Shown in pieces: positions 1 to 64,000 of a stretch of 64,000 nt of DNA. The position numbers were made by a program, and so were the translations under genes. The notes below the pieces were generated by a model that ran no database searches, was not told the DNA's origin, and saw only the letters and a list, made by a program, of their open reading frames with translations. Source of the stretch: Taibaiella sp. (GTDB lineage Bacteria > Bacteroidota > Bacteroidia > Chitinophagales > Chitinophagaceae); the NCBI GenBank assembly GCA_013815385.1, contig JACDGL010000009.1, positions 62,001-126,000 of the forward strand, in the 5' to 3' direction. The first letter of the stretch is position 1. Every line of letters starts with the position of its first letter.

Positions 1-16
1 ATTTAGTATTAATAAC

Positions 17-45
17 AAAGCCAGTCTTAAAAAAGACCGGCCTTT
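17..45 (-). terminator. Terminator hairpin at left edge
   Basis: An inverted repeat of about 12 bp pairs GCCAGTCTT with AAGACCGGC around an A/T loop, with one bulge. One A-C mismatch on the + strand becomes a G-U pair in minus-strand RNA, and the minus side continues into a T-rich run. This favours termination of minus-strand transcripts from the genes to the right. I see no gene in bases 46-243. Confidence 0.55.
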
Positions 46-243
46 CAATTTTAGTTTGTTCACGGGAGTACATCGATATGTACAGTTTCAAAAAACGACC
101 GTACCATGAATGGATAGTTGTTAATGGGAACACCATATGATCTAAATAAAGTTAAACAAAAAAATACAAGTAAATCAATATTGGGAATAAACTGGCAGGA
201 CTAGCCCGCAACATTAATCACATCTATCGTGTCGTGTGATGTA

Positions 244-354
244 TTAACCGTGCAATATTTTATAACCCAGGAAAAAAATAATTAGGATTATTGATACAAA
301 CAGAATGATCATTTTATAGTTAATAGGTCCCTTATCAATGCCCTTTGTCCCCAT
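244..354 (-). CDS. Possible 36-residue membrane miniprotein
   Basis: A short open frame starts at ATG 354 and stops with TAA. It encodes a polar, Lys/Gly-rich head (MGTKGIDKGPINYK) followed by one strongly hydrophobic segment at about residues 15-30 and a short basic tail, the layout of a single-pass membrane miniprotein. No family is recognised. It lies 51 bp downstream of the stop of the secreted-protein gene to its right and could share its transcript, ending at the hairpin at 17-45. No clear ribosome binding site is visible, which is usual in this phylum. It could be a chance frame. Confidence 0.35.
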   Translation of the reverse strand: MGTKGIDKGPINYKMIILFVSIILIIFFLGYKILHG

Positions 355-405
355 TTTATAAAGGTACTTGTAATATTACTACGATGTTGTTAATGCTTGT
401 GAAGA

Positions 406-1128
406 TCAATAATACTCATACTTATACCGTATCACTTGTGCCGGCTGATCCAGTCCACCAACTGATTTATAAACTGAATTTAAGATATTACCTTTTTTGT
501 CTTTTTTAAGTATTTCCATCTTATATTCCCGTGTTATGCTGTACAATGAGTCGTATACGTACTGCCTTGCCACCGCACCGGTATTATCATAATAAAAATC
601 AGTTAGTACATTATTTATTACTTTACCATCAGCATCGCGTCTTATCATTTGCACTTTTCTGTTCCTCCCATTTTCATCCAGTATATGGATGGTTTCAGTA
701 CTCATATTTTTCGTGTTGTCAAGTGCTTTATCTCTATATGTGCTATCGTTTTGCCAGGTGACAGAAGATGTGCCCAAAGCAGCGGCATCTTCTCCATGCC
801 ATTCTGATGAGGCTATACGTCCTTTATCGTACGAAAAATTCATAATTACTGTATTCATAACAGATTTGCCACTCTCATTACGGCGGAGCTTCATATCTAT
901 TTTTGAGGTCAGCAAACCCTCTTTAGTGTATAAATATTTTTCCACCATGTAGATATTAGTGTCGGTAATTGACGTTTTCCCGTTCCTGGTTTCGGTTACC
1001 GGGTACAATCGCTGTTCCATTTCTTTCACCCGTCCTTTCAGTCCATATCGCTGCAGGTCATTGGCTTTTGTTTGCGCCTGAGTATCAATTACTAGTAAGC
1101 AGCATACAAATAGGAGAATATGTTTCAT
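406..1128 (-). CDS. Secreted protein of unknown function
   Basis: 240 residues. The N-terminus (MKHILLFVCCLLVIDTQAQ) is a Sec signal peptide with probable cleavage after AQA. The mature part is rich in Tyr, Asp and Lys and contains short YD-like strands (YDKGRIASSEW, YYDNTGAVARQYVYDS) that resemble the loosely YD-repeat-like beta proteins common in Bacteroidota. No catalytic motif is seen. It probably sits in the periplasm or on the outer membrane. It is transcribed away from the next gene at 1316. I do not recognise a named family. Confidence 0.75.
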   Translation of the reverse strand: MKHILLFVCCLLVIDTQAQTKANDLQRYGLKGRVKEMEQRLYPVTETRNGKTSITDTNIYMVEKYLYTKEGLLTSKIDMKLRRNESGKSVMNTVIMNFSYDKGRIASSEWHGEDAAALGTSSVTWQNDSTYRDKALDNTKNMSTETIHILDENGRNRKVQMIRRDADGKVINNVLTDFYYDNTGAVARQYVYDSLYSITREYKMEILKKDKKGNILNSVYKSVGGLDQPAQVIRYKYEYY

Positions 1129-1315
1129 AACCGGGTTTATCTATGTAAATATAAGGGGTTAGCAATATAAAAAATGGTTAAGATTATAGCCAGAATAGGA
1201 CATTTCAGGACGTCAGTCGCTGTAATATCCGTAATTATGGGGCACTATGGCACATTTTTATTATATCATATTTCAGTTTCCATTTGGGAACAGTAGAACA
1301 TAAAAACGCTTAGCT

Positions 1316-2161
1316 ATGAAACGAATAACATTAACCATTTTAACAGCTTGTGTTGCAGGTGCAGCATTCGCTCAAAGCATGTGTGCCCATAAACATCAGA
1401 TATTTATGGTACCACAAGGCAAGACACCTCATACCATAAATAAGTTGGGCACCGATCCTCAGTTTGGTCCGTTATGTCATCTTCATTCCACATCAGATTT
1501 TTATGCAAAGCTCAGATCTATGGGTGATATGCCCAGGTATAGGAAGGATGTGAATGATCTGTTTATGGCTATGGGATACAGTGGTGTATCTGATCCTGCC
1601 TTTACAGAGGATCATGTGCAGAAAACAACCATACCATTTGGCGCTATAGGTATGCTGGGCCAGGCTGGTAATAAATACAACTATGCAATACTGACCCTGC
1701 CCGGAAAAGAAAATATAGAATGCTGGAAGATAACGCCTAATAACGGTAATGGTTGTGATATGTATTTCATGTCAGAATGCGGGAATGCATTTTACTATGC
1801 AAATCCTCCGGTTGCAGCGGCGCCTTTGGCTGTGAACACAGTTGAAGAACCTAAGGAAGAGGTGAACATGAAAATAAAAGTATATGCCAGGTACAAAAAG
1901 AATACAGGATGCCATTGCTGCGAAGAATTTGGCGATGATATGATGACTGCAGACAACAGAGAACACAGTAAAATAGTGGAAAAGAAAATACTGATATCCG
2001 AAAAAGAAGTGGATCATGTAGCTGCTACAGATGTGGACGACCCACATGTAATAGTAAAGAGGGTATATGTAGATGTAGATAGGAAAGCGTATAAAAAGCT
2101 GAAAAGGCAGGAACGCCGAGAAGAACGGAAGGCTGCAGAAAAGGATTACGCAGTACAGTAG
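1316..2161 (+). CDS. Secreted protein with basic C-terminus
   Basis: 281 residues with a clear signal peptide (MKRITLTILTACVAGAAFAQ). The mature protein begins with a Cys/His-rich stretch (SMCAHKHQIF), has a second Cys cluster near residue 200 (CHCCEEF), and ends in a Lys/Arg/Glu-rich helix of about 35 residues. The Cys and His residues could bind metal, but that is only a suggestion. No family is recognised. It stands alone between the minus-strand gene on its left and the convergent aldolase gene, and ends in a strong hairpin. Confidence 0.75.
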   Translation: MKRITLTILTACVAGAAFAQSMCAHKHQIFMVPQGKTPHTINKLGTDPQFGPLCHLHSTSDFYAKLRSMGDMPRYRKDVNDLFMAMGYSGVSDPAFTEDHVQKTTIPFGAIGMLGQAGNKYNYAILTLPGKENIECWKITPNNGNGCDMYFMSECGNAFYYANPPVAAAPLAVNTVEEPKEEVNMKIKVYARYKKNTGCHCCEEFGDDMMTADNREHSKIVEKKILISEKEVDHVAATDVDDPHVIVKRVYVDVDRKAYKKLKRQERREERKAAEKDYAVQ

Positions 2162-2178
2162 TTGATATTAAGTAAATA

Positions 2179-2208
2179 AACAAAGCCACTCTTAAGAGTG
2201 GCTTTGTT
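2179..2208. terminator. Bidirectional terminator
   Basis: A perfect 15-bp inverted repeat (AACAAAGCCACTCTT and its complement, no spacer) lies between the convergent genes ending at 2161 and 2227. T-rich flanks on both sides suit termination in both directions. Confidence 0.85.
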
Positions 2209-2226
2209 ATTATAGGAAATTAAAGA

Positions 2227-3285
2227 TCAGGCAATAGTTATGGAGCTATCAAGATATACATCCTGTATGGTTTGCAGCAGGCTGACCCCTTCATTTACCG
2301 GTTTCTGGAATGCTTTGCGGCCACTGATAAGGCCCATACCACCGGCACGTTTGTTTACTACAGCAGTAGTTACCGCTTCGGCCATATCTGATGCGCCTTT
2401 AGATTCCCCACCAGAATTGATCAGGCCTACCCTGCCCATATAGCAATTTGCTACCTGGTAGCGGCAAAGGTCTATCGGGTGATCGGTAGTAAGTTTTTCA
2501 TAAACATTCTTATGGGTCTTACCAAAGTTCATTGCAGTATAGCCTCCATTGTTTACAGGCAGCTTTTGCTTTATGATGTCTGCCTGAATAGTAACACCCA
2601 GGTGGTTTGCTTGCCCGGTAAGGTCAGCAGCAGCATGATAATCGACCCCGTCTTTTTTGAAACCGCTGTTGCGCAGATAGCACCATAGTATGGTAGCCAT
2701 TCCCAGTTCATGCGCATATTCAAATGCTTTAGCCACTTCCACTATCTGGCGTGCGCTCTCGTCTGAGCCAAAGTAGATAGTAGCACCCACGGCAACCGCC
2801 CCCATGTTCCATGCATCTTTTATTGTGCCGAACATTATCTGGTCAAACTTATTGGGGTAAGAAAGGAATTCGTTATGGTTGATCTTAACTATGAAAGGTA
2901 TTTTATGGGCGTATTTACGGGCTACGGAACCAAGTACTCCATAAGTAGATGCTACAGCGTTACAGCCACCTTCAATAGCCAGCTTTACTATATTTTCAGG
3001 GTCAAAATATATTGGATTAGGGGCAAATGAGGCACCTGCACTATGCTCTATCCCCTGATCTACCGGCAGTATAGATACATATCCTGTACCGGCAAGGCGC
3101 CCATGGTTATTAAGCGTATTGATGCTTCTTAATGTCTGAGGATTGCGGTTGCTTTGTGTCCATATATCATCTACATGACTGGCAGATGGCAAATGAAGCG
3201 AAGACTTATCAATGGTTTTGCTTGTATGGTTCAGATAATATTCAGCTTTGTCTGCAAGTAATTCCTGTATTTTATTAGCGGCCAT
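2227..3285 (-). CDS. fbaB: Class I fructose-bisphosphate aldolase
   Basis: 352 residues, the usual length for the archaeal-type (DhnA/FbaB) class I aldolases of bacteria. It should split fructose 1,6-bisphosphate into dihydroxyacetone phosphate and glyceraldehyde 3-phosphate in the cytoplasm through a Schiff-base lysine, without a metal. Typical stretches are [14 protein letters not shown] near residue 75, the strand [12 protein letters not shown] near 130, and [15 protein letters not shown] near 195. The late segment [17 protein letters not shown] fits the phosphate-binding end of the barrel. The start at 3285 has a TAnnTTTG box about 30 bp upstream. Confidence 0.9.
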
Positions 3286-3313
3286 ATGTAGGTAAAGTGT
3301 TTTTGAAGTGGTG

Positions 3314-3321
3314 CAAAGGTA
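3314..3321 (-). promoter_or_regulatory. -7 promoter box of fbaB
   Basis: On the minus strand the sequence TACCTTTG matches the Bacteroidota -7 consensus TAnnTTTG, 29 bp before the aldolase start. No good TTG -33 box is visible at the usual spacing. Confidence 0.55.
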
Positions 3322-3363
3322 ATAATTAAAGGAAAAAAATGTTATGTAAATGGGTAAAAATTG

Positions 3364-4926
3364 CTACTCTATAGCAAATATTTTCAATCCCTTTATTGTT
3401 ACACCCTTCACCTCGGGTAGCGGATGCCCGTTTTCATCAGGGAACTGATCATTCCAATTATATGGCGGCTGGGCATAACAAAAATAATAGTGAATGTGAT
3501 ACCGGTGCAGTTCCTTCAGCAGTTCACCAGTATCCGGGAAAGGCTTTTCAGGTGCATAAAACTGCATGTTTGCAAGGTATGCGGTAATGAATGATCTATT
3601 GGGGTTATCATTAGAAGTAAAACTGCCGGTAATATGCAAGGCCTTTATTTGCGTTGCTTCCATATCAATATCCTTTCCTTTATCCCACAAGCTTTTTAGA
3701 TCGTAGACCGGGTAGGCTATAAATGAGCATGCAATAATCAGGTATATAATCTTCATGGCTCTCGGCGGGATGTGTAGTTTCAGCGTATTGAGCCATACGC
3801 CTGCCAGTAATATCCCTATATATCCATCTAGCCATATATAGCGTGTTTCAAAATGTACTAAGAGATAACCTAAAGGCATTATTAATGCTGCAAGCAAAAG
3901 GGTAATGTGATTGGTATTGAAAATGGTTTGCTTCTTTTTATATACAACAACAATAAGTGTAGCGGCCAGTACAATGAATAATATCCCACTGATCTGCGAT
4001 AACCCCTCTATTAGCTGCAGTATAGCTATACCTGTACGTTCTATCTGCACTGTAACGAAATGGCTGCTTTCCCATATTTTGTATAGATGACCTTCGTGCA
4101 GATAGGGGTCCTCCATATTAGAGGGAGAATCAAAATAACTTGGGGGAACCAGGTATGTAAATTCTTTCTTAAGGGTCTTATGTCCGGTCAGGAACCATGA
4201 TGTGTTCAATGCGCCTGCCGTACTTATTGTTACCACATTATATTTCTTATAGAGCTGGTAAACCCATGGCATTATCAATATCCCCATGGTAAGAAAGACA
4301 ACGACCAGGGGTTTTATAATTGCCTTCCGTGCTGTGTTGTTTCGCTTTGTAATTACCAATAGCGATACTATCATATGAAACACCACAAAGTAGAAGCTAT
4401 AGGCTTTGGCATAATAGCCAAGCGCACCAACTACACCACATACCAGCCATTTTCTCCAGTCTGTAATAAAGTGGTCGGCGGTTACTATTTGCAAATAACA
4501 CAGCAGAAAGAAAACCTGCCATAGATCGTTGAATAACTGTTTATACATACAATAGAGCAATACCACTGGCAGCGCCCACATGATAGCAGTTATGTACCCA
4601 AACTCCAGTTGATACCTTGTAAGTAAAATATACATTACGCATAGTATCATCATACAGGCAATAGCATTGGTAAGCTGGGCTGCGGGCAATGCATTGATGC
4701 CAGCTTTTATGAATAATGCTACCAGCCATGGGTGCAGTGGACTCCATAACCCGTTTACTGCACGCGCATAGTCGCCGGTCGCATACCGCCTGGCAATGGT
4801 CAGGTAAGAAGTGGCATCAGGATCTATGTAAAACTTTAAATGGGAATAAGTAATAGCAAACAGGAAAATGAAAATACCTAAGGAAACAGTTAGGGTCAGT
4901 GAGGAATATCTGCTACTGGAAGGCAT
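3364..4926 (-). CDS. GT39-like membrane glycosyltransferase
   Basis: 520 residues with about ten hydrophobic segments through residue 400 and a soluble C-terminal part. The first extracytoplasmic loop holds DPDATSYLTIARRYATGDY, the Asp-containing loop expected in the ArnT/PMT (GT-C, GT39) superfamily, followed by WSPLHPW. Such enzymes transfer sugars from lipid-linked donors on the outer face of the inner membrane; the acceptor cannot be read from sequence. It follows the TroA-like gene by 22 bp and may be the last gene of the cystathionine beta-synthase operon. Confidence 0.7.
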   Translation of the reverse strand: MPSSSRYSSLTLTVSLGIFIFLFAITYSHLKFYIDPDATSYLTIARRYATGDYARAVNGLWSPLHPWLVALFIKAGINALPAAQLTNAIACMMILCVMYILLTRYQLEFGYITAIMWALPVVLLYCMYKQLFNDLWQVFFLLCYLQIVTADHFITDWRKWLVCGVVGALGYYAKAYSFYFVVFHMIVSLLVITKRNNTARKAIIKPLVVVFLTMGILIMPWVYQLYKKYNVVTISTAGALNTSWFLTGHKTLKKEFTYLVPPSYFDSPSNMEDPYLHEGHLYKIWESSHFVTVQIERTGIAILQLIEGLSQISGILFIVLAATLIVVVYKKKQTIFNTNHITLLLAALIMPLGYLLVHFETRYIWLDGYIGILLAGVWLNTLKLHIPPRAMKIIYLIIACSFIAYPVYDLKSLWDKGKDIDMEATQIKALHITGSFTSNDNPNRSFITAYLANMQFYAPEKPFPDTGELLKELHRYHIHYYFCYAQPPYNWNDQFPDENGHPLPEVKGVTIKGLKIFAIE

Positions 4927-4948
4927 GCCTTAAAAATACAATTGTATT

Positions 4949-5737
4949 TTAATATTGCTCTGCCAGATTTTTTAAGTACTCTATTGCCTTAAGCATCCTG
5001 GTACCATACCAGCTAAACATCTCCCCATCTACCAATATTACCTGCGCATCGGGCAATACAGCATTAATTTCTGCGATATGCTTTTCTTTAAAGGGATATG
5101 GCTCTGATGAAAGGAGTATTAATTCAGGATCGTAGCCTTTAAGCACCGCTAATTCTATTTCAGGATAGCGTGTTTTATCAGCCAGCACATTTTGCCAGTT
5201 TATTCGGGCCAGCATATCGCTGATAAAAGTATCGCCGCCAATACTCATCCACGGGTTACGCCAAATGAAATAGGCGACGTGTTTAGGAGTATTGGTTTTA
5301 TTTAATTGAGAGAAGCCGTTAGTGATATCTGCCAATAATTGGGCTGCTTTTGTTTCTGTATTGGTAATGGCGCCCACACCCTTTATCATATCAAAAGCTT
5401 CATCTACAGTATGTATATCGCTTACCCATACAGGCAAATGCCGCTCCAGCTCCTCTATCTGGGCTTTATCATTCTCTTCTTTATTCGCCAATACCAGATC
5501 TGGTTTCAGTGCCAGGATCTTTTGTATATCCAGCTTCTTTGTACCCCCCACCCTTGTTTTATTTCGGAACCATTCATTAGGATGTACGCAGAACTTAGTA
5601 ATGCCCACTACTTTTTCATCAAGACCCAGGTCGTACAGCAGCTCCGTTTGCGAGGGCACTACAGATACGATCCTTTGGGGTGGGTAATCGATCATTACCT
5701 GCCTTTCCATCATATCGGTAAATGCCTGCTGTGCCAC
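4949..5737 (-). CDS. TroA/BtuF-like metal-receptor protein, no signal peptide
   Basis: 262 residues of the helical-backbone metal-receptor fold (BtuF/FhuD-like substrate-binding proteins). Visible pieces are RIVSVVPSQTELLYDLGLD at the start, ALKPDLVLANKEEN near residue 80 and the late ILVDGEMFSWYG. Family members usually deliver vitamin B12, haem or siderophores to an ABC importer. Here the N-terminus (MAQQAFTDMMERQV) is no signal peptide, so the protein should be cytoplasmic, and no permease or ATPase lies nearby. The GTG start shares its G with the TAG stop of the preceding gene, so translation is probably coupled. Confidence 0.75.
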   Translation of the reverse strand: MAQQAFTDMMERQVMIDYPPQRIVSVVPSQTELLYDLGLDEKVVGITKFCVHPNEWFRNKTRVGGTKKLDIQKILALKPDLVLANKEENDKAQIEELERHLPVWVSDIHTVDEAFDMIKGVGAITNTETKAAQLLADITNGFSQLNKTNTPKHVAYFIWRNPWMSIGGDTFISDMLARINWQNVLADKTRYPEIELAVLKGYDPELILLSSEPYPFKEKHIAEINAVLPDAQVILVDGEMFSWYGTRMLKAIEYLKNLAEQY

Positions 5738-6090
5738 TATTCAAAACGCTTGTAGAAGAAAAATACAAAAAAGCTGAATAGCACATCCAGTATGAACATA
5801 GAACTGATATAAATATCACGCATTGATTGCGTTTTCAGTACAAAGTATAATATCAGATTAATAGCGGTAAGCGACAAATAGGTAAGTGCTGCCCATTTAC
5901 GCATATCGCAAACATATATCCAGCTGATGGTGTAAGCCAGCATCCATATTATCTGTACCCACAGGTAGGGCTCAGTGATATTGCTGTAAAAAACATAAAC
6001 CAGTAGCACTATATGAAAAAGGGCTACCAGCGGAAACAGTAACGGTGGCTTATGCGTTACATCTTGAAAAAATGTTTTCAGGTTGCGCAT
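5737..6090 (-). CDS. Small four-helix membrane protein
   Basis: 117 residues with four predicted membrane segments (about residues 15-35, 44-62, 67-87 and 94-115) and short loops. No enzyme motif or named family is recognised. Its ATG overlaps the stop of the cystathionine beta-synthase gene by one base (TAATG), and its own stop touches the next gene, so all three are almost certainly cotranscribed. The tight coupling suggests a shared job in sulfur or metal handling, but nothing in the sequence proves it. Confidence 0.7.
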   Translation of the reverse strand: MRNLKTFFQDVTHKPPLLFPLVALFHIVLLVYVFYSNITEPYLWVQIIWMLAYTISWIYVCDMRKWAALTYLSLTAINLILYFVLKTQSMRDIYISSMFILDVLFSFFVFFFYKRFE

Positions 6091-7454
6091 TATCCTTTAG
6101 AGAATGCATTTAGAATATCATACTTGGTGAGTATATGGTACTGGCCGCTTTCATCCTTTGTTAATACAGCGCCATTATCTTTATTAATATAGTGTGTAAG
6201 CCGATCCAGGCGCGTATCCATCTCTACAACTGGCAGGCCACTTTCGTTTACATCTGCTATATTGTAGTCGCGCACATTAGCATCCTCTATCAGCTTTTTA
6301 AATAAGCCGCCCTGGGTAATGCACCCGGTAACGGTACCATCCTTCATCACCGGTACCTGTTCTATATCGTATTTCTTCATCAGGTCCAGCGCATCGCTCA
6401 CTTTTGCATCTTCATCTATAGTTACCAGCCTGCGGTGCCCGAGGCCACCTATCAGGTCGCGTACCGTGCTTACTTCCAGGAAGCCGCGGTCCAGCATCCA
6501 TTCATCATTGTATATCTTGCCTACATAACGGCTGCCATGGTCGTGGAATATGACCACCACCACATCTTCCTTTTTTAGCTTATCCTTCAGCTGCTTCAGT
6601 CCGGCTACTACTGATCCCGATGAATAGCCAACAAATATTCCTTCTTCCTTGGTTATATGCCGCGCCATTACTGCACCATCCTTATCCGTTACCTTCTCAA
6701 AAAGGTCTATACACGTGCGGTCGTAATTCTCTGGTACAAAATCTTCTCCGAAACCTTCTGAAATATACGGGTGTACTTCGCCCATATCTATCTCGCCGGT
6801 ATCAAACCATTTCTTTAGCAGCGAACCATAAGTATCTATTGCCCATACCTGCACATTGGGGTTCTTTTCTTTCAGGTATTTGCCTATGCCTACTATGGTA
6901 CCACCGGTACCTGCAGCAGCTATTATATGCGTTATCTTACCACCTGTCTGTTCCCATATTTCAGGGCCTGTCTGTTCATAGTGTGCCTGCCTGTTAGCCA
7001 GGTTATCGTACTGGTTTACATACCAGCTGTTAGGTATTTCCCTGTTCAGCCGACGGGCTACCTGGTAGTAGCTCAGCGGGTCTTCAGGCTCCACGTTTGT
7101 AGGACATACTATTACTTCTGCTCCCAGTGCTTTTAATATGTCTACCTTTTCTTTCGATTGTTTATCAGTAGTGGCAAAGATGCATTTGTATCCCTTTACT
7201 ATGGCAGCCAGAGCCAGGCCCATCCCTGTATTGCCCGATGTACCTTCTATTATGGTACCGCCCGGCTTTATTTTACCTTCTTTCTCGGCTACCTCCAGCA
7301 TTTTCACCGCCATCCTGTCTTTTATAGAGTTGCCGGGGTTAAAGGTTTCCACCTTGGCATATACCGTACAGGGCAGGTCACTCACTACATTATTAAGGCG
7401 CACCAGTGGTGTATTCCCTATTGTTTGCAGGATATTATCGTAAACGCGTTCCAT
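6090..7454 (-). CDS. Cystathionine beta-synthase
   Basis: 454 residues. The N-terminal two thirds form a PLP-dependent fold-type II enzyme: NPGNSIKDRMA contains the PLP lysine at about residue 45, GTSGNTGMGLA is the substrate loop near 70-80, and AAGTGGTIVGIG binds the PLP phosphate. The C-terminal part from about residue 335 has two CBS domains, as in eukaryotic-type cystathionine beta-synthases. It should condense serine and homocysteine to cystathionine in the transsulfuration route, although an O-acetylserine sulfhydrylase role cannot be excluded. A TACCTTCG box at 7480-7487 on the minus strand is a plausible -7 element. It is the first gene of the operon running to 3364. Confidence 0.88.
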   Translation of the reverse strand: MERVYDNILQTIGNTPLVRLNNVVSDLPCTVYAKVETFNPGNSIKDRMAVKMLEVAEKEGKIKPGGTIIEGTSGNTGMGLALAAIVKGYKCIFATTDKQSKEKVDILKALGAEVIVCPTNVEPEDPLSYYQVARRLNREIPNSWYVNQYDNLANRQAHYEQTGPEIWEQTGGKITHIIAAAGTGGTIVGIGKYLKEKNPNVQVWAIDTYGSLLKKWFDTGEIDMGEVHPYISEGFGEDFVPENYDRTCIDLFEKVTDKDGAVMARHITKEEGIFVGYSSGSVVAGLKQLKDKLKKEDVVVVIFHDHGSRYVGKIYNDEWMLDRGFLEVSTVRDLIGGLGHRRLVTIDEDAKVSDALDLMKKYDIEQVPVMKDGTVTGCITQGGLFKKLIEDANVRDYNIADVNESGLPVVEMDTRLDRLTHYINKDNGAVLTKDESGQYHILTKYDILNAFSKG

Positions 7455-7584
7455 AAAAATCAGCTTTATTATAACAGGGCGAAGGTAGAAAAATGTATGA
7501 GTAGTTAAGGTGTTTTTGTTTGGAGTATTATTATACTATGTGGTTTTACCGCACATCAAAATGAATTGCAAAGAAATCAGCTCA

Positions 7585-8973
7585 TCACTCCCCTCTTTCC
7601 TTCACCTTACCTTTTATCCGTATCGATAATCCTGCATACACATCTGCGCCGGTAATGTTTTTCAGTACCAGATAATTGCCAAATGATCCTGAACCGATAT
7701 AAAAAGGACCGGCATACAACACCATCCCCAGGTAGCCCTGTTTGTATTCGTTAAATGTAAAGGGTATCCCCAGCCCGAATTGCTTGTACATGTACCGCGG
7801 CGTTACATTGAAGGTGGTCACGTAATGGCTGGCATATTTATCACCCGATGGGCGGCGCAGGTTCAGTAGCAGACTGCCATTTATATAGGCCCTTGTATTC
7901 AACCCGCTTGATATTTTCAGGTCGGCATTAATGCGCAATGCCGTTGGCAACCCTACTTTGAATTTCTTTTGCAATCCGGTTTGCTTCACAATGCTATCGC
8001 TCACATACTGCTCTATAGACTGGCCATAGGTACGGGCAGAAGACTTATTGATTTTCGATGCATCGAAGGTGTCTATATTGCCGGTATAGCTACCCGTAGT
8101 GCTAGATGCGGTGTAGTTAATGCTGCCTATATCGGTAATAGAGGTAGCAAGCCGGAAGGTGTATCCTTCTTTATTCTCGTACACCCCATTGGTAGGCGTG
8201 TAGAGGTACACAGCGCCTATATCCAATCCCAGGCTGGAATTATTAAACCCATTATTCAGTGCGTTATTGGGTTGGCCTACACTCAGCCATTCATTTGCAT
8301 AGGGGGTAAAGGCCACATTGGCGCTGCCATGCGCATGATTGATCGTATTATCCTGGTAAACATGAAAATCTGCATGCGGTACGCCAATGCCCACAGCAGC
8401 CACGCCCATCAATACCTTTACACCCACACCGGCTTCAAGGCTGTAATCTTCAGACTGATAGATATACCCCGAATACACAAGGTTCAGCTCGCTGAACAAT
8501 TGCGTAGAAACCGCAAAGTTATCAAGGGTATATTTTATAGAGGAATCCTTAGGGTTGTTATTGATCAACTTGAAAACCTGGTTGTTTAAATTATCAACAT
8601 TCAGCAGGTAGCGTGCACGCGTTGTAATGGCAAAGCTGTATTTTTTCTTTACTTTAAATGATACCGCAGGCCCTAGTATATCCGTATTCATCCACAGGGC
8701 ACGGGCAGTGGTACTGTTTATTTTATTATAGCTGTTAAAATCTGCTTTCTGCACAGAATAGGCATTGTTGCCAGCCACATCGCTAAAGCCACCAACATTT
8801 ACCTGGTATGCATCATTCGATATGGCAAACGCCGGATTATAGAATACCTCGGTGATCGTATTCTTATCCTGCACCAAACCATAAAAACTTTGGGCGGATG
8901 TACTGCCGGTAACGAACACCACAATAATGCAGCAAATACAAAAAGAAAGGTATTGATAAGGTTTTTTGGTCAT
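7585..8973 (-). CDS. DUF5723-type outer-membrane barrel protein
   Basis: 462 residues with a signal peptide (hydrophobic stretch then TGSTSAQ). The mature protein starts SFYGLVQDKNTITEVFYNPAF, typical of the DUF5723 family, and continues as alternating amphipathic strands with many Tyr, Asn and Gly and an aromatic pattern near the end, as expected of an outer-membrane beta-barrel. Function is unknown for the family. It is a single gene, divergent from malate dehydrogenase. Confidence 0.75.
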   Translation of the reverse strand: MTKKPYQYLSFCICCIIVVFVTGSTSAQSFYGLVQDKNTITEVFYNPAFAISNDAYQVNVGGFSDVAGNNAYSVQKADFNSYNKINSTTARALWMNTDILGPAVSFKVKKKYSFAITTRARYLLNVDNLNNQVFKLINNNPKDSSIKYTLDNFAVSTQLFSELNLVYSGYIYQSEDYSLEAGVGVKVLMGVAAVGIGVPHADFHVYQDNTINHAHGSANVAFTPYANEWLSVGQPNNALNNGFNNSSLGLDIGAVYLYTPTNGVYENKEGYTFRLATSITDIGSINYTASSTTGSYTGNIDTFDASKINKSSARTYGQSIEQYVSDSIVKQTGLQKKFKVGLPTALRINADLKISSGLNTRAYINGSLLLNLRRPSGDKYASHYVTTFNVTPRYMYKQFGLGIPFTFNEYKQGYLGMVLYAGPFYIGSGSFGNYLVLKNITGADVYAGLSIRIKGKVKERGE

Positions 8974-9084
8974 TTAGTGGGAATAACGCTGAATAGCGGC
9001 GAATTTATATGTTTATACACTTCTCTCCAAAGATTTACCTACCAGCACTGTATGATAACAAAGATCAAATATTGCCCTAAAACA

Positions 9085-9115
9085 TTTGCCATACCCTGTC
9101 TCTTGGCTATATTTG
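9085..9115 (+). promoter_or_regulatory. Promoter of malate dehydrogenase
   Basis: TTTG at 9085-9088, then 19 bp, then TATATTTG at 9108-9115. Spacing and both boxes match the Bacteroidota sigma-A type promoter. The predicted leader is roughly 36 nt before the ATG at 9159. Confidence 0.75.
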
Positions 9116-9158
9116 CGGCGTAATTTCAATTCAACACTTCAAAAAATTTGTAATTATT

Positions 9159-10097
9159 ATGAAAATAACTGTAGTGGGTGCCGGCGCTGTAGGCGCTACC
9201 TGTGCTGATAATATAGCACGCAGAGAGCTTGCAGAAGACCTGGTGCTGCTGGATATTAAAGAGGGTTTCGCTGAAGGCAAGGCGCTGGATATAATGCAGA
9301 CATCTGCCCTGCTCGGCTTCGATACCCGTGTTACAGGCGTTACTAACGATTACAGCAAAACAGCCAATTCTGATGTGGTAGTTATTACATCGGGCCTGCC
9401 ACGTAAGCCCGGTATGACCCGCGAGGAACTGATAGGCACCAACGCTAAAATAGTGGAAGGAGTATGTAAAAGTATTTTACAATATTCGCCAAATGCTATT
9501 ATAGTGGTTATTTCCAACCCTATGGATACAATGACCTACCTGGCATTAAAATCTACGGGGTTGCAAAAAAACCGCATAATAGGTATGGGTGGCATACTGG
9601 ATAGCGCACGCTTTAAGTGCTATCTGCAGAAAGCACTCAATTGTTCTGCCAATGACCTGCATGCTGTAGTAGTAGGTGGTCATGGCGATACTACAATGAT
9701 ACCGCTTACACGCCTTGCTACACTTAACGGCCTGCCTGTATCCAACTACCTGGGCGCTGACCAGCTAAAGCAGGTAGCGGCTGATACTATGGTAGGTGGT
9801 GCCACACTTACCAAACTGTTAGGTACATCAGCATGGTATGCACCGGGCGCCGCAGGTGCTGCATTGGTAGAAAGCATAGTTCGTAACCAGAAGAAGGTAT
9901 TTCCTTGCTGTGTAGCCCTAGATGGTGAATATGGCCAGAAGGACATCTGTATGGGTGTACCAGTAGTTATAGGCAGCAATGGCTGGGAAAAGATAATAGA
10001 TTACAAGCTTACTGCCGATGAGCAGCAGGAATTTAATAAATCGGCAGATGCCGTGCGAAGCATGAATGCGGTACTGGATACATTGGTACAAGCGTAA
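9159..10097 (+). CDS. mdh: Malate dehydrogenase
   Basis: 312 residues of the LDH-like malate dehydrogenase group. It oxidises malate to oxaloacetate with NAD+ in the TCA cycle. The Rossmann motif GAGAVG is at residues 7-12 and Asp32 follows the second strand, pointing to NAD rather than NADP. LPRKPGMTR at 80-88 carries the substrate arginines R82 and R88, R151 is the third, and the catalytic His175 sits in GGHGD. It is a single gene with its own promoter and a strong convergent terminator. Length and all active-site residues are normal. Confidence 0.95.
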   Translation: MKITVVGAGAVGATCADNIARRELAEDLVLLDIKEGFAEGKALDIMQTSALLGFDTRVTGVTNDYSKTANSDVVVITSGLPRKPGMTREELIGTNAKIVEGVCKSILQYSPNAIIVVISNPMDTMTYLALKSTGLQKNRIIGMGGILDSARFKCYLQKALNCSANDLHAVVVGGHGDTTMIPLTRLATLNGLPVSNYLGADQLKQVAADTMVGGATLTKLLGTSAWYAPGAAGAALVESIVRNQKKVFPCCVALDGEYGQKDICMGVPVVIGSNGWEKIIDYKLTADEQQEFNKSADAVRSMNAVLDTLVQA

Positions 10098-10110
10098 TTG
10101 TATTGCAACA

Positions 10111-10158
10111 TTTAATGCACAAAGCGCGTTCCCACGGGAGCGCGCTTTGTGCATTAAA
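10111..10158. terminator. Bidirectional terminator
   Basis: A long palindrome (TTTAATGCACAAAGCGCG paired with its complement across a short C/G-rich loop) separates the convergent mdh and peptidase genes. It is the strongest hairpin in the left half of the window and should stop transcripts from both sides. Confidence 0.85.
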
Positions 10159-10175
10159 TAACATTCCCTATTCTA

Positions 10176-12047
10176 TCACTTTATTATCTTATCCAGGCTT
10201 TCCTGTGCCAGGGGGTGATAGTTCTGCCTGTATTTTTTATACATCGTTTTTGCCATTGCAGCCTTTCCTGTTTTAATCATTGCGCTATACAGCGGCTCCA
10301 GGAATTTTCGGCGGCCTACTGTACTAAGGAACAGGTCTATAGCCGGGTAAGCAGGCTGGTAATCAGCGGTTACAGCCATTATATACCACAGGTCTGCTAT
10401 CTCGCTATTGCCACTCTGGGTAAAGTGGAACGCATCGTCCAGTTGTTGCATTTGCTGCACTACCATTGGCTTAGGCATTCCCCGCAGGAACTGTAGCCAT
10501 TCATTCGTTGTCCATCCGGTAGTGTCTATCTGTGCGGCAGGTGTCCCATTTGTAAAACGCATACGCTCGGCATCCACTTTCTTAAACCTCTCCGGGTAGG
10601 TGCGTGGGCAGTTAGCAGGTATGCCGGGGCCATACACCCATTGTTTTATGCCAATGTTCTCTTCCAGCGTACTATTGTCTTTGATCAGGTTAGCATTGAG
10701 GTACCTGACGAATTGCTCCGTATTTACCGTACTGAATGCATGGTCATTAAAGTATTTGTTCAGGAATGCATCAAAGGTATCCCTGCCTACATTCGTCTCT
10801 ATCAGTTTCAGGAAGTGGGCACCTTTTTCATAAGGTATATCTGTAAGCCCTGCATCAGGGTCACGGTCTTTCAGGTCCAGCTTCAGCCAGGTATCCTTGC
10901 TCTCTTTTCCTAATCCGTCCACTTCTGTTACCAAGTCCTGGTAGCCCAGTTCCCACAGCATGTCGCTATAGCTCTTGCCATACATTGATTCCATTATCCT
11001 CCGTTCAAAATAAACAGTAAAGCCTTCGTTCAGCCAAAAGTCATCCCAGGTGGCATTGGTAACCAGGTTGCCGCTCCAGCTATGGGCCAGCTCATGCGCT
11101 ATCAGGCTTACTAACGAACGGTCGCCTGCTATCACTGTAGGAGTGCAGAATGTAAGGCGTGGGTTTTCCATACCCCCGATAGGAAATCCGGGTGGTAGTA
11201 CCAGCACATCGTACCTGCCCCACCTGTATGGCCCATATAGCTTTTCAGCGGCGCTTACCATTTTGCCTACATCTTCAAATTCATAGCGTGCCTTATCTAT
11301 CATTCCCTGCTCTGCATATACGCCTGTACGCTGGTCTATACTTCTAAAGGCTATATCCCCTACTGCCAGCGCCATCAGGTATGCCGGCACCGGTATCTCC
11401 ATTTTAAAATGATAGATGCCACTATCGCTTACCTGTTGCGGATTTTCTGCACTCATCAGCGCCATCAGTCCTTTTGGTACCGTTACCCGTGCATTATAGG
11501 TATATCTAAGCGCGGGCCCATCAGGGCATGGTATCCACGAGCGCGCATATATTGATTCAGACTGTGTATAAAGGAATGGGTGCTGCCTGCTGAGTGTTTG
11601 CTGCGGATCGAGCCATTGCAGCGCGCGGGCATTGGCGCCGGTTTTATATACTATCCGCACCAGTGTGGCATCAGCCGTTATAGGTATGTGCAGGGCACTG
11701 CCCAGGTTTGGTATCTGTGCATCTTTTCTGTAATTGGTTGGCTGCCCATCTACCAGTACACTATCAATTGTAAGATCATAGGTGTCCAGTCTTAGTTCGC
11801 CCAGCTTGTTTGTATTGCTGATCGTCCAGGTAGCGCTGCCACTTATTTGTTTTTTATCAAAGCTTACCTGTATATCCAGGTCCAGGTGTGTTACCTTAAT
11901 ACTATCCGCATTGGATAAAGTATGGATATCTTTTTCTATCGTATCCTTTATCACCTGTGTGGTACTGGATGTCACTTTTTTATTATTGTTGCAGGCTGCT
12001 AAAAACGCCAGTGTTATCACCCCTGCTGCTATTACATACTTTTTCAT
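10176..12047 (-). CDS. M1 family aminopeptidase lipoprotein
   Basis: About 623 residues if ATG 12047 is used; a GTG lies six bases earlier. The N-terminus is a lipoprotein signal (VITLAFLAAC), so the enzyme is lipid-anchored in the periplasm or outer membrane. GGMENPRLTF is the substrate-binding exopeptidase motif and HELAH, followed by NEGFTVYFE, supplies the zinc ligands and the catalytic Glu. The layout resembles leukotriene A4 hydrolase-like M1 peptidases, which remove N-terminal residues from peptides. The C-terminal 140 residues match the helical end domain. It lies 32 bp downstream of the ABC permease gene. Confidence 0.9.
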   Translation of the reverse strand: MKKYVIAAGVITLAFLAACNNNKKVTSSTTQVIKDTIEKDIHTLSNADSIKVTHLDLDIQVSFDKKQISGSATWTISNTNKLGELRLDTYDLTIDSVLVDGQPTNYRKDAQIPNLGSALHIPITADATLVRIVYKTGANARALQWLDPQQTLSRQHPFLYTQSESIYARSWIPCPDGPALRYTYNARVTVPKGLMALMSAENPQQVSDSGIYHFKMEIPVPAYLMALAVGDIAFRSIDQRTGVYAEQGMIDKARYEFEDVGKMVSAAEKLYGPYRWGRYDVLVLPPGFPIGGMENPRLTFCTPTVIAGDRSLVSLIAHELAHSWSGNLVTNATWDDFWLNEGFTVYFERRIMESMYGKSYSDMLWELGYQDLVTEVDGLGKESKDTWLKLDLKDRDPDAGLTDIPYEKGAHFLKLIETNVGRDTFDAFLNKYFNDHAFSTVNTEQFVRYLNANLIKDNSTLEENIGIKQWVYGPGIPANCPRTYPERFKKVDAERMRFTNGTPAAQIDTTGWTTNEWLQFLRGMPKPMVVQQMQQLDDAFHFTQSGNSEIADLWYIMAVTADYQPAYPAIDLFLSTVGRRKFLEPLYSAMIKTGKAAMAKTMYKKYRQNYHPLAQESLDKIIK

Positions 12048-12079
12048 GATCACTACTATAAGCTATTATTAAAGATATT

Positions 12080-13768
12080 TTACTCCATTTCCATCTTACG
12101 CATATCCGCCCAACTGGTATTTGCATAGCTGTCTGCTACCAGCCACAGGAACATAGCAGATAATCCAAGCAATATCAGCTTTAGCCACCAGAATTGCAGT
12201 GCAAAATAATGAGCCGCCCCAAGTATGGCAGGCACCAGTAAAGAGACAAATATTTTCATAAACTTGTTGCCAGAGTTGCTCATTTGTTCCGGACAGGAGA
12301 ACGGGAAATTCCTGAACGATACCCGCAGCATTACCATTGCAAACATAGTTATGTTGGTTACTGCTAACACAATATCCAATATGGTACCAGTACCCCAGAT
12401 ATACACGATAGCAATGGAGACGATAAAAAGGAAGGGCAATAAATATTTTACCCACATAGCCTTAAAGGCGCCTATCATTACTTTCCCTGGCTTATCAAGC
12501 GGCATTGCATAATATACCCACGCAGCTTTATACTGATCAGAAACTGTTAAGTAAGTAACAGCTGTTATCACTAATATAGATGACAGATACAGCAGGAACA
12601 GGTACAGCTTTGTCTCCGGTAGATGTGCCCATGTTTCTGCCAGTGTGCTTCGCCTGTTATTCATTAATTGAAAAACGAACATAATAGGCACATATGCCAG
12701 CATAGGGTAGATACGCATCTTAAACGTGCGGCTACGCGATGTTTGCAGCCAGGTGATCATAAAGCCTGCCTGTACTGCACTGTTCCGGTTAAACAGTACA
12801 GCAAGCTTTTTGTATAGCTGTGAGCGGGTGGGTTTTCCATTTGCAGTTACAGTTCGTGGGCCATCACTCACATCGTCAATAGCGCCTATATACCGTGCAA
12901 ATTGGGGGGCTAATACTTTTACCGTTATCCACATACATACCAGTGGCACCACTATAGCCAGCAGGCTTAGCCACTTGGTGTACACTATAGCAGCAGGCAC
13001 ACCTATCCACGTCCAGCAGGCAGCCAGCCAGTAAGAGGGCAAATATGGCAACCAGATAATCTCTTTTGGATTGATTTGTGCGAAAGAAGCGCTCTGTAGT
13101 GCCCGTGGGCCAAAATAACCCACGATCATTATTATTATCGTAAAAGCTATCTGGAATGAACTGAGCACTTCTTTAAATTTCTCCGGCTTAAAGAGCTTCA
13201 TCATCACCAGGTAACATCCATTTACAAGGAATAATGCCAGGAATACCATAAGCAATAGTGGTACGGGAAAAAGCAATGCTCCTTTCCATCCATCTAGTAT
13301 ACCCAGATATATCCATGCGGGCAATGACATAGGCAGTACTATGCGCAGCAGGTAAATGAATACATGCAGCATGCGCGATAGGAAAATTGTGCTGTCATTT
13401 ACCGGCCGGGGAAATATTACAGTCTTGTCCCGCGTATCAAACAGCACATTGCTGAAGTCTGTTATCAGCATGAATGTGAGCAGGAACAGAAATGTTGTAA
13501 ATAGTACGGTTAGTGCCAATAAACGGTCTGGGATCGTAAATAATGAAATAAGATACAGCATACCCATGCCCGCAGAAAAGACCATATTCTTTACTGTGGT
13601 CCATTTGTTTGGTTTCTTGCTGCTTCTTTGCCTGCCGAATGAAAGTGGTTTGCGGTCATCCATCAGCAGCTTTGCCTTCAGTATAGCCTGTAGTTGCTGT
13701 GTATCTGCCCCCATACTGCTCCACAAACCTGCTGGCAACATCACCAGTCTTAAAAATAGCTTGTTCAT
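12080..13768 (-). CDS. ABC exporter permease
   Basis: 562 residues with roughly twelve hydrophobic segments and a soluble N-terminal region. No peptidase or other domain is visible, so it is a pure ABC-2-like transmembrane subunit. Its gene starts 9 bp after the stop of the ATPase gene at 13778, so the two form a transporter. The substrate is unknown. Large permeases paired with one ATPase in Bacteroidota are usually exporters or membrane-remodelling systems. Confidence 0.75.
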   Translation of the reverse strand: MNKLFLRLVMLPAGLWSSMGADTQQLQAILKAKLLMDDRKPLSFGRQRSSKKPNKWTTVKNMVFSAGMGMLYLISLFTIPDRLLALTVLFTTFLFLLTFMLITDFSNVLFDTRDKTVIFPRPVNDSTIFLSRMLHVFIYLLRIVLPMSLPAWIYLGILDGWKGALLFPVPLLLMVFLALFLVNGCYLVMMKLFKPEKFKEVLSSFQIAFTIIIMIVGYFGPRALQSASFAQINPKEIIWLPYLPSYWLAACWTWIGVPAAIVYTKWLSLLAIVVPLVCMWITVKVLAPQFARYIGAIDDVSDGPRTVTANGKPTRSQLYKKLAVLFNRNSAVQAGFMITWLQTSRSRTFKMRIYPMLAYVPIMFVFQLMNNRRSTLAETWAHLPETKLYLFLLYLSSILVITAVTYLTVSDQYKAAWVYYAMPLDKPGKVMIGAFKAMWVKYLLPFLFIVSIAIVYIWGTGTILDIVLAVTNITMFAMVMLRVSFRNFPFSCPEQMSNSGNKFMKIFVSLLVPAILGAAHYFALQFWWLKLILLGLSAMFLWLVADSYANTSWADMRKMEME

Positions 13769-13777
13769 ACCCGATGG

Positions 13778-14566
13778 TTATAGGGTTGCTTTAGGGTTAT
13801 CATTCAGCGCCATCGCTATATCATCTGCCCGGTTCACCTGGTCGCCGGTAGAGGTAAGGCGGCTGAATATCTGCTCCAGGGTGTCTGCATTGTTCTGCCT
13901 TAGTTCTTCCATAGTACCGTCAGCTATTATTCTTCCATCGCTGATGAGCATTATCCTGTCCGATACTTTCTCCACGACATCCATCATATGGGAGCAGTAA
14001 AATATGGTCTTGCCTTCCTGTTTCAGCACCTGCATCAACTCCTTTATCATGATAACCGCATTGGCATCGAGGCCCGATAGTGGCTCATCCAGTATTACTA
14101 TGGAGGGATTATGCAATAGTCCCGATATAATGAGCACTTTTTGCTTCATTCCTTTTGAGAACGAATCCATGCGCTGGTCCATATTGGTCAGTAGCCCGAA
14201 CGATTCTAGCATCCTGCGCGAGCGGTCTTCTATTATAGTATCTGTAAGATGGTATAGCTTGCCTATAAATGTCAGGTATTCCCTTGGTGTCAGCAGGTCA
14301 TAGATCTCTGCCAGCTCGGGTATGTAACCCATCATCTGTTTTATTTCCAGCACATTGCTGCGCAGTTCCTTGCCAGCAATTGTTATATCGCCCGTATAGT
14401 CCTGTATGATACCGGTCAGTATCTTTACAGTGGTAGATTTACCGGCTCCGTTTGGGCCTATGTATCCTATTATCTGCCCGGGATATATATCGAGTGATAT
14501 GTCTTTTAAAACGTTTTTGGCGCCATAGCTTTTGCTAAGGTGCTTAATGGTTATAAGCGGCTGCAT
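13778..14566 (-). CDS. ABC transporter ATP-binding protein
   Basis: 262 residues. Walker A GPNGAGKST is at 37-45, the signature region reads FSKGMKQKV near 138, Walker B is IVILDEPLSGLD near 155-167, and the switch His follows in FYCSHMMDVVE. The order and the C-terminal extension fit the CcmA/drug-exporter class of ABC ATPases. It energises the permease encoded just downstream. The M1 peptidase after them may be cotranscribed but has no evident functional tie. Confidence 0.9.
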   Translation of the reverse strand: MQPLITIKHLSKSYGAKNVLKDISLDIYPGQIIGYIGPNGAGKSTTVKILTGIIQDYTGDITIAGKELRSNVLEIKQMMGYIPELAEIYDLLTPREYLTFIGKLYHLTDTIIEDRSRRMLESFGLLTNMDQRMDSFSKGMKQKVLIISGLLHNPSIVILDEPLSGLDANAVIMIKELMQVLKQEGKTIFYCSHMMDVVEKVSDRIMLISDGRIIADGTMEELRQNNADTLEQIFSRLTSTGDQVNRADDIAMALNDNPKATL

Positions 14567-14578
14567 ATGCTGAAATTA

Positions 14579-14612
14579 GTATTCCTTCAATACACAAGGT
14601 ATTGAAGGAATA
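14579..14612 (-). terminator. Terminator of the oxidoreductase gene
   Basis: A 13-14 bp perfect inverted repeat (ATTCCTTCAATAC and complement) with a 5-base loop lies 30 bp past the stop of the NAD(P)-binding protein gene and just before the ABC ATPase start. Confidence 0.75.
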
Positions 14613-14641
14613 CGGAAAATAAAATAACCATCTATAGCTTA

Positions 14642-15289
14642 TTATGCTTTCACCAGCTTAAATGCATGATTCCATTCGTTACGGAGCATGCCGGGTATAC
14701 ACCAGAGCATGCAAAGCGGTTCTATGGCGCGGGCGGCGGCGGCCTTCCCCATGTCTGATACATCCCATCCCAGTTCTTCTATCAATTCTTTTGCAGTATT
14801 ACGCGCACCATCATTATTACCGCAGATGAACATGGTTGGTTTACCGTCTTTAAATTGCGGATCGCACATAAAAGCATTGCCCACACTATTAAATGCTTTT
14901 ATAAAATGCACCTCCGGAAAGCGCGCCTGTAACTGCTCCATCAGGGATTCATTGAGGCTGGTAAAAAACTTAAGCACCCCATTGTCGGGTGGCGCATCTG
15001 CTATAGGGTTGGTAGTGTCCAGTACTGTTTTGCCTACCATATTCTGCGGACCGGCAGCTTCTACAGCATCAGCCGCAGCTGAGCCTTTTACAGCAAGTAT
15101 CAGTACGTCGCTATACATTGCTGCATCTTCAAATGAGCCGATATGGGCACCTTTGCCTGCTTTTTCTTTCCAGGCTTCCAGTTTGCCGGCATCGCGTGAG
15201 CCCAGCAGCACTTCATACCCATGTTTTATTAAACCGCTGCCCAAACTTTGTGCAACTACTCCTGACCCGATGATACCAATTTTCTTCAT
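14642..15289 (-). CDS. NAD(P)-binding F420/NADP oxidoreductase-like protein
   Basis: 215 residues. The start MKKIGIIGSGVVAQSLGSGL is a Rossmann GxGxxA/G motif, and GSRDAGK following the second strand suggests NADP(H). The later DTTNPIA and KAFNSVGNAFM match the NADPH:F420 oxidoreductase/pyrroline-5-carboxylate reductase-like group (NpdG-like). F420 is not expected in this phylum, so the true hydride acceptor is unknown. It is monocistronic, with its own terminator. Confidence 0.75.
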   Translation of the reverse strand: MKKIGIIGSGVVAQSLGSGLIKHGYEVLLGSRDAGKLEAWKEKAGKGAHIGSFEDAAMYSDVLILAVKGSAAADAVEAAGPQNMVGKTVLDTTNPIADAPPDNGVLKFFTSLNESLMEQLQARFPEVHFIKAFNSVGNAFMCDPQFKDGKPTMFICGNNDGARNTAKELIEELGWDVSDMGKAAAARAIEPLCMLWCIPGMLRNEWNHAFKLVKA

Positions 15290-15428
15290 GTTATAAGTTT
15301 ATTCCGAAATTTAAATCTATTTCCTGCTCTCAAAGAAAGATTTTTTCTATTGCCTGATTATATAATATTAGTGGTGTATGTCCGCTACAAAACAATAGCC
15401 GTGCTCAACTTTTTGACTTTTGACTTGA

Positions 15429-15821
15429 TTACTGCCGCATACTTCTTACATATAAGATCACCTGCGCTACATCGCTATCCGGTAATACATCTTTAAACGC
15501 GGGCATAATTCCCCGCCCATTGCGTATGGTTTGTGCCATTCCTATGCTATCCAGCACACTTACCTGTAGGTTAGCGGCATTCATTTCGCGAGCGCTGCCC
15601 GTCGGCCCATGGCAGTCATTACAGCGGTTCATAAAGAGGTCCTTGCCGCGCATTGTATTCACAAGTGCTGTGCTGTGCATTTGGGGTTGGGTATGCAGGC
15701 TGGTATCCTGTACTGTCTTATTGGAGTAGTTATTGTTGACATCGTTACTGCAGGAGCCATGCATTAACATGCAGATTATCAATGAAATAGATATTGTTAT
15801 TTGCCGAGTGATTTTCATCAT
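15429..15821 (-). CDS. Cytochrome c lipoprotein
   Basis: 130 residues. The N-terminus is a lipoprotein-type signal ending at Cys24 (LMHGSC). One haem c motif CNDCH lies at residues 67-71, and Met106 in GIMPAFKD is the likely sixth ligand, giving a class I monohaem cytochrome. It would shuttle electrons in the periplasm. The linker from 25 to 57 is Ser/Thr/Asn-rich. No oxidase gene is nearby. Start could be either of two adjacent ATGs. Confidence 0.85.
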   Translation of the reverse strand: MMKITRQITISISLIICMLMHGSCSNDVNNNYSNKTVQDTSLHTQPQMHSTALVNTMRGKDLFMNRCNDCHGPTGSAREMNAANLQVSVLDSIGMAQTIRNGRGIMPAFKDVLPDSDVAQVILYVRSMRQ

Positions 15822-15875
15822 GTTGAATACTTGTTATAAAACAAGATGACAAAATTGATACCAGCGGAATGCAAA

Positions 15876-16526
15876 TTAAAAATTGGTATAGCTTACCTGC
15901 TTGCCTTTAGGGGGAGTGTACTCTTGCTTACTGTTATGCGGCAAGGCCTTTATGCGTTTAGCCAGATACACACTATCCTGCTTGCTCATAGGATAGTTCT
16001 TTTCGTATATCAGGTTATCAACCTGGTATTCCTGCTCTTTTATCAGTCTTTTGGTTTCAGGGTCATAAAAACGCCACTGGCCATGCTTTTGCGAATTGCG
16101 CTCTCTTGGAGCATATTTTATGCTTTCTAACCCGGTTTCGGGGTCTGTAACTATTACCGTATCACACAGGGTCTTGCCACCCGCCCGCCTATAGTGGCCT
16201 ATGCAGCTTAGCCTTCCTTCCTCATAATATTTCACCTCACCATCCAGCATATTGTTCTGGTAGGTTTCCATGCTTACCAGGTTGCCTTCTGCATCCATTT
16301 TACACCATTTCCCTGTCTTACGCCCATGTTCATAGCTGCCAAATTCATTCATGCCGGGCTCGCCCATCTTTGCTTTTGTGGTTAGCAGCCAGGTACCATC
16401 CGGGTACCCATTGGCATCTGCGAGGTTTATCTTACCGGTAGGCTTTTGGGTGCCGGGGCTTTGTGCAGTGGCATCCATTGCAATATATAATATAGCCAGC
16501 AGTAAAATAAATTTTATCAGCTTCAT
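15876..16526 (-). CDS. Secreted MORN-like (YwqK family) protein
   Basis: 216 residues with a signal peptide (FILLLAILYIAMDATAQ). The mature part carries MORN-2-like strands: GYPDGTWLLTTKAK, GSYEHGRKTGKWCKMD, GNLVSMETYQNNMLDGEVKYYEEG and KHGQWRFYDPETKRLIKEQEY. Databases often call such proteins YwqK-family antitoxins, but no toxin gene is present and a structural role at the cell surface is as likely. Only 13 bp separate it from the Fe-S protein gene upstream, so they may share a transcript. Confidence 0.65.
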   Translation of the reverse strand: MKLIKFILLLAILYIAMDATAQSPGTQKPTGKINLADANGYPDGTWLLTTKAKMGEPGMNEFGSYEHGRKTGKWCKMDAEGNLVSMETYQNNMLDGEVKYYEEGRLSCIGHYRRAGGKTLCDTVIVTDPETGLESIKYAPRERNSQKHGQWRFYDPETKRLIKEQEYQVDNLIYEKNYPMSKQDSVYLAKRIKALPHNSKQEYTPPKGKQVSYTNF

Positions 16527-16539
16527 TCAGTTACAGGGT

Positions 16540-16884
16540 CTATACGGCAAACGAGGTACCACAGCCACAGGTGCTGCTGGCATTGGGGTTGTTAAATACA
16601 AATCCCCTTGCATTCAGGCCATCCTGGTAATCTACCTGCATACCAAACAGATATATTTCGTGCGATTTTTTCATGATGACCTCTACGCCGGATATATTAT
16701 ATATTTCATCGTCTTCTTCCTTATTATCGAACCCCAGTATGTACGTCATACCAGAGCATCCCCCACCCTTTACCCCTATGCGCAGGTATTGGCCATCTAC
16801 AAATTCTGGTTCTCCTATTAGTCTTTTCACTTCACTTACAGCATGTTCTGTCAGCTTTACCGGACTACTTGCTACTGCTTCCAT
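16540..16884 (-). CDS. IscA/ErpA-type Fe-S assembly protein
   Basis: 114 residues of the HesB/IscA A-type carrier family. The three cluster-binding cysteines are present: Cys43 in GGGCSGMTY, and Cys106 and Cys108 in TCGCGTSF close to the C-terminus. It carries Fe-S clusters from the scaffold to target proteins in the cytoplasm. It has its own promoter and is followed by the MORN-like gene. Confidence 0.92.
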   Translation of the reverse strand: MEAVASSPVKLTEHAVSEVKRLIGEPEFVDGQYLRIGVKGGGCSGMTYILGFDNKEEDDEIYNISGVEVIMKKSHEIYLFGMQVDYQDGLNARGFVFNNPNASSTCGCGTSFAV

Positions 16885-16904
16885 CTTAATAATTTATTAT
16901 TAAA

Positions 16905-16936
16905 CAAATTTACCAAAACCCCATCCCCTATCCAAA
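16905..16936 (-). promoter_or_regulatory. Promoter of the IscA-like gene
   Basis: Read on the minus strand: TTTG at 16936-16933, 20 bp, then TAAATTTG at 16912-16905. Both boxes and the spacing fit the Bacteroidota promoter. The ATG follows about 20 bp later. Confidence 0.7.
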
Positions 16937-16991
16937 TAGAGAATGCTAATGTATTGATAACGCTTGCAGTAAATGACTTTACTAAAAACAA

Positions 16992-17019
16992 TACCGCCCG
17001 ATTATTACATCGGGCGGTA
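16992..17019 (-). terminator. Terminator of rpsA
   Basis: An 11-bp inverted repeat (TACCGCCCGAT and complement) around a 6-base loop lies 21 bp past the rpsA stop, followed on the minus strand by a T-rich run. Confidence 0.8.
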
Positions 17020-17040
17020 CCTATTCATTCAGTTTCGGGC

Positions 17041-18930
17041 TTATTGGTCGCCTTCTTCTGCTTTCTTCATTTTGTCCTTAAGAGCAGCCAGCGCGCCGAG
17101 ATCACCAAGTGTTGGTTTTTCCACTTTGCTTTGTATGTTCTTCACTGCTTTCTTGGTTTTTTCACCTTCAGCGGCAGCTTCTTTTTTCACTGATTCTTTT
17201 TCTTCCGCTTTGCCTTGTTCCCATACACGGCTGTGTGAAACCATGATGCGTTTATCATTGCGGTCAAATTCGATGATCATGAAAGGAAGCGTTTCTTCCA
17301 CTTCTACATTACCGCCGTCTTCTTTGCGCAGGTGGCGTGCAGGTGAATAGGCTTCAAGGCCGTATTGCAGCTGTACTGTAGCACCCTTGTCATCCTTACG
17401 GGTTACACTTCCGTCGTGTATAGAACCTATAGGGAAGATGGTTTCAAATGTATTCCACGGATCTTCTTCCAGCTGTTTGTGGCCAAGCGCCAGTTTGCGG
17501 TTTTCTTTATCTATAGAAAGTATTGCAACATCTATATCATCACCTACTTTGGTAAATTCGCTTGGGTGGTTGTAGCGTTTTATCCAGCTCAGGTCGCTGA
17601 TGTGTATCATGCCACCTATACCTGTTTCCAGCTCTACAAATACGCCGTACGGAGTTATGTTTTTCACAACACCTTTATGGCGGCTTTCAATCGGGAATTT
17701 GGTCTCGATCGTTTCCCATGGGTCTTCTGTCATTTGTTTGATAGAAAGACTCATTTTGCGTTCATTCTTATCCAGTGTTACCACTACCGCTTCATGCTCT
17801 TCGCCCATTTTAAAGAACTCCTTAGCATTTATCGGCTGCGATGACCAGGTAATTTCTGATACGTGTACCAGGCCTTCTACTCCAGGCATTATTTCCAGGA
17901 ATGCGCCATAGTCTTCTATGTTTACCACCTTGCCCTTTACATGGCTGCCTTCTGTTATTTCTGCTGGCAGGTTGTCCCATGGGTGCGGGGTCAGTTGTTT
18001 CAGGCCCAGGCTTATGCGTTTCTTCTCGTCATCAAAGTCAAGAACCACCACATTCAGCTTCTGGCCATTCTGCAATATTTCGCTTGGGTGCGAAATGCGG
18101 CCCCAGCTTATATCTGTTATATACAGCAGTCCATCTACACCACCAAGATCTATGAATGCACCAAAGTCGGTAACATTCTTAACAGTACCTTCCAGTACCT
18201 GTCCTTTTTCAAGCTGGCTGATGATAACGCTGCGCTGTTGTTCTATATCGCTTTCTATAAGCGCCTTGTGGCTTACCACGGCGTTACGGATAGTTTCATT
18301 GATCTTCACAACCTTGAAGTCCATAGTTTTACCTACGTACTGGTCGTAATCTGTTACAGGCTTCACATCTATCTGTGAGCCCGGCAGGAATGTTTCCAGC
18401 CCGTAAACATCTACTATCAGGCCGCCCTTGGTCTTACTGGTAATGGTACCGGTAACCACTTCGCCTGTTTTGTAGAAGTCAACGATCTGCTGCCATGCAC
18501 GTGTAGCACGAGCCATTTTGCGGCTCAGGTGCAGGTGGCCGTTCCTGTCTTCTTTTTCAACAACCATTACTTCTATTTCATCGCCGATCTTTACGTCAGC
18601 GATGTCACGGAATTCGTTGAGCGATACCAATCCATCAGATTTGAACCCGATGTTGATGATAACATCTGTTTTGGTAAGGCCTACAATGGTGCCATGCAGC
18701 AATTCAGATTCCTCAATGGATTTGAATGTGCTGTTGTAAATGTCGTCAAGCTGCTGGCGCTTTTCGTTTGAATAGGCAGCAACATTACGTTTGTCCACGC
18801 TCCAGTCAAAATCGTCATGCGATGTTTCTATTGCGGGTGCAGCTTCCTGCTTTGCAGGTGCGGCAATGGTTTGTACGGACTCATCCTGAGGTGTTCCGGC
18901 TGTTTCGTTTTGGATTTGATTTTCTTCCAA
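17041..18930 (-). CDS. rpsA: Ribosomal protein S1
   Basis: 629 residues from a TTG start. Six S1 RNA-binding (OB) domains follow an acidic N-terminal tail of about 75 residues; conserved pieces include LLYITDISWGRISHPSEI, GLVHVSEITW and GMIHISDLSW. S1 helps mRNA bind the 30S subunit. An open frame extends upstream another 59 codons, but that stretch has membrane-like composition, spans the promoter and is not S1-like. TTG 18930 is preferred because GGAGG lies 10 bases before it. The C-terminal tail is Lys/Glu-rich. Confidence 0.92.
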   Translation of the reverse strand: MEENQIQNETAGTPQDESVQTIAAPAKQEAAPAIETSHDDFDWSVDKRNVAAYSNEKRQQLDDIYNSTFKSIEESELLHGTIVGLTKTDVIINIGFKSDGLVSLNEFRDIADVKIGDEIEVMVVEKEDRNGHLHLSRKMARATRAWQQIVDFYKTGEVVTGTITSKTKGGLIVDVYGLETFLPGSQIDVKPVTDYDQYVGKTMDFKVVKINETIRNAVVSHKALIESDIEQQRSVIISQLEKGQVLEGTVKNVTDFGAFIDLGGVDGLLYITDISWGRISHPSEILQNGQKLNVVVLDFDDEKKRISLGLKQLTPHPWDNLPAEITEGSHVKGKVVNIEDYGAFLEIMPGVEGLVHVSEITWSSQPINAKEFFKMGEEHEAVVVTLDKNERKMSLSIKQMTEDPWETIETKFPIESRHKGVVKNITPYGVFVELETGIGGMIHISDLSWIKRYNHPSEFTKVGDDIDVAILSIDKENRKLALGHKQLEEDPWNTFETIFPIGSIHDGSVTRKDDKGATVQLQYGLEAYSPARHLRKEDGGNVEVEETLPFMIIEFDRNDKRIMVSHSRVWEQGKAEEKESVKKEAAAEGEKTKKAVKNIQSKVEKPTLGDLGALAALKDKMKKAEEGDQ

Positions 18931-18940
18931 GATTTGTTTT

Positions 18941-18945
18941 CCTCC
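18941..18945 (-). promoter_or_regulatory. Strong Shine-Dalgarno site of rpsA
   Basis: Minus-strand AAAGGAGGAAAAC places GGAGG ten bases before the TTG start. Other starts I inspected here lack such a site, in line with the known weak use of Shine-Dalgarno pairing in Bacteroidota. The site decides the start of rpsA. Confidence 0.85.
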
Positions 18946-18968
18946 TTTTAAGTAGATTTTTAGGACTG

Positions 18969-18998
18969 CAAAGATATGGATAATGTTATTAAAACCAA
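18969..18998 (-). promoter_or_regulatory. Promoter of rpsA
   Basis: Minus strand: TTG at 18998-18996, 19 bp, TATCTTTG at 18976-18969. This implies a short leader of about 30 nt that contains the GGAGG site. Confidence 0.75.
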
Positions 18999-19151
18999 TC
19001 AAAAAATAATATGAAATGGAGAGATTATTCGATGCTGATTTATAGCACTTATCCGTACTGTCTGGTCTTCGACAATATAGTGCTTGCCGACGGACGCAGG
19101 CTGGCATAGCAATAATCTGATATTAGTGTGGCTATTGGATATCCGTTTTAG

Positions 19152-20984
19152 CTATCTGATTATAGTGAATTTCCTCATGTATTCTTTATTAGTAAGCACT
19201 TTTAAAAAATACATACCTGCAATTAGGTTGTGTATGTTTACAGATAACGTTGTCTTTGCATTCAAACTGGGCTCTGTTTGTTTGATGATTAGCTTCCCCG
19301 TTATATCATAAATACTTATCTCTACAGGTACTGTTATCGCCGGATCTACTTGTATGTACAGTATTTTGTTTGCAGGGTTAGGGAATACCTGTATAGCTGA
19401 TGTTGCTGTTGCCGTATAATTAACAGACAATATCCCATTTATCCATTTTTTAGCATCTGTCACTACATTATCTACTCCTGTACATACACTATCCCTGTCA
19501 AACCATACAGGATAATCAATAGGTACATTGGTATGTGACAAATAATGAGATGGATCATTTACATCAAAAAAATTGGCCACCTGCATACTTGCGTAAAAGC
19601 CACTTTCGGTCAATGATACTTTTTGAGATGCTCCGTATGCACCGGCAGTACTTTTGCCGAAAAGCTTTAGTAATGGATATCTTTTATAAAGGATGGGCAT
19701 AAGATCTCCTGCGCTTACAGCATTAGGGCCGCACAACATTGCTACAGGGCCTGTAAAATAATGAGCCGATGTATCATAGATATCATACCATTCATGCGGC
19801 CCTGTTTTTTGCATTGTATATCTATCAGTGGGGCTAACTCTTTCTCCATATCCCACCCATGATACGTCCCCATTATTTAAATATTCAAAAGCACTTATGA
19901 ATGCTAAAATACTTCCCCCAAAATTTGTACGAATATCTATTATAAAAGCGCCGGCTGCACTATCTTCGGTTAAGGTTTTAACTGCATTATACAATGCGGT
20001 TCCTGTTCCATCAGAACAATCATACATATATACGTAGCCAATTTTTGTACCCTTCAATAATCCATAAGATACAGTCTTGTGCAATGTATAATATTCATAC
20101 GCAGATAAAATATGCGCTCCAATTACAGGCATTTGCTCGGTACAAAAAGTAGGATAGTATCTTCCATTCATGAGTGATGTAGGCAGATTAACAATACTTC
20201 CATCACACTTTTGAATATTGATGGTATCAAACAAGTACCAGTTCTCTCCGGCCGCCTGTATATAGCGGTGGTAGGTAGCTTCCTCTGTCGAGCCTTTATA
20301 ACAGGAATTAGGAAGCTTATGCTGCAGGACAATATCAACAAGCTTTTTCCACGGTATTCCGTTATATCCCAATATAATATCCCCTGGTACCAGACCGAAT
20401 GGTTGCCCTGCAACTGAATTATAAACCAGGGCTAATGAATCATTGTATGTGGTAACACATGCACCTAATACACCTGATTCTCCCCTGAATAGTGGTAATC
20501 CTGGGTATAGGCTGGAAGGGTAATTTACTGCTCCATCATTAAAAAAAGAATGCCCGTCATTAATATACCTTGATAGCTCATTTATTATGGAGGTGAATTT
20601 CCCTTTACTTGTTCCTGCCATTATCTCACTCCTCATTGCATTCACTATCGAATCCCAGTTATAATGCGGTAATCCTACATAACACGCATAGGTACTATCA
20701 AAATGGCTCCAATATTCATTGAATAACTGTAGCTTAATGCTGTCTGTATATCCGGCTCCCCAGGTAGAATCTACTAATCTGCTCCATCTGCTTGTATCAA
20801 ATATTGGCCCGATTCCTGTAGTTCGTGCGAACTTATTAGGATCACCTATAACCCTCACATTCCTTAATCTTTCCTGATGTTCTTTGTAAGGACTACCTAT
20901 ATTTTCAACGCCATGCAATTGTCCTTTTACCGCATTTGAAGAAAACAATAAAATGATAATGGAAATGTAGATCGTGCTTTTCAT
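19152..20984 (-). CDS. Secreted S41-like peptidase with T9SS sorting domain
   Basis: 610 residues. A signal peptide (IILLFSSNAVKGQ) leads into an S41/C-terminal-processing-peptidase-like body. IDIRTNFGGS is the DxRxNxGG strand, GPNAVSAGD holds the probable nucleophile Ser, and FGKSTAGAYGASQKV follows at the usual place. The last 80 residues (VFPNPANKILYIQV to the end KFTIIR) form a type IX secretion C-terminal sorting domain, so the protein should cross the outer membrane and stay at the surface or be released. It is a single gene with no near partner. Confidence 0.85.
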   Translation of the reverse strand: MKSTIYISIIILLFSSNAVKGQLHGVENIGSPYKEHQERLRNVRVIGDPNKFARTTGIGPIFDTSRWSRLVDSTWGAGYTDSIKLQLFNEYWSHFDSTYACYVGLPHYNWDSIVNAMRSEIMAGTSKGKFTSIINELSRYINDGHSFFNDGAVNYPSSLYPGLPLFRGESGVLGACVTTYNDSLALVYNSVAGQPFGLVPGDIILGYNGIPWKKLVDIVLQHKLPNSCYKGSTEEATYHRYIQAAGENWYLFDTINIQKCDGSIVNLPTSLMNGRYYPTFCTEQMPVIGAHILSAYEYYTLHKTVSYGLLKGTKIGYVYMYDCSDGTGTALYNAVKTLTEDSAAGAFIIDIRTNFGGSILAFISAFEYLNNGDVSWVGYGERVSPTDRYTMQKTGPHEWYDIYDTSAHYFTGPVAMLCGPNAVSAGDLMPILYKRYPLLKLFGKSTAGAYGASQKVSLTESGFYASMQVANFFDVNDPSHYLSHTNVPIDYPVWFDRDSVCTGVDNVVTDAKKWINGILSVNYTATATSAIQVFPNPANKILYIQVDPAITVPVEISIYDITGKLIIKQTEPSLNAKTTLSVNIHNLIAGMYFLKVLTNKEYMRKFTIIR

Positions 20985-21129
20985 ATAGAATCATTAAGGG
21001 TGTAACAGATATCCCTACTTATCATTTGACGACATTATCCTTGCAATTGTTAGCAATAAATCAAATATAATATATATTAGGAGTATTTATGGAGTGTAAT
21101 CCCACATAACTCCTGCTAATTAAAACGTT

Positions 21130-21137
21130 TATCTTTG
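21130..21137 (+). promoter_or_regulatory. -7 promoter box of arginase gene
   Basis: TATCTTTG matches TAnnTTTG and ends only 7 bp before the ATG at 21145, so the transcript would be nearly leaderless. No clear -33 TTG is seen. Confidence 0.5.
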
Positions 21138-21144
21138 AGCCAGT

Positions 21145-22092
21145 ATGCGCAATGTAAAGATCATAGAGGTAAGGTCTGAAATAGGTGCCGGTACCCGTGG
21201 GGCCAGCCTGGGTATAGACGCGATAAAGGTAGCCGCCCTCGATTTTATGAGCAGCTTTTTCGTCCATTTTCCGTCAGAGGTAGTACCCGATGAAAACAAG
21301 CTCTTATACGAGCCTATAGCCTCACCCTACGCGCGCCGTATACAGGGTGTATATACTATGTATGACAGGGTTTCGAAATGCGTGTCAGATACCGTCCGCT
21401 CTGGCCTCTTCCCGCTGGTGCTGGCAGGTGACCACAGCAGTGCGGGTGGCACTATAGCGGGCCTGAAAATGGCCAAACCCAAAAACAAGCTCGGCGTAGT
21501 GTGGATAGATGCCCATGCTGACCTGCATACGCCATACACTACCCCATCGGGCAATATGCATGGCATGCCATTGGCTACCGCACTGGGAGAAGACAACATC
21601 GAAAACCAGGCACATACCCTTGATCCGGTAACAACTGACTTCTGGAATAAGCTTAAGAACATTGGCAAGATAAACCCCAAGATAAACCCCGAAGATATTG
21701 TCTTTATTGCTATCCGCGATTTTGAGAAAGAAGAGGAGGCGCTGATAAAGAAACACGGCATCAAAGTAATAACAGTGCAGGAGGTGAGACGAAAAGGTGT
21801 GGAAAACATAGTACGCCAATCGTTTCTCCACCTCAGCCATTGCGATGACATATATGTCTCCTTCGATGTGGATAGCCTGGATAACTCCATATCCCGCGGA
21901 ACTGGTACACCTGTAAGAAACGGATTGAAAGAACGTGAGGCCGAAGACCTGATCGCCTCCTTTATGCAGAACCACAAGATCTGCTGCCTGGAGATCGCCG
22001 AGGTAAACCCAACTCTAGATAAAGAAAACCTGATGGCCGAGATCGCTTTCAATATCCTGCAGCGTGCCGTTAATCTGCTGCTATTGAATTAA
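21145..22092 (+). CDS. Arginase
   Basis: 315 residues of the ureohydrolase family. The Mn ligands are visible: His97 in AGDHSSAGG, Asp122, His124 and Asp126 in IDAHADLHTP, and the DVD pair in SFDVDSLDNS near residue 240. GTGTPVRNGL matches the arginase substrate loop. It should hydrolyse arginine to ornithine and urea, though agmatinase or formiminoglutamase are close relatives. It ends 4 bp from the convergent next gene with no terminator between. Confidence 0.85.
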   Translation: MRNVKIIEVRSEIGAGTRGASLGIDAIKVAALDFMSSFFVHFPSEVVPDENKLLYEPIASPYARRIQGVYTMYDRVSKCVSDTVRSGLFPLVLAGDHSSAGGTIAGLKMAKPKNKLGVVWIDAHADLHTPYTTPSGNMHGMPLATALGEDNIENQAHTLDPVTTDFWNKLKNIGKINPKINPEDIVFIAIRDFEKEEEALIKKHGIKVITVQEVRRKGVENIVRQSFLHLSHCDDIYVSFDVDSLDNSISRGTGTPVRNGLKEREAEDLIASFMQNHKICCLEIAEVNPTLDKENLMAEIAFNILQRAVNLLLLN

Positions 22093-22096
22093 GAAC

Positions 22097-22651
22097 TTAA
22101 CGACTAGTAATATCCAGCCGCATGCTTTTGCCGTGCGCGCCTGCGCCGTCTGTGCGTTGCAGAATTACCTGGTCTACGTAGATGGTATCCCCCACTTTGG
22201 TGCGGTCGTATAGCACACGCGATATATTGGCATCTACGGTATCACCATCACAGGCTTCGGCCAGGTAGTCGGTAATGAATTGCAGCTTACCTGCTGAATC
22301 CTCGTACAGGTTCTTCTCCGCGTAGGTAAACATAAAGCTCATCACCTTGTACACATTCCCGAAAGAATCTACAGAAGTAAGACCCTGCTTCATTAACGAG
22401 TCAAAATTCCGCTTACCCATAGCGCCACTTTCTATAGTGCTGTGGCCCAGGTACACCGGTATCTTACCCCTGGCATAATGCTTTCCCTCAGTAGTGGTAG
22501 TAGTAACCACAACAGTCTTTTTCTTTTCTTTTACTTTCTTCTGCGCCCACAGGTTTACCGAAACACACACGGCCATTACCAGCAGCAATATGCCCGGTAC
22601 CAGCCCCTGTCTTCTTTTATTGCCGCATTCGTCTGTACCGCAATTACACAT
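22097..22651 (-). CDS. Membrane-anchored or secreted protein, unknown
   Basis: 184 residues. The first ten residues hold three cysteines (CNCGTDECG) and are followed by a hydrophobic segment (LVPGILLLVMAVCVSVNLWAQ) that acts as a signal anchor or signal peptide. Next come a Lys-rich stretch and a Val/Thr run, then a domain of about 130 residues without a recognised family. It is convergent with arginase and lies 81 bp from the valS stop, so it is probably transcribed separately or as a valS read-through partner. Confidence 0.65.
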   Translation of the reverse strand: MCNCGTDECGNKRRQGLVPGILLLVMAVCVSVNLWAQKKVKEKKKTVVVTTTTTEGKHYARGKIPVYLGHSTIESGAMGKRNFDSLMKQGLTSVDSFGNVYKVMSFMFTYAEKNLYEDSAGKLQFITDYLAEACDGDTVDANISRVLYDRTKVGDTIYVDQVILQRTDGAGAHGKSMRLDITSR

Positions 22652-22732
22652 AAACTATATTGCTGTTAACCTGTTCGATATTTACTTGTTAAGCCGGTTA
22701 CTATCCAGCTTTTTATACTTCAACTCTCTAAT

Positions 22733-25369
22733 TTACAACAAACTCAAACTTTCCTCTATTGCCTTTATCTTATCCCGCGCATCCGCCTGCTTCTTGCGTT
22801 CGTTCTCTACCACATCTCCTTTTGCATTAGCCATAAAACGCTCGTTGCCCAGCTTTTTATCTATACTTACCAGGAAACCTTTTAAATATTCCAGGTCCTT
22901 CTGCATCTGCTCTTTCTGCATAGTGGTGTCACCGCCCCCTGCATTCTGAGTTTCAATATACAGCTTATCTGTGGCTACCACAATAGATATGCTCCCCTGC
23001 TTGGCTTCGGTAGTGTAAGCGATGTTTTCCGCGTTCACCTGCCTGCGCAGTATATAGCTTACCATTTCGTAGAGTGCATGGTACTTGGTATCTATCCATA
23101 GCGTAATGGTATCCTTGGGTTTTAGCTGGTTCTTATTGCGGGTATCGCGTACGGCAGTTATTACTTCCTGTAGGTGGCTGCCCTGCTTCAGCACCTCGTG
23201 GTTCACGGTGGTTGCCGGCTGCATGGCGCGGGTCATCAGGTCGTCCTGCATAGCCCTTATACGCAGCACGTGGTATATATCTTCGGTTATAAAAGGCAGG
23301 TATGGGTGCAGCAGTTGCAACAGCCGTTCGTAGATATTTACTGTGGCTTCGTATACCTGTGTATTAATGGTATCGCCCATAGCAGGTTTTACCCACTCCA
23401 GGTACCACGAGCAGAAATCGTCCCATACCAGCGAGTATATCGCCTTCAGCCCCTCGCTGAGCCTGAAATCTTTAAATACTTCCCCCAGTTCGCCTTCCAC
23501 CTTGTTCAGCCTTTGCTCCATCCAGTCTATAGCAAACTGTACGCGGCCTATCTCTGCATCATCACTGCAACGCTCCTGCCAGCCCTTTACCAGCTTCATA
23601 GCGTTCCACATCTTGTTGCAGAAGTTACGCCCCTGTTCCAGCGCGCCCTCATCAAATAGCAGGTCATTACCCGCCGGTGATGATATCATTACGCTAAACC
23701 GTACCGCATCAGCCCCATAGTCATCTATCATCTGCAGCAGGTCGGGCGAGTTGCCGAGGCTCTTGCTCATCTTCCTGCCCTGCTTGTCCCTTACTATCCC
23801 GGTAAAGTAAACCTCGTTAAAAGGTTTTTCGCCCATAAATTCATATCCCGCCATTATCATCCTTGCCACCCAAAAGAAAATTATCTCCGGCGCGGTTACC
23901 AGCGTATTGGTAGGATAGTAGTATTTCAGGTCTTTATTTTCCGGTTCCCTGTTCCAGCCAAAAACCTGCATTGGCCACAGCCAACTGCTGAACCAGGTAT
24001 CCAGCACATCCTCTTCCTGCTTTAGCTCCGGGTGTATGGCTGCAAGCCCTGGCTTCTTTGCCTGGTATTGCTTCAGTGCATCTTCTGTTGTTTCGGCTAC
24101 ATATATGGTACCCTCGCTATCGTACCAGGCCGGTATGCGCTGCCCCCACCATAGCTGGCGGCTTATACACCAGTCCTTTATGTTCTCCATCCAGTGGCGG
24201 TACAGGTTCTTGAACTTAGCCGGGTGAAAAGTTATCTCCTCATTTGCTACGGCCTTTAGCGCCGGTGCAGCCATCTGCTCCATATTGCACCACCACTGCA
24301 TGCTCAGGCGCGGCTCTATTACCACATCGGTGCGTTCGCTGTAGCCTACCTGGTTTATGTAGTCTTCTTCCTTTACCAGGTTGCCGGCCGTGCGCAGGTC
24401 TTCTACTATCTTTTTGCGCACAACAAAGCGGTCTTCACCCACATATAGCTGTGCGGCTTCGCTCATGGTGCCGTCCTCATTCAGCGTATCTATTACGGGC
24501 AGGTTATATTTTATGCCCAAATTGTAGTCATTTATATCGTGTGCGGGGGTTACCTTCAGCGCACCGGCACCAAATTCCTTATCTATATAGTCGTCAAATA
24601 TGATGGGTATCTTCCGGTCGATGAGTGGCACATAGCAGCTTCTCCCCTTCAGGTGCGCATAGCGTTCATCATCAGGATGTACGCATACGGCGGTATCTCC
24701 CAATATGGTTTCGGGGCGTACCGTGGCTATGGTTATGTACTCCTCCTTATCGCCATCCAGGCGATAGCGTATGTAGTACAGCTTGCTATTGGCCTGCTTG
24801 TGGTTTACCTCTTCATCGCTGAGGGCCGTCTTGGCTTTCGGGTCCCAGTTTATCATCTTTACCCCGCGGTATATATAGCCCTTGTTATACAGTTCCACAA
24901 ATACCCTTATCACTGCCGCATAGTACTCATCATCCATGGTAAAGGCAGTACGGTCCCAGTCGAGCGCGCAACCCAGTTTTTTCAGTTGCTGCAGTATTAT
25001 GCCGCCGTATTTCTCTTTCCACTCCCAGGCGTAGTTCAGGAAATCCCTGCGCGACAGCGCCTTCTTGTCTATTCCCCTCTCGCGCAGCATACCAACTACC
25101 TTGGCTTCAGTAGCTATAGAGGCATGGTCGGTGCCGGGTACCCAGCAGGTATTGTAGCCCAGCATTTTGGCACGGCGTATCAATATATCCTGCACGGTAT
25201 CGTTGAGGGCATGGCCCATGTGCAGTACCCCTGTTACATTAGGCGGGGGTATTACAATGGTGTATGCAGGCCGGCCATCAGGCTCGCTTTTAAAATATCC
25301 CGCCTTATCCCAGTGCGAATACCACTTTTCCTCTGCCTCCCTGTGCTGAAAATTCTTGCTTAATTCCAT
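22733..25369 (-). CDS. valS: Valyl-tRNA synthetase
   Basis: 878 residues, the usual length. It charges tRNA-Val with valine. The class I signature HMGH is at residues 50-53 (PPPNVTGVLHMGHAL), KMSKS appears in GRKMSKSLGNSPD, and the editing domain lies between. The C-terminal coiled-coil tRNA-binding arm is present from about residue 810 to the end. A good promoter lies just upstream. Confidence 0.95.
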   Translation of the reverse strand: MELSKNFQHREAEEKWYSHWDKAGYFKSEPDGRPAYTIVIPPPNVTGVLHMGHALNDTVQDILIRRAKMLGYNTCWVPGTDHASIATEAKVVGMLRERGIDKKALSRRDFLNYAWEWKEKYGGIILQQLKKLGCALDWDRTAFTMDDEYYAAVIRVFVELYNKGYIYRGVKMINWDPKAKTALSDEEVNHKQANSKLYYIRYRLDGDKEEYITIATVRPETILGDTAVCVHPDDERYAHLKGRSCYVPLIDRKIPIIFDDYIDKEFGAGALKVTPAHDINDYNLGIKYNLPVIDTLNEDGTMSEAAQLYVGEDRFVVRKKIVEDLRTAGNLVKEEDYINQVGYSERTDVVIEPRLSMQWWCNMEQMAAPALKAVANEEITFHPAKFKNLYRHWMENIKDWCISRQLWWGQRIPAWYDSEGTIYVAETTEDALKQYQAKKPGLAAIHPELKQEEDVLDTWFSSWLWPMQVFGWNREPENKDLKYYYPTNTLVTAPEIIFFWVARMIMAGYEFMGEKPFNEVYFTGIVRDKQGRKMSKSLGNSPDLLQMIDDYGADAVRFSVMISSPAGNDLLFDEGALEQGRNFCNKMWNAMKLVKGWQERCSDDAEIGRVQFAIDWMEQRLNKVEGELGEVFKDFRLSEGLKAIYSLVWDDFCSWYLEWVKPAMGDTINTQVYEATVNIYERLLQLLHPYLPFITEDIYHVLRIRAMQDDLMTRAMQPATTVNHEVLKQGSHLQEVITAVRDTRNKNQLKPKDTITLWIDTKYHALYEMVSYILRRQVNAENIAYTTEAKQGSISIVVATDKLYIETQNAGGGDTTMQKEQMQKDLEYLKGFLVSIDKKLGNERFMANAKGDVVENERKKQADARDKIKAIEESLSLL

Positions 25370-25396
25370 GCTGATGCTAAACTATACGTAAGTCTG

Positions 25397-25423
25397 CAAA
25401 TATAATATCTATTGGAACTTCAA
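25397..25423 (-). promoter_or_regulatory. Promoter of valS
   Basis: Minus strand: TTG at 25423-25421, 16 bp, TATATTTG at 25404-25397. The spacing is slightly short, but the -7 box is perfect and lies 27 bp before the ATG. Confidence 0.6.
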
Positions 25424-25447
25424 GGAGGTTAAAAAGTGAAAGGGCGG

Positions 25448-25894
25448 CTATCCCTCTCTATCAGACCATATAGCAGGATAATAACCAAGAGCGGCAAACG
25501 TAGCCAACTCCCCTATTTTGATGGCGCGCGTGGTATTTGTTGCGGGGTCGTGGACGGTGTTGCTGCTGATCCATTTTAGGCCGGAGGGGAGGGTTGGGTA
25601 AGCGGGGTTGAAACTTCCGCAAACTTCCGGTGGTGTGTGGGGTTGGGATGTTGGGTCTGGTAGGTAGAATGCTTGTGTATCAAGCGTTTGGGGCGGTTCG
25701 GTAGCTGAAACTTCTGTTGGGTGCTGAGGGGTGGGAATAGAAGTTTGATAACCCCCTGCCCCTATAGGGGAGTCTTGTGTTTGGTCATCGGTGGTTAGCA
25801 GAGAACCACCCCGCCCTTCGGGCACCCCTCCTTTGTAAGGAGGGGAGTCTTGTGAGTCTTGTGCTTTTATGGGCTGGGTGTAATTTATGAGCAA
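25448..25894 (-). CDS. Repeat-invaded ORF of unknown function
   Basis: 148 residues from a TTG start that overlaps the stop of the HTH gene upstream by 10 bases. The first half is low complexity and is built in part from two palindromic DNA repeats that are translated in frame (QDSPPYKGGVPEGRGG and QDSPIGAGGY). The second half (FNPAYPTLPSGLKWISSNTV, then a short conserved-looking end) looks like real protein. No family is recognised. The gene probably forms a two-gene unit with the HTH protein. Confidence 0.5.
   Translation of the reverse strand: MLINYTQPIKAQDSQDSPPYKGGVPEGRGGSLLTTDDQTQDSPIGAGGYQTSIPTPQHPTEVSATEPPQTLDTQAFYLPDPTSQPHTPPEVCGSFNPAYPTLPSGLKWISSNTVHDPATNTTRAIKIGELATFAALGYYPAIWSDREG
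25752..25775. repeat. Short palindromic repeat inside ORF
   Basis: CCCCTATAGGGG palindrome preceded by CCCCCTG and followed by AGTCTTGTG, the same tail seen after the second repeat at 25804. Repeats of this type are dispersed in many Bacteroidota genomes. Confidence 0.6.
25804..25846. repeat. Double-hairpin dispersed repeat inside ORF
   Basis: Two adjacent hairpins, GCCC-TTC-GGGC and CCCCTCC-TTTGTAA-GGAGGGG, flanked by ACCACC and AGTCTTGTG. This is the look of a REP-like palindromic element. It is read through in frame by the ORF at 25448-25894. Confidence 0.65.
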
Positions 25895-26430
25895 TGACCA
25901 GCCCGGCTTACGGGCAACCCTGCTAAAAACACGAGTGTTCTTTTTATGTTAGCTGTATCAGTGGCCGTGTACTCTACGGCGTAGGGTTGGTAGGTGGTCT
26001 TTGTCTTTGTGGTGAGGTATTGGTGGGCGTAGGAGGTAAGTTCTTTTGCAAGGTCTTTGTTGATAGGCATGAGGTAGCGGATGAAGTTTTCCATCATCTG
26101 GATATTCTGGGCGGGGCCTATGTGGGATTTGAGGCGCTCTATGGATAGTATGAGCTTGCGCTGTATCTCTGCCTCGTGGATGGTAGGGAAACCTCCTTCG
26201 CGCTGCTGAATGTGGTTCTGAAGGGCTACGATCTGCGAGTGGAGGTTCTCGACTATTACTACAGGTGCCTGCTGGGCGGCCTGCTTTAACTTGTCCCATG
26301 CGTGGGTGCGTATCCAGGTGCTTATTGTTTTGTCGCTGACACCTACGTGGTCTGCTATTTCCTTTTGGTTGAGTGAGGTTTCGTAATAGAGCCTGCGGGC
26401 GTTTTCAAGATGATTGTTCTTTTGGTTCAT
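25885..26430 (-). CDS. HTH protein like phage terminase small subunit
   Basis: 181 residues. Residues 8-55 (ARRLYYETSLNQKEIADHVG, then VSDKTISTWIRTHAWDKLK) form a helix-turn-helix like the gpP/terminase small-subunit N-terminus. The rest is helical with Gln/His-rich and basic parts. No large terminase or other phage gene is present, so it is either a remnant or a domesticated DNA-binding protein. Three 22-bp-spaced repeats upstream at 26518-26569 could be its binding sites. Confidence 0.6.
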   Translation of the reverse strand: MNQKNNHLENARRLYYETSLNQKEIADHVGVSDKTISTWIRTHAWDKLKQAAQQAPVVIVENLHSQIVALQNHIQQREGGFPTIHEAEIQRKLILSIERLKSHIGPAQNIQMMENFIRYLMPINKDLAKELTSYAHQYLTTKTKTTYQPYAVEYTATDTANIKRTLVFLAGLPVSRAGHCS

Positions 26431-26517
26431 AGGGGGTTATAGTTATATTGATAGGTTTTAAACAGGTGTTTTTGGGGCAAAGTTTGGGAAGGGATGCTGG
26501 AATGTAAAATAGTTGCG

Positions 26518-26569
26518 GTATGGCACTACAGTTAGTGTAGTATGCTACAGCAGTTATAGGGGTATGCTA
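26518..26569. repeat. Three iteron-like sites, 22-bp period
   Basis: GTATGGCA at 26518, GTATGCTA at 26540 and GTATGCTA at 26562 recur at exactly 22-bp steps, about two helical turns. The bases between copies 1 and 2 are also partly alike (CAGTTA at the same offset). The array lies 88-139 bp upstream of the HTH gene start. The rest of the gene-free stretch 26431-26665 shows nothing else clear. Confidence 0.55.
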
Positions 26570-26665
26570 TTTCTTTAAGGGCGCGATGGGCCTATACTTT
26601 ATGCCTTAATGGAGGGGTGGAGATTTTGGATGGATAACGCTGTGGTTCCTTAATTAAGTTTGGGT

Positions 26666-27087
26666 GCTACTGTGATGCCGGGCTTTTCTCGTGTTATCGC
26701 GAGGTTGCTTCGTCGCAAAGCCTCCTCGCAAGGACGTGATGTGTTTATGTTGCGTGCCTGTGTTATCCTTACTTTTTGCTTGCCCAAAAAGTAAGCAAAA
26801 AGGGCAGCAGGCCAGCGATTACCGCTTGCTGCCTGCGGGGTTCCCTGATTGGGCTGCGGTGCTACTGTGGTGCCAGGCTTTTCTCGCGTTATGGCGAGGT
26901 TGCTTCGTCACAAAGCCTCCTCGCAATGACGTTGTGTGTTTTGTTTCGTGTCCGTGTTATCCTTACTTTTTTGCTTGCCCAAAAAGTAAGCAAAAAGGGC
27001 AGCAGGCCAGCGATTACCGCTTGCTGCCTGCGGGGTTCCCTGATGGGGCTGGGGTGCTGCTGTAGTGCCAGGCTTTTCTTGTGTTAT
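26666..27087. repeat. 195-bp tandem repeat, two full copies plus part
   Basis: The unit starts at 26666, 26861 and 27056, giving two full copies and a third of about 32 bp. Each full unit holds a hairpin GCGAGG...CCTCGC (26699-26729 in copy 1), a second one CTTACTTTTT-spacer-AAAAAGTAAG (26768-26795), and a direct stretch on GCAGGCCAGCGATTACCGC. Both palindromes are of the dispersed kind often seen between Bacteroidota genes. The frames that run through it are not genes. Confidence 0.85.
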
Positions 27088-27145
27088 AATCAAAGATGCT
27101 ATTGAAGCAAAAGAATATCTTTACAACAGTAAAGAAGATTTATAA
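27088..27145 (+). pseudogene. C-terminal remnant of a lost gene
   Basis: Right after the tandem repeat ends, the frame reads IKDAIEAKEYLYNSKEDL and stops with TAA at 27143. The composition is that of a genuine helical protein end, unlike the repeat before it. It looks like the tail of a gene, possibly a polymorphic toxin since an immunity gene follows, whose body was lost at the repeat boundary. The identity is a guess. Confidence 0.45.
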
Positions 27146-27207
27146 TTAGTCTGAATTAGCTACGAAACCTCAACTAAAACTAGTCCTTACCATATAAGCA
27201 AAATACT

Positions 27208-27564
27208 ATGTCGTCAGTAAAAACAATATCAATATTTTCCATATTGTTTATTGCGATTTGTTCAAATCCGTCTAGAGGTATAGGATATAATGTGCAAGTG
27301 GTAAAAGATAGTGTAACTGCCAAAAAAATTGCAGAAGCCATTTTCTTATCCGTGTATGGAAAATCAATATTTAGAGAATATCCCTTATTAACAACCCTTC
27401 AAGGTGATAGTGTGTGGATAGTTGAGAGTACATGGGGTAATTATATAAAAAAGATAAATAAAACTAAAAAAAAGGATGAGATAATAATATTTTCAAGAGG
27501 CGATGCGCATATTGAAATTAGAAAATCTGATTGTAAAATTCTGAATCTGTATCACGAAAAATAA
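27208..27564 (+). CDS. NTF2-fold immunity protein (YbbC/YhhH-like)
   Basis: 118 residues with a possible signal peptide (ISIFSILFIAICSNPSRG). The core matches the NTF2-fold immunity family: AKKIAEAIFLSVYGKSIF, then GDSVWIVESTWG, then the closing AHIEIRKSDCKILNLYHEK. Such proteins neutralise toxins of polymorphic (Rhs or type VI) systems. No toxin is encoded beside it, only the short remnant at 27088-27145. The gene and its neighbours to 30.9 kb are clearly more AT-rich than the flanking core genes. Confidence 0.7.
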   Translation: MSSVKTISIFSILFIAICSNPSRGIGYNVQVVKDSVTAKKIAEAIFLSVYGKSIFREYPLLTTLQGDSVWIVESTWGNYIKKINKTKKKDEIIIFSRGDAHIEIRKSDCKILNLYHEK

Positions 27565-27698
27565 TCAGCTTTTCTAATTAAGAGCGGCTTGTGAAGATTG
27601 TATATTACCAACTGCTCTTTCTATTGTGCCTGTTTCAAAAAGTCCAATCTAAACTGTAATTTCCTATTGAAAATTTATATATTTTCTTCCTTATCAAC

Positions 27699-28142
27699 AT
27701 GAGAAAAATTATTTTTATTCTTTTTATTTTTAATCAGGCTTATGGTCAGGAGATCTCGTCATGTCATATATACAATACACTATATTTTGGCGGAACTACC
27801 AATATGATGCGAGATAGATTTAAGCAGTTGTCTAGTAAGCCAGTTGATTCGACATATGGCTATACATTTAATGAACATGAAATAAAAGAACTACAAAATA
27901 TCCTCCATTATTCACGCAAGCGAAAACTAATGCCAATGAAAATGGCAGCACTATTTTTCGAGGGTGTATTTTTTGATAATAAAAATAAAGCCCACCAATA
28001 CGTAGTAGACCAAGAGTGCCTTTATGATTTTTCGGATAATATTATTTACAGTTTCAAAACGCAGAATAGTATAGGTTTTATATATCAGCTATGCGATAAG
28101 TTGCCATATTGGAATAGACTCAATAGAAAGGATACTTTATAA
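27699..28142 (+). CDS. Small secreted protein, unknown
   Basis: 147 residues with a signal peptide (MRKIIFILFIFNQAYGQ). The mature part of about 130 residues has three cysteines and no recognised motif. It has the size and setting of an immunity protein, between an NTF2-fold immunity gene and the hairpin-repeat array, but this is inference from position only. Confidence 0.65.
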   Translation: MRKIIFILFIFNQAYGQEISSCHIYNTLYFGGTTNMMRDRFKQLSSKPVDSTYGYTFNEHEIKELQNILHYSRKRKLMPMKMAALFFEGVFFDNKNKAHQYVVDQECLYDFSDNIIYSFKTQNSIGFIYQLCDKLPYWNRLNRKDTL

Positions 28143-28200
28143 ATTTTAGCGTTTGCGACTGGTTTATGGTAGTTGCAAGATTCTCTGAATGAAACGGAGA

Positions 28201-28245
28201 AATAACGTGAGCGTGTTGGTGAGGACACCTAAGCGGGCAGAAATT
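28201..28245 (+). repeat. Hairpin repeat, copy 1
   Basis: The sequence starts AATAACGTGAGCGTGTTGGTG, continues GAGGACACC and ends GCGGGCAGAAATT. GTGTTGGTG pairs loosely with CACCTAAGC across an AGGA loop, with G-T pairs replacing standard ones. It lies 13 bp before the next gene and is closely similar to copy 3. Confidence 0.75.
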
Positions 28246-28257
28246 TTAAAAAAAATT

Positions 28258-28767
28258 ATGAAGAATATTTTATCATTTATAACATTTTTATTAATTACGA
28301 ATTTAGGCTTTGGTCAGTACACTAAGGAAAAATATAGTAAGGTTAAGCGATGTGACAATTTGTTTGTTAATATTAAAATTGATTCTTTTAATGTTTCTTC
28401 GGAAACCATCCGAATAAATATAATTATTTCAAACGGGTCAACATTTTCTTATAAAATTCCATCCTCGCCAGTACTTGGTTATGAGAATGATTTTGAGTGT
28501 GATTTTTATTTGAAGGTGTTTTACTATGACAAATATTTTTTGCCAGTGGAGACACGAAATGTCTCTTATTCTCCAATAGAATCTGACGAGGTTTTATTAT
28601 TAAAAAATGAAAAAATAACCTTCAATAAAATAAATGTTTACCCTTATTACAAATTTGATAAACCTGGAATCTATACAATTCAGTGTTTAATAAAATTCTT
28701 TAATGTCGATAGAGGTGTGTATGAATTCTCTGCATCGAACGTGGTGAAAATTGATGTTCCTAAATAA
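28258..28767 (+). CDS. Secreted protein of the immunity-like array
   Basis: 169 residues from ATG 28258, chosen because it gives a normal signal peptide (MKNILSFITFLLITNLGFGQ). A longer frame from 28189 would translate the hairpin repeat and is unlikely. The mature protein is beta-rich, with a pattern like an immunoglobulin-type sandwich (INIIISNGSTFSYKIPSSP near the middle, GIYTIQCLIKFFN near the end). No family is recognised. Confidence 0.65.
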   Translation: MKNILSFITFLLITNLGFGQYTKEKYSKVKRCDNLFVNIKIDSFNVSSETIRINIIISNGSTFSYKIPSSPVLGYENDFECDFYLKVFYYDKYFLPVETRNVSYSPIESDEVLLLKNEKITFNKINVYPYYKFDKPGIYTIQCLIKFFNVDRGVYEFSASNVVKIDVPK

Positions 28768-28785
28768 AGATTTGATGAGATGGAT

Positions 28786-28834
28786 CAATAACATGAATGT
28801 GTTGGTGAGGAGACGAACACCAGCGAAAATTGGG
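28786..28834 (+). repeat. Hairpin repeat, copy 2 (divergent)
   Basis: AATAACATGAATGTGTTGGTG, then AGGAGACG, then AACACCAGCGAAAATT. It shares the first half with copies 1 and 3; the loop side is rearranged so that GTGTT pairs with AACAC. It contains the probable ATG of the next gene. Confidence 0.7.
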
Positions 28835-29554
28835 ATAATAATGTTGTGTATGCTTTTTTTGTCTTGCCAAGGGCAGAATAAAAAAATAGAAACTTACGGA
28901 GATATTCCGGTGCAACACTTGGAACGTAGAGACAGTTTATTTATGGTATATACTATTAATCAATACATTTTAAAAAAATTTTCTGTATATGGTAGTTATA
29001 ATCACTATGGAATTAATAATGTAGATATTCAAATAGGTAGAATATTTTACGATTCAAATAAATCTAAAATAGTTTGCTGGGTTATAGTAAAGGTAAAAAA
29101 TAACAAGAGTGATTGTCACATACCTATAAGCTATAGTGGTACTGGGTTAATAGGATTTAAAGACAGTATAACACACTTATGGAAATTATTTCCTTTTTTA
29201 AATAAACAAGCAATTTGTTTTAATACTTCCACTGAAGTTTTAAATGAACTTGCCCAATATTATTTTGGAAAAATGAAACATACTGAACGGTACAAAATAG
29301 TCCAAAATAGCTCTAACAAGGGTAAGTATGAATATAAAGAGTATGGCTACAATTTGCAGGATAACGGTTTTTGGACAAAATGTTGGTTATGGCAAAAAGA
29401 TACTGTAGGAACTTATAATCTGTATCCGTTTGAAGTTAATTTTTATGGTTCCGGTTATTACGCAGATACAACTTATGTGTGTAATAAATGTGCCTATCCA
29501 TTTGAAGTCCCCACGATAGTGTATCCAGATTTTATACTAAAAATGTATAAATAG
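28793..29554 (+). CDS. Lipoprotein of the immunity-like array
   Basis: 253 residues from ATG 28793. This start gives MNVLVRRRTPAKIGIIMLC followed by MLFLSC, a lipoprotein signal with a basic n-region supplied by the hairpin repeat. Starting at ATG 28841 would leave no positive charge. The mature part has a paired-cysteine segment near the C-terminus (VCNKCAYPFEVP) and no recognised family. It ends 99 bp before the Imm26-like frame region. Confidence 0.6.
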   Translation: MNVLVRRRTPAKIGIIMLCMLFLSCQGQNKKIETYGDIPVQHLERRDSLFMVYTINQYILKKFSVYGSYNHYGINNVDIQIGRIFYDSNKSKIVCWVIVKVKNNKSDCHIPISYSGTGLIGFKDSITHLWKLFPFLNKQAICFNTSTEVLNELAQYYFGKMKHTERYKIVQNSSNKGKYEYKEYGYNLQDNGFWTKCWLWQKDTVGTYNLYPFEVNFYGSGYYADTTYVCNKCAYPFEVPTIVYPDFILKMYK

Positions 29555-29700
29555 TAAATAGTTTTCCGCCTAATGTTGTGCAGGCAGTCATCCGGTTTTG
29601 AAAACAGCATAAAACGGAAATTGCTGTACAATAGATAGCTAGCTGACAAGCGATGCTTAATAGCAGCAAGCAAGCTAAGTGCAAAAAAGTGATGGAACGT

Positions 29701-30222
29701 ATGAAAAAAATTAAATTAAAAGTAGGAGATGTATTTGCTATAGAATTAAATATGGGCGAATATGGGTTTGGTCAAATAGTTGCTTTTCCTCGACACAAAT
29801 ATGTGTTTATAATCTGCATTTTTAAGCGTCGCAATATGGGAATAAGTGAGCTAAATTTAGAAGAAATTTGCAATTCTGAGATTCTATTTTTAGGTTATAC
29901 ATCAGATGCCAAGTTATATCATAATGACTGGGTTATTATTGGTAATTATACAAGTAATATTTCCGCTATAAAATTGCCATATTATAAATTGGGCTCACCC
30001 CCTGATAGCTATATTGTAGACTATAAAGGAGAACGGCTTTTAAAAATTGATGAGGAAGTTTTTAATGCGTTAAGGTTTGAAACTGAAGTTGGCCCGAGCC
30101 GTTTTGAGAATGCTTTAAAATCCTTTTATGGACTACAGGATTGGAAAGAAGATTACAATGTTATATTATATGAGAACTCTTTATCTTCAAATAAGATTGC
30201 TGAAAAATTATTAAACAGATAG
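29701..30222 (+). CDS. Imm26-family immunity protein
   Basis: 173 residues from ATG 29701; an ATG at 29692 is also possible. The N-terminus KLKVGDVFAIELNMGEYGFG, then QIVAF, is the characteristic opening of the Imm26 family of polymorphic-toxin immunity proteins, and the later SELNLEEICNSEILFLGY also fits. It has no signal peptide, so it acts in the cytoplasm. No cognate toxin is encoded nearby. Upstream 29555-29700 shows no gene. Confidence 0.65.
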   Translation: MKKIKLKVGDVFAIELNMGEYGFGQIVAFPRHKYVFIICIFKRRNMGISELNLEEICNSEILFLGYTSDAKLYHNDWVIIGNYTSNISAIKLPYYKLGSPPDSYIVDYKGERLLKIDEEVFNALRFETEVGPSRFENALKSFYGLQDWKEDYNVILYENSLSSNKIAEKLLNR

Positions 30223-30243
30223 CAGCCGTACTAGCGGGTGGAA

Positions 30244-30287
30244 AAAACGTGAGTATGTTGGTGAGGACACCAACACGGGCGGAGATT
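30244..30287 (+). repeat. Hairpin repeat, copy 3 (best folded)
   Basis: AAAACGTGAGTATGTTGGTG, AGGA loop, CACCAACACGGGCGGAGATT. The stem TGTTGGTG (30256-30263) pairs perfectly with CACCAACA (30268-30275). It lies 22 bp after the Imm26-like stop and 81 bp before the next gene. Confidence 0.8.
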
Positions 30288-30367
30288 GAGGAAATTTCTT
30301 CAATATTTTATACATGTTTATGAATCAGCGGTAATAGGCGCGATACTGCGTGAGACAAAAAACGTAA

Positions 30368-30898
30368 ATGGACTATAAGACATATTGGTCAATTCTTGAC
30401 ACACCAGCTAGCAATATTCAATTATCCTCTGTTTCGCTCTGTATTGCAATCGGTGCCACACTTTTTTGGTATTTGGCAAAAAAAATCAAAAAAGATAGTG
30501 GTGATGGCGACAGAAAAATTGTACTCTGGGCGACTGGATCATTTTCGGTATTTGGAATTGCAGGCTATCTATTGCTGACATTTTTATACCCAGATAAATC
30601 AAATAAGAAGGCTTTAGAAATGCTAAACTCACCGACAACTCCCAGGGTTGAAGGGATTGTTTCAAATTTCGAGCGGACAGTCCGAACCACAAGATTTGGC
30701 GGTGAAACCATAGAAAAATTCATTGTTGGCAATGTTCAATTTGCATATGGAGACGCTGCATTAGGTAGATTTGGTTCATTTTCCCAGACTCATAACAATG
30801 TAATATTTAACGGACAAAGAGTTCGTATTACTTACAGATCCCGCTCATCTTACGGAGACAATTATAATTCTATATTGCGGCTTGAAATCGCTAAGTAA
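30368..30898 (+). CDS. Two-helix membrane protein, DUF3592-like
   Basis: 176 residues. Two membrane segments (about 18-36 and 53-73) flank a basic cytoplasmic loop. The following 90 residues form a beta-rich domain (VEGIVSNFERTVRTTRFGG to VRITYRS) of the kind found in DUF3592-like proteins. Role unknown. It is the last gene of the AT-rich array. Confidence 0.6.
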   Translation: MDYKTYWSILDTPASNIQLSSVSLCIAIGATLFWYLAKKIKKDSGDGDRKIVLWATGSFSVFGIAGYLLLTFLYPDKSNKKALEMLNSPTTPRVEGIVSNFERTVRTTRFGGETIEKFIVGNVQFAYGDAALGRFGSFSQTHNNVIFNGQRVRITYRSRSSYGDNYNSILRLEIAK

Positions 30899-30939
30899 TT
30901 TGCCACTACCCAATCAACAATGAATAATAATTGCAGGTA

Positions 30940-31863
30940 CTATTCAAAAAAATGGAACTCCAGGTTGTCGTCCCAGTTTCCGGTAATGGCAGCGGCATGG
31001 TAGGTGCTTTGGAGAAATTGCAGGAGGGTGCCTTCAGGATCGTGGGATCGTATGACTGCATCGTAAGGAAGAAAGAACTCGCCCATATCAGTACTGTAGA
31101 ATGCCGCTGCGGGCGTAACTTCTTGCAGGCCAAATGTGGCGGGCGTGGGATAGCAGTAGGCATAGAACGCAGGCTGCGGAAAGGCAGTATTGCCGGGCCA
31201 GAAGCCCGCGCTGCTGACCTGGTGCGAGTAGGCCTCCTGCATAACGCGAAGGGGCATATTGGGCACCCCGCCGGGATGCAGCGGCGCAGGCCTGCCGGAG
31301 AAGCGGGTAACTGCGAGATCGAATGCGCCCCAGAACAGATGTACGGGACTGCACTTACCTGCAAAGCCTGCCCTGAACTGTGCGAACACCGAGTGTACCT
31401 TTACCAGCGCCTGCCAGTAAAGGTGCATCTGTTCCTTATTGTACGTGCTATGCACTTCATCCTGCGCAAATGGTATGGCAGGTTCCACCTCATTAGGGCA
31501 TGCGTATATCTGCACCTGTATGCCGAGGCTATGCAGCTTAGCGAACAGTTCTTTATAGAAAGACGCAACACTTTGGGAAGAGAGAGAAACAAGTGCGCCG
31601 GTACCCTGGCTGGTGGTGATAGAAAGATGATGGTCAATGAAATCAAACTTCAACTGAAAGATGCCACCGGCATAAGGGATACTACCGGTAGTGAGTCCGC
31701 GCGCGGAGACGTAGAGGGTAACATGCCACGAATGATTGAGCCGCGGGGCCATGCGCAGGCGTATCTTACCTACTATCTGCGTGAAGAGCTGCACCGTAGT
31801 GATGGTGTCTATAAAAGCCGGATAGTGCAGCACCGGCCATTGGCGGGGAGCAGGTTGGTTCAT
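30940..31863 (-). CDS. DUF5996 family protein
   Basis: 307 residues with no signal peptide. Conserved stretches include WPVLHYPAFIDTITTVQLFT at the start, HSWHVTLYVSARGLTTG near 45, PVHLFWGAFDLAVTRFSGR near 185 and the final EGTLLQFLQSTYHAAA. This matches the DUF5996 family, of unknown function, found in many phyla. It follows the MFS gene by 28 bp and is likely cotranscribed. Confidence 0.75.
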   Translation of the reverse strand: MNQPAPRQWPVLHYPAFIDTITTVQLFTQIVGKIRLRMAPRLNHSWHVTLYVSARGLTTGSIPYAGGIFQLKFDFIDHHLSITTSQGTGALVSLSSQSVASFYKELFAKLHSLGIQVQIYACPNEVEPAIPFAQDEVHSTYNKEQMHLYWQALVKVHSVFAQFRAGFAGKCSPVHLFWGAFDLAVTRFSGRPAPLHPGGVPNMPLRVMQEAYSHQVSSAGFWPGNTAFPQPAFYAYCYPTPATFGLQEVTPAAAFYSTDMGEFFLPYDAVIRSHDPEGTLLQFLQSTYHAAAITGNWDDNLEFHFFE

Positions 31864-31891
31864 AGAGAAAGAGATGTTTGTTTATAATGGA

Positions 31892-33202
31892 TCATGCGGT
31901 GTTTTTCTTATCGATAGCGAACAAGGGCCAGGAAACAACGGCTATAAGCACCATTAACGCGGTGGCTATGAGGAAGATATTGACACCAAGGGCCTTGTAC
32001 AGGAACGCACCCAGCAAAAGGCCTGCTATACTGGCCAGACTGCCCGAACTGCTTGCATAGCCCTGCACAACACCCTGGTACTTATCATCTACAATGTTGG
32101 ATAATATGGCAAGGAACGAAGGCCACATAAGCCCATTGCCCACAGCAAAAAAAACCGCCCCCGTATAGATGACCACCACCTGCGAACTGCGAAATAATGA
32201 AAAACATACAGCCAGCAATAAACAGCCTACAATGACGAGCGCAGCAGAGGATACCTTACCGGACAGCCACGATAATACCGGGCCCTGCACTACTACCAGC
32301 AGGGCACTTAAGAAGGAAAAGAATATGCCGAGCTGCAACACGGACCAACGCAACTGCTGCGCCACAAATACAGGGAACGCAACATAGAAAAAATTGAACG
32401 CAAGGAATATGAGAAAGTAGAGCACTATAAAATAGGTGACATTGGGCAGCTTAAAAACAGACACTTTTTTAGGAAGATCTGCATCCGTGAGGTGATAACA
32501 TTCTTTCTGGTCCTGGCCGGGGAGTTTGCCGGAATGCGGATCTATAACGCCGGGAATGTCAGCAGGCACCACATTATGCAGGCGCAAAGCTATAACCACA
32601 ATGGCTATAAGGGATATGAGTGCAGCGGCAGCAACCGGCAAAATATAACCAAGAGCGGTAGTGCCCAATACACCTGCCAGCACGGGGCCGAATATCAACC
32701 CCAGATTAGCAGATGCGGACATGCGGCCGAAATTCTTCTTGCGTTCGTGCTTGATGGAAATGTCGGCAAGGTAGGCGTTGGCTACAGAAACATTGCCGCC
32801 GGTAATACCATCAATAGCCCGCGCGAAGAACAGGATGAGCAGGGGAATATTGAAGATGACCATACCGGAGAAAAGCGGCCATGAAGCTTTGGTGCCGTGC
32901 CACAGCAACGCGATAATGAATACACCCCACCCTACCAATGTGCCCGCAGAACTTAACAAGAGTATTTTTTTGCGCCCAACCCTATCGGACCAGGCACCCA
33001 GTATAGGGGCACCAATAAGCTGAAAGAAAGAATAGGTGGCGCTAAGGATGCCATACATGATCTCATTACCACCCAGCTTTAGTACTACTACCACCATAAA
33101 TGGCAGCACTATGCTATAGCCGAGGGTACCTATAAAGTTGATAAGCAATATAGGGAACAGTGACCGTGCAGCATGAGGGGAAACGGTAGGAGATGTAACC
33201 AT
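31892..33202 (-). CDS. MFS transporter
   Basis: 436 residues with twelve membrane segments and a central loop near residues 210-250. The motif after helix 2 reads GAWSDRVGRKK, the standard MFS motif A (GxxxDRxGRR/K). The overall pattern is of a drug or metabolite efflux carrier of the TetA-like group. The substrate is unknown. Confidence 0.85.
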   Translation of the reverse strand: MVTSPTVSPHAARSLFPILLINFIGTLGYSIVLPFMVVVVLKLGGNEIMYGILSATYSFFQLIGAPILGAWSDRVGRKKILLLSSAGTLVGWGVFIIALLWHGTKASWPLFSGMVIFNIPLLILFFARAIDGITGGNVSVANAYLADISIKHERKKNFGRMSASANLGLIFGPVLAGVLGTTALGYILPVAAAALISLIAIVVIALRLHNVVPADIPGVIDPHSGKLPGQDQKECYHLTDADLPKKVSVFKLPNVTYFIVLYFLIFLAFNFFYVAFPVFVAQQLRWSVLQLGIFFSFLSALLVVVQGPVLSWLSGKVSSAALVIVGCLLLAVCFSLFRSSQVVVIYTGAVFFAVGNGLMWPSFLAILSNIVDDKYQGVVQGYASSSGSLASIAGLLLGAFLYKALGVNIFLIATALMVLIAVVSWPLFAIDKKNTA

Positions 33203-33325
33203 ATAGAACGTTGGTAAATGAAAATTACTATTTTATTACCGAGTGTAACAAGTGGAATGTTAAAAAGTTGGGCGGCAAATATCCATGTCGGTGATAATGG
33301 GTAACTTACAAGCTATAGTTGTCTT

Positions 33326-34585
33326 ATGCGTTTTATAGTTGCTACTGTAGTCCTATACCTTTGTTCCCTATCGGCTTTTGCGGCTAAGATATTTATACCA
33401 ATGGACGCTGAGAACCAGCGAAACCACCTGAAAGCCTATGGCATAGCCTATGCGGCACTAAAGCAGGGAATACAGCTGGACTGGCTGTTGAATTACAAGG
33501 GCGGCAGCTTTGGCATGGACCAGGTAGAGAGCATAGAGCGTATGTGCAAACTGCGCGGTGTGGACTACGAGGTAATGAGCGATGCACAATACGCAGGCGT
33601 ACTGAACGAGATAGCTAACCCTGACTTTAATGGTGATGTAATAAAGCTGGAGAAGGCGCCTAAAATAGCGGTGTACACCCCACCCAATAAAGAACCGTGG
33701 GATGATGCGGTAACCATGGTGCTTACCTATGCCGAGATACCCTACGACAAGATATACGATGATGATGTACTAGCTGAAAAACTGCCAACCTATGACTGGC
33801 TGCACCTGCACCATGAAGACTTTACCGGGCAATATGGAAAATTCTGGGCGGCCTACCGCAATGCTGCATGGTACCAGAACGACCAGCGCACACTGGAAGC
33901 GCTGGCGGCAAAGCACGGATATAAAAAAGTATCGCAGCTAAAGCTGGCAGTAGCAAAGAAGATAAGAGATTTTGTGGCAGGAGGCGGTTATATGTTTGCC
34001 ATGTGCTCGGCCACGGATAGCTATGATATAGCGCTGGCAGCCGAGCATACAGATATATGCGAGGTACCGTTTGATGGGGACCCAATGGCGCCTGATGCAC
34101 AGCAAAAACTAGACTTTACACAATGTTTTGCATTCAAGGATTTTCATCTGGTGACCAATGCCTATGAATATGAATATTCGAATATTGATAACACCATGTA
34201 CCGCCGTGTCCCGATGGATATAGACTATTTTTCGCTGTTCACATTTTCTGCAAAGTCTGATCCGGTGCCTACTATGCTGTGCCAGAACCACACTACTACT
34301 ATAAAGGCTTTTATGGGGCAGACCACCTCTTTCCGCAAAGAAGTGCTGAAGACGAGCGTACTGGTAATGGGCGATTATAAACCTGCCAATGAAGCGCGGT
34401 ATATACATGGCGAATATGGCAAGGGAACCTGGACCTACTATGGCGGCCATGACCCTGAAGATTACCAGCATGCAGTTGGTGACCCACCCACAGACCTTAG
34501 CCTGCACCCAACCTCGCCCGGCTACCGACTGATACTGAACAATGTGCTTTTTCCCGCAGCAAAGAAAAAGCCGAGGAAGACGTAA
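33326..34585 (+). CDS. Secreted GATase1/ThuA-like protein, unknown
   Basis: 419 residues with a signal peptide (VATVVLYLCSLSAFA). Relatives in this phylum are often labelled asparagine synthetase B, but no such catalytic N-terminal cysteine is present in the mature protein. GGGYMFAMCSATDSYDIALA near residue 217 resembles a nucleophile elbow with Cys, as in class I glutamine amidotransferase-like folds, and GGHDPEDYQHAVGDPP near the end resembles ThuA-like proteins. It is probably periplasmic. Any enzymatic role is unproven. Confidence 0.6.
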   Translation: MRFIVATVVLYLCSLSAFAAKIFIPMDAENQRNHLKAYGIAYAALKQGIQLDWLLNYKGGSFGMDQVESIERMCKLRGVDYEVMSDAQYAGVLNEIANPDFNGDVIKLEKAPKIAVYTPPNKEPWDDAVTMVLTYAEIPYDKIYDDDVLAEKLPTYDWLHLHHEDFTGQYGKFWAAYRNAAWYQNDQRTLEALAAKHGYKKVSQLKLAVAKKIRDFVAGGGYMFAMCSATDSYDIALAAEHTDICEVPFDGDPMAPDAQQKLDFTQCFAFKDFHLVTNAYEYEYSNIDNTMYRRVPMDIDYFSLFTFSAKSDPVPTMLCQNHTTTIKAFMGQTTSFRKEVLKTSVLVMGDYKPANEARYIHGEYGKGTWTYYGGHDPEDYQHAVGDPPTDLSLHPTSPGYRLILNNVLFPAAKKKPRKT

Positions 34586-34593
34586 AGAATCTC

Positions 34594-35196
34594 TTATTTT
34601 TTCAGTTCACCAACTATGAGCGGAGCAAGATGCTCTGCCCAAACAGCGTATTCCTTTGCAGAAGGATGCAGCCCATCGCCCGCTACCAAAAAAGGGTCTT
34701 TTGCGGCCATGCGGGTGCTACCGGTTATGTATAGGTAGTAGCACTTATATTCTTCAGTAATAGCGCGGTTGGCATTGTTGTACTCATCTATCTCGTGCGC
34801 TATCTTTTTACGGTCGCGGCCGGCAGCGAAAGGAGTAACTCCCCAATCGGGGATAGATAGAACGAACACATGGCGCGAATTGCCACCTGCAAATACAATT
34901 GCCTGCTCCAGAAGGTCTCTAAATTCCTGCTTGTAATTGTGCAGCGAACGATTGCGGTATTGATTGTTGACCCCAATGAGCAGTGTTACAAACGAGAACG
35001 TTTCTTTAATATTCTGCTCGCGTATTGCGGTGGTCAATTCATCGGTTGTCCAACCGGTAACGGCTATTATTACCGGGTCTGCAACTTCTTTACCCTGCCT
35101 GCGCAACAACTTCACCGTCTGGTTAGGGAAGTTATCAGCATGCGGAACCTGCTCGCCGATGGTATAAGAATCTCCTAATGCTAAAAAAGAATACAT
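34594..35196 (-). CDS. SGNH/GDSL hydrolase
   Basis: 200 residues. GDS at residues 8-10 gives the nucleophile Ser, LIGVNNQYRN holds the block III Asn, and DGLHPSAKEY holds the catalytic Asp and His. There is no signal peptide, so it is a cytoplasmic esterase or lipase-like hydrolase. The substrate is unknown. It is convergent with the gene at 33326 and lies 18 bp after the aldehyde dehydrogenase stop. Confidence 0.85.
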   Translation of the reverse strand: MYSFLALGDSYTIGEQVPHADNFPNQTVKLLRRQGKEVADPVIIAVTGWTTDELTTAIREQNIKETFSFVTLLIGVNNQYRNRSLHNYKQEFRDLLEQAIVFAGGNSRHVFVLSIPDWGVTPFAAGRDRKKIAHEIDEYNNANRAITEEYKCYYLYITGSTRMAAKDPFLVAGDGLHPSAKEYAVWAEHLAPLIVGELKK

Positions 35197-35214
35197 AGAT
35201 GCAGTACTGCTTTC

Positions 35215-36588
35215 TTAATTAATATATACAGTCTTAATATTTACAAACTCCCTGATGCCAAATATACCTAATTCACGACCATAACCACTTTGCTTGATAC
35301 CACCAAAGGGCAACCTGGGATCTGAATGTACCGGTGCATTTACAAAGCAGCTACCAGCCTGCATCTCTTTCGCAGCTAGCTTTTCCGCCTTTGTCCTGTT
35401 GCGGGAAAAAATACAGCAACCTAATCCGTAAATGCTATCGTTGGCGATGCGTATTGCATCTGCTTCATCCTTTACCTCAATAATAGATGCCACAGGGCCA
35501 AAAAGCTCCTCATCGTAGGCAGCCATACCCTTCTTTACATTAGTGAGTACCGAGGGCGGGTAATAAGCGCCCTGACCCTCCGGTATAAAACCACCACATA
35601 AAAGCTTAGCCCCTTTACCGATGCTTTGCATTACCTGCTCATGCAACTGATCGCGCAGATCGGCACGGGCCATAGGGCCGATCTTACTTTTTGGGTCTGT
35701 AGGGTCGCCAAATGTGGCTTGTATCATTTTCTCTGTCAATCGTTTTTCAAATTCTTTACGAATGCTCTTTACCACTATAAACCGCTTAGCCGAAACACAA
35801 CTCTGGCCGCTATTGGTGAGGCGTGCATTGACACAAATATCTACAGCACTATCAAGGTCGGCATCTTCTAATACCACGTAGGCATCACTACCCCCAAGCT
35901 CCAACACCTGTTTTTTCAGATTGCGGCCAGCTGCCTCAGCTACTTTACTGCCCGCTGCGGTACTACCCGTGAATGTAACAGCAGCTATACCCGGATTACC
36001 AATAAGACCGGCAATCTTAGATGCCGGTAATAATAACGTCTGAAAAAGGCCTATGGGAGCACCGGCAGACCTCATCACCTTTTCTATAGCCATTGCGCAA
36101 CCACTTACATTAGATGCATGCTTCAATACCATTGCATTGCCAGCCATGAGCGCAGGTCCCATAGCACGAAAGACCTGCCAGTAAGGGAAATTCCAGGGCA
36201 TTATTGCCAATACTACACCCAAGGGCTGAAATGAGACATAGCTTTTGCGAGCATCTGTTTCTACAATTTCATCTGCCAAAAACTTAGGACCTTCTTTGGC
36301 ATAATAATCAAAAGTGCGGGCACATTTTTCAACCTCATCCCTACTCTGCTGTATCGGTTTGCCCATTTCCTTAGTAGCAAGCAGCGCCAATTTTTCCTTT
36401 TGTGCGCGTAATTCTTTAGCTATGCTCTTTAAAAGAGTTCCTCTTTCCTTAAACGATAATTTTCTCCATTCGTTGTAAGCTTTTACAGCTTTGTTTATCG
36501 CACGCTCTGTCTTTTTATCATCAAATGGCTCATAACTAGCTATTTCTTGACCAGTTGCAGGATCAAGCGAATTTATTTTGTCGAACAT
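35215..36588 (-). CDS. Aldehyde (succinate-semialdehyde) dehydrogenase
   Basis: 457 residues from ATG 36588; a longer frame begins 15 codons upstream but adds a hydrophobic stretch absent from the family. The general-base Glu lies in VLELGGSDAYVVL and the nucleophile Cys in NSGQSCVSAKRF. PWNFPYWQ and FTGSTAAGSKVAE bind NAD(P). The best match is the short succinate-semialdehyde dehydrogenase group that feeds GABA carbon into the TCA cycle, but other aldehydes are possible. Confidence 0.85.
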   Translation of the reverse strand: MFDKINSLDPATGQEIASYEPFDDKKTERAINKAVKAYNEWRKLSFKERGTLLKSIAKELRAQKEKLALLATKEMGKPIQQSRDEVEKCARTFDYYAKEGPKFLADEIVETDARKSYVSFQPLGVVLAIMPWNFPYWQVFRAMGPALMAGNAMVLKHASNVSGCAMAIEKVMRSAGAPIGLFQTLLLPASKIAGLIGNPGIAAVTFTGSTAAGSKVAEAAGRNLKKQVLELGGSDAYVVLEDADLDSAVDICVNARLTNSGQSCVSAKRFIVVKSIRKEFEKRLTEKMIQATFGDPTDPKSKIGPMARADLRDQLHEQVMQSIGKGAKLLCGGFIPEGQGAYYPPSVLTNVKKGMAAYDEELFGPVASIIEVKDEADAIRIANDSIYGLGCCIFSRNRTKAEKLAAKEMQAGSCFVNAPVHSDPRLPFGGIKQSGYGRELGIFGIREFVNIKTVYIN

Positions 36589-36644
36589 TGGGATGCAAAT
36601 TTTGATTAAAATTAAATAACTGTCTGTGAACAAAACCGTTTTAT

Positions 36645-36652
36645 TAAATTTG
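36645..36652 (+). promoter_or_regulatory. -7 promoter box of phosphoglucomutase gene
   Basis: TAAATTTG on the + strand, 57 bp before the ATG at 36710. No good TTG lies at the ideal distance upstream. Confidence 0.5.
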
Positions 36653-36709
36653 GCGCAACAAGATTGTGTTAAAAAAATAAATTACAAATCACTATCATAG
36701 AACTAATAG

Positions 36710-38113
36710 ATGATACCAGATAAGATAAAATTCGGCACAGATGGCTGGCGCGCAATAATAGCTCAGGACTTTACAGTGTATAACGTAGCCCGTGTTACCA
36801 AAGGATTGGCTGACTGGCTGAAAAACAACAACGCTTCCCCTAAAGTACTGGTAGGACATGATTGCCGATTTGGAGGTGCGTTATTTGCAGAAACAGTAAC
36901 GGGGGTATTGTGCGCAAATGGAATAAAAGTAGCGTTGGCTAAAGGATTTGTAAGCACACCAATGATCTCATTGGGGGTGCTGAAGGCAGGTGCACAACAG
37001 GGCGTTATCATTACTGCGTCCCATAATCCACCATCTTATAATGGATTTAAATTAAAAGGGCCTCATGGTGGGCCAACCAGTCCTAAAGATATAGCCGCTG
37101 TGGAGGCAATGATACCCGATGATGTAACCATGCCCACGGAGAACATGAAACACTGGGAAGAAAAAGGCCTACTGGAATACATAAACCTTGAAGACATCTA
37201 TGTAAACTACCTGGAAGAGAAATTTGATCTTGAGGCACTGAAGAAATCGCCCTTTAAGCTGGCATATGATGCAATGTATGGTGCGGGACAGAATGTAATG
37301 CGCCGACTGCTGCCCACTGCGGTATTTATACACTGCGATGAAAACCCAGGCTTTCGTGGCCAGGCACCAGAGCCGCTTGATAAAAACCTGCAAGAACTGG
37401 CGCATACCGTAGCGACCACCCCTGAAATAAAAATAGGCCTGGCTACAGACGGAGATGCAGACAGAATAGGGCTATATGATGAAGATGGCAACTTTGTAGA
37501 TGCCCATCACATAATTCTATTGCTGGTACAGTACCTACATAAGAATAAAGGTATGAGCGGCAAAGTAGCGGTAGCCTTCTCTACTACCGACCGTGTACGA
37601 AGGATGGCAGAAGCTTATGGATTGCCGTTTGAAGTAACACCGGTGGGATTCAAATATATCAGTGATATAATGGTACGCGAAGATGTACTGGTAGGCGGGG
37701 AAGAAAGCGGCGGCATAGCCGTAAAGGGGCATATACCTGAGCGTGATGGTATATATGATGGACTGGTACTGTATGAATACATGACCAAATCGGGCAAAAC
37801 ATTGAATCAACTGATACAGGAAGTTTATGATGTGGTGGGGAAATTTGTTTACGAACGCAATGACCTGCATGTAGAAAACAATAAGAAAAATGCCATTATA
37901 CTGAAAGCACAGAATAATGAATACAAAGCCTTTGGCAAATACACTTTTAATAAAATAGAAACGATAGATGGTATTAAATACCATCTTGATAATGGCGGCT
38001 GGCTGATGCTACGCGCATCGGGCACCGAGCCCGTATTGCGCATCTATGCAGAAGGGAACAGCAAAGAGGAAACGCTGGATATACTGGAAAATGTGAAGAA
38101 AACTATCCTTTAA
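36710..38113 (+). CDS. Phosphoglucomutase/phosphomannomutase
   Basis: 467 residues of the alpha-D-phosphohexomutase family. The phosphoserine loop TASHNPPS puts the active Ser at 104, DGDADRIG near 246 binds Mg2+, GGEESGG near 328 selects the sugar, and RASGTEPVLRIYAEG near the end binds phosphate. It interconverts hexose 1- and 6-phosphates, supplying sugar nucleotides. It has its own promoter box and a strong terminator shared with the convergent transaldolase. Confidence 0.9.
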   Translation: MIPDKIKFGTDGWRAIIAQDFTVYNVARVTKGLADWLKNNNASPKVLVGHDCRFGGALFAETVTGVLCANGIKVALAKGFVSTPMISLGVLKAGAQQGVIITASHNPPSYNGFKLKGPHGGPTSPKDIAAVEAMIPDDVTMPTENMKHWEEKGLLEYINLEDIYVNYLEEKFDLEALKKSPFKLAYDAMYGAGQNVMRRLLPTAVFIHCDENPGFRGQAPEPLDKNLQELAHTVATTPEIKIGLATDGDADRIGLYDEDGNFVDAHHIILLLVQYLHKNKGMSGKVAVAFSTTDRVRRMAEAYGLPFEVTPVGFKYISDIMVREDVLVGGEESGGIAVKGHIPERDGIYDGLVLYEYMTKSGKTLNQLIQEVYDVVGKFVYERNDLHVENNKKNAIILKAQNNEYKAFGKYTFNKIETIDGIKYHLDNGGWLMLRASGTEPVLRIYAEGNSKEETLDILENVKKTIL

Positions 38114-38125
38114 TTACGTTGCTTT

Positions 38126-38165
38126 AACAAAGAAGGCGCTACCGTTTGATAGCGCCTTCTTTGTT
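38126..38165. terminator. Bidirectional terminator
   Basis: AACAAAGAAGGCGCTA and its complement form a 16-bp stem around an 8-base loop, followed by T-runs, between the convergent phosphoglucomutase and transaldolase genes. Confidence 0.85.
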
Positions 38166-38184
38166 TTATAAATCATTGCAATAG

Positions 38185-38838
38185 TTATTGCATTGTCTTA
38201 GCATCGTTGAGGAACTGCTGCAGGCCCAGGTCGGTGAGCGGGTGCTTCAGTAAACCCAGAATAGAGGGCAGCGGACAAGTGCATATATCAGCACCAGCCT
38301 CTGCGCAACGAACTATATGTAACGGAGTGCGAATAGAAGCCGCCAATACCTCGGTCATATAGCCCTGTACATTGTAGATATTTACTATCTGCTCAATCAA
38401 CTGAATGCCATCCCAACTGCTATCATCGATACGGCCAAGGAATGGGGAGACAAAGGTGGCGCCAGCTTTTGCTGCCAGTATAGCCTGCCCGGCAGAAAAT
38501 ACAAGCGTGCAGTTAGTTTTGATACCATTGTCGGTAAACCATTTGATAGCCTTAATACCATCCTTGATCATCGGCACCTTTACTACTATATTGGGGTGAA
38601 TAAGCGCGAGCTTTTTACCCTCTTCTACTATATCTTCAAACTTTGTACCGAATACCTCTGCACTTACAGGCCCGTCCACTATTTCGCAAATGGTCTTGTA
38701 GTGCGCCATTATAGCATCATGCCCTTTGATGCCTTCCTTAGCCATAAGGGTGGGGTTAGTAGTAACACCATCCAGTATGCCTAAATCATTTGCCTCTTTT
38801 ATCTGCTCTATGTTAGCAGTATCTATAAAAAACTTCAT
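38185..38838 (-). CDS. Transaldolase, FSA/TalC type
   Basis: 217 residues, the short single-domain form. MKFFIDTANIEQIKE opens the barrel, GVTTNPTLMAKEG follows, and Lys87 in IVVKVPM is the Schiff-base lysine. CTLVFSAGQAILAAKAGA completes the site. Short bacterial members act as transaldolases of the non-oxidative pentose phosphate pathway or as fructose-6-phosphate aldolases; sequence alone does not settle which. Confidence 0.88.
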   Translation of the reverse strand: MKFFIDTANIEQIKEANDLGILDGVTTNPTLMAKEGIKGHDAIMAHYKTICEIVDGPVSAEVFGTKFEDIVEEGKKLALIHPNIVVKVPMIKDGIKAIKWFTDNGIKTNCTLVFSAGQAILAAKAGATFVSPFLGRIDDSSWDGIQLIEQIVNIYNVQGYMTEVLAASIRTPLHIVRCAEAGADICTCPLPSILGLLKHPLTDLGLQQFLNDAKTMQ

Positions 38839-39002
38839 AAATAAATATAAAAAACTGGCAAGTTACTTACATCGCACCGCTACAACCGCCCGCCCTTGCT
38901 ACATTCCTGTCCTGGGGGATTCAGCAGGAGCTGGCCGTATAAGACTTGCCAGGGCGGCAAAGGTAATAAAGTTTCGCATTATTCAATAAGTATAAAAAAA
39001 GA

Positions 39003-39030
39003 AATAGCGTGTATTGTGATACACGCTATC
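39003..39030 (-). terminator. Terminator of the isomerase gene
   Basis: ATAGCGTGTAT pairs with ATACACGCTAT around a short loop, followed on the minus strand by a run of seven T, 28 bp after the isomerase stop. Confidence 0.8.
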
Positions 39031-39057
39031 AAAAAATATTATTGAGGCTAGTATAGA

Positions 39058-40044
39058 TCAGTTCTTAGCAAGAGTGCCTTTCAGGTAATCTATCACTTTT
39101 ACTTCTGTGGCATCCACATTACGGAGGTCGGCAAGCATTACTGAAACCCAATCAGTAAGATGAATAATATAAAATACACGCTCCCAATAGCTTTTGCCCT
39201 TAGATGTTATTTCTAAAATATTAGGCGTGTATTTACGTATGATCTTCTTATTGATGTCCATACGTGTTTGTACCCGTTCGTAGTCGCCCTCATTCCTTAG
39301 TATGATCACTATCTTGTCGTCTGCCTTATCGCGCCACCCTACCAGCTCGTTATGGTTCATTTCAGGAATAACGTGGTGCCAGGCGAGGATCTTACTATTC
39401 TCGTTCAACTGCTGGCGGAAACGGATAGCAACCCCTTCAAAATCAGCAGCGGAATAGATAACAGGCAATTTGCCATTTATCTTCTGAGCTATAGTACTTG
39501 CTTTTTTTTGTATATTTTTTTCTTCCGCTTTCAGTTCTTTAATAATAGCCTTTATATTCTTAATATAATCATCCTTTATCAACCCGAAATGTGAAAATAT
39601 CCGCAATACCTGTATCATGCTGTAGCCAATGCAGGAACGAGGAGGCATACCAGCAGGCAATAAAATGCAATCGAGATTTTTCTTTTTAGCAATCTCGGCA
39701 ACTTTTCCGCCAGATGTAATGCATACAATGGTAGCCTTAGCCTTAATAGCCTGCTGCATAGCAGCAAGGGTCTCTTCTGTATTGCCAGAATAAGAAGATA
39801 TAATTACCAGCGAATGCTTATTGACAAATGCAGGCAGAAAATAATCTTTATTAATTACGAAAGGGATCTTCAGCGATCCGTAAACATAGTTTTGTACTAT
39901 AGACCCACCAATGCCACTGCCGCCCAAACCGGAAAGCACCACATTACTAAATTCTTTGGCAGGTGAAATGAAACGATAACTTTGTGCTATTATAAGAGAT
40001 TCCTGAAGCTGTGTTGGGAAGTCTAAAACTAATTGTTTCATCAT
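39058..40044 (-). CDS. Bifunctional phosphoglucose/phosphomannose isomerase
   Basis: 328 residues from ATG 40044 (a second ATG follows at once). The upstream open frame overlaps the divergent yraN gene and is rejected. It has a double SIS-domain fold: GLGGSGIGGSIVQNYV near residue 40, ISSYSGNTEETLAAM near 77 and VCITSGGKVAEIAKK near 100. HNELVGW near 230 holds the catalytic Glu/His region. It should equilibrate glucose 6-, fructose 6- and mannose 6-phosphate, fitting the nearby phosphohexomutase and transaldolase. Confidence 0.85.
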   Translation of the reverse strand: MMKQLVLDFPTQLQESLIIAQSYRFISPAKEFSNVVLSGLGGSGIGGSIVQNYVYGSLKIPFVINKDYFLPAFVNKHSLVIISSYSGNTEETLAAMQQAIKAKATIVCITSGGKVAEIAKKKNLDCILLPAGMPPRSCIGYSMIQVLRIFSHFGLIKDDYIKNIKAIIKELKAEEKNIQKKASTIAQKINGKLPVIYSAADFEGVAIRFRQQLNENSKILAWHHVIPEMNHNELVGWRDKADDKIVIILRNEGDYERVQTRMDINKKIIRKYTPNILEITSKGKSYWERVFYIIHLTDWVSVMLADLRNVDATEVKVIDYLKGTLAKN

Positions 40045-40057
40045 TTTTTCTGTTTCA

Positions 40058-40414
40058 ATGTCCAAACATAAAGAAACTGGCATAAAAGGAGAACAAATTG
40101 CTGTAAAGTTTTTAATAAATAAGGGATACAGTGTTTTGCATACCAACTGGCGCTTTGGCAAAAAAGAAGTAGATATTATAGCTACCAAGGGAGATACACT
40201 CGTATTTGTAGAAGTAAAAACAAGACGTAATTTTGATTTCGGCTTTCCTGAAGAATCTGTAAACGAGCGTAAAAAAGGCTTCCTGCGTATAGCCGCGGAG
40301 GCTTTTATTAATGAAAATATGGGATATCCCTGTATACGATTTGATATTATCAGCATACTGCTGGAACAGGAAAATGTAAAGGAATTACTGCATTATGAGG
40401 GGGCTTTTTATTGA
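40058..40414 (+). CDS. YraN/UPF0102 family protein
   Basis: 118 residues. The fold is restriction-endonuclease-like: GEQIAVKFLINKGYSVLHTN near the start, then EVDIIATKGDTLVFVEVKTR with the D-E-K catalytic-like residues. The exact role of the family in DNA processing is unknown. Its ATG lies only 13 bp from the start of the divergent isomerase gene. Confidence 0.85.
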   Translation: MSKHKETGIKGEQIAVKFLINKGYSVLHTNWRFGKKEVDIIATKGDTLVFVEVKTRRNFDFGFPEESVNERKKGFLRIAAEAFINENMGYPCIRFDIISILLEQENVKELLHYEGAFY

Positions 40415-40462
40415 TAATGGCTGTAATAAACAGTATATATTTTTTACTATTGTGCCAATAAC

Positions 40463-41455
40463 ATGCAAAACGCCCCCGCTAAACCAGGCATTGGCCCTGA
40501 ACCTAAAAAAAACGATACGCCACGACAGGTAGTATTTATACTGGTACTTATATTGTGTTGCACACCCTTCATTACCCCGCCCATAGCATTGTTCCTGGGG
40601 CTGGTTATAGCGCTCACCCTGGGTCATCCGTTCCTGCATCTTAACAGAAAGGCTACTAACTGGCTTTTGAAAATATCAGTAGTCGGGCTTGGGTTTGGCA
40701 TGAACATAAATACCGCGCTACAGGCTGGGAGGCAAGGATTTCTGTTTACTGTTATTTCCATAACCGGTACACTGGTACTGGGTATACTACTTGGTAAAGC
40801 CTTTAAAATAGAGCAAAAGACATCGTACCTCGTATCATCTGGCACCGCAATATGCGGGGGCAGCGCCATAGCAGCTGTAGCGCCTGTAATAGGGGCCGAG
40901 GAAAAATCAATTTCAGTAGCACTGGGTATCGTTTTCATTTTAAACTCTATAGCCTTATTTGTTTTTCCGCTACTTGGCCAATGGCTTCATTTGACACAGG
41001 AACAGTTTGGCTTGTGGAGCGCAATAGCCATACATGATACCAGCTCTGTAGTAGGCGCGGCAAGCAAGTACGATTCCTATTTTCCCGGTACTGTACAAAA
41101 AGCACTGCAAATAGCTACCACCGTGAAACTGGCGCGTGCCCTATGGATAATACCTGTGGCATTGTTTTCTGCATTCTTTTTCAAGACAAAATCAAAAAAA
41201 ATAAATATACCCTGGTTCATTGGCTGTTTTATTATAGCCATGATCATCTATACCTACATACCACTGGTACAGAACTATGGGCATTATGTGGTGACCATAG
41301 CCAGGCAGGGCCTTACCGTGACACTATTCCTGATAGGGTGCGGACTCTCTAAAAAAGTAATGCAATCGGTGGGTGCAAAGCCTTTTATACAGGGAGTGAT
41401 TTTATGGCTGGTCATTTCCATAACTGCACTATACGCAGTTATGCACCTTGCATAA
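40463..41455 (+). CDS. YeiH-type putative anion transporter
   Basis: 330 residues with about nine or ten membrane segments, of the UPF0324/YeiH family of putative sulfate exporters. Signature pieces are GLGFGMNINTAL, SSGTAICGGSAIAAVAPVIG and AIHDTSSVVGAASKY. The substrate is not proven for the family. It lies 48 bp after yraN on the same strand. Confidence 0.85.
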   Translation: MQNAPAKPGIGPEPKKNDTPRQVVFILVLILCCTPFITPPIALFLGLVIALTLGHPFLHLNRKATNWLLKISVVGLGFGMNINTALQAGRQGFLFTVISITGTLVLGILLGKAFKIEQKTSYLVSSGTAICGGSAIAAVAPVIGAEEKSISVALGIVFILNSIALFVFPLLGQWLHLTQEQFGLWSAIAIHDTSSVVGAASKYDSYFPGTVQKALQIATTVKLARALWIIPVALFSAFFFKTKSKKINIPWFIGCFIIAMIIYTYIPLVQNYGHYVVTIARQGLTVTLFLIGCGLSKKVMQSVGAKPFIQGVILWLVISITALYAVMHLA

Positions 41456-41518
41456 TAAACGTAATTTAACAGCCAGTAGCTATTGGTAAAAGAAACCCAT
41501 TAATTTTGCCCCCTCATT

Positions 41519-42694
41519 ATGGCAGATAATAACCGGTACAATCAACGAGGCGTTTCCGCACAAAAAGAAGATGTGCATAAAGCAATATCCAGACTGGATA
41601 AAGGTTTGTACCCAAATGCCTTTTGTAAGATGTACCCGGACTACTGGGGTGGTGACGATGCCTTTTGTAATGTGATGCATGCAGATGGCGCGGGTACCAA
41701 ATCGATACTTGCCTACCTATACTGGAAAGAAACATGCGACCTGAGCGTATGGAAGGGAATAGCCATAGACTCTATAGTAATGAACACGGACGACCTGCTG
41801 TGCGTAGGGGCTACAGGCCCATTTACCTACTCATCTACCATAGGACGTAATAAAAACCTGATACCGGGAGAAGTAATATCTGAAATAATAAACGGCACAC
41901 AAGGTTACTTTGACCGGCTGAAAGAATACGGAATAGAAGTACACCTGATGGGTGGAGAAACAGCTGATGTAGGCGATGTGGTACGCACCGTGATAGTAGA
42001 CGGCACCATGGCCTGCCGTATGCGCAGGGATAAACTGGTAACCACTGAAAAGATGCAGGCGGGTGACGTAGTAGTATCGCTTGCGAGCTATGGGCAGGCT
42101 ACCTATGAGGATGAATATAACAGCGGAATGGGGAGCAACGGCCTTACCAGCGCCCGCCATGAAATGCTGAATAAAGAATACGCACATAAATACCCGGAAA
42201 GTGTAGACCCTAACCTGCCTGAAGAAGTAGTATATAATGGCAGCTACCGATTAACAGATGCCGCTGAAGGAACACCACTAAATATTGGGAAGTTATTGCT
42301 ATCCCCTACCCGTACCTATGCTCCCGTTGTATTGCAAATATTGCAACAACACTTTGATAAGATACATGGGATAATACATTGCAGCGGTGGCGGACAGAGC
42401 AAATGCCTGCATTACCTGCCGCAACCACTGCGGGTAGTAAAGAACAATTTATTACCAATTCCCCCGTTATTCAAAATGATACAGCAATCGGCGGGAACTG
42501 AGTGGAAAGAAATGTACCAGGTATTTAATATGGGGCAGCGGCTGGAACTGTTTACAGATAAGGATACAGCACAGGATATAGTTGCTATTGCAAAACAATT
42601 TGGTATAGATGCCCAGGTATCGGGGCATGTGGAAAAGAGCGAAATAAAAGAAGTGGTGATAGATAACGAACTGGGTACATTCAGGTACACATGA
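41519..42694 (+). CDS. purM: AIR synthase (PurM)
   Basis: 391 residues, longer than the usual 345 but typical for Bacteroidota members. It closes the imidazole ring of FGAM to AIR in purine synthesis, using ATP. Key parts are HADGAGTKSILAYL, SIVMNTDDLLCVGA, HLMGGETADVGD and IIHCSGGGQSKC. A TAATTTTG box at 41501-41508 ends 10 bp before the ATG, so the leader is very short. Confidence 0.88.
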   Translation: MADNNRYNQRGVSAQKEDVHKAISRLDKGLYPNAFCKMYPDYWGGDDAFCNVMHADGAGTKSILAYLYWKETCDLSVWKGIAIDSIVMNTDDLLCVGATGPFTYSSTIGRNKNLIPGEVISEIINGTQGYFDRLKEYGIEVHLMGGETADVGDVVRTVIVDGTMACRMRRDKLVTTEKMQAGDVVVSLASYGQATYEDEYNSGMGSNGLTSARHEMLNKEYAHKYPESVDPNLPEEVVYNGSYRLTDAAEGTPLNIGKLLLSPTRTYAPVVLQILQQHFDKIHGIIHCSGGGQSKCLHYLPQPLRVVKNNLLPIPPLFKMIQQSAGTEWKEMYQVFNMGQRLELFTDKDTAQDIVAIAKQFGIDAQVSGHVEKSEIKEVVIDNELGTFRYT

Positions 42695-42749
42695 TATTTG
42701 GCATTATTAATGCTATTAATTTAAAAAATCATACCCCAAAAACACTTTT

Positions 42750-43613
42750 ATGAGCATAAAAACTGCATTAATTGCCCTGATAGCTTTATTTAGCTGCGCC
42801 GCCGCAAACGCACAGGATAAGATATACACGCGTGAAGGAGACGTAATACAGGCTAAAATAAAAGAGGTTACTACCAAGGTCATTACCTATAAGAAACAGG
42901 ATAACCCTGATGGGCCGGAATACAGCATCAATAAAAACAATGTAGAGAAGATAACGTATCAGAATGGTACGGAAGATAAGTTTGACGAAGCAGAAGAAGC
43001 GCCTGTTCGCCGCCGTATGCCGCCTAGCCCCTTCCAGCACAATGCTGGTAAAGGAGATATGCGGTATGGCAAGAACATAGTTAGCTTCTCGCCCCTACAG
43101 CTTTCCAGTGATTACGTAACCAGTGGGATAGGAATAGGGCTCAGCTATGAGCGCGTGCTGGATAAGAATGGCATCATTAGCTTTTATATTCCTGTTTCTA
43201 TCAGCTTTAACAATAACAACAACAATTATTCAAACGGCTATAATCCAAACAACACTACTTACAATACTTTTTACGCATTTCCCGGTATAAAGTTCTACCC
43301 TACAGGCAGTCGCGGACCTATACGGTATTCATTAGGTACGTCGTTCGTATTTGCACAGGGCACTTATGGTGCTGGCTATTATAATAGTACTACCGGAACC
43401 CAAACCTTTGAAAATAGCACCTACTCTATCTTCGGATTCATGATCAATAACACATTGAATGCCAACCCTACCCCCCATATCTATTTAGGTCTGGAATTGG
43501 GCCTGGGTGCTTCCTATACCAATAGCCTGAATAATAACTACAACAATAATTACAGTACCAATGCGACCAATCCTATAGTACAGTTCTCCTTTAGGATAGG
43601 ATATCGTTTTTAG
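42750..43613 (+). CDS. Outer-membrane beta-barrel protein, unknown
   Basis: 287 residues with a signal peptide (IALIALFSCAAANAQ). Residues 20-75 form a small beta domain (IYTREGDVIQAKIKEVTTKV) seen in several Bacteroidota envelope proteins. From about 100 on, alternating strands end in FSFRIGYRF, with the terminal aromatic residue of an outer-membrane barrel. Asn-rich loops (NNNNNYSNGY) occur. Function unknown. Confidence 0.75.
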   Translation: MSIKTALIALIALFSCAAANAQDKIYTREGDVIQAKIKEVTTKVITYKKQDNPDGPEYSINKNNVEKITYQNGTEDKFDEAEEAPVRRRMPPSPFQHNAGKGDMRYGKNIVSFSPLQLSSDYVTSGIGIGLSYERVLDKNGIISFYIPVSISFNNNNNNYSNGYNPNNTTYNTFYAFPGIKFYPTGSRGPIRYSLGTSFVFAQGTYGAGYYNSTTGTQTFENSTYSIFGFMINNTLNANPTPHIYLGLELGLGASYTNSLNNNYNNNYSTNATNPIVQFSFRIGYRF

Positions 43614-43615
43614 AA

Positions 43616-44173
43616 TTAATTGAGCGGATTAGCGGAGAGGTGGAACGTGGTAGTAGTGTTTATTTGTGTGCCGTGTGGAGGTATACTATCAAACGTAGCC
43701 CTGAACTGAACAAATATCGTATCCTGTAAAAAATAATTTTTCAGATCGGCAGAGGTATCATTAAGAGATACCGTCGGGCTATTCTTACCAATATTATCAT
43801 TATAAGCTACCCTTATCTTAGGCAAGCTGGTGCCTGCAATGAATACATCTACGCTATGGAGGAAATTAAGATTTTTACCAGCGGGAGCAGTCATCTGCAG
43901 GAGGATACTTTTCAGCGTTACCGAATTGATCTTATCGGTGCTGGTATTGTATTGTGTAAGATATTGCTTTGAATTAGTGGGCACCGGAACTGAGGGAAAT
44001 GTAATAGTTACCCCGCCCGGTGGCAGCGTGTGGATGTTTGATGAATCAGGGAAAAGGGAACCATCTAACTGTTGTGTATAGGGCAGGTCCTGCTCTATTT
44101 GTGTCAATTGTTTTATTTTATTGCAACTTGTGGCAAATATAGCTAGAGCAGCTACTAATAGGATCTTTCTCAT
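43616..44173 (-). CDS. Lipoprotein, unknown
   Basis: 185 residues with a lipoprotein signal (LLVAALAIFATSC). The mature part is beta-rich with Thr/Pro-rich segments and no named family. It ends 2 bp from the convergent barrel gene and no terminator separates them, so the two transcripts must overlap. It is divergent from mtaB. Confidence 0.7.
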   Translation of the reverse strand: MRKILLVAALAIFATSCNKIKQLTQIEQDLPYTQQLDGSLFPDSSNIHTLPPGGVTITFPSVPVPTNSKQYLTQYNTSTDKINSVTLKSILLQMTAPAGKNLNFLHSVDVFIAGTSLPKIRVAYNDNIGKNSPTVSLNDTSADLKNYFLQDTIFVQFRATFDSIPPHGTQINTTTTFHLSANPLN

Positions 44174-44229
44174 ATACAGATTATTATCAAAATTAAGGCT
44201 TTGGCGTGAGGTGTAGAATAATTTATCGC

Positions 44230-44237
44230 TAAATTTG
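44230..44237 (+). promoter_or_regulatory. -7 promoter box of mtaB
   Basis: TAAATTTG ends 8 bp before the mtaB ATG at 44246, which predicts an almost leaderless transcript. Confidence 0.55.
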
Positions 44238-44245
44238 CCACCTTT

Positions 44246-45520
44246 ATGTCAAACGAGCGGACGGTAGCATTTCACACCCTGGGCTGTAAGCTTAATTATT
44301 CAGAAACATCAACACTATCCCGTACCCTGGAGGCAGAAGGATTTGTGAAGAAGGATTTTGATGAAGAGGCTGAGGTGTATGTAATCAATACCTGCTCTGT
44401 AACTGAGAACGCTGATAAAGAATGCCGGCTACTAGTACGGCGCATACAAAAAAGAGCGCCGGGTGCTATGGTAGTAATTACCGGATGCTATGCACAGTTG
44501 AAACCGAAAGAAATAGCAGCTATAGAAGGTGTGGACCTGGTGCTGGGCGCAGCCGAGAAATTCAATCTTTCGCATCACCTGAAAGAACTTACAAAGGGAG
44601 ATGCCACTAAAATATGCTCGTGTGATATAGAGGATGTGAGCGGTTTCAATAGCTCCTACTCACTTACAGACCGTACACGTACCTTTCTTAAGGTGCAGGA
44701 TGGCTGCGACTATACCTGCTCTTTTTGCACCATACCAATGGCCAGAGGACATAGCCGTAGTGACAGCATAGATGGGGTGCTACAAAATGTAAAAGAACTG
44801 GCGACTACAGGCACCAAAGAAATAGTGCTTACGGGCATTAACCTGGGAGATTTCGGGAAAGGAACCAATGGAGGTAAAAAGCGGGAAGAAAATTTTTATG
44901 ACCTGGTGCAGGCACTGGATGAAACTAAAGGCATAGAACGCTACAGGATATCATCTATAGAGCCAAACTTATTAACTAATGAGATCATAGAATTTGTAGC
45001 ACAGTCGCGGAAGTTTATGCCGCACTTTCATATACCCCTGCAAAGCGGCAGCAATAAGATACTGGCATCTATGCGCAGACGGTATAAGAAAGAATTATAT
45101 GCAGAACGTATAGAAGCTATAAAAATGCTGATGCCCCATTGCAGTATAGGTGCAGATGTGATAGTTGGTTTCCCTGATGAGCGGGAAGAAGATTTTAAAG
45201 AAACATTTGATTTTCTGCATAGCCTAGATGTTTCTTATCTGCATGTATTTACCTACTCTGAGCGTACTAACACCGCTGCGCTGGACATAAAACCAGTAGT
45301 ACCTGTACACGTACGAAATGAGCGTAATAAAATACTGAGGAACTTATCTTATAATAAATCTCAATACTTTACGGTACAACATGCAGGGCAGCAGCGTAAG
45401 GTGCTATTTGAAAAACAAGACAGTAATGGCATGATGGAAGGATACACTGATAATTATATAAAGATACAGACACCACATCGCGCTGAATGGGTAAACCAGC
45501 TAGTTGACTGGACGATATAA
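44246..45520 (+). CDS. mtaB: tRNA t6A37 methylthiotransferase MtaB
   Basis: 424 residues. It adds a methylthio group to t6A at position 37 of ANN-decoding tRNAs. The N-terminal UPF0004 domain supplies Cys14, Cys50 and Cys81 for the second cluster; the radical-SAM motif CDYTCSFC places Cys154, 158 and 161. A TRAM-like end (QYFTVQHAGQQRKVLFEK) binds tRNA. The tRNA-Lys gene just downstream would be a substrate, although the adjacency may be chance. Confidence 0.92.
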   Translation: MSNERTVAFHTLGCKLNYSETSTLSRTLEAEGFVKKDFDEEAEVYVINTCSVTENADKECRLLVRRIQKRAPGAMVVITGCYAQLKPKEIAAIEGVDLVLGAAEKFNLSHHLKELTKGDATKICSCDIEDVSGFNSSYSLTDRTRTFLKVQDGCDYTCSFCTIPMARGHSRSDSIDGVLQNVKELATTGTKEIVLTGINLGDFGKGTNGGKKREENFYDLVQALDETKGIERYRISSIEPNLLTNEIIEFVAQSRKFMPHFHIPLQSGSNKILASMRRRYKKELYAERIEAIKMLMPHCSIGADVIVGFPDEREEDFKETFDFLHSLDVSYLHVFTYSERTNTAALDIKPVVPVHVRNERNKILRNLSYNKSQYFTVQHAGQQRKVLFEKQDSNGMMEGYTDNYIKIQTPHRAEWVNQLVDWTI

Positions 45521-45559
45521 ATCACCTGATTAGATAGTTCTATTATTCAACTATTCCAT

Positions 45560-45567
45560 TATCTTTG
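45560..45567 (+). promoter_or_regulatory. -7 promoter box of tRNA-Lys
   Basis: TATCTTTG lies 23 bp before the mature tRNA 5' end, giving a short precursor leader. Confidence 0.6.
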
Positions 45568-45590
45568 CCATCCCAAAAAGGGAATACCAA

Positions 45591-45663
<73 letters not shown>

Positions 45664-45672
45664 CAATACAGT

Positions 45673-45711
45673 AAAGGGTTTCAGACGATCATGTTTGAAA
45701 CCCTTTTTTTA
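45673..45711 (+). terminator. Terminator of tRNA-Lys
   Basis: AAAGGGTTTCA pairs with TGAAACCCTTT around a 12-base loop and is followed by seven T. It is a textbook intrinsic terminator 10 bp past the tRNA. Confidence 0.85.
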
Positions 45712-46050
45712 TTGCTCAAACAATTTGAAAGAAATAAGAAATTATTTCTCATCTGGAGGTGTTTTAATACTAATTGAAACAAATACGAGTTAGGATATTA
45801 ATAATACACTCCCAAAAAATCGGCAAATGGCGACCCCGGGTGCCCTGCAGGGGCATGACTGTATGGGGGGGGCAGGATTGGGTGGGTATAGGACATACAT
45901 TTAAAAACTCTTATTAACAAGAATTGTAGTGTCATTTGAAAACCACATGTCTAAGTGGATGGTGAACTACCAGATGGAAAAGAACTACGATCATGCTCCT
46001 GCTTGATACCGGATTACACAGTATAATCCTCTGATTTAATTTTCATCTCA
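45712..46050. other. Gene-free stretch between tRNA-Lys and N-ATPase operon
   Basis: No convincing gene. It holds a G/C-rich patch with a near palindrome on TGCCCTGCAGGGGCA (about 45850) and a run of eight G near 45875, then AT-rich sequence. I saw no copy of the tRNA 3' end that would mark an attachment site. Confidence 0.5.
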
Positions 46051-46944
46051 TTAGCGTTTTTTATCTTTTTTCAAAGCTTCAAATCCTGATATCACATCAA
46101 ACAATTCCTCATCAATCGAATCCTGGCGGATTCTGTGGTAGCTCCTATTTAGTTCGTCTGATAAATCATTTATATTTTTTTCCGCACGTTGCATAGCCTC
46201 CAGCCTGCTTTCATTTTCGCTTGCAAGAGACTCCGCGCAAACCTTGTAAATAGAAACAAAAAGATACTCGCGGATCAAAGCCCGCAAAGTGGCTTGCCTA
46301 TCGCCAACTACTTCCGGTAATTCATTTGTAGGCCATTTTTGTTTTTTCAGGTCTTGTTTCCAATTTTGATCCATTGGCAGTAACTGTATTAAAACCGGCT
46401 CATAACCTCCATTCTTCTTTGGGCTATTATGAAAAATATAGAAAGCATTTATTCCGGCTTTATCATTTCGGCTTGCTTCAATATCCACAATGATTTGCCC
46501 AACCAGTGCCGGGACGGACTTTATGGCCGCCGGGACGGAAAGTAATTTTGAGATAACGAACCCGGAATCTGTTAAACTGTCCCTGGCACGTTCTCCGACT
46601 GCCCACACTATTTTTTTTCCTTCAATTTCATTTAATGAATCTGCCACAAAACGTGAAAGGACATCATTGAACTGTCCGACAAGCCCCTGATCTGATCCAA
46701 AAACAAGGACGCCAATTGATTTATTTTTTTGATTAGGCTCTACTTCGATAGCAAAATGTTTTTTTTCTTGACTGAAATAACAAGTAAGCCCCAACTCTAT
46801 AGTATGGAAGTAGTCAGTTAGAGCCGCTTCCGCCATCTGGTATTGCCCGATATTAGCCGCTGCAGTCGCCTTCATAGCTTTCACCACAGATCCAAGGTCG
46901 CCTGCACTCTCAATTTTTCTGCGTAAGCTTTCCAGCGTGTCCAT
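46051..46944 (-). CDS. atpG: N-ATPase gamma subunit
   Basis: 297 residues. Long N- and C-terminal helices (LRRKIESAGDLGSVVKAMKA at the start, NINDLSDELNRSYHRIRQDS near the end) form the rotor shaft that links the c ring to the catalytic head. The family is the diverged gamma of N-type ATPases. Its ATG shares a base with the stop of atpA (TAATG). It is the last gene of the operon. Confidence 0.85.
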   Translation of the reverse strand: MDTLESLRRKIESAGDLGSVVKAMKATAAANIGQYQMAEAALTDYFHTIELGLTCYFSQEKKHFAIEVEPNQKNKSIGVLVFGSDQGLVGQFNDVLSRFVADSLNEIEGKKIVWAVGERARDSLTDSGFVISKLLSVPAAIKSVPALVGQIIVDIEASRNDKAGINAFYIFHNSPKKNGGYEPVLIQLLPMDQNWKQDLKKQKWPTNELPEVVGDRQATLRALIREYLFVSIYKVCAESLASENESRLEAMQRAEKNINDLSDELNRSYHRIRQDSIDEELFDVISGFEALKKDKKR

Positions 46945-48518
46945 TATTTTGTAGAAGGTTTCTTTTCCGGTGTAGCGGGCGCTTCCTCTTTTTTAACAAC
47001 TATAAAGGGTACGAGGGCGGCCTGCACTATATTTATGATTATATCCCTGTCAGGATCACTTAGTGGTTTATCTGAAAATACACGTTTGACTACATCGGGA
47101 GGTATTTTGTCTTTTGATTCACGAATTGCTGTCTCCGCTTCCTTTATCTTTTCAAGTGGTATGGCATCCAACAGCCCGTTGGTCAGTGCCAGCAAGACCA
47201 TTATCTGCTCCAGGAAAGGAATAGGTTCCAGTTCAGGCTGTTTAAAACATTCCCTTATTCTTTTCCCATGCTCTATCACTTTCCAGGTATTTTCGTCAAG
47301 CCGGGTACCAAAACGTGCGAAGGTTTCCAATTCTTCAAATTGCGCATAAGCCAGTTTTAGGTTTCCCGCCACCGAACTGTACGCAGGCAATTGCGCTTTT
47401 CCGCCTACACGTGAAACGGATTGCCCGATATCAACTGCCGGAAGAACACCCAACTCAAACAGCTTAGGGGAAAGAAATAGCTGCCCATCAGTTATTGAAA
47501 TGAGGTTGGTGGGTATATAGGCCGAAATATTCTGCGCCTCCATCTCTATTACGGGCAGTGCCGTAAGTGAACCTCCCCCGCGTTTTTTGTTAAGGTGGGT
47601 AGCTCTTTCAAGCAAGCGGGAGTGTATGTAAAAAATATCACCGGGAAAAGCTTCCCGGCCTGGCGGCCTTCTCAATAAAAGAGATAACTCGCGATATGCG
47701 CGCGCATGCTGTGTGAGGTCGTCATAAACGATCAGCACATCTCGGCCCTGGGCCATAAAATATTCAGCTATACTGGTTGCGGCGTAGGGAGCTATAAACA
47801 ATAAGCCGGGTGCATTGTTGCCTTCTGACAGTACGACAATGGTATAATCCATAGCTCCTCTTGCCCGGAGCCGGGCAATAACTTTAGCAACTGATGAGGC
47901 CCGCTGGCCGATAGCGCAATAAATACACAATACATTTTTATCTCCCTGGTTAATGATGGTATCAATAGCTATGGAAGTTTTCCCCGTCTGCCGGTCTCCC
48001 AATATCAATTCGCGCTGTCCCCGGCCAATGGGGATCAATGCATCAATAACCTTTAGCCCGGTTTGTAGTGGCACAGTAACCGCATCACGATCCATGATAA
48101 CAGGAGCTTCCCGCTCTATGGGTAAGCGTTGCGTGCCGGAAATAGGATCCAGGCCATCAAGTGGTTGGCCTAACGGGTTTACTATACGACCAATCAGAGA
48201 ATCTCCAACAGGCACATCCAGTACACGGCCAGTACAATGTACTTCATCACCCACACGCAGTTGATCATTTTCCCCCAACAGTACAACGCCGATCTCATTT
48301 TCATCTACATTGAAAGCTATCCCGTATAATTGACCTGGGAATTTCAACAGCTCATTATAACCGGCACCGGGTAACCCCGATACCATAACAACCCCTTCTG
48401 ATATACTCTCAACAACGCCCACCTCTTGCAGGGATAAAGCAGGGACGTATTGCTGCACCGCAGCGTGCATAGGTGCAAAGATGTTTTCAATAATATTATC
48501 AAAAATTTGTTCGGCCAT
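46944..48518 (-). CDS. atpA: N-ATPase alpha subunit
   Basis: 524 residues. Walker A GDRQTGKT is at 174-181 and [19 protein letters not shown] with [14 protein letters not shown] marks the alpha/beta core. It is the non-catalytic nucleotide-binding subunit of the F1 head. Gene order D-C-Q-R-B-E-F-A-G is the defining mark of N-ATPases. The C-terminus adds a short Lys/Pro/Glu-rich tail. Confidence 0.92.
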
Positions 48519-48530
48519 ATATTTGCTTCT

Positions 48531-49301
48531 TTATTTTTCGACCGTTTTAGTGCCTGTTATTTCATTTATCGAGTTTTTAACCGATTCCAGGTATTCAGAA
48601 ATACTCCAGGCTATTTTATAGCCTCCGGCATTTAGTTCTATCCCGCTTATCAGTTCAGGAACAGTTTGGAATTTAAATGTAGCATCTGTACCCGCCGCAT
48701 CTTTTATTGATTGCTCCAATCCAGGTTGCTGGGCTGCGGTTATATCGAATGTAGTCCGGATAATGACTGGGGCAGCTGATTTAGCTAGCGCTGTGCCCAG
48801 ATCTTTCTTTTCATTTTCATTGAGGTTTTTCAGATGTCCGGTAAATACATCCACTATCTGTTGCTCCAGCGCAATATTTGCAAGATCTTTCAAAGTTTTA
48901 CCCACAATAACAAAAACTTCATCTTTAGCCTTTTCCGCAATTTTCTTAACCAGGTTTTCTTGATTTTCTTTCAGGGCTTCTGCCATCTTCTTGCTTAAAT
49001 CTGTAGCTTCTTTTCTTGCTTCTTCAAGAAGGCGCTGCTTTTCTGCTTTTGTTTCTTCAAGCGCTTTGTCGATTAAGGCGGTACGTTGCCTATCGAAGTC
49101 CTCGTTCTTCTTCCTGAATGTTTCCTTCTCAGTTTTGGCATCAGCTTCTTTCTTCTCTGCATCCCCGATCTGTGATGCGATGCGTTTTTCCCGCTCATCA
49201 ATAGCGTTTAAAACGGGCTTATACAGGAAGCGTTTCAGCAACCATGCCAGTACAAGGAAGTTGACAATTTGAGCAATGACTGTAAACCAGTTAATGGACA
49301 T
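48531..49301 (-). CDS. atpF: N-ATPase b subunit with delta-like C-terminus
   Basis: 256 residues. One membrane helix (about 5-20, WFTVIAQIVNFLVLAWLL) is followed by a long charged helix to about residue 140, as in subunit b. The last 110 residues resemble the delta/OSCP end (TVPELISGIELNAGGYKIA). A separate delta gene is missing from the operon, so this subunit probably fills both stalk roles, as known for N-ATPases. Confidence 0.85.
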   Translation of the reverse strand: MSINWFTVIAQIVNFLVLAWLLKRFLYKPVLNAIDEREKRIASQIGDAEKKEADAKTEKETFRKKNEDFDRQRTALIDKALEETKAEKQRLLEEARKEATDLSKKMAEALKENQENLVKKIAEKAKDEVFVIVGKTLKDLANIALEQQIVDVFTGHLKNLNENEKKDLGTALAKSAAPVIIRTTFDITAAQQPGLEQSIKDAAGTDATFKFQTVPELISGIELNAGGYKIAWSISEYLESVKNSINEITGTKTVEK

Positions 49302-49315
49302 AATGTGTTACTTTA

Positions 49316-49585
49316 TTATTTAGCTATGAAGTGACTCCAAAATGGGTTGGCAAATACCACAATCATAGAAATGACGAAACAATAAATTGCCAGAGATTCC
49401 AGCATTGCCAGTCCCACGAACAGGGTGCGGGTGATGTCTTGTTCTGCGTCAGGTTGCTGGGCAATAGAGGTAAGTGCTGCTGTAATAGCTTTTCCCTGTC
49501 CAAGTGCCGGCCCTATGACCCCGATACTTGTTGTTGCACCTGCGGCAATAATTGAAACGACTGCTACTGTTGTTGCGCTGTCCAT
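49316..49585 (-). CDS. atpE: N-ATPase c subunit with Na+-type ligands
   Basis: 89 residues forming two membrane helices with the RQP-like loop (QQPDAEQD). In helix 1, IGPALGQG gives Gln30; in helix 2, AMLESLAIY gives Glu63, Ser64 and Tyr68. Compared with the known Na+ ring of Ilyobacter tartaricus, Gln, Glu, Ser and Tyr are kept while the adjacent Thr is Leu. This supports Na+ binding. The gene lies 6 bp from atpB. Confidence 0.9.
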   Translation of the reverse strand: MDSATTVAVVSIIAAGATTSIGVIGPALGQGKAITAALTSIAQQPDAEQDITRTLFVGLAMLESLAIYCFVISMIVVFANPFWSHFIAK

Positions 49586-49591
49586 AACTGT

Positions 49592-50293
49592 TTATTTTTT
49601 AGTTGTTATACTGATATTTTCCGGTTTGCCTGATTTGGTTGTAGCAGCAGTTATATACACTGCTGCAAGTATACTGAAGATGTACGCCTGAACAACGCCG
49701 GTAAGCATGCCTAGAGCGCTCATCACGACTGGAAAAATAAATGGTGTGATACTCAGTAGTATACTTACTATTACGGTACCACTCATAATATTGCCGAATA
49801 GCCTTACCGCCAGGGCAAGTGTGCGGGAAAGTTCACTGATTATATTGAAAGGAAGCATGATGAATGACGGTTGCACATACGTTTTCAGGTATGCCAGTAG
49901 CCCCCCTTCCAGTATTCCGTAAAATGGCACTGCAATAAATACACTGATGGCAAGCGCCGCTGTGGTAGAGAGGGAACTTGTTGGGGGCAAATAAAAAGGA
50001 AATAGTATGCAGATGTTGCTCGTTAGAATGAAGAGAAATAATGTACCTAGAAAACCTATGTATTTTTTAGGTTGCTGCAGACCAACGTCTTTAATCTGCT
50101 TGATGATCCCCGTGACAAGCATTTCGAGAATACACTGCCAGCGGGAGATTTGAATATTCGTTTTGAGTTTGCGCGTTATGACCTGCGATGTTATTATTAA
50201 TGCCAGCATTATAATCCATGTCCATACTATAGTGGCATTGATAACGATAAATCCATGCTTCCAAAATACTGTCTGGTCGGGGCTAAGCTTCAT
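49592..50293 (-). CDS. atpB: N-ATPase a subunit
   Basis: 233 residues from ATG 50293, which gives the usual N-type start MKLSPDQTVFWKHG and an 11-bp overlap with atpR. A longer frame to 50332 is less likely. There are about five to six membrane segments. The essential stator Arg is in TLALAVRLFGNIMSG. With the c ring it forms the ion path. Confidence 0.9.
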   Translation of the reverse strand: MKLSPDQTVFWKHGFIVINATIVWTWIIMLALIITSQVITRKLKTNIQISRWQCILEMLVTGIIKQIKDVGLQQPKKYIGFLGTLFLFILTSNICILFPFYLPPTSSLSTTAALAISVFIAVPFYGILEGGLLAYLKTYVQPSFIMLPFNIISELSRTLALAVRLFGNIMSGTVIVSILLSITPFIFPVVMSALGMLTGVVQAYIFSILAAVYITAATTKSGKPENISITTKK

Positions 50294-50573
50294 AAGTTCT
50301 CGTATTTTTTGATCTGGTAAATCGTTTGACAACTACACGCGCGAGAATAAAACCAATAAGGCAGACGATCAACAATTCCGGCTTTTTAAATGATACATAA
50401 TAAAATCCGAGTAAGGTTATGCCGGTACGGAGAAAAAAACTGACGGTCGACAATACAGCAGGCATTTTTGAAGTAATCATGTTTTTTACAGTTACCCATA
50501 GTCCGAAAAAGAATAAGGCACCAAGTGCAGCGCCTGTTATAAATGCGAGTAAAATGTGCGGCATTTCGTTCAT
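50283..50573 (-). CDS. atpR: N-ATPase AtpR membrane protein
   Basis: 96 residues with three hydrophobic segments, the AtpR protein found only in N-ATPase operons. It starts inside the stop of atpQ (ATGA overlap). In the family it is proposed to help ring assembly or ion supply together with AtpQ, but the role is not proven. Confidence 0.8.
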   Translation of the reverse strand: MNEMPHILLAFITGAALGALFFFGLWVTVKNMITSKMPAVLSTVSFFLRTGITLLGFYYVSFKKPELLIVCLIGFILARVVVKRFTRSKNTRTYEA

Positions 50574-50890
50574 TTTTTCTCCTGTTTTTGTTGTCTTGAA
50601 TTATTTTCTGAACGTATAGCACGCCAGGCAGTGAGGCACCCGACGAGAAGGCCGATAATTAAAAATGATAATGTCCATGAAAATGACTGGTGATACCGTT
50701 TGTCCATCCAAATGCCTAAAGCCGTGCCTGCCAGTGTGGGAGTAACTACCGACCAGCCAACTACTCCAAACAATCCCAACCCAGACCAGGCACTTTTTTT
50801 AGTTTCATTTTGTGCATACAGTTTCCAGTCTGCTTTATCCTTCACCTTTCGACTGAATATTTTTCGGCTATTTTCGTTTTCGGATCCCAT
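50570..50890 (-). CDS. atpQ: N-ATPase AtpQ (AtpI/AtpZ-like) protein
   Basis: 106 residues from ATG 50890, one base after the atpC stop; a longer frame to 50932 would overlap atpC. Two membrane helices (GLFGVVGWSVVTPTLAGTAL and SWTLSFLIIGLLVGCLTAW) with basic flanks match the AtpI/AtpZ-like family. It may aid c-ring assembly or ion loading. Confidence 0.8.
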   Translation of the reverse strand: MGSENENSRKIFSRKVKDKADWKLYAQNETKKSAWSGLGLFGVVGWSVVTPTLAGTALGIWMDKRYHQSFSWTLSFLIIGLLVGCLTAWRAIRSENNSRQQKQEKK

Positions 50891-50891
50891 T

Positions 50892-51281
50892 TTAGTCGTT
50901 GCGTAATTTCTGTAGCGTTTGTATAAATCCACTTTCCATTTTTACCATTACTGAACGAACGTTTATCTCCTCTGCATCAAGCGTCTTGAATTCTTTGTCC
51001 ACTGATTCGCGAAGTTTCCCCAGGTCTGAGCCTCCTATTGCATTTCGAACGGATACCATCACCTGTTGCCCCATTTTCACTAGTATTCCTTCGTCTACGG
51101 CCAGATATTGTACACCTTGCGACTCTGTTTCATAAATCAGGATTCCGGGCACAAGGGCGGCAGCACAATCGAGCCTCTTTGGCAGTATTCCAAACGAACC
51201 ATTAACCGATTCTGCAACTATGCGAATAACTTTATCCGTATCCAAAAAAACCATAAATGGTAGTAGTATTTTAAGATGCAT
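50892..51281 (-). CDS. atpC: N-ATPase epsilon subunit
   Basis: 129 residues. The N-terminal beta sandwich starts MHLKILLPFMVFL and contains GSFGILPKRLDCAAALVPG, as in epsilon subunits; a short helical C-terminus follows. It couples the rotor to the ring and can inhibit ATP hydrolysis in relatives. It follows atpD by 20 bp. Confidence 0.88.
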   Translation of the reverse strand: MHLKILLPFMVFLDTDKVIRIVAESVNGSFGILPKRLDCAAALVPGILIYETESQGVQYLAVDEGILVKMGQQVMVSVRNAIGGSDLGKLRESVDKEFKTLDAEEINVRSVMVKMESGFIQTLQKLRND

Positions 51282-51301
51282 AATTAGCTGTTAAATACGC
51301 T

Positions 51302-55313
<4,012 letters not shown>

Positions 55314-55518
55314 AATAACTATTATTTAAGATCGTAATTCAAAACATAAATACCAATCATACCAATGTCAATTCACGTTCAAGCTGTTTTTCTTCACCTC
55401 CACATACTGGCATTAATGGCTATAAATATTACAGTTGATAGTGCAAATAAAATATAGAATGATCCTGAAAACTGCCAGTTGGCACCGGCGAACTTTGTCG
55501 CATTCTAAACAATTAATC

Positions 55519-56709
55519 TTATTGGGAATAATTCAAAATATCGCACACAAGCCTCGCCATCATTAACTCCTCATTGGTTTTAATAACACGAACACACACG
55601 TTGCTCATTTCGCTGGAAATAATTGATTCGTTCTTTAAATTTCTTGCTTGATCTAACTCAATACCAAGGAATTTCATTCCTTCACACACACGACCTCTTA
55701 CTTCCGGCGAATTTTCGCCAATCCCTCCCGAAAATATTAACGTATCCAAACCTCCCAGTACTGTAGCAAATGAACCTATCCATTTTTTTATTTGGTAACA
55801 AAAAAGCTCAATTGCCTCACCAACACGGTTATCCTTACCTTGGTTCCTGATCAATTCCTGCATATCGGAACTTACTTCTGATATACCTAACATACCAGAC
55901 TGGTAATTTATTAAATCGTTAAACTGCTTTGGATCAAGCTTTTCTGACTTCATTAAATACCAGGCAACACCGGGGTCAAGATCACCAGCGCGCGTACCCA
56001 TCATTAACCCGGATGTTGGGGTAAAGCCCATGCTCGTATCCATGCTTTTACCATCTTTTACTGCAGCGAGGCTTGCCCCGCTACCAAGATGGGCTAATAT
56101 GATCCGGCCTTTGGCAACTTTATCACTTGTGATACGTTTTAGCTCTTCCATAAGATAGGAATAGGAAAGCCCATGAAAACCGTATCGCTGTATGCCCATG
56201 CTATAATAACGGCGAGGAATAGCTAATAATTTGGCAATAACTGGCATTGAGGTATGAAATGATGTATCAAAACAAGCTATCTGTGGTATTGCAGGAAAGC
56301 GAGTGCTGAATAGTTCTATCAGTTTTATCTCCTGTGGCAAATGCTCGGGGTCATAAGCGCTAATATTTTTCAATTCATCTATTAATTCGGGGGTGATCCG
56401 TTCAGGCTCGGTATGTTTCATACCATGAACTATTCTATGCCCGATAGCCCTTACCGGATCAAACCCCTGCTTTTCGAGCCAGTCAACAAGGAAAGTGGAG
56501 GCGTTTGTGTAGGACACAGCTTTAATGTCAATGGTACTTTTTTGATGAGTATTGAAATTATTGAAATTTAGTTTGGTGTTTTCAGTACCAATATTTTCAA
56601 TCTCACCAGATAATAATTGAATAAGTGATTGTTCAATCTTATGTATTGCAAACTTAATGCTGGATGAACCGCCGTTAATTGAAAGGATACTTTTGCCGAT
56701 TGAACCCAT
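55519..56709 (-). CDS. ackA: Acetate kinase
   Basis: 396 residues of the ASKHA fold. SINGGSSSIKFA opens the phosphate-1 loop, GFHGLSYSYL and HLGSGASLAAVKDGKS hold catalytic residues, and FSGGIGENSPEVR is near the end. It converts acetyl phosphate and ADP to acetate and ATP. The gene leads a same-strand module with phosphoketolase (205 bp on) and the N-ATPase genes. The 205-bp gap shows no gene. Confidence 0.93.
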   Translation of the reverse strand: MGSIGKSILSINGGSSSIKFAIHKIEQSLIQLLSGEIENIGTENTKLNFNNFNTHQKSTIDIKAVSYTNASTFLVDWLEKQGFDPVRAIGHRIVHGMKHTEPERITPELIDELKNISAYDPEHLPQEIKLIELFSTRFPAIPQIACFDTSFHTSMPVIAKLLAIPRRYYSMGIQRYGFHGLSYSYLMEELKRITSDKVAKGRIILAHLGSGASLAAVKDGKSMDTSMGFTPTSGLMMGTRAGDLDPGVAWYLMKSEKLDPKQFNDLINYQSGMLGISEVSSDMQELIRNQGKDNRVGEAIELFCYQIKKWIGSFATVLGGLDTLIFSGGIGENSPEVRGRVCEGMKFLGIELDQARNLKNESIISSEMSNVCVRVIKTNEELMMARLVCDILNYSQ

Positions 56710-57053
56710 ACTTGTCTATTTTTTTAGCGTTTCAATTGCCTTAAACGGATTTTCAGCAACAAATACTGAGGTCCTGGCATAAGTATATTGGCACACGTAT
56801 TCATCAATCTTTAAAACACACGGATTAACTTTTTATTTGAGAGAATTGCATGTAACAAATTGCTACATTGTAAAGGTGATACGAATAATGCTGGTAAGCA
56901 TTACACTCTAATGATCATAAGTTACATGAATCACACATTTTCATGCTGACTCCAATAGTGAAGTTGTAACTCAACTTATTTTGCGACCAATGTGACCTTC
57001 AGAATACTTAGCTCCCTTACGAACCCTATTACTTCCTTATAAAATGGATAATA
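56710..57053. other. Gene-free stretch upstream of ackA
   Basis: No gene is seen. This must hold the promoter of ackA and perhaps of the whole module, but I find no good TAnnTTTG box close to the start. Small inverted repeats occur (for example around GTAATGCTTACC near 56895), none compelling. Confidence 0.4.
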
Positions 57054-57088
57054 AATAAGAATGGCCGCAAATAGCGGCCATTCTTATT
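57054..57088 (-). terminator. Terminator of the DUF892 gene
   Basis: A perfect 15-bp stem (AATAAGAATGGCCGC and complement) with loop AAATA lies 15 bp past the DUF892 stop, with T-rich sequence after it on both strands. Confidence 0.85.
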
Positions 57089-57102
57089 TTGTAAAATGAA
57101 GA

Positions 57103-57702
57103 CTAATTCTTTTCTGTTTCTTCGCTGGCCTTATAGTTAATGCTACTTTCAGCTATTTGGGTGAGGGTAAGATCGGCTTGTTTCTCTTCGTTAAGAGTAA
57201 GCTGTAATATATCGCTAATATCATTATAACCCAGTGTTGCAGCCAGTTGTGCCAAACCGCCATAGGTAGCAATTTCATAGTGCTCTACCTTTTGTGCAGC
57301 CAGTACGAGGCCTACATCGCGAGTGGCAGTACCCTTTTCTGTGTCTTCAATGATGCCTTCACCCTCTTCAGTAATACCAGCCATTGCATCGCATTTTTTT
57401 GCTTGCGGTTTTTTGCCCAATATTTCAAAAACCTGTTCCAGGCGTGTTACATGTTCCTTAGTCACCTGAAGATGTTCTTCAAATGCTTTCTGCAATTGTG
57501 CTGATGTAGCAGCCTTTTTCATTTTAGGCAATGTCTTTACCAGATGCTTTTCTGCCCAATAAATATCTTTCAGTTCATCTGAAAAGAATTTTTGCAGCAT
57601 AGAGTCGTTTGTTGTAGGACGTGTTGCCGGGGATACAGTACTTTTTGATGCTGCCTTTTTAGGAGCTGAAGTACTGCTTTTACTTTTAGTAGCGGTAGCC
57701 AT
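57103..57702 (-). CDS. Ferritin-like DUF892 (YciE) protein with basic tail
   Basis: 199 residues. Residues 36-190 form the four-helix DUF892/YciE bundle (FFSDELKDIYWAEKHLVKTL, EEHLQVTKEHVTRLE, QKVEHYEIATYGGLA, LNEEKQADLTLTQIAE) with the Glu and His pairs of a ferritin-like diiron site. The first 35 residues are Lys/Ser/Thr/Ala-rich, like a histone tail. Family members rise under osmotic and oxidative stress in other bacteria. Confidence 0.85.
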   Translation of the reverse strand: MATATKSKSSTSAPKKAASKSTVSPATRPTTNDSMLQKFFSDELKDIYWAEKHLVKTLPKMKKAATSAQLQKAFEEHLQVTKEHVTRLEQVFEILGKKPQAKKCDAMAGITEEGEGIIEDTEKGTATRDVGLVLAAQKVEHYEIATYGGLAQLAATLGYNDISDILQLTLNEEKQADLTLTQIAESSINYKASEETEKN

Positions 57703-57890
57703 GTTTCTTTTTAATAAGACAGATTAAAATAATTATGCCAGTAAACAATAATGACCACGGTTAGGATATTATTTCTAAGCTAATTTTTAATACGCTACAT
57801 TATTGACCGTATAATAAAAAAGACCCTAATATATATGGTAAATGTTGTATGAGATAGTAATATTTATGATAGACTGGGCTAGAAAAATTA

Positions 57891-57924
57891 CGTAGTTCTA
57901 CGCTAAAGAAACCGTAGTTCTACT
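57891..57924 (+). promoter_or_regulatory. Paired CGTAG-TT-CTACG operator sites
   Basis: CGTAGTTCTACG at 57891-57902 is a perfect 5-bp inverted repeat with a 2-bp centre; CGTAGTTCTACT at 57913-57924 is the same with one change. The 22-bp spacing puts both on one face of the helix, and the second ends right before the -33 box of the + strand promoter. This is the layout of a dimeric activator site. Confidence 0.65.
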
Positions 57925-57925
57925 A

Positions 57926-57956
57926 TTGCAGGGAGTTGCTTCATGCTATAGTTTTG
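57926..57956 (+). promoter_or_regulatory. Promoter of putative small RNA
   Basis: TTG at 57926-57928, 20 bp, then TAGTTTTG at 57949-57956. It points into a region without genes on the + strand. Confidence 0.65.
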
Positions 57957-57962
57957 TACCCA

Positions 57963-58067
57963 ATACAAGCAACATCAAGGGATATTGCAGGAGTTTACAC
58001 CCCTTGATCCCTTTCACTATGATGCTTCAATAAGGAACGCTTCAATAATTTATTGGGGCGTTTTCGT
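57963..58067 (+). ncRNA. Putative small RNA, about 105 nt
   Basis: Predicted from the promoter at 57926-57956 to a terminator hairpin at 58036-58062. Hairpin 1 pairs ATCAAGGG (57974-57981) with CCCTTGAT (58001-58008) around a 19-base loop containing CAGGAG. The terminator AACGCTTCAAT/ATTGGGGCGTT has an 11-bp stem with two U-G pairs that work only in + strand RNA, followed by TTTTCGTT. No reading frame of note is present. The RNA stops 18 bp from the convergent carbonic anhydrase stop. Its target is unknown. Confidence 0.55.
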
Positions 58068-58084
58068 TAATAAATCCGGGAGGC

Positions 58085-58726
58085 TCAGCTGCCAGCAGTA
58101 AGGTTGTATATCTGTTGTATGTCCTTTAATATTTTTTCGAAATTGATGTGCTGGTCTATTAAAATACCTGTATGCATATCAAACACCCAACCATGTACAA
58201 TAGGATAGTTCTTCTCCAGATACGACTTTTGCACAGCTGCGGTCTTTATAATATTGGTACATTGTTCTAAAACATTCAATTCCACCAGCCTGTTATATCG
58301 TGCGTGTTCGTCTTTTATTTCATTCAGCTCGTTTTGGTGCATTCGATACACATCGCGGATAGTGCGTAGCCAGGGATTTAATATACCCAGGTCTACGGGA
58401 GTCATAGCTGCCTTTACAGCTCCGCAATTATAGTGGCCGCAAACAATGATATGTTTTACATTCAGGTGTCGCACGGCATAGTTAATGCACGCCATCACAT
58501 TCAGGTCTGTATTATTTACCAGGTTACCCACATTACGATGCACAAATAGCTCTCCGGGCTCTAGCCCCATTATCTCATTAGCCGGCACCCGGCTGTCTGA
58601 ACAGCCTACATATAAATAATCCGGCTGCTGGTCGCTCGCCAGCTTCTCAAAATAGTCAGGGTCATTCCGCGTCATTTTTGCGACCCATTGTGCATTTTTC
58701 TCAAAAATCTCTTCGTATGAAGCCAT
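58085..58726 (-). CDS. can: Beta-carbonic anhydrase
   Basis: 213 residues, close to E. coli Can. Zinc ligands are Cys42 and Asp44 (or Arg46 partner) in CSDSRVPANE, His98 and Cys101 in GHYNCGA. FVHRNVGNLV completes the site. It interconverts CO2 and bicarbonate in the cytoplasm. A single gene, with an AT-rich upstream stretch of 230 bp and no clear promoter box. Confidence 0.93.
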   Translation of the reverse strand: MASYEEIFEKNAQWVAKMTRNDPDYFEKLASDQQPDYLYVGCSDSRVPANEIMGLEPGELFVHRNVGNLVNNTDLNVMACINYAVRHLNVKHIIVCGHYNCGAVKAAMTPVDLGILNPWLRTIRDVYRMHQNELNEIKDEHARYNRLVELNVLEQCTNIIKTAAVQKSYLEKNYPIVHGWVFDMHTGILIDQHINFEKILKDIQQIYNLTAGS

Positions 58727-58958
58727 TGTATAATAACAATTTTAAGACTGCAATGAAATACAAATGTAAGCGCTAATTTTTTTCAATCATATATGGTGGG
58801 TTACTTAACATATACCCCGAACGAGTACGTACAAACATCTGTACATAATTGTATTCAAATGAACATTATGATATCTGTAATAATAGTATAGTGTCACCTA
58901 CCCTTTCCTCCTTCAATTTTATGGGATGCAGGATGGAACAGGGAACGATTTTCAAAGT

Positions 58959-60101
58959 TTATTTGTGTGTTACTATATATAAGAATCGTTCTACAGCATA
59001 AGAAGACAATTGCCCTGAGGGCCCATTAAGCGAATACTCACAGCCATGCGTGGCCCATGGCAGACCAAGCAGCAGGTGCTTTACATGATATTGCTCCAGT
59101 TTCTTATCCAGTATCTCGCTTTCTTCATAATGCACATGCGCATCGTTTCCGCCATGTACCAGTAAGGTAGGCACCGTTAGTGCGGTTACAAAGGCAGTAG
59201 CCGAACCAGCCTTATAATTTTGGGGTAGTTCGCTAAGCGTACCGCCAAAAAAATCGGACATTACCTTCTTTGAATCCATTATCAGGGGATTATCAGGATG
59301 ATTATAAGCCCAAGCCATATCAGTAGGGCCGTAAAAACTGATCACTCCTTTTATACCCGGATCATTGAGTGTGTACGCAGATGCCAGTACTATCTGCCCT
59401 CCTGCTGAGCGGCCGAGTAAAACAAAATTATTGGTATCTACATTCAATTCAGCGGCATGGGCCCGCAGATAGGTGAGTGCAGCGCGTACATCCTCTACAG
59501 GTGCAGGGCTCTTGTAAGCAGGCGCGAGGCGGTAGTTAATAGACGCTACATTATACCCTTCCCTTGCCATGCGGCTGGTTACATCGGGCAACTCGTGGCT
59601 ATTGCCGCTTTTCCAGGAGCCGCCATGCACTACTACTACACAGGGGCGCACGGCAGGCTGCGGGGCCTTAAAAAAATCAAGCGTAAGCGCCACTCCGGTA
59701 TGCGTGGCATAGGTATAGGTAGTATAAGGGATATGCCCTGCTCCAATACCGCTTATCATGCGACCAAAAGTATAGGGTTTATCCTGCTGAAAACCTGTTG
59801 AGGGAAGATCATTAACGCTAAACCCACTGGCAATTCTCTGGTCAAGGTTGCCTGCTATCCTGTAGGCACCTATTATAGGAAAGAGAAATAATATAAATGC
59901 TATCAGACTGATGATTATCCCCGGTACCCTATACCGCTTAGCCATGATGCTACCTGCCAGCAACACAATTAAAACACCTAAAAACACCCAGGGAAACTCG
60001 GAAGCCATGATACCCAGATACCATACATAATGCGATGGCACCGGCATAATGGTAAAGAGTGATAGCAGAAAGCAGAAAATAATAAGGATGATACGAAACA
60101 T
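58959..60101 (-). CDS. Membrane-anchored alpha/beta hydrolase
   Basis: 380 residues. Three hydrophobic segments fill residues 1-85. The catalytic domain starts near 130: VVVHGGSWKSGNSHE is the oxyanion-hole HGG motif, LLGRSAGGQIVLA holds the nucleophile Ser, and LVHGGNDAHVHYEESE with WATHGCEY near the end carries the Asp and His. It resembles BD-FAE/esterase-lipase enzymes anchored in the inner membrane. The substrate is unknown. Confidence 0.85.
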   Translation of the reverse strand: MFRIILIIFCFLLSLFTIMPVPSHYVWYLGIMASEFPWVFLGVLIVLLAGSIMAKRYRVPGIIISLIAFILFLFPIIGAYRIAGNLDQRIASGFSVNDLPSTGFQQDKPYTFGRMISGIGAGHIPYTTYTYATHTGVALTLDFFKAPQPAVRPCVVVVHGGSWKSGNSHELPDVTSRMAREGYNVASINYRLAPAYKSPAPVEDVRAALTYLRAHAAELNVDTNNFVLLGRSAGGQIVLASAYTLNDPGIKGVISFYGPTDMAWAYNHPDNPLIMDSKKVMSDFFGGTLSELPQNYKAGSATAFVTALTVPTLLVHGGNDAHVHYEESEILDKKLEQYHVKHLLLGLPWATHGCEYSLNGPSGQLSSYAVERFLYIVTHK

Positions 60102-60275
60102 AAGAAATAGATTGATTATATAACGTGCCTATAGCACATAACAGTAATATACGATGTTATTGTGCTGCCTGATTGGAATACGTGTGATTTTATTACAGAG
60201 CAACGTGTGAAATACACCTACCTTAGAAAACGCCGGCTAATGAAAAAAATATAAAAACCGAGGGTACGGGAATAA

Positions 60276-60869
60276 ATGATAGACAGATACGAAGAACTGA
60301 TAGAGCGCTTTATTGATAATAAGATAGGACTATGTGAGCATTTTTTAACCCTTGAATTAGCTAAGCTGCTGCAACAAAATTTGCTGGATCTGGAACGGGA
60401 TGAACGTATGGTATTTGCAGGCATTGGGAATAATGCGGTGAAAGACCAACACCAGAAGCAAAGAGGCGATAAAATATACTGGATAGATAAAAAGAATAAA
60501 AACCTGAGTGAGCTTGCCTTTTTGGAAGAAGTTGAAAACTTTATAGACCACCTTAATAAGACCTGCTATACTGGTATCAATGCCTATGAATTTCATTATG
60601 CATTGTACGATGTAGGAAGCTGCTACCAGCGGCATAAAGACCAGTTTAAAAATAATACAGACAGGAAGTACTCCCTGATCAGTTACCTAAATGATGACTG
60701 GAATAAAGATGATGGCGGGGAATTGATGATATACCTTGATGAAAAAACAGAAACTATATTGCCCACCATACGTAAAGCCGTTTTCTTTCAGAGTAATGAA
60801 CTGGAGCACGCAGTATTAACAGCTAAAAGGCCACGCATGAGCATAACCGGATGGCTAAAACGGAGTTAA
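60276..60869 (+). CDS. 2OG-Fe(II) oxygenase
   Basis: 197 residues. The iron facial triad is His120 and Asp122 (QRHKDQF) plus His178 (NELEHAV), and Arg187 (RPRMSITGW) binds 2-oxoglutarate. This is a prolyl-4-hydroxylase/SM-20-like fold, a cytoplasmic hydroxylase. The substrate may be a protein residue, but that is unproven. Confidence 0.85.
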   Translation: MIDRYEELIERFIDNKIGLCEHFLTLELAKLLQQNLLDLERDERMVFAGIGNNAVKDQHQKQRGDKIYWIDKKNKNLSELAFLEEVENFIDHLNKTCYTGINAYEFHYALYDVGSCYQRHKDQFKNNTDRKYSLISYLNDDWNKDDGGELMIYLDEKTETILPTIRKAVFFQSNELEHAVLTAKRPRMSITGWLKRS

Positions 60870-60989
60870 TTAGGGTTTTATTATTTCATAACTTAAATAG
60901 ATATGCGCATTCGCAGAATAAATAAAATAATTTCCTTCCTCTGCTGGCAAGGATTTGATATAAGGTAGTTTGAACTAACACATATAATA

Positions 60990-61763
60990 ATGTTGGCAAT
61001 TATAATACTTATAGTCATCATAGCAGTAATAATCACTAACAGGATACGAAGAAATAATAAGATCAGGTCTTATACCCTACCCGCCGGCACAAAAAAAATA
61101 TTAAGCGAATATGTAGCCTTTTATAGAATGCTGGGTGAGGATGATAAACTTGAATTTGAAGATAGGATACGTGACTTCCTGGCCAGAACAGCAATAACAG
61201 GGATTGATATTAGGATCAGCGATACAGACAGGATATTAGTAGCAGCAAGCGCCATTATACCTATATTTTCCTTTCCAGGCTGGAGGTACAACAATATTTC
61301 AGAAGTGCTTTTGTATCAAGGGGCATTTGATAAGAACTACCAGGTAAAAGGTGCCAGGAGGAATATACTGGGTATGGTAGGTAATGGGGCTATGCAGGGG
61401 CAGATGATACTATCACAGCCATCATTGGTACAAGGCTTTGCAAATGCAGAAGATGGGCGAAATACTGCTATTCATGAATTTGCACACCTGATAGATAAGG
61501 CAGATGGAGCAGTAGATGGAGTACCTGAATACCTGTTAGCGCAGCCAAATATAAAACCCTGGATCACCCATATGCACGATACAATAGAAAAAATGAAAAG
61601 GAAAGACTATTCAGATATAGACCCCTATGGGGCTACATCCGAGGCTGAATTCTTTGCCGTAGTATCTGAATATTTTTTCGAACGTCCTGATAAACTACAA
61701 AGTAACCACCCTGAACTATATACCCTGATGGAAAAGATGTTTCAGAGAAAAGGGAAATTGTAA
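60990..61763 (+). CDS. M90/MtfA-like zinc peptidase
   Basis: 257 residues. One N-terminal membrane helix (LAIIILIVIIAVIITN) is followed by the MtfA-like domain; HEFAH at 162-166 is the zinc motif, and SEAEFFAVVSEYFFE near 215 holds the third ligand Glu. MtfA in E. coli binds the Mlc repressor; here the anchor is an extra feature seen in Bacteroidota members. Confidence 0.85.
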   Translation: MLAIIILIVIIAVIITNRIRRNNKIRSYTLPAGTKKILSEYVAFYRMLGEDDKLEFEDRIRDFLARTAITGIDIRISDTDRILVAASAIIPIFSFPGWRYNNISEVLLYQGAFDKNYQVKGARRNILGMVGNGAMQGQMILSQPSLVQGFANAEDGRNTAIHEFAHLIDKADGAVDGVPEYLLAQPNIKPWITHMHDTIEKMKRKDYSDIDPYGATSEAEFFAVVSEYFFERPDKLQSNHPELYTLMEKMFQRKGKL

Positions 61764-61797
61764 CCAAAATTCCGGATTTATTTAAGAAGTAGAACTA

Positions 61798-62556
61798 TTA
61801 TTCGGATGAATGATCTCGGTCATCCACATTATCATATTCTTCTATTCCTTGTCGCGGGTCTATAATATACATATCCGGCTGGCCTACAACTATCCCCATC
61901 TTAATCCCGCATTTAATAAAATAGGCTTTTCCGAATTGGATATCAGGATGTATTTCCTTTCTGGCTTCCGTTCTTGTCCATATAGTAGCAGGTCCCTGCT
62001 TATACACTTTAATGGAAAATTTTGTTCTATTTGCTATCCGGCCTATTGTAGAATCATTTAAATGGATATTATAGCTTATTATAGCCCCAGTATAGTTAGC
62101 AGGTCTGTAAAAATATAAAAGAGCATATTTGGCATTTTCAGGAATAAGATGTTTTAATTTATAGGTATAAGAATCAACTTGATTTTTCAGTTTAGAGAAG
62201 TCATCTATGTAATAAACATCCGCATGCAGGTTATAGCAGGAACTAACCATACTCGGTTCTTTCAGTTTTGTGATCTTTAATATATTACCGCCAATTTTCC
62301 TTGCCTTTTCTTTAGCCTGTTGAATAGTACGATCATAGCCGCAATCTATTTTAAAGCCTTTATCTACTACTTTTATAGTACCAACTTTAGTAGCGCCAAC
62401 AGGGGCACTGGCGGCAGTCGACAATACAATTACCTCTGCATTTTCATTAAGAGGCGGCTGTGCATTTGCAAATGAAGTTGAAAATAACAGGATCAGAATC
62501 ATTACACATTTATAATACTGTGCGTAGCGATGTATGGGTTTTAGCATCTTATTCAT
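61798..62556 (-). CDS. Secreted protein, unknown
   Basis: 252 residues from ATG 62556, which gives a signal peptide (CVMILILLFSTSFANAQ). The frame continues 27 codons upstream but that part is hydrophobic and unlikely. Residues 25-110 (VIVLSTAASAPVGATKVGTI, then KARKIGGNILKITKLK) resemble small periplasmic DUF4156-like domains. The rest is unrecognised. It ends in an acidic tail. Confidence 0.65.
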   Translation of the reverse strand: MNKMLKPIHRYAQYYKCVMILILLFSTSFANAQPPLNENAEVIVLSTAASAPVGATKVGTIKVVDKGFKIDCGYDRTIQQAKEKARKIGGNILKITKLKEPSMVSSCYNLHADVYYIDDFSKLKNQVDSYTYKLKHLIPENAKYALLYFYRPANYTGAIISYNIHLNDSTIGRIANRTKFSIKVYKQGPATIWTRTEARKEIHPDIQFGKAYFIKCGIKMGIVVGQPDMYIIDPRQGIEEYDNVDDRDHSSE

Positions 62557-62662
62557 TTTAAAACGTAAACATAAAGCATTTTGTAAATAGAAAACTACAT
62601 AAAAAGATATGTGTGAGACTATGTCCCTGCTGACCATGTAAATAATAGGGGAAATACATATA

Positions 62663-62697
62663 CATAATAATAGCCGCCAAAAGCGGCTATTATTATG
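62663..62697. terminator. Perfect hairpin in a divergent gap
   Basis: A 15-bp perfect stem (CATAATAATAGCCGC and complement) with loop CAAAA. It sits between two genes pointing away from each other, where a terminator is not expected. Confidence 0.7.
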
Positions 62698-62752
62698 GGC
62701 AGGAACAACTATATATCTTTAGCCCTAAATGTAATCGGCATCAATTAATAAT

Positions 62753-63328
62753 ATGGAACCTGTATATATTGTAGGACAAACGTTTGATAAAACTGACTTT
62801 ACTGTAGCCCCATTTGCAAAGGGTGAATACGAAAACTGCATTTTCACTAACTGCAACTTTTCAAATACAGATATTTCCGGGAGCGCTTTCGTTGAATGTG
62901 AATTCAGGGTTTGTAATATAAGCCTGGTAAAACTGACCGGAACAGCCTTTAGAGAAGTGAAATTTAAAGACTGTAAAATGCTGGGGATGCAATTTGGAGG
63001 TTGCAATCAATTCAGCCTGCTATTTAGCTTTGATAACTGTATCCTCAACCACTCTTCTTTTTATAAGCTGAAGCTTAAAAAAATCAATTTCCATAATTCA
63101 AAACTGGAAGAGGTTGACTTTACTGAAACTGATCTGAGCAATTCTGTTTTTGATAATTGCGACCTGGTAAGAGCCACATTTGACAATACTATTCTAGAAA
63201 AAGCAGATCTCAGGACCTCGTATAACTATTCCATAGACCCGGAAACCAATCGTATAAAAAAAACAAAGTTTTCCCTTGCAGGAATAGCCGGGCTATTGGA
63301 TAAGTATGATATTGAAATAGAGTGTTGA
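62753..63328 (+). CDS. Pentapeptide-repeat protein
   Basis: 191 residues made of repeating five-residue units with a central Phe/Leu (FTNCNFSNTDISGSAFVECE, later LEEVDFTETDLSNSVFDNCD and LVRATFDNTILEKADL). They coil into a right-handed square beta-helix. The size and two-part layout match the McbG/Qnr-like group, some of which protect DNA gyrase from quinolones or toxins; many have no known role. Confidence 0.8.
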   Translation: MEPVYIVGQTFDKTDFTVAPFAKGEYENCIFTNCNFSNTDISGSAFVECEFRVCNISLVKLTGTAFREVKFKDCKMLGMQFGGCNQFSLLFSFDNCILNHSSFYKLKLKKINFHNSKLEEVDFTETDLSNSVFDNCDLVRATFDNTILEKADLRTSYNYSIDPETNRIKKTKFSLAGIAGLLDKYDIEIEC

Positions 63329-63372
63329 TAATTAAGACCACAAGATTACCCTATAACGTAAATTTAATGTTG

Positions 63373-64000
63373 TCAGTTAATGCTAATGAGCACTAATAAT
63401 AAGGTACTTGTTACAAGTAGTACCAAAGCCAGGTATACTCCCCATGTTATTGTGCCCATAAGTAAGGTATAGACCCAGTTCTTCTTAAAAAACTCCCGAC
63501 AGCTTAGCAGTGAATACACCAAGGGGATATAAATAAAGAAGGTCTTCATGAAAATAGGCTTGCTGGCATCTGTTACAGAACCAACTACCAGCAAAAGAAA
63601 TACTGCACTGATAAACATAAATACGTGCATATGCAGGCTCATTACCGCATAGTTTACGAAATTGTATCGTTTATCTCTAAACGAGCACATATACAGCAGC
63701 GCCAGTAATGGCATAAGCAGAAAAAATATCTTCGGCAACAGGTGGAAGAACTCGTTGTATATCTCCGTTATGGGGGTATCTATATCATATAGCTGGTGAC
63801 GATAAGCATAGGGGAAAATAAAGTAATTATAAAACGTAACAAAGAAATAATCACGGCTAAATTTGAATTTGTTTTCAGGCCTGGAAAAAAAACCTTTTGT
63901 GGATTCGTATGTTTCTTTATTTTGCTCTTTTACTTTTCTTAGCGAGTCGCAATTATAATCAACGATCCATTTATCATGGCGCTCGTCATGTATCCTATTA
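63373..64000 (-). CDS. DUF3667-like membrane protein, 5' end missing
   Basis: At least 209 codons, open to the right edge without a start. The visible N-terminal part is soluble and includes HDKWIVDYNCDSLRKV; then follow RPENKFKFSRDYFFVTFYN and DTPITEIYNEFFHLLPK. Four membrane helices fill the last 125 residues. The pattern fits the C-terminal half of DUF3667 proteins. The frame continues well beyond the internal TTG at 63738, so it should not be annotated as a short protein. Confidence 0.65.
   Translation of the reverse strand, partial: NRIHDERHDKWIVDYNCDSLRKVKEQNKETYESTKGFFSRPENKFKFSRDYFFVTFYNYFIFPYAYRHQLYDIDTPITEIYNEFFHLLPKIFFLLMPLLALLYMCSFRDKRYNFVNYAVMSLHMHVFMFISAVFLLLVVGSVTDASKPIFMKTFFIYIPLVYSLLSCREFFKKNWVYTLLMGTITWGVYLALVLLVTSTLLLVLISIN

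Follow-up and report, generated by a model that had tools for sequence, protein, structure and literature searches.

The gap between positions 57703 and 58084 of the window, the whole 64,000-nucleotide stretch of DNA analysed here, has a DUF892 ferritin-like gene (57103-57702, - strand) on one side and a beta-carbonic anhydrase gene (58085-58726, - strand) on the other. The source genome spans 3.25 Mb in 39 contigs. Acetate kinase and phosphoketolase genes lie past the ferritin-like gene, and the closest relatives of the carbonic anhydrase are found in Flavipsychrobacter and uncultured Bacteroidetes; we take the source to be a Chitinophagaceae-type bacterium. A sequence-only reading had placed a complete transcription unit in this gap, and all of the elements it named, from operators, promoter and terminator to the flanking genes, are present where it had put them.

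The unit begins with two palindromic operators, which do lie 22 bp apart, as had been claimed: a distal one with the exact sequence CGTAGTTCTACG (57891-57902) and a proximal one with the exact sequence CGTAGTTCTACT (57913-57924), which differs from the first by one mismatch. When the window was shuffled 60 times by dinucleotides, the pair never arose. Next comes a Bacteroidota promoter, TTG-N20-TAGTTTTG, whose -33 element TTG (57926-57928, + strand) sits inside the exact sequence CTACTATTGCA and is separated by exactly 20 bp from a -7 element, TAGTTTTG (57949-57956, + strand; consensus TAnnTTTG). Such a promoter is by itself not unusual, with 6 matches in the window versus 4.4 expected from shuffling. 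In Flavobacterium, the last G of the TAnnTTTG consensus is position -5 (PMC6847099); taking it as such here puts the transcription start at about 57961 and therefore the operator centres at about -64.5 and -42.5, the latter being a class II activator position. With the start set in this way by the -7 element, the predicted non-coding RNA would extend over about 107 nt (57961-58067, + strand).

The RNA would end in an intrinsic terminator (58034-58067, + strand) with a 13-14 bp stem that includes G-U pairs, followed by a U-rich tail. That this terminator is valid only on the + strand is borne out by the folds: the + strand gives -14.5 kcal/mol and a U-rich 3′ end, the - strand -7.5 kcal/mol and no such end. 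It is far more stable than shuffles (z = -5.9), and the full RNA also folds better than shuffles (z = -3.6); together with the operator pair, these features lift the unit above chance. The gain is modest for the body without the terminator (z = -2.0, with 3.4% of shuffles as good). Its preferred main stem-loop (57967-58027, + strand; AAGCA.CAU.AAGGGAU / AUCCCUU..AUG.UGCUU) is a long, broken stem that pairs part of a GGAG and leaves it half-buried. An 8-bp hairpin had been proposed instead; the complementarity for it exists, but it is not the preferred fold (-12.1 versus -15.2 kcal/mol, pair probability 0.008-0.017), and the display of CAGGAG in its loop is disfavoured against the longer stem. 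The idea that an exposed GGAG could pair with or mimic ribosome sequences loses its footing with the hairpin, and is unlikely also in view of the absence of Shine-Dalgarno sequences from Bacteroidetes mRNAs (PMC6847099). An RNA that sequesters CsrA/RsmA was likewise considered and rejected: three GGA motifs against 1.9 expected fall short of the many loop GGAs of such an RNA, and a search for CsrA (PF02599) gave no match in the source genome, whereas three control genomes do match. Since CsrA is absent from the genome, the sponge idea fails.

Which regulator would act on the paired operators? In pattern searches of the source genome, GTAnnnnTAC-N12-GTAnnnnTAC occurs in exactly three places (reversed-pattern control, 0): at the RNA locus, at the promoter of an operon on contig C23, and upstream of a gene for a receiver-domain protein on C30. 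The C23 operon (L136:4858-7257, G000) encodes a protein of about 114 aa that has no Pfam match, a hydrophobic protein of about 207 aa, a sensor kinase with HisKA_3 and HATPase domains, and a LuxR/NarL-type regulator with Response_reg and GerE domains, whose nearest solved structures are VraR, DevR and NarL. Its promoter carries three tandem sites with the same palindrome and the same 22-bp pitch. Over 43 aligned bp, the RNA locus and this promoter are 79% identical, and the alignment includes CTACTATTGCA, the sequence around the -33 TTG, which is also present at the C23 operon. A BLAST search of the locus that included its own genome returned own-genome matches whose similarity is limited to the operator region.

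The spacing between operator and promoter is also shared. From the TAC of the proximal operator to the -7 element the distance is 25 bp at the RNA locus and 24 bp at the C23 operon. The operator 12-mer has three more exact copies in the genome, two of which, on C19 and C36, again lie 25 bp from a TAnnTTT. These two are single exact operators in register (L138 near 6079-6090, L139 near 6561-6572), and downstream of them lie genes for a Por_Secre_tail-domain protein of 1086 aa and for a 319-aa, secreted-looking protein without a Pfam match, which are possible further members of the regulon. The combined operator-promoter search gave four real matches, one of them a self-overlap of the RNA locus, versus one match for the reversed control, so the register is supporting evidence rather than proof. 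Once a single mismatch is tolerated, the 12-mer is no commoner than its reversed control (10 versus 14), and we therefore weigh pairing and register rather than the word by itself.

The paired motif is found in 89 of 197 family genomes; as we read the results, the reversed control matches about 57, so many single matches in other genomes will be chance. When the -33 TTG was added to the pattern, only the source genome matched. Pairs or arrays precede similar operons in G017, G116, G024, G029, G061, G097 and probably G035. In G017, BLASTP homology to the C23 operon covers all four genes; in G116, it covers the first gene, the membrane protein gene and flanking genes, and the contig ends there; in the other five, it is weaker. 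The four-gene signalling operon, an uncharacterised system present in several genera, was also seen at L193 and L196. The operator at the RNA locus is thus common to the regulator's own promoter, and arrays stand at related operons in six or seven other genera, which likely ties the motif to the C23 regulator family. Because these related operons carry pairs or arrays, the C23 response regulator is the best binding candidate at the RNA locus and likely its activator. The sequence-only reading had given the RNA activator sites of its own; a small-RNA unit with activator sites is still the best reading, but the sites probably belong to a shared regulon.

What the DNA shows directly is the operators, the promoter and the terminator, together with the match between these operators and those at the regulator's own promoter. 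We assign a probability of roughly 60% to the locus being a stand-alone RNA gene of about 107 nt that a two-component system would switch on. In the mechanism we propose, the HisKA_3 sensor kinase would phosphorylate the LuxR/NarL-type response regulator that partners it; this regulator would bind both palindromes as dimers, and the proximal dimer, at about -42.5, could then contact RNA polymerase. Control would be by activation, with transcription predicted to start at about 57961 and to end at the terminator. The unpaired parts of the RNA, candidate segments being the CAAUAC 5′ end, the loop segments and the CAAUAA linker, would most likely base-pair with target mRNAs. A duplex-energy scan of 96 start regions gave no outstanding target, and the neighbouring genes score poorly. 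Because the sequence names a specific regulator and a specific site pair, transcription, induction and binding are directly testable.

We found no convincing homologue of the whole unit in 61 genomes, nor of the RNA body by BLAST in 396 family genomes, none of them from the same genus. The covariance search that had been suggested as a check on stem conservation was run with a model in effect built from one sequence, and it revealed no convincing homologue in 121 genomes, again none of the same genus, and hence no second sequence with which to compare the stems. The model did match weakly in 13 other genomes, but the six best matches, whose alignments were viewed, are terminator hairpins in which the body has mostly collapsed. 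Rfam gave no family above its curated cut-off. Plasmids, phages and viral contigs contain no match to the RNA, and a mobile or viral origin was rejected on this basis. A conserved position beside carbonic anhydrase was not seen either, by BLAST and operator scan at L031-L110 or by covariance model at L031-L065. The best other BLAST match among the 396 genomes is in G001, where 29 nt match the 3′ portion of the body at 90% (L002:1501-1529; E 3.2e-4 per genome). This match lies immediately upstream of a terminator-like hairpin and has no visible 5′ partner strand; after correction for 396 genomes it is weak and probably due to chance. The relatives compared included no genome of the same genus, so closer relatives may share the RNA.

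This lack of homologues, and a body that folds only modestly better than shuffles, would also fit a unit put together by chance, or a genuine promoter whose transcript is decaying or has no function. We consider this improbable: shuffles do not yield the operator pair, and the promoter and terminator are intact and correctly spaced. Moreover, small RNAs without relatives are common, and in B. thetaiotaomicron strain-specific ones make up 27 of the 49 intergenic small RNAs called with high confidence (PMC7366714). Slightly more credible, and the main rival, though still unlikely, is that the transcript exists for its effect on the carbonic anhydrase gene that converges on it: read-through or collision would produce antisense RNA or transcriptional interference, or the RNA would pair with the 3′ end of that gene's mRNA. 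The unit does aim at the 3′ end of that gene, stopping 17 bp short of it, and should the carbonic anhydrase mRNA lack its own terminator, the 3′ UTR of that mRNA would be perfectly complementary to the RNA. However, the strong + strand terminator stops the transcript before the gene, and relatives of the carbonic anhydrase gene (L031-L037) have no such unit alongside.

We give still less credence to the operators serving the neighbouring DUF892 gene on the - strand instead of a + strand RNA. Their palindromes are symmetrical, and the start codon of that gene lies about 190 bp off in the opposite direction. Yet between operators and start codon the - strand features no TTG-N-TAnnTTT promoter and no TAnnTTTG, whereas on the + strand the -7 element keeps the register seen at the sister sites. 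Least probable of all is that the transcript encodes a small protein, a notion we rejected for want of a plausible ORF: a frame of 38 codons is open from a TTG at 57985 to a stop at 58101, but it crosses the terminator stem and continues beyond the RNA end, and no ATG ORF is longer than 4 codons. What is left in the gap is an intergenic unit with its own promoter, its own intrinsic terminator and no gene-like ORF, and the candidate is best read as a lineage-specific small RNA under the control of a two-component system.

LuxR/NarL-type regulators activate small RNAs in other bacteria: RcsB activates RprA, and GacA/UvrY activates RsmY, RsmZ and CsrB. These systems are known from enterobacteria and pseudomonads. 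To our knowledge, few small RNAs of Bacteroidota have a known regulator. CsrB is under GacA control (PMC5109040). Like RprA, RsmY, RsmZ and CsrB, the candidate would be a stand-alone RNA gene under predicted control of a LuxR-type regulator. Unlike them, it shows no sequence or Rfam relationship to these RNAs, has a Bacteroidota promoter, and features twin sites with a 22-bp pitch and an adjoining promoter; in contrast to RsmY, RsmZ and CsrB, it comes from a genome without CsrA, which excludes a sponge mechanism. Within the phylum, it resembles GibS and other small RNAs of B. thetaiotaomicron in being intergenic, with a sigma-ABfr type promoter and an intrinsic terminator (PMC7366714). GibS, which is about 145 nt long and conserved within the genus Bacteroides, has an extended single-stranded 5′ region (PMC7366714), whereas the candidate is shorter, consists mostly of stem-loops and has no relatives found. 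Bacteroides, the model member of the phylum, has no obvious Hfq or ProQ (PMC7366714). The sole Rfam model with any score is Spot 42 RNA (RF00021), whose two-hairpin outline is similar, but at 15.6 bits versus a gathering threshold of 80 (E = 3) the candidate is not a member. It looks like a controlled small RNA of an ordinary, sensible kind.

More tentatively, and with somewhat less than even odds, the RNA could be the dedicated post-transcriptional output of a self-regulated four-gene two-component system that is found in several Chitinophagaceae genera. If true, Bacteroidota would have an equivalent of RcsB-RprA or GacA-RsmZ that does without CsrA; for an RNA without relatives, the wider reach is limited.

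The published LexA motif of Chitinophagaceae is CTAA-N5-TTAG (PMC8565304); the motif at the RNA locus is not of this form, and a LexA-type operator was rejected there. A separate pattern emerged in G099, a 2.7-Mb member of the family, which has eleven paired motifs (L181-L190; control, 1), for example at L187:1501-1532, L186:1501-1532, L188:1501-1532 and L182:147-178. Several lie directly upstream of genes whose translations we read as recA, ssb, radC and recN, and of a recurring family of about 230-280 aa with a PELLEE motif near the start. These pairs look like part of a DNA-damage regulon whose motif differs from the published LexA one.
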